Positions 1-29,135 of a DNA stretch of 29,135 bases are shown piece by piece. The notes beneath the pieces are model-generated. The model ran no database searches. It was not told the origin of the DNA and saw only the letters and a list, made by a program, of their open reading frames with translations. The translations under genes were made by a program, and so were the position numbers. Where the stretch lies: positions 1-29,135 of IMG/VR virus record IMGVR_UViG_3300025082_000046; one strand, 5' to 3'. This DNA comes from a virus. The first letter of the stretch is position 1. The number at the start of each line of letters is the position of its first letter.

Positions 1-12
1 TCCATCTGCCAT
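1..12 (-). CDS. First codons of a leftward gene cut by the window edge
   Basis: On the minus strand an ATG lies at 12-10 and overlaps the TAA stop (14-12) of the preceding 41-aa gene as TAATG. This is the same junction used by many other genes of this leftward arm. Only four codons (M-A-D-G) are inside the window, so nothing can be said about the product. The call rests on the junction pattern alone. Confidence 0.35.
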
Positions 13-137
13 TATACTTTCCTATTCTTCTTATTCATTCTTATGGCTATGCCTTGCTGTATGGCCTCCTGACGTGTCTTATAGACCTTACCCTTGGTAC
101 CCCAGCGCCAACCCCCCTTAACCTTCCTAGCTGGCAT
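12..137 (-). CDS. Small basic phage protein (41 aa)
   Basis: This is the 3' part of a longer open frame, but only the last 41 codons look like a real protein. They are basic and contain the run GWRWGTKGKVYKTRQEAIQQ, which resembles a small conserved phage protein of unknown function that I know from many tailed-phage genomes (starting M-P-x-K/R-x-V-x-G-G-x-x-W-G, with a downstream K-V-Y-x-T-K/R segment). The chosen ATG at 137-135 overlaps the end of the upstream 168-aa gene by 11 bp, as expected for coupled translation. No clear Shine-Dalgarno is present. The longer upstream frame is hydrophobic and overlaps the 168-aa gene, so it is probably a shadow. The stop overlaps the next ATG (TAATG). 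Confidence 0.6.
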   Translation of the reverse strand: MPARKVKGGWRWGTKGKVYKTRQEAIQQGIAIRMNKKNRKV

Positions 138-633
138 CTGAGGGTGGTACAGGTAGTGGCATTGCTTCCCCTGTTGGTGGTAGACGTAAACCACCCGCTG
201 GTTGATCTGATGGCGGACCCCAATCACCCATACCAATATAGACCCAATCAGCAGGAACAAAGGATGGTCTAGGCTGTGCTGCCCACCACGCTTCACTCTG
301 TTGTTGAAGTATAGGATCGAGCATTCCAGTAGGTGTTTGAGGAGTTGGACTAGGGGTAGCCCAGTTAGCAGGATTAGGCCGATCAATACCGGGAGAAGGA
401 TTAGCAATATAATAATCCAGCGCATCTTGATAAGTCGGAAACATCATAGGCCTGTTAGGATTAGAACCTGGATATGTTTGACTAGGCATATACGGAGAAC
501 TCATACCCATCGCTCGCACAGGAGGCATACCAGCAGCAGATAGCATACCACCCCCGCTTAACGGAGATGAGCCAAATAAATCCAGCATACCACGCTGGCC
601 TCTCCTTCTTTCTTCTAGTGGATCAAACGCCAT
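127..633 (-). CDS. Pro/Gly/Met-rich probable virion-associated protein (168 aa)
   Basis: Low-complexity protein rich in Pro, Gly, Met, Ser and Ala with no enzymatic motif. Its composition and style (short P-x-P and N-P-N stretches, aromatic residues between prolines) resemble the 210-aa and 249-aa proteins of the late arm at 21168-21800 and 18900-19649. It starts with an ATG at 633-631 that overlaps the TAA of the DUF6356-like gene upstream (TAATG). I infer a structural or scaffolding role from composition and position. I do not recognise a named family. Confidence 0.6.
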   Translation of the reverse strand: MAFDPLEERRRGQRGMLDLFGSSPLSGGGMLSAAGMPPVRAMGMSSPYMPSQTYPGSNPNRPMMFPTYQDALDYYIANPSPGIDRPNPANWATPSPTPQTPTGMLDPILQQQSEAWWAAQPRPSFVPADWVYIGMGDWGPPSDQPAGGLRLPPTGEAMPLPVPPSDAS

Positions 634-809
634 TAGGATAAGTCCTCATTCATCTCATGCACCTTACCAGAAACGGATCGGACCCAGATAGAAGGTAATA
701 CGCCATGTACCACAGCAGTCAAGGATAAAAGAAATAATCTCATAGCTATATTCCATGCGTATAATAGGTGTCCAAAGTAGGTTAGATTCTGTTCGCGTAG
801 GTGTTTCAT
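633..809 (-). CDS. DUF6356-like small membrane protein (58 aa)
   Basis: Short protein with an N-terminal polar segment (MKHLREQNLTYFGH) followed by one hydrophobic segment (about residues 20-40: AMRLFLLSLTAVVHGVLPSIW) and a charged tail. The layout H-x3-(N/E)-x-T/S-Y-x-x-H ... A/V-V-H-x-(F/V)-x-P matches the DUF6356 family as I remember it; the function of that family is unknown. The frame is open upstream to 989, but the upstream part is not protein-like and spans a terminator hairpin, so the internal ATG at 809 is preferred. There is no obvious Shine-Dalgarno. In the orientation of transcription this is the first gene of the leftward arm. Confidence 0.6.
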   Translation of the reverse strand: MKHLREQNLTYFGHLLYAWNIAMRLFLLSLTAVVHGVLPSIWVRSVSGKVHEMNEDLS

Positions 810-871
810 AAGGATATGGTGATATTGCTTAAATAGCCCACCGCTGAGCGGGAAGGATATATATATAATAT

Positions 872-912
872 AAAAAAACAACAGGGGTGCCCCCCTGGGG
901 CATCTCCTTTTT
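872..912. terminator. Bidirectional intrinsic terminator-like hairpin
   Basis: TGCCCC (888-893) pairs with GGGGCA (897-902) around a 3-nt loop. The stem extends imperfectly through GGGG (884-887) and TCTCC (903-907). On the plus side it is followed by TTTTT (908-912). On the minus side it is followed, after a few bases, by a run of seven T (complement of 872-878). It would therefore work best on leftward transcription, placing a stop signal just before the first leftward gene at 809. Confidence 0.55.
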
Positions 913-918
913 GTGTTA

Positions 919-935
919 GCCAGGATAGTCCTGGC
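919..935. promoter_or_regulatory. 17-bp dyad GCCAGGA-TAG-TCCTGGC
   Basis: Perfect inverted repeat with 7-bp arms and a 3-bp TAG centre, directly upstream (in leftward transcription) of the terminator-like hairpin at 872-912. It could be an operator or an RNA hairpin in the leader of the leftward transcript. The dyad at 2300-2316 has the same 7-TAG-7 geometry but different arms. Confidence 0.4.
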
Positions 936-1111
936 GTAATCCCGTGCTGTAGGCTGTTGGGTTAGTAAACAACGGCAAACCAATGACACAAACCAGGGAA
1001 TGCGCTACGCTTATCCTAACGGAACCTTCGATCACCCGTGTGTGTGTACGAGAGGGATATCATATCGGGTAGTTCTACTGCCACCCCGCTCCGCTCACTA
1101 CAAAGAGAACA

Positions 1112-1170
1112 GCATGTCTACAGGAACGGTGGGCGTTTTCAGATAAGAAACTATCCGGTAAACGACATGC
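1112..1170. other. Long imperfect stem-loop in the control region
   Basis: GCATGTC (1112-1118) is the perfect reverse complement of GACATGC (1164-1170). Inside, TAC (1119-1121) can pair with GTA (1158-1160), and a small inner hairpin GTTT-T-C/GAAAC is possible. It lies in DNA without a gene, so it may be a leader structure or a small RNA. Without expression or comparative data this is only a structural observation. Confidence 0.3.
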
Positions 1171-1189
1171 AAATAAGTGTAATCAGAGC

Positions 1190-1219
1190 TAGACTTCTGA
1201 CCGGAATCCAGAGTATAAT
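1190..1219 (+). promoter_or_regulatory. Possible sigma-70 promoter for the rightward arm
   Basis: The -35-like box TAGACT (1190-1195) and a perfect -10 TATAAT (1214-1219) are separated by 18 bp. Predicted initiation is near 1226, leaving a leader of roughly 190 nt before the 237-aa gene that includes the 1275-1289 hairpin. The -35 matches the consensus at four of six positions. Confidence 0.4.
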
Positions 1220-1412
1220 AACGGCTACGGTGTAAATCCTACCTTGAGAGCTGTTAAAAGGATTGGCAATCTGGCTGGGCTAGACCCAGTGCTATCGAGC
1301 GCCCCGCGTGATGAGCGCGCCGACTCTCAGACCAAGCAGGTACATGTAACGGTGGCCTTATGTATTCAAATCTCGCTGTATAAATTCATTTGACAAAGGT
1401 AAATTATCAACT

Positions 1413-2126
1413 ATGGATATTCTAAAAGAGTTTGTTGAAACTGTCCGCCTGGCGCTGTCTGCTAAGGTTCAAGCCTTCTCAATGGTGGCATCGTTGAGAG
1501 GCACTGCTAGGACTCACGCCATTTACCGCGCCATTGATGTTCTGGTGCAAAAGAATGGCTCAGTGCCAGCCGAAGGTGAAGCAACGCTGGAAGGTCGCAA
1601 TGCTGACGATGACCAACGGACTGAAAAGGCATCGGACTGTTCCGGTCACCTCGGGCTGTCTATCGCCTGTTCTGTTCTGGCTGTCCTCGATGAGGAGTTT
1701 GGATTGTGGGAAGGCGACGAAGGTATCGCTGGTGCGATTCGTTACCAGATCGAATGCAATACTCCACAAGCCTCTGAAGCTGACGAGGATGCGCTGTTCG
1801 GTTCAGACCATGACGCAGAGCGACAACGAGCGGAAATGGCGAACACTCTGGCAAATCTGGAGCGGTTCGGCACGACCACAACGGTGGGCAAAAAGCAAGT
1901 GCCAAGCGACATTGAGAATCTGATTATGAACACTCAGATGAGCGTCTCCAATGACTTGGATAACGCACCTCTTGACGTTGATTGGATTGGTCAAGCGATC
2001 GGGAAGTCTGCCAAGAAGCAGAAGTTCCGAATGAGGGAGCAGTACCGCAAGGGCTTAATCAAGAAAGAAAAGGTGATGCAGATTGTAGAGCATCTTGATG
2101 CCATGGCTTGGGTCGCTAGCCACTGA
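1413..2126 (+). CDS. Orphan acidic early protein (237 aa)
   Basis: I do not recognise this protein. It is acidic in the middle (many D/E, including DADDxxR-like and SEADEDALFGSDHDAERQRAEM stretches in sequence) and basic near the C-terminus (about residues 195-215, GKSAKKQKFRMREQYRKG), with helical character throughout and no membrane segment. The basic C-terminal patch might bind nucleic acid. It is the first gene of the rightward arm, set apart from the next gene by a hairpin and a 300-bp regulatory spacer, so it may be transcribed as its own early unit. The start codon has only a distant AAAGG (1395-1399) upstream. A regulator or host-takeover role is possible from position, but nothing in the sequence proves it. 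Confidence 0.7.
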   Translation: MDILKEFVETVRLALSAKVQAFSMVASLRGTARTHAIYRAIDVLVQKNGSVPAEGEATLEGRNADDDQRTEKASDCSGHLGLSIACSVLAVLDEEFGLWEGDEGIAGAIRYQIECNTPQASEADEDALFGSDHDAERQRAEMANTLANLERFGTTTTVGKKQVPSDIENLIMNTQMSVSNDLDNAPLDVDWIGQAIGKSAKKQKFRMREQYRKGLIKKEKVMQIVEHLDAMAWVASH

Positions 2127-2133
2127 GCAAATC

Positions 2134-2161
2134 GGGCGGGGATTCTCCGGAGTCCCTGCCC
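2134..2161 (+). terminator. Strong hairpin after the 237-aa gene
   Basis: GGGCGGGGA pairs with TCCCTGCCC (one G-U) around a short inner loop, starting 8 bp after the stop codon at 2126. The following bases (ATTGTTGCTTATA) are only moderately T-rich, so it could be a weak intrinsic terminator or a 3'-end stabiliser. Confidence 0.45.
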
Positions 2162-2299
2162 ATTGTTGCTTATATGCCACAAAAAATTTTCAACAGCATA
2201 AGGTCTCGCTGACGCTCGTCTTGTCTAACGGCTCTCAACAGATAGAGTGTAATGTGTTCTTTATTGAGGCAATACTTAACGAGGCATGTGTTGTTGTTA

Positions 2300-2316
2300 G
2301 CTCACATAGTGTGAGC
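2300..2316. promoter_or_regulatory. 17-bp dyad GCTCACA-TAG-TGTGAGC
   Basis: Perfect inverted repeat with 7-bp arms and a TAG centre in the gene-free spacer between 2126 and 2473. It resembles a repressor operator; the half-site TGTGAGC is like a lac-type half-site, although that alone is not diagnostic. It sits about 160 bp upstream of the next gene. Confidence 0.45.
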
Positions 2317-2355
2317 GTTATACCGTAGAGAGGTATGTGTTATTTTCATGCTGTT

Positions 2356-2403
2356 GTAAAAATTTTTACGATCCTGGGGAGTGTCGCAAATAGGTATATA
2401 CCT
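2356..2403. promoter_or_regulatory. Two perfect palindromes in the early spacer
   Basis: GTAAAAATTTTTAC (2356-2369) and AGGTATATACCT (2392-2403) are perfect palindromes 22 bp apart. With the 2300-2316 dyad they make three symmetric sites in about 100 bp, upstream of the small-gene cassette. The whole stretch 2127-2472 has no convincing gene. Operator function is inferred from symmetry and position only. Confidence 0.35.
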
Positions 2404-2472
2404 GTCGCTCTGGTGATATACATCGAGACTGACTTGGGTTATATTATGGCTTCACTTACAGAGGAACACAAC

Positions 2473-2670
2473 ATGCAAGAAACATACAACAACAGAACCC
2501 ATCGAGCAGCAGAGTACCTGACCAGCTATCGTGGTCGGATCGTCCTGGCACAGGCACTGAAGATCGCCATCGCTGAGTTGGAGAAGGTGAAGCTGCCACA
2601 TCGTGAGGTGTCAAACATCCTCGATATGGAATACCTACTGGAAGAGTGGGGTATAGATATATCTGACTAG
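2473..2670 (+). CDS. Small helical protein of unknown function (65 aa)
   Basis: I do not recognise it. The frame is open from 2335, but the ATG at 2473 is preferred because AGAGGA lies 8 bp upstream and the protein-like region begins there (M-Q-E-T-Y-N-N). An ATG at 2446 is the alternative. The product is amphipathic and helical with a central basic/hydrophobic part (RIVLAQALKIAIAELEKVKL) and an acidic C-terminus. There is no Cys cluster and no membrane segment. It is the first gene after the dyad-rich spacer and stands alone, since the next gene has its own promoter. Confidence 0.6.
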   Translation: MQETYNNRTHRAAEYLTSYRGRIVLAQALKIAIAELEKVKLPHREVSNILDMEYLLEEWGIDISD

Positions 2671-2800
2671 ATCCTCAAAGACCTGGGCATGTCCGAAAAC
2701 TGCCTGTTGTAATCACTCCTGTACAACCCGCTGTTAGGTCGGGAGCGGAGCGGAGTGTCGTTGTTGAGAATGTATGTGTCGCTTATTGAGGCATAAATAC

Positions 2801-2829
2801 TTGAAGGTTAATGATTTATATGGTAAAAT
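2801..2829 (+). promoter_or_regulatory. Sigma-70-type promoter for the small-gene cassette
   Basis: TTGAAG (2801-2806), a 17-bp spacer, then TAAAAT (2824-2829): four of six and five of six matches to consensus at ideal spacing. Initiation near 2836 gives a 34-nt leader carrying a full Shine-Dalgarno (AAGGAGGT, 2859-2866) before the ATG at 2870. The gene-free stretch 2671-2869 otherwise holds only weak hairpins. Confidence 0.6.
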
Positions 2830-2869
2830 CTATGTGTTTCCTTCACGAATCATTAGTAAGGAGGTTAAT

Positions 2870-3076
2870 ATGAAGTTGACTCTTGTGTCTGTCTGGTGTC
2901 GAGGTAGGACAATCAGTAGATTTATCCGTGTACCGTACGATAGTGATGGCAGGTGTCGTCTGCCTGAAGCCAAGCACTCCAAAGGTACAGGTCTTGGTTA
3001 CCCAGCTATCTACGGTGAGATGTTAGATGCTGAGTTCGGCAAGAATAAAGGTGTAACATTCATACCTGGAGGTTAG
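2870..3076 (+). CDS. Small unknown protein (68 aa), first of the cassette
   Basis: The frame is open from 2774, but the ATG at 2870 is set by an excellent AAGGAGGT. The product is basic, beta-like (MKLTLVSVWCRGRTISRFIR), with two Cys and Gly/Tyr-rich later parts (GTGLGYPAIYGEM). No family recognised. It begins a run of six to seven small genes that overlap or abut each other and lead into the ArdC-like gene, so all are likely one transcript from the promoter at 2801-2829. Confidence 0.7.
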   Translation: MKLTLVSVWCRGRTISRFIRVPYDSDGRCRLPEAKHSKGTGLGYPAIYGEMLDAEFGKNKGVTFIPGG

Positions 3077-3077
3077 T

Positions 3078-3251
3078 ATGTCTGACTATGATAAGGAAAT
3101 GTTGACTGCATCAGCGTTGTTAGAGAGGCTCGATAATATTGAGGCAGAGATCAGAGTCTTACAGTATAGTGCAGGTAAGATGAATGAGTGGTTGTCTCGC
3201 GCTGAACATCGTGTGAATGAATTACAGGAGAAGATAGATGCCATTGACTAG
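3078..3251 (+). CDS. Small coiled-coil protein (57 aa)
   Basis: A short open frame one base after the previous stop, with GGAGG 5-9 bp upstream of the ATG. Translation gives an almost wholly helical protein with heptad-like spacing of Leu/Ile/Met (LLERLDNIEAEIRVLQY, then WLSRAEHRVNELQEKID). It overlaps the next start by 14 bp. The combination of spacing, ribosome binding site and amphipathic content supports a real gene. A coiled-coil dimer is likely; its partner is unknown. Confidence 0.65.
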   Translation: MSDYDKEMLTASALLERLDNIEAEIRVLQYSAGKMNEWLSRAEHRVNELQEKIDAID

Positions 3252-3432
3252 ATCAGTATTAATATCTACACCCGTAGAGTTCGATGTTGTTGAAGGTGTC
3301 GCCAGGAATGGCAAGCCTTTCAAGTTGCAAATCGGACAGATGGATGTTAGACTTAGCTATGCAGAGTTAAGTAAGCTAATGGCAGATGCAGACGGTGAAC
3401 TCAGAGATTACCTTGGAGATGAACATGTCTAA
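3238..3432 (+). CDS. Small acidic unknown protein (64 aa)
   Basis: ATG at 3238 with AGGAG 7 bp upstream. It overlaps the coiled-coil gene by 14 bp and the next gene by 8 bp. The first half looks beta-stranded (VLISTPVEFDVVEGVARNGK); the second half is helical and acidic (YAELSKLMADADGELRDYLG). I do not recognise a family and see no catalytic motif. Confidence 0.65.
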   Translation: MPLTRSVLISTPVEFDVVEGVARNGKPFKLQIGQMDVRLSYAELSKLMADADGELRDYLGDEHV

Positions 3433-3613
3433 GAGAACCCTGTTTGATTACATGACACCCGCACAGCAGCAAGCTATGTCTCGGGTTAATAGTAAGGGTG
3501 AAAGAGAGAGACTCCCTACCTTACACTCTACATGTATGGAGAAGACTGGAGTGTCTCGTCCTGGTAAAACTGCGAGAGATCGCGCCAAGAGAATGAGGAG
3601 GTTGATGTCATGA
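3425..3613 (+). CDS. Small basic unknown protein (62 aa)
   Basis: The start was chosen at 3425 (M-S-K-R-T-L-F) with GGAG (3415-3418) upstream; the longer frame from 3386 lies inside the previous gene. The protein is strongly basic, especially at the C-terminus (KTARDRAKRMRRLM), suggesting nucleic-acid contact or a structural role. The stop overlaps the next ATG as ATGA. Confidence 0.65.
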   Translation: MSKRTLFDYMTPAQQQAMSRVNSKGERERLPTLHSTCMEKTGVSRPGKTARDRAKRMRRLMS

Positions 3614-3765
3614 TATGTCCTGTTTACCCTTGCTATCGTGAGATGGAAGAAGATGGTAGCTGGACATGTATGAACGATCATACTGGTTGTATCTGGAATG
3701 ATGGTCACAATACATGTAACCATGATGGTAAATCACTATCCCCATTAGAGGAGGAAGATCAATGA
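3610..3765 (+). CDS. Cys-rich small protein, possible zinc binder (51 aa)
   Basis: Short gene whose ATG overlaps the previous stop (ATGA at 3610-3613) and whose own TGA overlaps the next ATG (ATGA at 3762-3765). It has five Cys (residues 3, 8, 20, 27, 36) and several His, an arrangement consistent with a small zinc-binding fold but not matching a family I can name. The C-terminus is acidic (SPLEEEDQ). The two flush ATGA junctions are the main evidence that it is translated. Confidence 0.65.
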   Translation: MICPVYPCYREMEEDGSWTCMNDHTGCIWNDGHNTCNHDGKSLSPLEEEDQ

Positions 3766-3983
3766 GTAACAAGAGATTCTTTAGATCAGTTCTAACTACT
3801 GAGCCTGACCTTAATCCGCCTGAGTTTGTTGATCCTCGTAACATAGCTAGGCGTAGAGATCAGGAACAAGAGTATACATACGAGCAGCATCGTCATGATG
3901 ATGAGATGTACCAGGAAGAGATTAATACCTGGCGTATGTATGATCAGATGGAGAACTCACTACTTGAAATGGAGGGCAAATGA
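3762..3983 (+). CDS. Small charged unknown protein (73 aa)
   Basis: Starts at an ATGA overlap with a GAGGAGGAAGATCA leader providing a strong Shine-Dalgarno. The product is rich in Glu, Asp, Arg, Tyr and Met, with a helical second half (EQHRHDDEMYQEEINTWRMY). No motif or family recognised. It ends at an ATGA overlap with the ArdC-like gene, so the two are probably co-translated. Confidence 0.65.
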   Translation: MSNKRFFRSVLTTEPDLNPPEFVDPRNIARRRDQEQEYTYEQHRHDDEMYQEEINTWRMYDQMENSLLEMEGK

Positions 3984-4828
3984 GTATTGAATCTAACGTC
4001 ACCAACATGGTAATCAAAGGGTTAGAAGATGGTGTTGCACCTTGGATCAGAGGTTGGTCTGATGATGGCACCAAGAACTCACTATGCCTGGCACCAAGGA
4101 ATGGGTTTAGTCAACGTCCTTATACTGGCATTAACTGGTTGATATTAGGGATGTTTAATCCTTATACATCTAACGAGTGGTTCACTGCTAACAATGCCAT
4201 CAAGATGACTGGCAAGAAGAAGCCGATACCATACGAGGAGTTTAAGAATAGTACGCGTATCATCTTCTATGACATGATACCTGACGGCGTTGACAAGTAT
4301 GGAGAGGAGAGGTTTCGTCCTTTCAGGCGTATCTATTCGGTCTGGAATAGAGAGCAGATACCTGATCTGCCTCAGATAGAGCGTACATCTCAGTTCGATC
4401 CTAAGTCTACCATTGATGAGATGCTAGTCAACCTTGATCTTAAGGGTGGTGTCCACATAGGTGGTGACAGAGCCTGTTATGTACCCTCTAATGATGCTGT
4501 CTGTCTGCCTAATGATGATGCCTTTGAGTCACCTGATGAGGCTACATCTACTAAGGCACATGAGGGTTGTCATGCAACTGGTGCTGATCATCGCCTCAAG
4601 CGTAAGCTGAGTACCAAAGATGCGACAGCGTATGCTTATGAGGAACTGATCGCTGAGTTAGGATCAGCTATGGTATGTGCCTCGCTTGGTATACCACTTG
4701 ACAAGCTGAGACATACAGATTATATTGGTGTCTGGCTCAAGCGATTAAAGGATGATACGAACTATATATTCAGGGCAGCAGCAGACGCATCCAAAGCCAT
4801 GCAATACTTAATGAAGGAGGTAGCATGA
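3980..4828 (+). CDS. ardC: ArdC-like antirestriction protein (282 aa)
   Basis: Two-part ArdC architecture. The N-terminal half resembles the ssDNA-binding ArdC_N domain (N-G-x-x-x-R-P-Y-T-G-I-N around residues 41-52, and the Y-x-V-W-N-x-x-Q/E-I pattern at about 119-127). The C-terminal half is a zincin-type metalloprotease with HEGCH at 194-198 and YEELIAEL at 220-227, whose Glu would be the further metal/active-site residue. ArdC proteins are known to protect incoming DNA from host restriction. Placed last-but-one in an early cassette, it fits an early anti-defence role. The length is near the usual 280-310 aa and the key residues are intact. The start is an ATGA overlap with the 73-aa gene. 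Confidence 0.85.
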   Translation: MSIESNVTNMVIKGLEDGVAPWIRGWSDDGTKNSLCLAPRNGFSQRPYTGINWLILGMFNPYTSNEWFTANNAIKMTGKKKPIPYEEFKNSTRIIFYDMIPDGVDKYGEERFRPFRRIYSVWNREQIPDLPQIERTSQFDPKSTIDEMLVNLDLKGGVHIGGDRACYVPSNDAVCLPNDDAFESPDEATSTKAHEGCHATGADHRLKRKLSTKDATAYAYEELIAELGSAMVCASLGIPLDKLRHTDYIGVWLKRLKDDTNYIFRAAADASKAMQYLMKEVA

Positions 4829-5034
4829 GTATACTTAAAGACTGTTGTATAGATGCCGAGGAAGACATCAGAACTGAGATTGCTCAGGCATTATCTGATA
4901 TCGGGTTCACCGATGATGATGCTGAGAACATCGCTGATTCTATCGAGATACCCTGGACCCTACTGGATAGGGCTACTACTGACAGGTACACCACCTTGAT
5001 TGACTTCGCTCATGATTCCCTTAGGGAACCCTGA
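4825..5034 (+). CDS. Small acidic unknown protein (69 aa)
   Basis: ATGA overlap with ArdC and AAGGAGG just upstream, so almost certainly translated with it. The product is acidic and helical (many D/E; two adjacent Cys at 7-8) with no membrane segment. Small acidic proteins next to antirestriction genes can be DNA mimics or partners, but nothing beyond charge and position supports that here. Confidence 0.65.
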   Translation: MSILKDCCIDAEEDIRTEIAQALSDIGFTDDDAENIADSIEIPWTLLDRATTDRYTTLIDFAHDSLREP

Positions 5035-5248
5035 TGCTTGGGTCTGCGGGTGTATTGCTTTAGCGAGGCGTGTTGCTTGGCTCTGTGCTTATTATTTTTT
5101 GCTACAAAGTTCCGTCGCTTCAGCCTCTTTAGTTTCTGTTCGGCTCGATGTTCGAGATTCATAAAGTCATAGGCCTCTATATATATACCTTTCGGGGCTA
5201 AGCATTTGATTATAAAGATTATTTGTAACGTGCTCTCGATAGATGGCG

Positions 5249-5345
5249 GGTGAGCGGTAGCATCCGTAACAAACTATAGATGTGAGAGACGCAGAGAGAG
5301 CAGACCTACAAGGTAGAAACGTCTGCTAATCTATAGAACTACCGC
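5249..5345 (+). ncRNA. Structured RNA element, copy A
   Basis: The core GGTGAGCGGTAGCATCCG begins a stem GCGGTAG (5254-5260) that pairs perfectly with CTACCGC (5339-5345). Inside it CTATAGAT (5274-5281) pairs with ATCTATAG (5329-5336). Inside that AGCAGAC (5299-5305) pairs with GTCTGCT (5321-5327), capped by CTAC/GTAG. CATCCGT (5261-5267) is also complementary to ACGGATG (5383-5389), giving a possible pseudoknot or switch across the promoter at 5348-5376. Copy B at 6581-6659 shares the core, the closing stem with one compensated pair (A-U for G-C) and the 8-bp second stem with unrelated sequence. No Rfam family I know matches. The gene-free stretch 5035-5548 also holds two imperfect direct repeats (TGCTTGG[G/C]TCTG at 5035 and 5071). 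Confidence 0.6.
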
Positions 5346-5347
5346 AG

Positions 5348-5376
5348 TTGACAGGATAAGATTCATAGTATATACT
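5348..5376 (+). promoter_or_regulatory. Near-consensus sigma-70 promoter
   Basis: TTGACA (5348-5353), exactly 17 bp, then TATACT (5371-5376): six of six and five of six matches. Initiation is predicted near 5383, so the transcript would begin at or near ACGGATG, which can form a hairpin with the following TCCGT copies or pair with the CATCCGT of RNA element A. It starts two bases after the closing stem of element A and drives the 188-aa gene at 5549 after a leader of about 165 nt. Confidence 0.8.
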
Positions 5377-5436
5377 GCAGTAACGGATGTTGTTCCGTGT
5401 CCGTTAAACATTGTACTGTGCTCAACAATAGAGGCC

Positions 5437-5453
5437 GGAGAGTATTACTCTCC
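5437..5453. promoter_or_regulatory. 17-bp dyad GGAGAGTA-T-TACTCTCC
   Basis: Perfect inverted repeat with 8-bp arms in the leader downstream of the promoter at 5348-5376. It is flanked by two copies of GAGGCC (5431-5436 and 5472-5477). No T-run follows, so it is not an intrinsic terminator. It is either an operator or a leader hairpin. Confidence 0.45.
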
Positions 5454-5548
5454 ATAAAGTATCTGTTTACAGAGGCCACCCAGTAGCACTATCAAGTATA
5501 ATGACGGAACATAATAACTTCAACAGGTTACACTTTAAAGGTATATAC

Positions 5549-6115
5549 ATGAAGGGTTCTTTCGGTTTAAATCGCCTCGTTAGGAAGGCACAAAACCTGG
5601 AGCGAAAGCTGGAGTATGATCTTGTAAAGACAGGTGCAACCAGCATCGAGACTTATAAGAACAGATGTCTTGGGTACATAGAGAGGCTGGGTATGCTGAC
5701 CAATGTATCTATGGCAGAGAAGAAGGATGCAGCAAGGAAGATGTACAAGGTTTACTTTAATCTTCAAGACTTTGAAGGTGCAGAACAGGAGACTGACATG
5801 GAAGTATCATTAGAGTCGTTGTTACCTGAGTTAGATATGGCTATCGTTGAGTCATATGTAGCTGATGCCAGGACAGGGGGGCTGGGGTTCTCGACTGTGA
5901 ATGCGTTGATGCTGGCTGAGGGGTTGTCAGCACCTAAGAATCCTTTATGGCGCACTGAGAATGAGGTCAAGGCTGGCGTAGGTAAGGAAGGCAGTGCATT
6001 GATTGGCCTTGGGTTTGATCGAAGCCTTTACAGGGAACCCCAAAGTGTGGTACAATGGAGGGAAGAAATGAAAGAGCAGAAAGAGGAGGTGTTACGTGCT
6101 ACAAAGATGCAGTGA
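5549..6115 (+). CDS. Unknown early protein (188 aa)
   Basis: The frame opens at 5501, but the ATG at 5549 has AAAGG at good spacing, and translation there begins M-K-G-S-F-G-L-N-R-L. The N-terminal third is basic and helical (VRKAQNLERKLEYDL), and the middle is acidic (EGAEQETDMEVSLESLLPEL). There are no membrane segments or recognisable catalytic motifs. It is the first gene after the strongest promoter in the window, so it is likely highly expressed. Function unknown; I would not guess further. Confidence 0.65.
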   Translation: MKGSFGLNRLVRKAQNLERKLEYDLVKTGATSIETYKNRCLGYIERLGMLTNVSMAEKKDAARKMYKVYFNLQDFEGAEQETDMEVSLESLLPELDMAIVESYVADARTGGLGFSTVNALMLAEGLSAPKNPLWRTENEVKAGVGKEGSALIGLGFDRSLYREPQSVVQWREEMKEQKEEVLRATKMQ

Positions 6116-6374
6116 TCCTAACTGTAACAGGTACGCTACGATATACCACCCTGCTCCCTACTGTGATAGGGACTGGGCAAGAAGGTACAGCACTCAGTTC
6201 GATGAGGCTGTAGCTGAGGAGTTGAAGTTACCTACGCCTAGTGTACCTTATAGAAGGTACCTTGAGTGGCAGCTGAAGAATCGTGGGTTAGCTAAGAAAG
6301 ATGGTGAGACTAAAGAGGAGAACTGGGAGCGATGCAAAGCAAGAGCAAGGAAATCAAAGCTGTTAAGTCAATAA
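6096..6374 (+). CDS. Small Cys-containing basic protein, GTG start (92 aa)
   Basis: Starts with GTG at 6096, five bases after a strong GAGGAGGT, and overlaps the previous gene by 20 bp. The N-terminus carries C5, C10, H18 and C23 (CSDPNCNRYATIYHPAPYC), which looks like a small zinc-knuckle. The rest is a charged helix with a basic tail (RCKARARKSKLL). It could bind nucleic acid; no family recognised. It overlaps the following membrane-protein gene by 43 bp. Confidence 0.65.
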   Translation: MLQRCSDPNCNRYATIYHPAPYCDRDWARRYSTQFDEAVAEELKLPTPSVPYRRYLEWQLKNRGLAKKDGETKEENWERCKARARKSKLLSQ

Positions 6375-6562
6375 GCAGAGATGAGTTTAATAGGCAACAA
6401 GATATAGACCGGGAGAGGTATAGAGAAGAACTCTCAAATAGAGTCGGTATCAAGTGGTGCGTAGCCTTAGTAGCTTATGGTATATTCCTTTACTTCTTTG
6501 TTACTTTGGTTATACCAGTTGGTCTATTAGTTTTTCTGACTTGGAATGATCATCATTTTTGA
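6332..6562 (+). CDS. Small single-segment membrane protein (76 aa)
   Basis: The basic N-terminal half (KSKEIKAVKS, then RDEFNRQQDIDRERYREEL) is cytoplasmic-looking. It is followed by a hydrophobic stretch at about residues 42-69 (WCVALVAYGIFLYFFVTLVI and on), long enough for one or a tight pair of membrane spans, and a short polar tail. GGGAG lies just before the ATG. The 43-bp overlap with the previous gene is long but typical of this arm. Possible early inner-membrane effector; no family recognised. Confidence 0.6.
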   Translation: MQSKSKEIKAVKSISRDEFNRQQDIDRERYREELSNRVGIKWCVALVAYGIFLYFFVTLVIPVGLLVFLTWNDHHF

Positions 6563-6580
6563 ATCATGGGGCATTGGTCA

Positions 6581-6659
6581 GGTGAGCGGTGGCATCTGAA
6601 AGATACTAGGACTCCTGTGATTCAGACCTCCTTTCGGTCCTAGTGTCAACCACCGCACC
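6581..6659 (+). ncRNA. Structured RNA element, copy B
   Basis: GGT (6581-6583) and GCGGTGG (6586-6592), separated by a GA bulge, pair with CCACCGC (6650-6656) and ACC (6657-6659): ten pairs with a 2-nt bulge. ACTAGGAC (6605-6612) pairs with GTCCTAGT (6637-6644). TCTGAA (6595-6600) can pair with TTCAGA (6621-6626) inside the second loop, giving a pseudoknot. GACC/GGTC (6625-6628 and 6636-6639) is a competing hairpin. Compared with copy A, the 5' core GGTGAGCGGTRGCATCYG is conserved and pair six of the closing stem changes from A-U to G-C. It fills most of the spacer 6563-6685 before the HNH gene. Not a T-tract terminator. Confidence 0.6.
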
Positions 6660-6685
6660 TTTAAACATTCAACTGGAGAAGTGTT

Positions 6686-6994
6686 ATGCGTTATGCAAGA
6701 CATGGGCATCGTGGTAATGAGCCAACAGATCGTACCCCTACCTATAATTCCTGGCGTAAAGCAAGGGAGAGAGTGTATAATCCCAACGCCAATAACTTCA
6801 AGTATTATGGAGAGAAAGGCGTGGAGATGTGCAACAGGTGGGATAGTTTCGAGAACTTCCTGACCGACATGGGCGAAAGACCGGAAGGTACGACGATAGA
6901 TCGTATTAATCCGTTCGGTAACTATGAGCCTAACAACTGTCGGTGGTCAACGCATAAGGTCCAGGCTAACAACAAGCGTAGACGGGCTGCGTGA
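6686..6994 (+). CDS. HNH-type homing endonuclease-like protein (102 aa)
   Basis: ATG at 6686 with CTGGAG 7 bp upstream. The central and C-terminal sequence carries the signature of a common phage HNH subfamily: the G-V-x-M-C-x-R-W motif (about residues 45-52), F-L-x-D-M-G-x-R-P-x-G-T-T-I-D-R-I (58-74), and G-N-Y-E-P-N-N-C-R-W (78-87). Such free-standing enzymes are selfish homing nucleases or serve packaging and recombination. It lies right behind RNA element B. The stop is overlapped by the GTG of the next gene (GTGA). Confidence 0.75.
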   Translation: MRYARHGHRGNEPTDRTPTYNSWRKARERVYNPNANNFKYYGEKGVEMCNRWDSFENFLTDMGERPEGTTIDRINPFGNYEPNNCRWSTHKVQANNKRRRAA

Positions 6995-7311
6995 CAACTT
7001 GGAAGCACTGTGAGCGCACCATCGCTAGTCTCTTGGGTGGTGTGCGAACAGGGTGTAACGGTGAATCGAGGAGAGATATAGAGCATCCACGCTGGAGTAT
7101 TGAGGTGAAGCATAGAAAGAATCTACCAGAGTGGTTGCATTCTGCTATGAAACAGGCTATAATAGAGGCAGAGCATCGGGTTCCCATGGTTGTATTACAT
7201 GAGAAGCAGATGAAGTACGATGAGAGTTATGTTATATTGAGGCTTAAAGATTTCAAGGAGATCGAAAATGAGCAGCAAGAAAGAGTTTCTGACGGAGTTG
7301 GTAAAGGATAA
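6991..7311 (+). CDS. PD-(D/E)XK nuclease-like / resolvase-like protein (106 aa)
   Basis: GTG start overlapping the HNH stop as GTGA, with no independent Shine-Dalgarno. The core reads R-R-D-I-E-H-P ... W-S-I-E-V-K-H-R-K at about residues 27-43, the D ... E-x-K pattern of PD-(D/E)XK nucleases, followed by a helical QAIIEAE segment and a beta-strand VPMVVLHE. I know similar small phage proteins with an IEHP-WxSIEVKxRK core annotated as hypothetical or resolvase-like. The length (106 aa) fits a minimal nuclease fold. It overlaps the next gene by 44 bp. Substrate unknown. Confidence 0.55.
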   Translation: MTTWKHCERTIASLLGGVRTGCNGESRRDIEHPRWSIEVKHRKNLPEWLHSAMKQAIIEAEHRVPMVVLHEKQMKYDESYVILRLKDFKEIENEQQERVSDGVGKG

Positions 7312-7666
7312 CGACCTCAACACTGAGGAAGATATCTTTCGTATGCCCCTGGGTGGTAAGCAGGTGGCTATCATTACCCGTACTGGTATCGAGAAGATAC
7401 AGTACAACAATGGCATTGAAGTGAAGTTTGAGTGGATCAGGATGGAAAAAGATTTTGCTGTTGTCAAGGCGATAGCAAAGAAGGGTGATGTCGTTATCGA
7501 GACATACGCTAGCGCGTGGCATGGGCAGGGTGGTAACTGTCGCAGTAACTATGTGCCTGAGATGGCAGAGAAGCGAGGGTTAGCGAGAGTTGTACTAAAA
7601 TGGTGTGGTGCGTATAAGTATGGTGTCTTCAGTGAAGACGAATCAGACGACTTTAAAGGAGAATAG
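7268..7666 (+). CDS. Probable recombination/annealing-associated protein (132 aa)
   Basis: ATG at 7268 with AAGGAG 8 bp upstream. The middle is a beta-rich domain (QVAIITRTGIEKIQYNNGIE, then VVKAIAKKGDVVIETYAS). The C-terminal part has the run YVPEMAEKRGLARVVLKW followed by YGVFSEDESDDF. The (M/K)AEKRA-x-x-RV(V/I)LK ... YG(V)(Y/F)SE(D/E)E pattern occurs in a widespread phage family that sits beside recombination genes and is sometimes compared with Erf/Rad52-type annealing proteins. I infer that role from memory of the pattern and from the neighbouring nucleases; it is not proven. Confidence 0.5.
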   Translation: MSSKKEFLTELVKDNDLNTEEDIFRMPLGGKQVAIITRTGIEKIQYNNGIEVKFEWIRMEKDFAVVKAIAKKGDVVIETYASAWHGQGGNCRSNYVPEMAEKRGLARVVLKWCGAYKYGVFSEDESDDFKGE

Positions 7667-7668
7667 TC

Positions 7669-7893
7669 ATGGTTGCAAAGAAGAAGCCCGCAGAGAAGCA
7701 GACGTTCCTGCGTCCAGAGCATAGGCTGGAACTATTGGAAGCTATTAATAAAGCGAAAGATGTTATTGATAGCAACATTGAATGTGGTTCAGCTATGTGT
7801 GATCTAGTGCATGATGCACAGCATAAGTTAAATGTGGTAGCCCGTAAGCTAGGCTACAAGCAAGAGAACTGGTACAGTAACTTCACACTATAA
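7669..7893 (+). CDS. Small basic unknown protein (74 aa)
   Basis: ATG at 7669, two bases after the previous stop, with AAGGAGAA at good distance. Lys-rich N-terminus (MVAKKKPAEKQ) followed by helices with two Cys (C39, C44). No family recognised. It lies between the annealing-like protein and the RNR with only short gaps, so it shares their transcript. Confidence 0.6.
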   Translation: MVAKKKPAEKQTFLRPEHRLELLEAINKAKDVIDSNIECGSAMCDLVHDAQHKLNVVARKLGYKQENWYSNFTL

Positions 7894-7904
7894 GGAGGAT
7901 GGGT

Positions 7905-9596
7905 ATGAAGCTTGGCGAATCAGAGAGGAACAAGCGTGAAGAACAACGGCATAAAATGTTTAGGACAAGCTATGGAGAGGATATCTTCAAGAGTAAGTAT
8001 GCACAGAATCAGTATGAGACTTGGGCGGATCGCACGAAGCGTGTGGTCAACTGGGTATGCGGTGACATGGATGGCACGAAGAATATACTGCTATCTAAGG
8101 ACGATCAAGCGCAGCTTATCCAGTTCATCACGGACTTCAAGTTCATGCCGGGCGGACGGTACCTCTGGTATGGTGGTAGAGAGGCACGATTCTTCAACAA
8201 CTGCTACTTATTGAGGCTGGAGGAAGATTCAAGAGAGGAGTGGGCTGCTCTATCTCAGCGAGCGATGTCTTGTCTGATGACAGGGGGTGGTATAGGAGCA
8301 GATGTTTCCCTGTGCAGGCCGGGCGGAAGAGCATTGCGTCGAACAGGAGGCGTATCGTCAGGCCCACTTCCTCTCCTCTCTACGCTCAATGAAATAGGAA
8401 GGAATGTAATGCAAGGGGGGAGCAGGAGATCAGCCCTCTACGGCTCTCTCAGTGCCTCTCACGGGGATATATGGGACTTCCTACACTACAAGAACTGGCA
8501 TGACAAGAAGATAGCTGGGTCTGAGATGACTATCGCTGATGCTAAGAAGGCAGACTTTAACTACCCTGCCCCATTAGATATGATGAACATCAGCACCAAC
8601 TACAGTGATGGATGGTTGAACGGTAATGACAATGAAGTATTCATGGAGAACTGTAGACAAGCCCTGATGACAGGTGAGCCTGGATTCTCCTTCAACTTTG
8701 GAGCGCAAAAGAATGAGACACTCCGCAACGCCTGCTGCGAAATACTCAGCGAGTCAGACTCGGACGTTTGTAATCTTGGCTCTGTTAATCTTGCGAACAT
8801 TGATACTGTGGAGGAGTTTAAAGATGTGGTGCATCTCGCGTCTAAGTTCCTTGTTTGTGGGCTTATACGAGCGCATCTACCATACGAAAAGGTAGAACGA
8901 GTAAGGCAACAGAACTCTCGCATCGGACTGGGCTTGATGGGGCTGCATGAATGGCTGCTCAAGCGTGGACACAGGTACGAGATGAACGATGAACTTAAAA
9001 AATGGATGAGAATATATGAATCAGAATCAACCCGATCCGCTAACGAGCATTGTGAACGACTTTTTCTCAACCGTCCTAAAGGATACAGAGCGATTGCTCC
9101 GACTGGGACTATTAGCATCCTCGCAGGAACAACCTCTGGTGTGGAACCAGTCCACTCCGTGGCATACCGCAGACGCTACCTTACAGATGGCACAAGATGG
9201 AAGTATCAGTTTGTCGTTGACGGTACGGCCAACTACCTCATCGAGCGAGGCGTCAAACCAACAGACATTGAATCTGCAGTGGACCTCGCAGAAGACGTTG
9301 AGCGACGGATAAAGTTTCAATATGAACTACAGAAATATGTGGACCACGCTATTAGTTCTACTATTAATCTACCTGAGTACGGAACTGATCTTAATAACGA
9401 CAGCCATGTCGAACCATTCAGTAAGTTACTAAGGAAGTACGGTGGTGGACTACGTGGTCTTACATTCTATCCATCAGGTTCCAGGGGTGGGCAGCCGATC
9501 AACCCAGTACCTTATGAAGAAGCTATTACCAAGCGTGGAATAATTTTTGAAGATAACTCAGAGGAGCAATGCCTCTCAGGAGTATGTGGGATATGA
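7905..9596 (+). CDS. nrdJ: Adenosylcobalamin-dependent (class II) ribonucleotide reductase (563 aa)
   Basis: Converts ribonucleotides to deoxyribonucleotides for phage DNA synthesis using adenosylcobalamin. Numbered from the chosen ATG at 7905 (six bases after AAGGAGG; the ATG at 7899 touches the Shine-Dalgarno): redox Cys 100 in NNCY, thiyl-radical loop N275-x-C277-x-E279 (NACCEI), second redox Cys 289 in CNLGSVNL, the APTGTISILAGTTSGVEP barrel motif, and the C-terminal reducing pair C556/C561 (CLSGVC). The SGPLPLLSTLNEIGRNV and GGSRRSAL segments are those of the monomeric, triphosphate-type enzyme. At 563 aa it is well below the 739 aa of the Lactobacillus enzyme, so it is a compact form, possibly lacking part of the allosteric or insertion region, but all catalytic Cys are present. 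A host making or importing B12 is implied. Confidence 0.92.
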   Translation: MKLGESERNKREEQRHKMFRTSYGEDIFKSKYAQNQYETWADRTKRVVNWVCGDMDGTKNILLSKDDQAQLIQFITDFKFMPGGRYLWYGGREARFFNNCYLLRLEEDSREEWAALSQRAMSCLMTGGGIGADVSLCRPGGRALRRTGGVSSGPLPLLSTLNEIGRNVMQGGSRRSALYGSLSASHGDIWDFLHYKNWHDKKIAGSEMTIADAKKADFNYPAPLDMMNISTNYSDGWLNGNDNEVFMENCRQALMTGEPGFSFNFGAQKNETLRNACCEILSESDSDVCNLGSVNLANIDTVEEFKDVVHLASKFLVCGLIRAHLPYEKVERVRQQNSRIGLGLMGLHEWLLKRGHRYEMNDELKKWMRIYESESTRSANEHCERLFLNRPKGYRAIAPTGTISILAGTTSGVEPVHSVAYRRRYLTDGTRWKYQFVVDGTANYLIERGVKPTDIESAVDLAEDVERRIKFQYELQKYVDHAISSTINLPEYGTDLNNDSHVEPFSKLLRKYGGGLRGLTFYPSGSRGGQPINPVPYEEAITKRGIIFEDNSEEQCLSGVCGI

Positions 9597-10222
9597 AACT
9601 CTATAATAGACATGGTAACTATTGGTATGATGGTGATAGGTGTCCAGACTGTAACGTAATATTAAGTCATGATAATACGGATTACAATCCTGGAAGAAAT
9701 GGGATAACCGCTAACGGGGGATTGGCTGGACAACAGAAAAAGGTTAGATTCTGTAACGAAGATTACCTCAAAAGATCAAGACTCAGGGGAAAAGTTGTCA
9801 CCTTCCCAAAACTATCCAACATAGCACCGTTCAGCTACCCACCTGAGCATGAGAAAAGATTAAGGCAGGATGGTAGGACTACAGAATCAGCTATAAAGGC
9901 TAGAAAAGCTAATAGAACTGGCGGATTTGATTATGTTATGGAACACCCAGCTTGGCCTGACATACGAAAGATAGGGTGGACTTACGACCCACCATCAAGG
10001 CTCAGTGACTTTAATGTATGCTGTCCATACAAGTTATTTTCTTTTCCATACATATCGGTGTATCTTGAGAATGCTAGGTTAGCTGAGTCTATAGTACAAG
10101 AAGCACTTAAAGAATATCATGTTACCGGGGAATGGTATCGAGTCTCAAGAGAGTTAGCAATCAAAACGATAGAAGATTACGTGGAGTCATTAAATGATAG
10201 AGAAAAAAAAAAGGTGGGTTAA
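9593..10222 (+). CDS. T5orf172/GIY-YIG-superfamily endonuclease-like protein (209 aa)
   Basis: The C-terminal half has the T5orf172/MUG113 pattern of the GIY-YIG superfamily: G-x-x-Y-V-M at the first strand, K-I-G-W-T in the second (R-K-I-G-W-T with P-P-S-R-L after it), a hydrophobic strand (LFSFPYISVYLENA), then E-x-x-V-Q-E-A-L and a C-terminal GEWYRVSRELAIKTIEDYV. The N-terminal half has C-P-D-C (CPDC) and further Cys that may bind zinc. Starts with ATG at 9593, overlapping the RNR stop as ATGA; an in-frame ATG at 9569 lies inside RNR. Likely a free-standing homing endonuclease next to its classic target, the RNR gene. The stop lies 29 bp inside the next gene, across a run of ten A. Confidence 0.65.
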   Translation: MKLYNRHGNYWYDGDRCPDCNVILSHDNTDYNPGRNGITANGGLAGQQKKVRFCNEDYLKRSRLRGKVVTFPKLSNIAPFSYPPEHEKRLRQDGRTTESAIKARKANRTGGFDYVMEHPAWPDIRKIGWTYDPPSRLSDFNVCCPYKLFSFPYISVYLENARLAESIVQEALKEYHVTGEWYRVSRELAIKTIEDYVESLNDREKKKVG

Positions 10223-10571
10223 CACAGACTATAGAAGATGGGTAGCCACACTACCTTGTGTCAACTGTGGGCTACATGATGAGACTATAGTGGCGCATCA
10301 TCTGAAACATAGACATGCACCTCATGGTGGGGGTGGGATGGGTCTGAAGGCACACGACTGGCTGACCATGCCGTTATGCTTTGAGTGTCACGCCTCAGCA
10401 CATAATGGTGACGCTAACGTACTGGATTTCCAGGCAGACTTTATATTCAAGACATTGACTAAAGCATTTAAAGATGGTATAATGATGTATCATCCTAAGT
10501 TGTTAATGTCGAAGGATGAGCAGAGACAGTGGCGTAAACAGAACTTGTATGGAGAACAGTTAGATGATTAG
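10194..10571 (+). CDS. Zinc-ribbon HNH nuclease, Ref/DUF968-like (125 aa)
   Basis: C22-x2-C25 (CVNC), H35-H36 (AHHL), C62-x2-C65-H66 (CFECH) and H70 form a zinc-bound HNH core. The surrounding text (Y-R-R-W-V-A-x-L-P-C-V-x-C, later GLKAHDWLTMPLCFECH) resembles the phage P1 Ref / DUF968 group of HNH nucleases known to stimulate recombination or cut D-loops. GGAG stands 7 bp before the ATG at 10194. It overlaps the GIY-YIG gene by 29 bp, with ten consecutive A (10203-10212) inside the overlap. Confidence 0.7.
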   Translation: MIEKKKRWVNTDYRRWVATLPCVNCGLHDETIVAHHLKHRHAPHGGGGMGLKAHDWLTMPLCFECHASAHNGDANVLDFQADFIFKTLTKAFKDGIMMYHPKLLMSKDEQRQWRKQNLYGEQLDD

Positions 10572-10875
10572 TGATACAGAGTTAGAAGCTGCACATAATG
10601 GACTGGTTGATACAGATGACAGGTATGGTAAGAGATCAGCCTATGTTAAGATGGGTCCGTACTATACGAAACTCATTAAGGCAAAACATTTCTTGGGTGC
10701 CAGCGGTACAGTGGCAGAGAGAGATGCTATCGCGTACAACTCTAAAGAGTTCACGACTTATGTGGACAACCTGAGGGATGCGACGATAGACTTGGAAATC
10801 CTCGAAGCTAAGAGAGAATCCTGGCAGAGAGAGATTGAAATATGGCGCACATTAAGTGCAAACAGACGGAGATAA
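10564..10875 (+). CDS. Conserved phage protein of unknown function (103 aa)
   Basis: Helical charged protein with a pattern I have seen in many phage early regions: Y-x-K-L-x-x-A-K-x-F-L-G-A-x-G-(T/S)-V-A-E-R-x-A near residues 33-56, a later helix IDLEILEAKRESWQREIEIW, and the end WRTLSANRRR. It is usually located near recombination or SSB genes. No catalytic motif. Overlaps the HNH stop by 8 bp; the next gene follows after 3 bp. Confidence 0.65.
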   Translation: MISDTELEAAHNGLVDTDDRYGKRSAYVKMGPYYTKLIKAKHFLGASGTVAERDAIAYNSKEFTTYVDNLRDATIDLEILEAKRESWQREIEIWRTLSANRRR

Positions 10876-10878
10876 TAT

Positions 10879-11139
10879 ATGCCTACATATGAACAGAAGG
10901 ACAATGATGGTGTCGCATTTAAAAACGACAAGAAGTCTGAAGACTGGCACGCTGACTGGAATGGATCAGCCATGATCGACGGTACTATGTACTGGGTGAA
11001 CATGTATGATAACATTTCAAAGGGTGGTAAGGACTACAGGAAGATCAGGTTCAAGCCACAGAATGGTGTCGGTATTGCCCAGGGTGCAGCTAAGTTCAGT
11101 GCACCTGAAGTCAAGAAAGATGATGATATCCCGTGGTGA
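10879..11139 (+). CDS. SSB-like small protein with acidic DDDIPW tail (86 aa)
   Basis: Beta-rich core (GSAMIDGTMYWVNMYDNISK then YRKIRFKPQ) followed by a low-complexity linker and the acidic C-terminus KKDDDIPW. Bacterial SSB proteins end in DDDIPF, which docks on recombination and repair partners. A matching tail here suggests an SSB or SSB mimic able to recruit the same host proteins. The core is shorter than a normal OB-fold SSB (about 110 residues). The position between conserved recombination-type genes and the RecB-like exonuclease supports this. I regard the tail as seen and the function as inferred. Confidence 0.55.
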   Translation: MPTYEQKDNDGVAFKNDKKSEDWHADWNGSAMIDGTMYWVNMYDNISKGGKDYRKIRFKPQNGVGIAQGAAKFSAPEVKKDDDIPW

Positions 11140-11924
11140 TTAAGTACAAAGACGGGAGAGAGTTCCAACTCATCTTCGATGCAGACATGCACAGTTACAA
11201 GGTGGATGGGGAGAAGGTACCATCAGTCACGAAAGTGATTGATGCGTGCTTTCCCAAACACCTGACTGACTGGGCTGTAGCAGAGGGTGCTGACTTCTTC
11301 AAAGCGTCGCTAGAGCCTTATCGCTTAGCACCTACTGAGGAGTCAGGTACCTTCATGCTACCTGCTAAGGTGGTAACTCACATCCACAAGGGTATACAGA
11401 CAGCCTACAAGTCTATTGGTAGAGAGGCTGCCCAGATAGGTACGATAGTACACAACTGGATTGAGTCTGCCATCGAGTACAAGATGAGTGGTGGTACTGC
11501 ACCCAAGGTACCTAAAGGTGACGAGGTACGCAACTGTATTAAGGCATACAAGGCGTGGTCAAGAGAGAGGAAGCCAGTATGGTTAGCTGCCGAGCAGAAG
11601 GTATACTACCATGATCCTGGTGGTGTGAACTGCTACGCTGGTACTGTTGATGCTCTCGCTGAGATAGATGGTAAGCTATGTATCATTGACTTCAAGACAT
11701 CGAAGAAGATATACAAGCCATACCACCTACAGGTAGCAGCATATGCCCAGGCTATTTCAATGCAGGAACAGATTGATATGCCTATGGCTATGATACTAAG
11801 GTTTGATAAAGAGACTGGCATCTTTCAAGAGAAGATGTTTGATCCGCGACAACACATTCACATGTTCTTTCATTGTCTTGATCTGAAAGCATGGAACACA
11901 GCGAGGATAAAACATGAAGGATGA
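11133..11924 (+). CDS. RecB-like PD-(D/E)XK exonuclease (263 aa)
   Basis: Shows the full RecB/Cas4-type motif series: H107 in GTIVHNW, E154 in AEQKVYY, D173 in GTVDAL, D186-x-K188 in IIDFKTSK, and the QxxxY motif at 200-204 (HLQVAAYAQA). Start is GTG at 11133 (or the adjacent GTG at 11136), overlapping the stop of the SSB-like gene. Phage enzymes of this kind produce 3' ssDNA for annealing-type recombination; with the SSB-like and annealing-like proteins nearby it forms a plausible recombination system. Length and key residues are intact. Confidence 0.8.
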   Translation: MVIKYKDGREFQLIFDADMHSYKVDGEKVPSVTKVIDACFPKHLTDWAVAEGADFFKASLEPYRLAPTEESGTFMLPAKVVTHIHKGIQTAYKSIGREAAQIGTIVHNWIESAIEYKMSGGTAPKVPKGDEVRNCIKAYKAWSRERKPVWLAAEQKVYYHDPGGVNCYAGTVDALAEIDGKLCIIDFKTSKKIYKPYHLQVAAYAQAISMQEQIDMPMAMILRFDKETGIFQEKMFDPRQHIHMFFHCLDLKAWNTARIKHEG

Positions 11925-12177
11925 GGACAAGAGTTATCTGTGGATGATACAGCACCACATTGAGGCACTGGTAACGCTGTTAGATATGAACAAGCAGCAT
12001 GAGATACTGAAGCCTGATGTGGCCCATGACTTTATACACTACATGGCTACCCAAGCAGAGACAGTATGGGAAGAGAAGATATGGAAGCAGGTAGCTTGTA
12101 TTCTTTTAGACGCGCCCAAAGAAAAAGGGGAGAACGTATTTCAGTTCTCCCCTGATTCGCGTGGTCCAGATACATGA
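11914..12177 (+). CDS. Small unknown protein, last gene of the rightward arm (87 aa)
   Basis: ATG at 11914 inside the end of the exonuclease gene (11-bp overlap) with AAGGATG-like spacing only. The N-terminal 65 residues are helical and protein-like (MKDEDKSYLWMIQHHIEALV). The last ~20 residues are encoded across the hairpin at 12127-12152 and may be poorly conserved. It overlaps the convergent 82-aa gene by 37 bp. No family recognised. Confidence 0.6.
   Translation: MKDEDKSYLWMIQHHIEALVTLLDMNKQHEILKPDVAHDFIHYMATQAETVWEEKIWKQVACILLDAPKEKGENVFQFSPDSRGPDT
12127..12152 (-). terminator. Intrinsic terminator of the leftward late arm
   Basis: GGGGAGAAC (12127-12135) pairs with GTTCTCCCC (12144-12152) around an 8-nt loop. 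Read leftward it is followed by TTTTTCTTT. The stop codon of the 82-aa gene is inside the loop. There is no T-run on the rightward side, so it is directional. Confidence 0.8.
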
Positions 12178-12389
12178 TCTTCGATGATCCGTATATCAAA
12201 TACATTTATGGTTGGTATGTACCAGAGATTACCCCAGTACCCATCCTCCTTGGTCATGGCTAGTGTTGTCCACTCTTCATCTTGATTAACGAGCAGACCA
12301 AAGGTATGCGTATAGTTACGCTCTGGCTTATGTTCGGCCCAGCCACCATCAGTATATGAATCTAACCATGTAACTTCAATAAGTTTCAT
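12141..12389 (-). CDS. Small conserved-looking phage protein (82 aa), last of the late arm
   Basis: Starts M-K-L-I-E-V-T-W-L-D-S and has the pattern of a small beta-sheet protein seen near the ends of phage operons (VTW-x-D ... GLLVNQDEEWTTLAMT ... GNLWYIPTINVFDIRII). Function unknown. Its ATG overlaps the stop of the 35-aa membrane gene (ATGA). The stop lies in the loop of the late terminator, and the gene is antisense to the end of the rightward arm. Confidence 0.65.
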   Translation of the reverse strand: MKLIEVTWLDSYTDGGWAEHKPERNYTHTFGLLVNQDEEWTTLAMTKEDGYWGNLWYIPTINVFDIRIIEDHVSGPRESGEN

Positions 12390-12493
12390 ATTTCACCTAG
12401 CATAGTATGGTTAGCCCATAGGACTAGCATTAAAGGTATCCCTATTATACATAGGATCATTAGTAAGGCGAACAATAGTTCGCCTTTTTTCAT
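12386..12493 (-). CDS. Tiny membrane protein (35 aa) inside an antisense terminator
   Basis: A short frame on the minus strand: M-K-K-G-E then an almost continuous hydrophobic span (LLFALLMILCIIGIPLMLVL) and a short polar tail. Its ATG overlaps the TGA of the upstream lipoprotein-like gene (ATGA at 12493-12490), and its TGA overlaps the ATG of the 82-aa gene (12389-12386). Both junctions being flush, with Lys-Lys before a single membrane span, argues strongly that it is a real gene. It may be a holin-like or antiholin-like peptide of the lysis region. Its first 10 codons coincide with the rightward terminator at 12465-12490. Confidence 0.6.
   Translation of the reverse strand: MKKGELLFALLMILCIIGIPLMLVLWANHTMLGEI
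12465..12490 (+). terminator. Intrinsic terminator of the rightward early arm
   Basis: AAGGCGAAC (12465-12473) pairs perfectly with GTTCGCCTT (12478-12486) around AATA, followed on the plus strand by T through 12490. Read leftward it has no T-run. It lies about 290 bp beyond the last rightward gene and within the coding region of the leftward 35-aa gene. Confidence 0.8.
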
Positions 12494-12894
12494 TTGTTCT
12501 TGCCTTTAAATTTAACTGGTCCCGGCATGAGCCATGAGAATATCATAGGTACTATAATTATCAACAATAATAGCCAACCTCCTGTCTCGACCAGCTGCCC
12601 AAGCAGACTCCAGAAGTTATCAGGTGCACAGCTATCCACACTCACCCCCTTCGATGATCCTTTTATCATCACTTCCGTCGCCACATCCCCCACAAATGCA
12701 CCTGTCATGCCTCCCAGTATCGGCGCAGTCACACCCGAACTCAATGCAGTCGCCACAGTAGCACCTGCGCCCGTCGCTAGGGAGGTAATCCCGGCTTTCT
12801 TTAGTGTCGTGCATGATATTAAGAGGACCGAAGCGGTCGACCAAGATATTGCCTGTAGGCCAACTAGACAACCACGTCCGGTGAACCCCACCAT
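12490..12894 (-). CDS. Gly-zipper membrane protein with possible lipobox (134 aa)
   Basis: The frame is open from 13134, but the upstream part runs antiparallel through other genes. The ATG at 12894 gives a short signal-like N-terminus with a hydrophobic segment ending in L-I-S-C (Cys28), a fair lipobox. Then comes a Gly/Ala/Thr-rich stretch (GITSLATGAGATVATALSSG, GGMTGAFVGDVATEV) typical of Gly-zipper membrane proteins, a C-terminal hydrophobic span (WLLLLIIIVPMIFSWLM) and a basic tail (KFKGKNK). Start uncertain (ATG at 12906 or 12978 also possible). It overlaps the 40-aa gene by 31 bp. Location beside coiled-coil and TM genes suggests a lysis/spanin-type or ejection-channel role; unproven. 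Confidence 0.55.
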   Translation of the reverse strand: MVGFTGRGCLVGLQAISWSTASVLLISCTTLKKAGITSLATGAGATVATALSSGVTAPILGGMTGAFVGDVATEVMIKGSSKGVSVDSCAPDNFWSLLGQLVETGGWLLLLIIIVPMIFSWLMPGPVKFKGKNK

Positions 12895-12986
12895 CCTGTC
12901 AACCATCCGACCAATGCTATCACAGCCAGCACGCCAGCTATGCACCAGAATTTCTTTCGCTTTGATAATTCTTTCCATTTTTCCAT
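12864..12986 (-). CDS. Tiny single-span membrane protein (40 aa)
   Basis: ATG at 12986 overlaps the TAA of the 87-aa gene (TAATG), with AGAGGA 6 bp upstream. Basic N-terminus (KWKELSKRKK) followed by a hydrophobic span at about residues 13-30 (FWCIAGVLAVIALVGWL) and a short tail. The ribosome binding site, coupling junction and positive-inside topology make it a convincing gene. It overlaps the lipobox protein in another frame. Holin-like or regulatory peptide of a lysis cluster are possibilities. Confidence 0.65.
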   Translation of the reverse strand: MEKWKELSKRKKFWCIAGVLAVIALVGWLTGWWGSPDVVV

Positions 12987-13249
12987 TACTTGTCCTCTTC
13001 TGTTGACTCATCTTTTGATATGATATTGTAGTGAACGGACCCATCTTCCTGGTACTCCACCCGGTAGTTGACAGGTACCATTTTGTACACTGTAAATTCT
13101 GCACCATCCTTCGGCGGAACATTTTGTGTAACACTATCCAGCACTCGATCCATTACGGCGAAAGGGCTTAGGTCTCTGCCCATTGCTGTCTCGAAAAATT
13201 TATCTAATGCTCGAATCTGCGGGTTATTTAATAACATCGAATGTACCAT
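12986..13249 (-). CDS. Unknown small protein in the lysis-like cluster (87 aa)
   Basis: AAGGAG lies 8 bp before the ATG at 13249. The protein is soluble-looking: a helical N-terminus (NPQIRALDKFFETAMGRDLS), then a beta-like part (FTVYKMVPVNYRVEYQEDGS) and an acidic C-terminus (SKDESTEEDK). No motif recognised. It overlaps the next gene at TAATG. Confidence 0.6.
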   Translation of the reverse strand: MVHSMLLNNPQIRALDKFFETAMGRDLSPFAVMDRVLDSVTQNVPPKDGAEFTVYKMVPVNYRVEYQEDGSVHYNIISKDESTEEDK

Positions 13250-13280
13250 AATATTTACTCCTTTTGTTTTACACCTAAGT

Positions 13281-13373
13281 TTAAGCGGGAGAATCCCACC
13301 ACGATAATAAATAGGGTCGCCAGCAGTGTCTCTGAAACCTAGCTATCGCTCCAGAAGCAACCCTACCTTTCAT
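13281..13373 (-). CDS. Possible tiny protein (30 aa) in the 13250-13398 gap
   Basis: The 149-bp gap between the 93-aa and 87-aa genes holds an 8-codon frame (ATG at 13396) whose TGA overlaps (ATGA) an ATG at 13373 opening a 30-aa frame. That frame is basic and aromatic (RFQRHCWRPYLLSWW inside). There is no strong Shine-Dalgarno for it. Two chained small frames may instead be one degraded gene. Low confidence. Confidence 0.3.
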   Translation of the reverse strand: MKGRVASGAIARFQRHCWRPYLLSWWDSPA

Positions 13374-13398
13374 TCCTTGATCTTCGTTTCAGCCATGT

Positions 13399-13680
13399 CT
13401 ACCTGTTTAATCCAAATGCGGAACCAGTCAGGATTGCCCCGAAAGCTAAATGGAAAATACCACCACCCATCAAAGTAAATGGTGAATGTTGACCCGTTAA
13501 TTTTTTCATTAATTCCATTTGAACTATCGGTTCTGGTGTGGTGTTGAGGATTTCCATGAACTCGCTAATTTCCGGGCGATGCAATCCGAACCAGATCGGC
13601 ACTACCATGAAGTCGTAGATGCAGATTACAAGATAAACGCCGAGCGCACTGAATCGCCAGACCATAGTGCTGCGATCCAT
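13399..13680 (-). CDS. Two-span membrane protein, holin-like (93 aa)
   Basis: Hydrophobic spans at about residues 8-33 (WRFSALGVYLVICIYDFMVV) and 71-91 (GGGIFHLAFGAILTGSAFGL), joined by an acidic/amphipathic segment. The Y-D-F-x-V-x-P-I sequence in the first span recalls the GTA/3TM-type holin family, but only from memory. Size and topology fit a small holin. Gap of 10 bp to the coiled-coil gene upstream. Confidence 0.55.
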   Translation of the reverse strand: MDRSTMVWRFSALGVYLVICIYDFMVVPIWFGLHRPEISEFMEILNTTPEPIVQMELMKKLTGQHSPFTLMGGGIFHLAFGAILTGSAFGLNR

Positions 13681-13690
13681 TCCAACCTTA

Positions 13691-13957
13691 CTAGCCCCCC
13701 TTCTGCTCTATCGACTTGGAGAAGTACCGATCCATCTTGTTCTCTAATCGGGACAGATGCCCCATGATCTTGTCGAACTGCTGATTTGTCCTGCTCTCCA
13801 TTCGTTCAAACCTCTCCTCGACCGCTTCGATCTTGAAGTTAGCCACTGCTATCTGCTCCCTCAAGTCGTAGATAAAGGTGAAACTGCCGACCACCAGGGC
13901 GATGGTTGTTACGATATGCCCCGCTGACAAGGTTTTGCTGAATGGTGTGTCGGTCAT
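13691..13957 (-). CDS. Inner-membrane coiled-coil protein, i-spanin/holin-accessory-like (88 aa)
   Basis: One N-terminal hydrophobic span (about residues 12-30, AGHIVTTIALVVGSFTFIY) followed by a charged alpha-helix with heptad spacing (residues 33-80, including VANFKIEAVEERFERMESRT and KIMGHLSRLENKMDRYF). An anchored coiled coil is the layout of inner-membrane spanins, but also of many small phage accessory proteins. Starts with ATGA overlap to the secreted 127-aa gene. Confidence 0.6.
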   Translation of the reverse strand: MTDTPFSKTLSAGHIVTTIALVVGSFTFIYDLREQIAVANFKIEAVEERFERMESRTNQQFDKIMGHLSRLENKMDRYFSKSIEQKGG

Positions 13958-14337
13958 AATTCGTTTCCTATAATATCCTTGCGTCTGTCTAATCTGTTTG
14001 CTGGCCTGTCATCAGACCAGAGTACCGGGCCACCTGAGAATATGAGGCAAGCGGTGTTATCCTTTACCCCCACTAAACTGAATGTTCCATCTTCTCCACT
14101 GTCTACAGTTAGATATATGTCTACCGCACCTCTGGATTTCGTGAGGATTGCCCTGATTACTTCCCCATACTGATGCTCAAGGAAGTGAAACATCCCAGCA
14201 GAATCACGACTGCAATACAACATGAACTGGGCAGGGACAGATTGGGTTCCGGGTGGGGGCATGACGTTCTGTCGTTGTTCGGCCTGGAGCGGTGCTGATA
14301 TAAGCAGCCCGATCAGTAAGTATACTATATTTTTCAT
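13954..14337 (-). CDS. Secreted/periplasmic protein with signal peptide (127 aa)
   Basis: Clear Sec signal: M-K-N then IVYLLIGLLISAPLQA, with cleavage expected after A-E/Q near residue 19-20. The mature part has two Cys (CSRDSA, NTACLIF) that could form a disulfide, and beta-rich segments (GAVDIYLTVDSGEDGTFSLV). No enzyme motif seen, so it is not an obvious endolysin. ATGA overlaps with both neighbours. It may act in lysis or in the periplasm during genome entry. Confidence 0.6.
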   Translation of the reverse strand: MKNIVYLLIGLLISAPLQAEQRQNVMPPPGTQSVPAQFMLYCSRDSAGMFHFLEHQYGEVIRAILTKSRGAVDIYLTVDSGEDGTFSLVGVKDNTACLIFSGGPVLWSDDRPANRLDRRKDIIGNEL

Positions 14338-17300
14338 CGTTTGTCAAATGGGTCTGTTATTTCTTGTCTCAATACCTCGTTGAGTACCTCTTCGATACGC
14401 CCAGCCCGTACATTCTGGGTGTTGGCGTAGGCCCATTTCATCTTACCCTTGAGTTCGGCTGCATCTTTCAATAGGTTACGGTTAGCAATGTACCTGTTCT
14501 TATGTAGGTCTACATCGTATACTGTACCACCACTGAAGAACCTGATCCATCTGGCAATCTCAGGTGCATCCATAGTAGTCTCACGCATAGCACCTACACC
14601 ACCCCATCCTGCGGTAGATGCAATCTTACCAGTCAATGGGTCTTTCATTCTCTCGCCAAATACACCAGCAGGATTAAGCCTATTTATCTCTGTCAGTGGT
14701 ACTATAACCTGAGCCAGATGCCATAGTCTAGGGGGTAGGCTTACACCTAAGTAGTCCTTCATCTCGCCAGGAAATGCTTTGACTGGCTTACCCTTTCGGA
14801 AGGTGTCATAGTTAGCTAGAATCTCTAGCGGTGCCTTTATCATTGGAGATGTCATCTCAGCCAGCAGTGGGCCAGGACGTATCATCCTTTGAAGGTCAGC
14901 CATTGGCACTACATTAAGTAGTGTGAACGCTTTGATAACACCTTGGGTTTCATTGCCAAAGAAGATGGGTACTCGATCACCCCAGAATGCACCATAATCT
15001 GAATGGTCAAGGTCGCCAGACTCATGTTCAAACTGTGCCTTGGCTATAGCCAGCTTCTCTGCACGCTGTGGATTCTTGACTAGGGATGCCAGCTGTGCTG
15101 GTATATTCTTTCTAGTCCAGGTATAGAAGGGCATGAATCTTTTAAGCACATCACGCTCAAAGCGGGAGACATCAGAGTAATCAAACAATCCTTTCTTTAC
15201 TTCCTGTGCAGCCACATCAAAGATCATGTCTTCCCTTTCAACAGGTACCCTACGCTGTCTTAGATTACCTCTGTAGTCATACTCTGGTATTACTTTGAAG
15301 TGTTCGGTCTTGCTGCCGATAGCAACCTCATCACCATCAGGAGTGACCCACTTGTACTGGTTAGGGTTCTCCTTAATCTTCCTTAATGTATTCAGGAACA
15401 CAGCAAACCTGGCATTACCTTCTATGGTGCCACCGATAAGAAATCCTTTCTGGACTGCTGGGTTCTCAGCACCTATGATCCTGCGCCATTTCTTACCTGT
15501 GCCTGCTTGGGCCTGTAGCATCTGCTTGTAGTCTCTGATACTGTCAGCCGTATAGTGTCCAGCATTGACACCTCGATCCAGTGCCTCTTCGTACAGTCTT
15601 TCCATAGAGTAACCTGTATCAAAGAAGTCATCAGCATTCCATAAGCCAGACTCTATAGTAGGCAGCTTACCTTCGACTGCCTGACGTACACCTGATAGCT
15701 TCTCCAGTAACTCAGCCTGTTTGGTTGGGTCGCCACGGAATCTACTGTAATACTGTAGCTTGGCAGCAGCTGTGAACACTTTCACTGCCTCTGGTATGTT
15801 CTCGCCAAGACCTGTAATGTTATAAGCATTAAGGACGTTACCTAAAGCATTACGAGTATGGTAAGCAGGACGTACACCCAGTGTCCATGCCTTCCATGCG
15901 TTCTGAGTCTGGTCGTAGAATCTAAGGAAACTTCTCAACTGTCCTTCTCCTACTTCGTTACCTGACATTAAAGATAGATGGTCTTCTATCTGTCGTGATA
16001 TCTGTTTGGGTGCGACAAAGACAGCCCTACCCATGAGTTCCGATCTCTGTACAGCAGCATCAGCAAGAGCCTTGACTTCCATGTACTGTGCTGGTAAGGT
16101 ACCTGCTTCCTCAGCAGTCATCTTATACCTGGCGAATGAACTGGCTACACTGGGATCAAGTCCTCGCAGTTCCATCTGTTCGTTCCAGACTTTAAGCCAC
16201 TCATCATTCAAGGCTTCGTCAGTAAGAGATTGATTGGGCAATCCTTTTACTTCAACATAGTTATCAGCTATGTCTACATCATCAGCCTTGCGCCAGAGAT
16301 ACTTGTCACCTTCGCCAGGATTGATGTATCGTTCCACGAACTGGCCTTCACCACCTTCTGGATCACGCTTAACCCACTTACCTACACCCATCTCAGCTTT
16401 GACAGGTGCCATGCTCTCAGCCTGTTTCCTGACTATATCCCAGGTCAACTCGTACTCAGGTACACCCTTAGATAACAGGGCATTCCTTGCGTTCTGAATC
16501 AGAGTGTTAGTCAGCATAGGACCAGTGGCTCTGAAGTTATCTGTTATCTCATCGACAAACCACTTCCTTTGCAACGCTCTGTTCTGTCTGGACCATCGCT
16601 CACCCAATGCAACGAACGGACTCTCTTCAAAGAACTGAAACTCATAAGGTCGTTCGGCAGGGTTAGGTCTGGATGATGGTACTGACTCACCCAAGGCTCT
16701 AGCCATTTCATCATTGACTTCGGTTACAGTTTTATCAGGCATGAACCTGCGATGACCACGATAACCAGCCCTGTAGACTACGTTACCCATGTCATCCAGT
16801 TCAAAGTCAGACAAGAGAGGAGACTTCCTGCTCTCCAGTAACCTGCGACCCGCCTCAGTTATCACGCGAGGGAAGTAACCCATTGCTTCGAGTTCATCAA
16901 ATGGCATACCAAAAGATTTAGATTCAGCAGCCCATTCCTTTATTAAATCTTCCCACTCTGGTACTAGCTTTAGACCATCCTTACCCAGTAACTCTCTCTG
17001 TTCTGTGGTAATAGGTACAGACTCTGTAGTATATTTTATGTAGCCTTCTTCATTAAGGATAGGCTTACCCAGCTTGTCAAACTCAGGCAGCTTCGCTCTT
17101 TCCAGTGTATCCCTGAATGTTCTTTCAATAAGAGCAGAGGATTCACCAAGGGTAGCACCTCTCTCTTTAAAGAAGTCCTGTAACTTAGGGAGATTCCTTG
17201 TTATTTCCTTGTCTCTTTCGCGTAGGATTTGATTGGATACCTGCGCCCTACCTTTTACCCTGCGTCCTTCGCCAACAGGCATGTTAAACATACGGGCAAT

Positions 17301-17864
17301 GTCAGCTAGACCTCGCTGCTTCTCACCAAACTTAGCACTCATCGCTGTGTCTTTAGCACGATTAAGTGTGTTGACTACAGCCTTGGGAGTGTGCGCCTTG
17401 ACCAGATTAGAACCACCTCTAACAAGAGCAGGTGCATACCATGTAAGCGGATCAGTCGCCACATCACCAGCAAATCCTAAGACACCCTTAAGTAGTGGAT
17501 CCATGTCATCAGGCAGGAAGTCCTGTGTGCGTACCTCATCCTCACCTAGCCAGCCACGACTAGCACCAGTCCAGAACCCTTCCTCTGGTGTCAGGTCTAC
17601 ACCACCTAGCCCACGGAATACGTTTCCGCCTAGATCACTTTCTTTGAGTCCTACCTTTAATGCTTGTGCTGGTCTTTCAATCAGGGCAAGGTAATCAAGG
17701 ACACCTTTGTCATCACTACCTCTAGGTGGTATCCTAGTCTCGTACTTAGATACAAGCTGTTCCTTTAGTATCCTAGCTTGTTCTGACTTTTCTCGCTGTA
17801 AGAATGAATCAGCTACATCTGCCTTAAAGGTTTGACCTGCAAAATCAAACTTAATCTTCGGCAT
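14334..17864 (-). CDS. Large polyvalent internal virion (ejection) protein (1176 aa)
   Basis: The largest rightmost-to-left virion gene before the lysis-like cluster. The text around residues 655-700 (NAWKAWTLGVRPAYHTRNAL then NVLNAYNITGLGENI) and later segments (YTWTRKNIPAQLASLVKNP) are of a type I know from large polyvalent phage proteins thought to be carried in the virion and injected with DNA. No protease, transglycosylase or polymerase motif is seen. The protein is mostly alpha-helical and highly charged. TAATG junction with the 344-aa protein and ATGA with the secreted protein. Expected role: genome ejection channel component or injected effector. Confidence 0.6.
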   Translation of the reverse strand: MPKIKFDFAGQTFKADVADSFLQREKSEQARILKEQLVSKYETRIPPRGSDDKGVLDYLALIERPAQALKVGLKESDLGGNVFRGLGGVDLTPEEGFWTGASRGWLGEDEVRTQDFLPDDMDPLLKGVLGFAGDVATDPLTWYAPALVRGGSNLVKAHTPKAVVNTLNRAKDTAMSAKFGEKQRGLADIARMFNMPVGEGRRVKGRAQVSNQILRERDKEITRNLPKLQDFFKERGATLGESSALIERTFRDTLERAKLPEFDKLGKPILNEEGYIKYTTESVPITTEQRELLGKDGLKLVPEWEDLIKEWAAESKSFGMPFDELEAMGYFPRVITEAGRRLLESRKSPLLSDFELDDMGNVVYRAGYRGHRRFMPDKTVTEVNDEMARALGESVPSSRPNPAERPYEFQFFEESPFVALGERWSRQNRALQRKWFVDEITDNFRATGPMLTNTLIQNARNALLSKGVPEYELTWDIVRKQAESMAPVKAEMGVGKWVKRDPEGGEGQFVERYINPGEGDKYLWRKADDVDIADNYVEVKGLPNQSLTDEALNDEWLKVWNEQMELRGLDPSVASSFARYKMTAEEAGTLPAQYMEVKALADAAVQRSELMGRAVFVAPKQISRQIEDHLSLMSGNEVGEGQLRSFLRFYDQTQNAWKAWTLGVRPAYHTRNALGNVLNAYNITGLGENIPEAVKVFTAAAKLQYYSRFRGDPTKQAELLEKLSGVRQAVEGKLPTIESGLWNADDFFDTGYSMERLYEEALDRGVNAGHYTADSIRDYKQMLQAQAGTGKKWRRIIGAENPAVQKGFLIGGTIEGNARFAVFLNTLRKIKENPNQYKWVTPDGDEVAIGSKTEHFKVIPEYDYRGNLRQRRVPVEREDMIFDVAAQEVKKGLFDYSDVSRFERDVLKRFMPFYTWTRKNIPAQLASLVKNPQRAEKLAIAKAQFEHESGDLDHSDYGAFWGDRVPIFFGNETQGVIKAFTLLNVVPMADLQRMIRPGPLLAEMTSPMIKAPLEILANYDTFRKGKPVKAFPGEMKDYLGVSLPPRLWHLAQVIVPLTEINRLNPAGVFGERMKDPLTGKIASTAGWGGVGAMRETTMDAPEIARWIRFFSGGTVYDVDLHKNRYIANRNLLKDAAELKGKMKWAYANTQNVRAGRIEEVLNEVLRQEITDPFDKR

Positions 17865-18898
17865 TAACTTAGTCCTATATTCGTCACTTCACCTGATGGT
17901 GCACCTACACCACTCACTCCACCACCACCCGTACCGCTGAGGATTTCCCCAGCCATGCGTAGGTAGTCAGCTTGACTCTGTGGTTTGTAGCCAGTGTACT
18001 GTTCGGATAGATCAAGTACGCCAGTCATCATCCAGTCAGCCAGTTGTTTGATAGCTGCCTCTGGACTCTGGGCATACATAGCCTGTACCTGGGATAACAT
18101 GATAGCATCCTTACTGTACATATCAGATAGTTTAGGCTGTGATCTTGCATAGTCTGCTGCTGCCTTAGCTTCTGCCTTCTCTATATCTAGTGTATAACCA
18201 CTGACCTCGGCTGCTTTAGCTGGACCTATCCTAGGAGCAAGGCGATTGTACAATGTCTTCGCTGTCTTGGGCAGCTTCCCATCCTTGAATACATCCTCTA
18301 TAATCTTAGCATCTTCGACTGCATTCCTGGATTTAGCATCCATCTTCATTATCTCAATGGCTCTCTTGGTATGTTCCTTTGCGCCTTTGGGGTTGACAAA
18401 GCTAAGGATAGCACCCTGCTTCATCAGCATACTCATGTTCTCCAGCATACGTTCACGATCTGCTATAGCCCTTTGGGCGAACCCACCTTGTATTGATCGT
18501 CCGGTTGGGGATGGGCCAGCACCCGGTACACCTAATCTGGCAGAGTCTATAGGTCTACCTTCTGGTTGATCTTCGTCTGGGTCAGGCCACATCATGTAAG
18601 GTACAGTACCCGCACCAGCACCAATAAGGGATTGCTTCCATGTGGGCTGTTGACCATACCACTGACCTGCGCGTTGTGCTGCGCCAGGACCACGGGAACC
18701 AGCCTCAAATGCTCCTGTTGCTGGGTTGCGTGGAATGCTACCGGGCTGCTGCCATAAGGCTCTGCCAGCCTGTCGCCTACCTTGAGCGGTACCCAGACCT
18801 TTGCCTAAGTTCCACATTGATTGTGCACCACGACCTATTGCTGGTGCGCCTCTCAGTAACCATGGTGCTGCTGCACCTGCTATAATGGGCCATACCAT
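17864..18898 (-). CDS. Internal virion protein, Gly/Pro/Ala-rich N-terminus (344 aa)
   Basis: Hydrophobic, Gly/Pro/Trp-rich first third (MVWPIIAGAAAPWLLRGAPA, and GAGAGTVPYMMWP) that could insert in membranes, then a helical, charged half (ENMSMLMKQGAILSFVNPKG, KAEAKAAADYARSQPK) and a low-complexity Gly/Ser C-terminus. AGAGGA stands 8 bp before the ATG. The shape matches podovirus ejection proteins. No family recognised with certainty. Confidence 0.6.
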   Translation of the reverse strand: MVWPIIAGAAAPWLLRGAPAIGRGAQSMWNLGKGLGTAQGRRQAGRALWQQPGSIPRNPATGAFEAGSRGPGAAQRAGQWYGQQPTWKQSLIGAGAGTVPYMMWPDPDEDQPEGRPIDSARLGVPGAGPSPTGRSIQGGFAQRAIADRERMLENMSMLMKQGAILSFVNPKGAKEHTKRAIEIMKMDAKSRNAVEDAKIIEDVFKDGKLPKTAKTLYNRLAPRIGPAKAAEVSGYTLDIEKAEAKAAADYARSQPKLSDMYSKDAIMLSQVQAMYAQSPEAAIKQLADWMMTGVLDLSEQYTGYKPQSQADYLRMAGEILSGTGGGGVSGVGAPSGEVTNIGLS

Positions 18899-18899
18899 A

Positions 18900-19649
18900 T
18901 TAGTATCCTCTCTGCCTACGGAGCATCTCTTCTTCGTGCCTTCTCCTGGCTAAATCTTGCCAACCACCCATGAACTTTCTACCCATATTCATTAAGGTAT
19001 TAGTAGGATTAGCAGGAACCTGCTGTTTGTATGTAGTTTTTGTCGTGTTGAACTCATTAGGATTTTCAGATTCCGTCACTACTGTAGTCTTATCTAACAT
19101 AGGTGGTGTAGCTGTTGGTGCGCCTAACCCTGCTCCCCATGTAGTACCTAACTGTCCTGGTATACCAGAAAAGCTAGGATCACCCCACATCATACCGCGA
19201 GTATTAGGATTCCCACCACCCCATTGCCTAATGGAATCAAGACCCTGAGTTGGGGATACGCCAGGAATAAAAGGTGACAATGGTACCGGATTTAGGTTAG
19301 GTCTAGGTGGTAACGCTCTTGTTTGTGCTTGTGCTGTACCAAGTTGGTTCATCTGTACAGGACTAGCTTGAGTATTAGGATTTACCCACTCAGAAACATT
19401 GGCAGGAACTGGAGCAGCTGCACCAGCATAAGGTCTAACCACGTCACCAAACATTCCTTCTTTACCCATACCTTTATATATAGCGGTAGTCGGTACTACC
19501 CCAGTGTTCTCGAACTGTCTGCTTTGTTTACCACCTAACCGTTCACGTATCTCCCACATATCCTTCTCAAACAAATCCTTCATCGAGAACCCAGTGAATG
19601 CTCCCGGCTTATGCCCTGTAAAGGCTTCTAATCCTGTCCAGAAACTCAT
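18900..19649 (-). CDS. Pro/Asn/Gly-rich virion-associated protein (249 aa)
   Basis: N-terminal charged region (MKDLFEKDMWEIRERLGGKQ), a long Pro/Gln/Asn/Gly-rich centre (NPVPLSPFIPGVSPTQ, GGGNPNTRGMMWGDP), and a basic C-terminal helix (DLARRRHEEEMLRRQRG). No enzymatic motif. The composition resembles the 168-aa protein at the left end. ATGA overlap with the 157-aa gene. Confidence 0.55.
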   Translation of the reverse strand: MSFWTGLEAFTGHKPGAFTGFSMKDLFEKDMWEIRERLGGKQSRQFENTGVVPTTAIYKGMGKEGMFGDVVRPYAGAAAPVPANVSEWVNPNTQASPVQMNQLGTAQAQTRALPPRPNLNPVPLSPFIPGVSPTQGLDSIRQWGGGNPNTRGMMWGDPSFSGIPGQLGTTWGAGLGAPTATPPMLDKTTVVTESENPNEFNTTKTTYKQQVPANPTNTLMNMGRKFMGGWQDLARRRHEEEMLRRQRGY

Positions 19650-20119
19650 ACGTTAGTACCTCCAGGAAATGGTGATCCATAATATGGGATGTCAAAGAAA
19701 TCTCTCTTTGCAGGACCGACCTGAACTGTAGATGTACCTGAATATCCTTCTCGTTCCGGCATCATAGACTTCATAAAGGAATACTGCATCATCTTCTTGA
19801 ACCAGTCATCGTCATCCATCTTTGCTTCGGCTCTAGCTATAGTCTCTCTTTCTGCTGCACCTCTATAGTCACCATAAGGCATCCTTCGTTTTGCTTGAGA
19901 TTCTTTAAACTCCTTAGCAGCAACTATAGGTGCTTGCTGTTTCGCTAATTCCTTTTCTATAGCCCCAGCAATAAGTGGTGCAAATGGGCTAGTGCTACCA
20001 CCCTGCATATTTAATAATGTAGTCCTGCTACCTAAATCTGCTGGTAATGGGCGATCCTTCCACATATCACCTAAGAAATTAAAGAATGGCGAACCCCAGC
20101 CAGTGTAATTATCTGCCAT
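19646..20119 (-). CDS. Virion-associated unknown protein (157 aa)
   Basis: Starts M-A-D-N-Y-T-G-W-G and contains a helical, Lys/Glu/Ala-rich centre (IEKELAKQQAPIVAAKEFKE, AERETIARAEAKMDDDDWFK) with Gly/Pro-rich ends. No motif found. It lies in the run of internal virion proteins, with 10 bp to the upstream gene and an ATGA overlap downstream. Confidence 0.55.
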   Translation of the reverse strand: MADNYTGWGSPFFNFLGDMWKDRPLPADLGSRTTLLNMQGGSTSPFAPLIAGAIEKELAKQQAPIVAAKEFKESQAKRRMPYGDYRGAAERETIARAEAKMDDDDWFKKMMQYSFMKSMMPEREGYSGTSTVQVGPAKRDFFDIPYYGSPFPGGTNV

Positions 20120-20129
20120 AATCTATCTC

Positions 20130-21158
20130 CTAGTAAGATGCTGCGCCAACACCACCCATAACCATTCCGGGTAGGATACCAGCAGGACCACCTGTCATAA
20201 ATCCAGATGCGCCACCTGCTAATGCGCTGAGGAATGGATCGGGTCCACCTGGACCAACACCTGTACTCGTACCACCGTACTCTCCTGATATACCAGCAAG
20301 GTAATTCTGTAAGCCAATCTGTGGTAATGCAGCCTCATACTGGTACTTCTGCATGTCCTGTTGTATCTGTGCCTGGTCCATTGCGCGTCTCTGTGCGCCC
20401 ACTGCTTGCATTTTATCGTATGCCTGTAGGGGTGCCCCCATTATGGATGGATACTGCCCTAGTGCGCCCTGTGCTGCCCCTGCGCCCTGCATTCCGTACC
20501 CCATACCTGCCTGTTGTGCGCCTAATCCCATCTGAGCAGCAGACATCCTGTCAGCCTGTGCCTGTTGGTATGCGCCAAACTCAGCCTTAGCTAAGTTATC
20601 TGATATTCTCTGCTGTGCAGCAGCAGTAGCGTTGGCTTGGAGGATATCACCTCTGGTTCCACCACCTGCCTGACTCTGTGTTATCGCTGTCCTTATACCG
20701 GGAAGAACCTCACCTGTCAGTTGACCCATAGCTTCTTGTCTATATGCGTCAGCCAATGGTCCAAATGCGTCAGTATTTACATTACCCGCTAGAAGGTCAC
20801 CATACTGTGACTCACTAAAAGGTGTCAGTCCTGCATACTGATTCTGAGATAGGGGTTGTGCCATACCTTGTCCATAACCCATCGCTCCTCTACCATAGCC
20901 CATAGTATCCAAGGCTGTAGTTTCTGCACCAGCCTGTAGATTCGCTGCTCTTGGGCCAGTAAGGTAGGTCAGGGCAGACTGTTGGCCTTGTGCTTCCGCT
21001 GGGTCAAATCCAGCCATTGTAGAACCACCATAGTAACCTGGAGTCAGCTTACCAGATGTATATAAATCCTCGGCTCGCTTGAATCCAGTCTCTAGGTAAG
21101 GCTTCTGCTCTTCCCAGGGTTCTGTTCTTGTTGTTTGTACTTTTGATCCACCGGACAT
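20130..21158 (-). CDS. Gly/Ala/Gln-rich internal virion protein (342 aa)
   Basis: The N-terminus reads R-T-E-P-W-E-E-Q-K-P-Y-L-x-x-G-F-x-x-A-x-x-L-Y, a signature I know from marine-phage virion proteins (E-P-W-x-x-Q-x-P-Y-L ... A-x-x-L-Y), followed by long low-complexity stretches of Gly/Met/Tyr/Gln/Ala (GYGRGAMGYGQGMAQPL, MGYGMQGAGAAQGALGQY). The helical centre (AAAQQRISDNLAKAEFGAYQ) and glycine-rich hydrophobic end (GGASGFMTGGPAGILPGMVM) suggest a membrane-active ejection protein. Confidence 0.65.
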   Translation of the reverse strand: MSGGSKVQTTRTEPWEEQKPYLETGFKRAEDLYTSGKLTPGYYGGSTMAGFDPAEAQGQQSALTYLTGPRAANLQAGAETTALDTMGYGRGAMGYGQGMAQPLSQNQYAGLTPFSESQYGDLLAGNVNTDAFGPLADAYRQEAMGQLTGEVLPGIRTAITQSQAGGGTRGDILQANATAAAQQRISDNLAKAEFGAYQQAQADRMSAAQMGLGAQQAGMGYGMQGAGAAQGALGQYPSIMGAPLQAYDKMQAVGAQRRAMDQAQIQQDMQKYQYEAALPQIGLQNYLAGISGEYGGTSTGVGPGGPDPFLSALAGGASGFMTGGPAGILPGMVMGGVGAASY

Positions 21159-21167
21159 ATTATTCTC

Positions 21168-21800
21168 CTAATCAGGATAGGTGTGATAATCATCTGGCAC
21201 TAAGCTAGTGCCTACTAAGATGCGACCGTTCCTATTTGGTGCTTCACCACCTTCTGGCATATAAGGATAGTAAGGATACTCATCTATATTATGATACTTT
21301 GCAGCTATAGGGTCATAAGCATTTCTATCTCGATTCCACTCATATGCGTTATATACATACTTATAACCTTCCACATCAGGCATTGGCAGTCCTGACGTAC
21401 CCACGCTGACTCTTGCACCACCAGTATCCATAGTGTCACCTAAAGATATAGCTGTGCTTACAGGCAAATCTTCAGGCCGACCTCCAGCTATCCTGCCTGG
21501 ATTCCACTGTCCATGTGTTTCCCAATGAGTCCTACCCCAGTCCTGTATGTTCTGTGATCCAGTTTGATTTGGATTCTGAAAAGCTGCCATCAGATCAGGC
21601 CATTGTCGAACATAGTTACCATAAGGAGTACCACCTCTAAAGGTGGGTGCTGCAGTAGGTGCTGCTAAAGGGTTGGCATTCGGTACATAGTTTAGGATAC
21701 CGGGAGTTGCAGACCTTGCCTGTGCTTCAGGTGACCAAGGGCTATAATCTACCGCACTAATACCAGGTGCTAGTGGTTGTGTAATAGGTGCTACTGCCAT
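21168..21800 (-). CDS. Phage virion protein with YPDL-type repeat motif (210 aa)
   Basis: The centre (about residues 63-102) reads Y-V-R-Q-W-P-D-L-M-A-A-F ... I-Q-D-W-G-R-T-H-W-E-T-H-G, matching the short Y-x-x-x-(Y/W)-P-D-L-x-A-A ... (Y/W)-G-x-x-H-(W/Y)-x-x-(Y/H)-G motif common in phage virion proteins and some bacterial repeat proteins. The N-terminus is Pro/Ala-rich and the C-terminus Tyr/Pro-rich (YHNIDEYPYYPYMPEGG). TAATG junction with the GNAT-like gene. Confidence 0.6.
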   Translation of the reverse strand: MAVAPITQPLAPGISAVDYSPWSPEAQARSATPGILNYVPNANPLAAPTAAPTFRGGTPYGNYVRQWPDLMAAFQNPNQTGSQNIQDWGRTHWETHGQWNPGRIAGGRPEDLPVSTAISLGDTMDTGGARVSVGTSGLPMPDVEGYKYVYNAYEWNRDRNAYDPIAAKYHNIDEYPYYPYMPEGGEAPNRNGRILVGTSLVPDDYHTYPD

Positions 21801-22267
21801 TATTGCATCCTCTGTTTCAAGTCTTTCGTAATGATATCATAAGAGTGTTTCCAGTCTTTTAGTTTTCTTGTCATGCCTTTTCTTGTCCACGCCTCAAGGG
21901 ATGAGCATCCATTCCGTACTGCATAACCTTCTAACATGGGCAGGAAATCATACCACATGCTCATATCTTTCCCTGCAACAGTGATAACCCTGACTATCTT
22001 CTTCCTTGGATACTGTATAATTTCAGTTACCATTGCTGCTATAATATCCCTGTCTTGCATAGCTACCCATAAGCGTAGATCACCTGTATCCAGATGCTTC
22101 CTTATATCTTCTGGTTTAAGTTCACCCTCTGCATGAGATAATGCCTTCTCTACAAGAGGTATAACCTCATCCCATACCAGTTCTATGTCTTCGGAGTTGA
22201 CAAGAGCAACCTTACACGAAGGTGCTTGTGTGCTTTCTGCTTCAATCTGAGTTACAGTTTTGCCCAT
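21800..22267 (-). CDS. GNAT-like acetyltransferase-fold phage protein (155 aa)
   Basis: Resembles a phage GNAT-type family found within virion operons: the helix VWDEVIPLVEKALSHAEGE, strand DLRLWVAMQDRDIIAAMVTE, strand KKIVRVITVAGKDM, then FLPMLEGYAVRNGCSSLEAW and GMTRKLKDWKHSYDIITKDL near the C-terminus. The canonical acetyl-CoA loop (Q/R-x-x-G-x-G/A) is not evident, so it may be non-catalytic. Overlaps the 92-aa gene by 16 bp. Role in the particle unknown. Confidence 0.65.
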   Translation of the reverse strand: MGKTVTQIEAESTQAPSCKVALVNSEDIELVWDEVIPLVEKALSHAEGELKPEDIRKHLDTGDLRLWVAMQDRDIIAAMVTEIIQYPRKKIVRVITVAGKDMSMWYDFLPMLEGYAVRNGCSSLEAWTRKGMTRKLKDWKHSYDIITKDLKQRMQ

Positions 22268-22530
22268 GATGTTCCATTATACCAGTATATCCCTTCCCCT
22301 GATCCAGGGTTCCAATCGGTACCATCTGCGTATCTTACATCACCTTTGCGTGGTCTGGATGGTTCTATATGAACAGGCTCAAGCCTGAATATAGATTGAT
22401 TGAGTAGAATGCTGCCAAGTCTTTTCAACTCGCTAACAACATAACCACCTAAATCTTCTACCTGTTCTGGTAGTGGTCCAGGCTCATACCTTGTTACACT
22501 CTTCTCTACCCTGTCGGCATAGGTTGCCAT
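22252..22530 (-). CDS. Small tail-associated protein (92 aa)
   Basis: The N-terminal helix has L-G-x-Y-V-x-x-E-L-x-x-L (GYVVSELKRLGSILL), and the C-terminal module is P-R-K-G-D-V-R-Y-A-D-G-T-x-W-N-P-G-S-G-E-G-x-Y-W-Y-N-G-x-x-W, a compact beta module common at the C-termini of phage tail and fibre-related proteins. Lies between the hub-like and GNAT-like genes with a TAATG junction. Confidence 0.6.
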   Translation of the reverse strand: MATYADRVEKSVTRYEPGPLPEQVEDLGGYVVSELKRLGSILLNQSIFRLEPVHIEPSRPRKGDVRYADGTDWNPGSGEGIYWYNGTSWAKL

Positions 22531-24557
22531 CAGTAACTCCTTGAGCCACGCTTACCTACATTATCTACCTCTATAGTATAACCGTCAAGTTCCCAGTTCA
22601 TGTCGGTTGTCGATTCAAATCGTATTGCATACATCTTTCCAGTACCTCTAACAGATACCTTTGACTGTTCATCAGGGTTAAATGTTACAGGCGCATTCCA
22701 TGAGATGCCACCTTCAGTAGACATCTGGGTACCAAGGTAAACATTTATAGTATCGGTACCACTGGCAGACATCTTGGGCCATATAGAACTGATACGCTTT
22801 ACTGTTGTATGGTCGGGTTGACCTTGTGCATTCATTGATAGACCTGTCCTCTCAACATAAGAGGTCATGTTCGCAGTATCTTCCTTGTTACCAGACCTGT
22901 CTCTATATAGTTTGGTATTGCTTGGATCGGAAAATAACAGGACTTTATCCTGCAAGTCATAACTCATGGTCCACGGACCTGTCTCACCTACCCAGGTATC
23001 ACTGGTAGCAGCCCACGTAGTCGCTGTAGTGGGGTTTCCTACGTTACCATAGCCCATGTGTGCCACATCAGGTAAATCTCTAATACAGAAGGTATTAGTG
23101 ATATAGTTCCATACTACAGCCTTGTTAGGATGATTGGTTGCTGCACCGTCAGCAGTGAAGCAGAAGAGTATCTCTGTTCTACCGTAGTCGGCAACAACAA
23201 AACACTTGTTTACCTGTGCGCCATCAAGTGTGGTAAAGACATACTCCTTTAACTTCTGAGGAAGGATTGGTTTAAGTCTCTGACCATCGTTAATATAGAA
23301 GTTACCCTTACCAAAGATAGCATGACCACCATCAAACTCAGCCACACAGTTCTTTGCTATTGCTCCAATCGTAGGAGATAACTGTCTGAAGGAGAAGATA
23401 AAGGGAGTTCCTACAAAGTTCATGGAGTATGTAGCATCTTCCTTATAGATCATAAAGGTGTCTCTAAGCTGAAGACCGTCTTGGATATCACCTTTCGTAT
23501 CTGCCAACTCGAACTCGCCAGCATCAACTATACTCGTCGTTTCATTCCATGAGGATGGGACACCCTGTATCCCAGCTTCTGTACTCCACTTGACGATCCT
23601 TGGGTAGTCTACACCACCTCTTTGAATATTCAAAGCTACCAGGAATGAGCGGAATGCCCGTATAGACTTGGCATATACACTGACAAATGCAGGTGCATTA
23701 TCCGAATGGGTAGCCCCAGTTGTGCTATTCTGCGCTCTGGATATACCAGTGAATGTAGTAGCATCCTTTCCGGTATACGCAATATCCTCACTGTCAACGG
23801 TAAAGGTACCTGAAGTTGGGAAGTCTTCGGTACTGTCCACATCTATGTCATCAGTCCCATCTGTGGTGGTAATCGCCCCATCTAACAAAGTAAGGCTGGG
23901 CCAGTTAGATAAATCCTGCATTAATGTGCTAGATAACGGTACACCACCTGTCAAGGCCCAATACTGTGGTTTGTCATAGTTATTGGTCATGACCAGAACA
24001 CCACCTATGATAGTGGATGTCCAGTTCTCATCAGCTGTAGCTGAGTACGCGCCACTAGAGCGTGTGATATTGTACCATTTTGTAGCCCTGGTTACACTAG
24101 CATCATCAGAATGGTCGTCAGGACTCGTACTGTCTGCGCCTCTGCTACAGGTTGTAAAGGTAGTAGCAGTCTTTCCTGTGTACGATATATTCTCAGTGCC
24201 TATTGTAATAGTACCCACAGATTCAAATCCAGTGGTGCTATCTACAGTCACAGTTGTGACGCTATCATTTATCCCACCATTAAGAAGTGTGCTGGAACTT
24301 GTATTGTCATAGACATAGATTGCTGCTAGACCAGCAACTATCCAGAACTCAGGTATTCCTAGAGTCAACTGTAAGATATGGTAGGGTGCGACAGGACAAG
24401 TAGCCATAACTTCTGAATAACCAGGAGTTTTCTTTATGGAACTCTCTTCTGTCTTTATATTATTACCGTCACTCCAGACATTAGGGGGTAGCTGCCAAGG
24501 AGAAGTCTCCTTAACTATACCTACCTCACCTACTTTATCTATAGGTATGAATGCCAC
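22530..24557 (-). CDS. Tail hub/nozzle-like structural protein (675 aa)
   Basis: The N-terminus (W-Q-L-P-P-N-V-W-S-D-G-x-N about residues 21-33) and the beta-propeller-like later part (YAKSIRAFRSFLVALNIQRG, LQLRDTFMIYKEDATYSMNF, GHAIFGKGNFYINDGQRLKP) look like the stabilisation/nozzle proteins of podoviruses (P22 gp10 and relatives), which close the tail after packaging. It contains two copies of an inserted beta module (residues 91-158 and 224-292). Position just below the tail-fibre genes fits. TAATG junctions on both sides. Confidence 0.65.
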   Translation of the reverse strand: MAFIPIDKVGEVGIVKETSPWQLPPNVWSDGNNIKTEESSIKKTPGYSEVMATCPVAPYHILQLTLGIPEFWIVAGLAAIYVYDNTSSSTLLNGGINDSVTTVTVDSTTGFESVGTITIGTENISYTGKTATTFTTCSRGADSTSPDDHSDDASVTRATKWYNITRSSGAYSATADENWTSTIIGGVLVMTNNYDKPQYWALTGGVPLSSTLMQDLSNWPSLTLLDGAITTTDGTDDIDVDSTEDFPTSGTFTVDSEDIAYTGKDATTFTGISRAQNSTTGATHSDNAPAFVSVYAKSIRAFRSFLVALNIQRGGVDYPRIVKWSTEAGIQGVPSSWNETTSIVDAGEFELADTKGDIQDGLQLRDTFMIYKEDATYSMNFVGTPFIFSFRQLSPTIGAIAKNCVAEFDGGHAIFGKGNFYINDGQRLKPILPQKLKEYVFTTLDGAQVNKCFVVADYGRTEILFCFTADGAATNHPNKAVVWNYITNTFCIRDLPDVAHMGYGNVGNPTTATTWAATSDTWVGETGPWTMSYDLQDKVLLFSDPSNTKLYRDRSGNKEDTANMTSYVERTGLSMNAQGQPDHTTVKRISSIWPKMSASGTDTINVYLGTQMSTEGGISWNAPVTFNPDEQSKVSVRGTGKMYAIRFESTTDMNWELDGYTIEVDNVGKRGSRSY
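23682..24287 (-). repeat. Two diverged copies of a beta module in the hub-like protein
   Basis: Copies at 24084-24287 (residues 91-158) and 23682-23888 (residues 224-292) share V-D-S-T-x-x-F, G-T-x-T-(I/V), E-(N/D)-I-(S/A)-Y-T-G-K-x-A-T-T-F-T, S-R and a later H-S-D. The same D-S-T-x-G-F ... Y-T-G-x-x-x-x-T-F module is common in phage structural proteins. The copies have drifted at DNA level, so the duplication is not recent. Confidence 0.7.
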
Positions 24558-25057
24558 TATTCTTCCTCTACATAATCAGGATTATTGGGCCACACATCAC
24601 CAGCCTCATCATATGCTTTGATTGCATCCAGATCAGCCAGCGCATCTATCTCAGTCTCTTTAGTGTTTGATGCAGCCCTTACATCTGAGCGGTAGGTTTT
24701 CCAATCTGCTGACATTGATGTGCCACCATCTTCTTCCCGTATCCGCATCCAGTCTGATTGGGCTAGAGTAGACGCTGCAATCTGCTTTACCTTTGACTTC
24801 ATACTGATCTTTAGCTGATCCACATCCCTATCTGTAGTAGCGTAGCTTATTACTGTCTCACCATCTACCAGAGTAAGTGTCTCCGCACCAGTATTATGGT
24901 AGCGTTGATCAGGTGTTACTACTCGCGCAGGGGTAATCCCTAACTCAGCCAGTTCTGCCTTACTCCACTTACGGAATATCTGGCGAGGATGAGTCACACC
25001 ATTTACTGTTATTTCTTTTGGTGTCCGTATGACACCTAATGAGTCACTGTGCCACAT
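24557..25057 (-). CDS. Tail-fibre assembly / DUF4376-like protein (166 aa)
   Basis: Opens with strand elements (IRTPKEITVNGVTHPRQIFRK), then W-S-x-A-E-L-A-E-L-G-I, and ends with the conserved stretch S-D-W-M-x-x-R and Y-R-x-x-V-R-x-A-x-N-T-(K/R)-E-x-E-I of the DUF4376/tail-fibre-assembly group. Such proteins help fold or attach tail fibres, and it directly follows the fibre gene here (3-bp gap). Length is typical. Confidence 0.7.
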   Translation of the reverse strand: MWHSDSLGVIRTPKEITVNGVTHPRQIFRKWSKAELAELGITPARVVTPDQRYHNTGAETLTLVDGETVISYATTDRDVDQLKISMKSKVKQIAASTLAQSDWMRIREEDGGTSMSADWKTYRSDVRAASNTKETEIDALADLDAIKAYDEAGDVWPNNPDYVEEE

Positions 25058-25060
25058 AAT

Positions 25061-28000
25061 TTACCTCGCGTTTGAGTATTTGAATGGTGATTCTGCGAAT
25101 GCTATGTATAGATATGTTTCAGCAACGTTCGGATCAGTTGTATCCCTGTTTTTGAATCCGTTGGAAACTATATCAATGAATTCTGTTGATGTATCCTCTA
25201 CTGCACTATCGTTTGCCTCAAGTTCATAATTATCGACGTTATACCCTACCCTCTTATTATCAAACATTTGCCAGTCGCTAGTGCTGTCCACAGATTTAGT
25301 CATGACAAATGCTGGTCTGAATCCTGTGTAGACAAAAGTTCCATCCAGATCCCCATTACCCTCGTAGTTACCTATCTTTGAGTATCCTTCGACTGAATGG
25401 AAGCACCAAGCTATTATGTCTACCCCACTGGCATTAATATCTGTTCCAGTACCAAGAGTAAATACAGAAGCAGTAGGGGCTGTATCATTAAACTGAACGT
25501 TATCATCACCAGCAGCAGGAGTTTGATTCAAGTACATAACGTATTCCCAAGCTGTCGGGATGCTGTCCGAACCTACCCGGAAAGCAGCAGAACTATCTAG
25601 TCTTTTAGCGATAATCAGTTCAGGTGCTTCGGATAATCCATGTCCTACAGTATTTACAGAACCACTCCCTGTCCACCCAACTATACTAAAACCAGCCGTA
25701 GTATTTGCACTTACTGTTACTGTGCCAGCTATATCCCCGGCTGTATTTGTTACTCCAGTCCCACCAGCTTTCCAGTTCCATGCAACCATTCCAGTACCAG
25801 TTGTATCGCTGTAATCAGTATCAGCACCAACAGTAAACCCATCTGCACCAAATGCGGTTAGTCCAGTAGAGTCCGTAGTTTGGGCCGTACCCGGATCATT
25901 TGACACAAGCGCCTTTGTCACACCACGAACCACATCCGTCAACTTACTATCGTAAGCACTACCTCTGGATTTAAGCCATACAAAATCAGGTTGGAAACCA
26001 ACACCTGTTTTAGCACCAGCACCATCATCGTAGAGTATTGTATTAAAATAATCACCCGGCAACGCAATCTCAGGTGACGCTAGATTTGAGGTGCATAAGG
26101 CCAAATAATCGGTGGGTGGCTCGTAATAGAAATCGCCTTTCTCGTTAGCGTCCTGATTGCCTTGTGCTGTTTTGTTTCCGGCAAAACTAGAATCAGAACC
26201 AAAGTTAAAGTACGCATCACAAGTATTATATCCTGCTACAAAGAAACAAACATCGTCAGTAATGCCGGAAACAAGTTCGCCTTGAGTTGCGTTGTTCTTG
26301 TAAAACGTAACAGCCCCAGCATCAGAGTCATAAGCAATACCAATAATATCTCCGGTTGCCCATGTTGCTCCATAGCTTTCCCCGGATGTACCACCAGTAG
26401 CTTCTGTGTCTGCATTACCATTGCGTCTATAAGCCCAAATCCCAGCTACATTGGAACCACCGTATTTACCATCCCCTAAAAGTTGTGCATTACCAATACC
26501 AAAACAGTCATAAGTTGACGACGCTGATGTTGTGTAAATACCCTCACAGTAATATTTACCAGTACCGGATGGCATATTTATAGTGGAAGGTGCATACCGT
26601 CTATATGTTCCATCAGTATTGGAATACTTTAGATTTCCTTCAGCAAAAGTTACATTCGTTGTACCATCATCACCTATGATTGGATTGAGCGTAGCAAAGT
26701 TATTAGTCGGCGTATCAATCATCTGATCTGTAGCAACCAGATTGGTTACAGCGAAGGCGTTACCATTCCCAGAACTATCTGCGCCTAGTCCACCATCCCA
26801 GTCTGAGTGGATCAGGAGTTTAGTGTTTGAATCTGCGGTGAATGCTGTGGTGGATGGTGTGAATGTTGTGGTGTATCTCGCGGTATCGGAGATACGGATT
26901 TCGTCCATGTAACCGGCCCATTCAACTCCACTGCCTGCTCTATCTCCAATCATAGCCGGAACCGCTAAATCTGGCATAGAGTTTGTACCTACTGCAGTAT
27001 ATTCGACTTGAGCAACCGCAACACCATCAATATAAATCGTTATTGATGTTGTTTCTCTTACAACCGCTATGTGATGCCATGTTTCTGCGGTTATTCCAAC
27101 AGTTGTATAAGATTCTGCTAACGGCACCCCACTACTTCTTGCATCGAAATAAATTCTACCAGTGGTAGAAGAATGATATAATTGCACCCTATTGTTTGTA
27201 TCTGCCCATTGTGCATATATGAACTTCATACCCACTAAAGTATTTACATAAACCCAACCTTCAATAGTAAAATTCCCAGTACCTCCACCAAGTTGCCAGT
27301 CGCTTGAATCAGGCATACTCAAGTAATCCCCAGTGCCATCGAACTTGATGGATGAGTCACCAATCTTCTTCTCTGCTCTTGTATTGGTTACATCACCGTT
27401 GGCTGTTATGTAGTGTCTTGATGCGTCAGTTGAACTATCATCCGTAAAGGTTGTTCCACTGTCTGAACCATCCATATGAAGAAGTAATTTTGTACTTGAA
27501 TCAGCAGTAAAAGCGGTAGGACTAGAGACAGTTCCACCACCTTGACCAAAATCAGTAAAGGTTGTGCCATCAGGATAACGGCAGACACTACTTACTCTAA
27601 CCTCATCAATAAACCCAGACCAATTATCGTCATCTGTATTTGATGTATACTTTGCTCCAATACGAGAAACCCAAGTCCCACCAAAATCTGTTGTCCAACT
27701 GCTTAACGTATTCTTCTGAACACCATTGACATACCATCTACCCACACCATTATCACGAACAAGTGCCAAATGATTCCAAATATCTAACCCACCACTATCA
27801 AGGTCTTCTGTCGTATTACTCCACCCAGTACCAAACCAATTAACTCTTGTTCCTGCACCATCATTTGATATATGTCCTGTAATACGGCTTGTACCATCCG
27901 AAAAGTCCCATAAATACCTACTTGGATAAGCATCCCTCCTCCACCAACATTCAATAGTAAAATCACCTGTTCCAAAACTAAAATCACTAGCATCTGATAC

Positions 28001-28831
28001 TGTCAAATAATCATCAGTGCCATCAAACTCTGCTGATGCAGTTCCAATTTTCTTGGTGGTTGTATCAGTGTGAACACTTCCTTGAATGGAAATCGTATGT
28101 ATCGAATGGTCTGCACTATCCGTAAAACTATTCGCCAACTCAGTAGCACCATACTTCTGGTAGAACCCATTGGTTCCAAAGGTAACAGCATCTTTTACAT
28201 CATCGCTGTCTAGGGGTATCCACTGGTTTGTGGTTGAGGATAGTTCGCCAAAGTCATCTGCATCGTAAGCAGTGCCGTCTATGAAATAATACTCTGCAAG
28301 ATAACCATCAGCATAAACTGATGAGCCACCTCCCCCAACGATTTTACCAATAAAGTATTCTCTAGCTGCATTAAATCTTGTGTTTGTATCTTCGGCCCAG
28401 TTAGTGGATATAGTTACATCTTCTTCTACACCGTTAACATAGATTTTAACTCTATCGGCAGCTACAGCTTGTGTAACATCTATAGAAAAAACAACATGAT
28501 ACCAAGCGCTAGGATCACGGAATACTGCATCTGTTTGATAATTCCCTACATCTGATCCTGAGTCCTCACTTAAAACTCTACAATATGAACCGAAAGTAAT
28601 ATAAGAACGATTATCAATATCTTCCCATTCTCCCAGTAAGCCGACTGTTTGTTCTCCTGTGCCTACATTACCCAACTTTACCCATGATGATACTGTAAAA
28701 ACTTGTTGATTACCCGCTGAGAATGTCCTGTTCAAAGTAGCAGAATCACCGTCTTCAAACCGACAAGAGTTATCAATCTCATAGGCATCAGCAGCAGCGC
28801 TGGGAATAGCTGAACCGGGAAAGATTGCCAT
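25061..28831 (-). CDS. Large tail fibre/adhesin: three LamG-like domains, SPRY-like, DUF7483-like (1256 aa)
   Basis: Domains in order: concanavalin/LamG-like 1 (about 20-200, W-Y-H-V-V-F core), LamG-like 2 (260-420, with F-D-G-T-D-D-Y-L and W-N-H-L-A-L-V-R), LamG-like 3 (490-665, F-D-G-T-G-D-Y-L and W-H-H-I-A-V-V-R), each followed by a D-E-(I/V)-R-(I/V)-S strand in copies 2 and 3. Then a SPRY-like segment (720-880, GKYYCEGIYT, GDIIGIAYDSDAGAVTFYKN) and a C-terminal region of the DUF7483 type (GVGFQPDFVWLKSRG ... ending YIAFAESPFKYSNAR). LamG domains bind carbohydrates or proteins, so this is the best candidate for host recognition. Starts with TAATG after the upstream fibre gene. Confidence 0.75.
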   Translation of the reverse strand: MAIFPGSAIPSAAADAYEIDNSCRFEDGDSATLNRTFSAGNQQVFTVSSWVKLGNVGTGEQTVGLLGEWEDIDNRSYITFGSYCRVLSEDSGSDVGNYQTDAVFRDPSAWYHVVFSIDVTQAVAADRVKIYVNGVEEDVTISTNWAEDTNTRFNAAREYFIGKIVGGGGSSVYADGYLAEYYFIDGTAYDADDFGELSSTTNQWIPLDSDDVKDAVTFGTNGFYQKYGATELANSFTDSADHSIHTISIQGSVHTDTTTKKIGTASAEFDGTDDYLTVSDASDFSFGTGDFTIECWWRRDAYPSRYLWDFSDGTSRITGHISNDGAGTRVNWFGTGWSNTTEDLDSGGLDIWNHLALVRDNGVGRWYVNGVQKNTLSSWTTDFGGTWVSRIGAKYTSNTDDDNWSGFIDEVRVSSVCRYPDGTTFTDFGQGGGTVSSPTAFTADSSTKLLLHMDGSDSGTTFTDDSSTDASRHYITANGDVTNTRAEKKIGDSSIKFDGTGDYLSMPDSSDWQLGGGTGNFTIEGWVYVNTLVGMKFIYAQWADTNNRVQLYHSSTTGRIYFDARSSGVPLAESYTTVGITAETWHHIAVVRETTSITIYIDGVAVAQVEYTAVGTNSMPDLAVPAMIGDRAGSGVEWAGYMDEIRISDTARYTTTFTPSTTAFTADSNTKLLIHSDWDGGLGADSSGNGNAFAVTNLVATDQMIDTPTNNFATLNPIIGDDGTTNVTFAEGNLKYSNTDGTYRRYAPSTINMPSGTGKYYCEGIYTTSASSTYDCFGIGNAQLLGDGKYGGSNVAGIWAYRRNGNADTEATGGTSGESYGATWATGDIIGIAYDSDAGAVTFYKNNATQGELVSGITDDVCFFVAGYNTCDAYFNFGSDSSFAGNKTAQGNQDANEKGDFYYEPPTDYLALCTSNLASPEIALPGDYFNTILYDDGAGAKTGVGFQPDFVWLKSRGSAYDSKLTDVVRGVTKALVSNDPGTAQTTDSTGLTAFGADGFTVGADTDYSDTTGTGMVAWNWKAGGTGVTNTAGDIAGTVTVSANTTAGFSIVGWTGSGSVNTVGHGLSEAPELIIAKRLDSSAAFRVGSDSIPTAWEYVMYLNQTPAAGDDNVQFNDTAPTASVFTLGTGTDINASGVDIIAWCFHSVEGYSKIGNYEGNGDLDGTFVYTGFRPAFVMTKSVDSTSDWQMFDNKRVGYNVDNYELEANDSAVEDTSTEFIDIVSNGFKNRDTTDPNVAETYLYIAFAESPFKYSNAR

Positions 28832-29135
28832 TAGGCATATATCGCAGAGTTAGTCAGCCACACATCAGTACCATCGCTGAAGTAACTCAGCAAGTAAGTT
28901 CCTGCTGCTGTGACTGTGGTTGCAAGGTTTGCATCACCCTTGGAATTAGTATGTAAGGATATGGTTTCACCACCTGAATTTATCAACTTAATGAAACCAC
29001 TCTGACCATCCGTAATGTTGGTAAATGTAATCGTGGTTGCCCCAGAAGGTGTGGTAATAAAGTTCTGACCAGCATCCATATCGTATGATCCATCGTTATC
29101 TGTCACTGCTGTGGCTCTCTGTGAGCCTGTCCATG
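28831..29135 (-). CDS. C-terminus of a phage tail-fibre protein, cut at the right edge
   Basis: The frame stays open to the window edge on the minus strand, so the GTG at 29106 is not its start. The visible ~100 residues include V-T-D-N-D-G-S-Y-D and the sequence FTNITDGQSGFIKLINSGG and later AGTYLLSYFSDGTDVW, a C-terminal beta module found in many aquatic-phage fibres. TAA overlaps the ATG of the 1256-aa fibre gene. The remaining N-terminal part is outside the window. Confidence 0.7.
   Translation of the reverse strand, partial: WTGSQRATAVTDNDGSYDMDAGQNFITTPSGATTITFTNITDGQSGFIKLINSGGETISLHTNSKGDANLATTVTAAGTYLLSYFSDGTDVWLTNSAIYA

Follow-up and report, generated by a model that had tools for sequence, protein, structure and literature searches.

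The window analysed here is the whole of an IMG/VR virus record, 29,135 bases from a compact, uncultured marine tailed phage. Its rightward arm, devoted to replication and nucleotide metabolism, includes genes for ribonucleotide reductase, HNH and a PD-(D/E)XK exonuclease as well as an ssDNA-binding-like gene; those of its leftward (structural) arm include tail and virion genes, and the two arms converge at about 12,150. A preliminary description had labelled the arms early and late, which is a reasonable reading of this gene content (ribonucleotide reductase, exonuclease and ssDNA-binding rightward, tail and virion leftward), from which the timing is deduced. The junction comprises the following genes and predicted elements:

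11133 to 11924, rightward strand: PD-(D/E)XK exonuclease gene, penultimate in the rightward (replication) arm (phrog_298, E=5e-35; Pfam PDDEXK_1)
11914 to 12177, rightward strand: 87-aa gene, the final gene of the rightward arm, containing the leftward terminator
12117 to 12153 including the tail, leftward strand: predicted leftward intrinsic terminator, with a 10-bp stem (12153-12126), a loop of 8 and the tail TTTTTCTTT
12141 to 12389, leftward strand: 82-aa gene, the final gene of the leftward arm, as are its homologues in relatives
12386 to 12493, leftward strand: 35-aa hydrophobic (single-TM-like) gene, the next leftward gene, with the rightward terminator in codons 3-10
12465 to 12490, rightward strand: predicted rightward intrinsic terminator, with a 9-bp stem (12465-12486) and the tail TTTTTTC

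The coding ends of the 87-aa and 82-aa genes share 37 nt, tail to tail. None of the 82-aa, 87-aa and 35-aa proteins matches a Pfam or PHROG family; relatives of the 82-aa protein weakly match phrog_25889 (function unknown), and the 87-aa protein, searched on its own, gave no matches. Homologues of the latter lie immediately after the exonuclease in five relatives (L001, L002, L004 and L006, with a conserved RGPDT C-terminus, and L132), and the exonuclease itself is ~51% identical in relatives. The window DNA has no match in the phage collection and none to Rfam or tRNA models. Named phages that share the exonuclease have another gene layout and are not close relatives; Pelagibacter phage HTVC112P, with an exonuclease of 28% identity, was rejected as a close relative on these grounds.

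The neighbouring leftward locus encodes a lipobox-bearing protein (12493-12906; LLISC-TTLKKAG...). A 40-aa single-TM peptide on the same strand (12864-12986; MEKWKELSKRKKFW...-like) is encoded in another frame across its start. The two are conserved as a pair in many relatives and their arrangement resembles that of a nested spanin pair; a search for the lipoprotein in named phages found no match. In L029 (744-1043 of the flipped contig, leftward), and also in L154, L184 and L203, the lipoprotein gene adjoins a gene for a ~99-aa protein (GGGCSGYQ...SCGCG) that looks like the A-type Fe-S carrier (IscA/HesB) proteins; no such gene was seen beside the lipoprotein gene in the window.

Both putative terminators consist of a GC-rich stem followed immediately by a U-run. 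The leftward one, with stem arms AGGGGAGAAC and GTTCTCCCCT, a dG of -17.4 and the tail TTTTTCTTT, straddles the end of the 82-aa gene: the 5' arm is formed by the final codons of that gene, and the loop contains its TGA stop. The U-run lies antisense to the Lys/Glu codons AAA GAA AAA of the 87-aa gene, and the position of the hairpin at 12126-12153 agrees with the earlier placement inside the last rightward gene. The rightward one (stem arms AAGGCGAAC and GTTCGCCTT, dG about -13, T's up to 12490) starts 4 nt past the start codon of the 35-aa gene, a leftward gene as had been proposed, and its U-run is antisense to two lysine codons (AAA AAA). It lies ~290 nt beyond the last stop codon of its own arm, farther than packing demands. 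The claim that one-sided T-runs make each site directional holds when the hairpins are read on the opposite strand: the leftward hairpin is then followed by GATTCGCG and the rightward hairpin by ACTAATG, neither of which is a U-run. A single bidirectional terminator at the junction was rejected for the same reason, as the T-run of each site is one-sided.

Sites of this strength are rare in the window. At a dG of -13 with a T-run, just three were found (884-906 rightward, 12126-12153 leftward and 12463-12488 rightward), whereas dinucleotide shuffles of the whole window (n=40) gave 0.55 on average and never more than 2. A weaker scan of 8-17 kb returned 13 sites vs 6.1 expected, with the two junction sites ranking top. 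Between 1000 and 12463 the rightward strand has no further site that reaches a dG of -10, and on the leftward strand of the structural arm the sole other such site (27513-27540) is weak, with a dG of -11.3. From the near-absence of other sites within the arms, the two junction hairpins look like the principal terminators of both arms. Another strong hairpin, at 879-906, is flanked by a T-run in either direction (CTTTTTG rightward, dG -16.5; TTTTTTT leftward, dG -11.6) and lies ~100 nt ahead of the first rightward ORFs; it is a possible two-way terminator where the arms diverge.

Relatives were gathered using the exonuclease, the 82-aa family and the neighbouring lipoprotein as queries, and grouping at 85% identity gave 27 distinct junctions, the window included; L036-L040, which matched the 82-aa motif alone in unrelated higher-GC contexts, were left out. 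Homologues of the 82-aa gene close the leftward arm across a family of uncultured marine phages. In at least 25 of the 27 junctions, the final genes of the two converging arms share coding sequence, the overlap ranging from 4 to about 215 nt. The gene content on the rightward side varies, with many relatives carrying a metallophosphoesterase and another small gene after the 87-aa homologue. The longest overlap, ~215 nt, was seen in L003 (7655-7963 rightward, 7749-8123 leftward), where both genes have homologues elsewhere; other long convergent overlaps (107-188 nt) occur in L008, L012, L149, L175 and L178. One contig with the exonuclease, phosphoesterase and convergent junction of the family (L211, PBPX01000013.1) is binned in an 'Actinomycetota' MAG; the contig is probably viral, or else it hints at a host.

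The closest junction relative, L029, is 82% identical to the window at the nucleotide level and ends inside the 82-aa gene; within the first 39 codons of that gene the two differ by three synonymous codons and one nonsynonymous codon. The 35-aa gene, which is found only in these two genomes, is conserved between them (three amino-acid and eight synonymous codon differences), and the rightward terminator is kept. Two of the synonymous changes, AAA>AAG in codon 3 and TTA>CTT in codon 10, replace an A-U pair of the stem with G-C, a compensatory change that supports coding frame and hairpin alike. Neither L029 nor the near-identical contigs L022 and L023 cover the leftward hairpin, and selection on it is judged by analogy with the sites of relatives only. 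In L166, L174, L180 and L182 such hairpins differ at 0 of 27 nt vs 20-27% in the flanks, and between L171 and L184 two of 36 hairpin positions have changed, both preserving pairing (G-U/A-U and U-A/U-G), vs 15% in the flanks. Structure is thus kept by selection in relatives, for the rightward site in L029 and for analogous sites elsewhere. Taken together, the compensation in L029, the pairing-preserving changes and the constancy of hairpins amid diverged flanks support the view that these hairpins are functional.

The preliminary description had looked to the position of terminators in relatives as a check, and the crossed arrangement does recur. In L132, the closest junction that covers both sides (exonuclease 62%, 82-aa gene 64%), both terminators are crossed like those of the window, yet they are formed by unrelated hairpins at other places, with dG values of -22 and -15. 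Relative to the stop of the 82-aa homologue they lie as follows:

-46 to -9, leftward strand: L132 leftward terminator, inside the 87-aa homologue
+126 to +152, rightward strand: L132 rightward terminator, inside the 82-aa homologue

Other relatives have a rightward terminator alone (L030-L035, L171/L184) or a leftward one alone (L166/L174/L180/L182, L208), in each case inside the opposite gene, and L154 has one two-way hairpin. U-runs opposite lysine codons are also found in L132, L030, L171 and L166. Strong sites numbered 6 in 18.9 kb at the 27 junctions vs 4 in 204 kb elsewhere (Fisher P 6e-5), with a cut-off picked after the window had been seen; the counts with the window excluded are 4 in 18.2 kb vs 3 in about 175 kb.

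The same comparison bears on whether the hairpins terminate transcription at all. They could instead act within mRNA that is not terminated at them, with 12465-12486 controlling translation of the 35-aa gene or stabilising the leftward mRNA and 12126-12153 protecting the rightward mRNA. Both stems are strong on either strand, and the one in the 35-aa gene lies right at its start, as such a role would have it. However, the T-runs occur on the terminator side only, and in L132, L030 and L171 the rightward hairpin sits midway along the leftward gene or in its 3' half, always with a rightward U-run, which makes this reading extremely unlikely.

A strong intrinsic terminator is absent in most of the 27 junctions; the crossed pair is therefore not required by the layout, and another mechanism must act in most relatives. 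Head-on collision of polymerases could be that mechanism, and it could also be the chief cause of termination in the window, with the hairpins only positioning the event as in convergent genes of E. coli. Terminators positioned by collision are known in bacteria (PMC13082048), and bidirectional, collision-driven termination has been described (Ju 2019 and Wang 2023, as cited in that paper). Against this, the window has two separate one-way hairpins with good U-runs rather than one shared between the strands, and early and late polymerases may not occupy the DNA simultaneously; we regard collision as the chief cause here as very unlikely.

Our preferred reading, which we hold to be probably correct, is that the window carries two working one-way terminators, each within coding sequence of the opposite strand, where the arms are packed past the point of abutment, and that their main role is to end and insulate the operons. 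Because the coding ends overlap, any terminator past its own stop sits in a gene of the other strand, and the overlap would thus force each terminator into the genes of the other arm. Two strong one-way intrinsic terminators would then end the two converging operons and insulate them with almost no intergenic DNA, the U-runs being read from Lys-rich AAA codons of the opposite gene and the stems being fitted in through synonymous codons.

If both terminators work, overlapping transcript tails are the expected outcome, given that both elements resemble genuine directional terminators and that their evolution agrees. The predicted feature is:

12120 to 12490, no strand assigned: tail-to-tail transcript overlap of about 370 nt, deduced from the terminator positions

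Mutual antisense RNA would follow physically from crossed, working terminators, and there is good support for the overlap as a product of evolution. The earlier estimate of about 360 nt covering both leftward genes stands for the length, ~370 nt on the terminator positions, and for the 82-aa gene, which the predicted rightward RNA would span entirely together with its ribosome-binding site. It does not stand for the whole of the 35-aa gene, of which about the start codon would lie outside the overlap, as would its ribosome-binding site.

This geometry invites a regulatory interpretation, in which early rightward RNA pairs with late mRNA or blocks leftward polymerases, so that the 82-aa and 35-aa genes are delayed or tuned, and RNase III trims the duplex. 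RNase III processing could occur only if both RNAs coexist; overlapping convergent RNAs are substrates of the enzyme in other bacteria (PMC7154746), and LUZ100 is a phage for which antisense RNA to structural genes has been reported (PMC10134795). Early antisense would extend over ~310 nt of both late genes, the ribosome-binding site of the 82-aa gene included, and the rightward terminator is sited beyond need yet conserved in L029. It is important to point out, however, that antisense cover is not conserved in its extent: the RNA would span all of the terminal late gene in the window, ~2/3 of it in L132 and ~1/3 in L171 and L030, and other junctions have no strong terminator. In addition, the start region of the 35-aa gene is left uncovered, this target is confined to the window and L029, and the affected genes are only the last ones, at the 3' end, in a long structural operon. 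We therefore consider antisense timing at this locus unlikely. The broader proposition, a selected antisense timer across the phage family in which early RNA would restrain the terminal late genes until early transcription fades and the terminator position would set the strength, appears distinctly unlikely. Since antisense cover is variable and most relatives lack a strong terminator, packing fits better than a conserved antisense switch. On the packing reading, termination in vivo would still give roughly 370 nt of complementary RNA, and antisense effects on the terminal genes would probably be a mild by-product.

A compact phage can apparently close two converging operons with hardly any non-coding DNA, its terminators being written into the opposing codons, and the related junctions, some with both terminators and others with one or none, provide a natural series for the effects of overlap. 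The arrangement adds a well-documented example to a known kind. Convergent operons of S. aureus and Rickettsia have overlapping 3' ends, antisense tails and 'excludon'-type transcription (PMC7154746, PMC3027695), and the phage junction is like them in that convergent RNAs with complementary tails would end at terminators well downstream of the coding ends. Of the overlapping convergent RNA 3' ends that define this type, the window has the 37 nt coding overlap and the crossed terminators, from which the RNA overlap is predicted; unlike in the bacterial operons, both phage terminators are separate one-way hairpins inside coding sequence of the opposite strand. Bidirectional intrinsic terminators between convergent genes are known from E. 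coli ynaJ-uspE (PMC13082048) and from a set in Bacillus cereus (PMC5381666). These share with the window the hairpin termination of converging units and the compensatory evolution of stems, but there one hairpin with U-runs on both sides serves both genes, whereas neither junction site has this form: the window has two crossed hairpins ~310 nt apart with one-sided T-runs. In the phage LUZ100, antisense transcription has been measured downstream of the capsid gene, within the structural region, with a regulatory role only hypothesised (PMC10134795). Structural-arm genes of a tailed phage would be covered by antisense RNA in the window as they are in LUZ100, and regulation is hypothetical in both; in contrast to LUZ100, the antisense RNA of the window is predicted and would lie at the end of the opposing operon.
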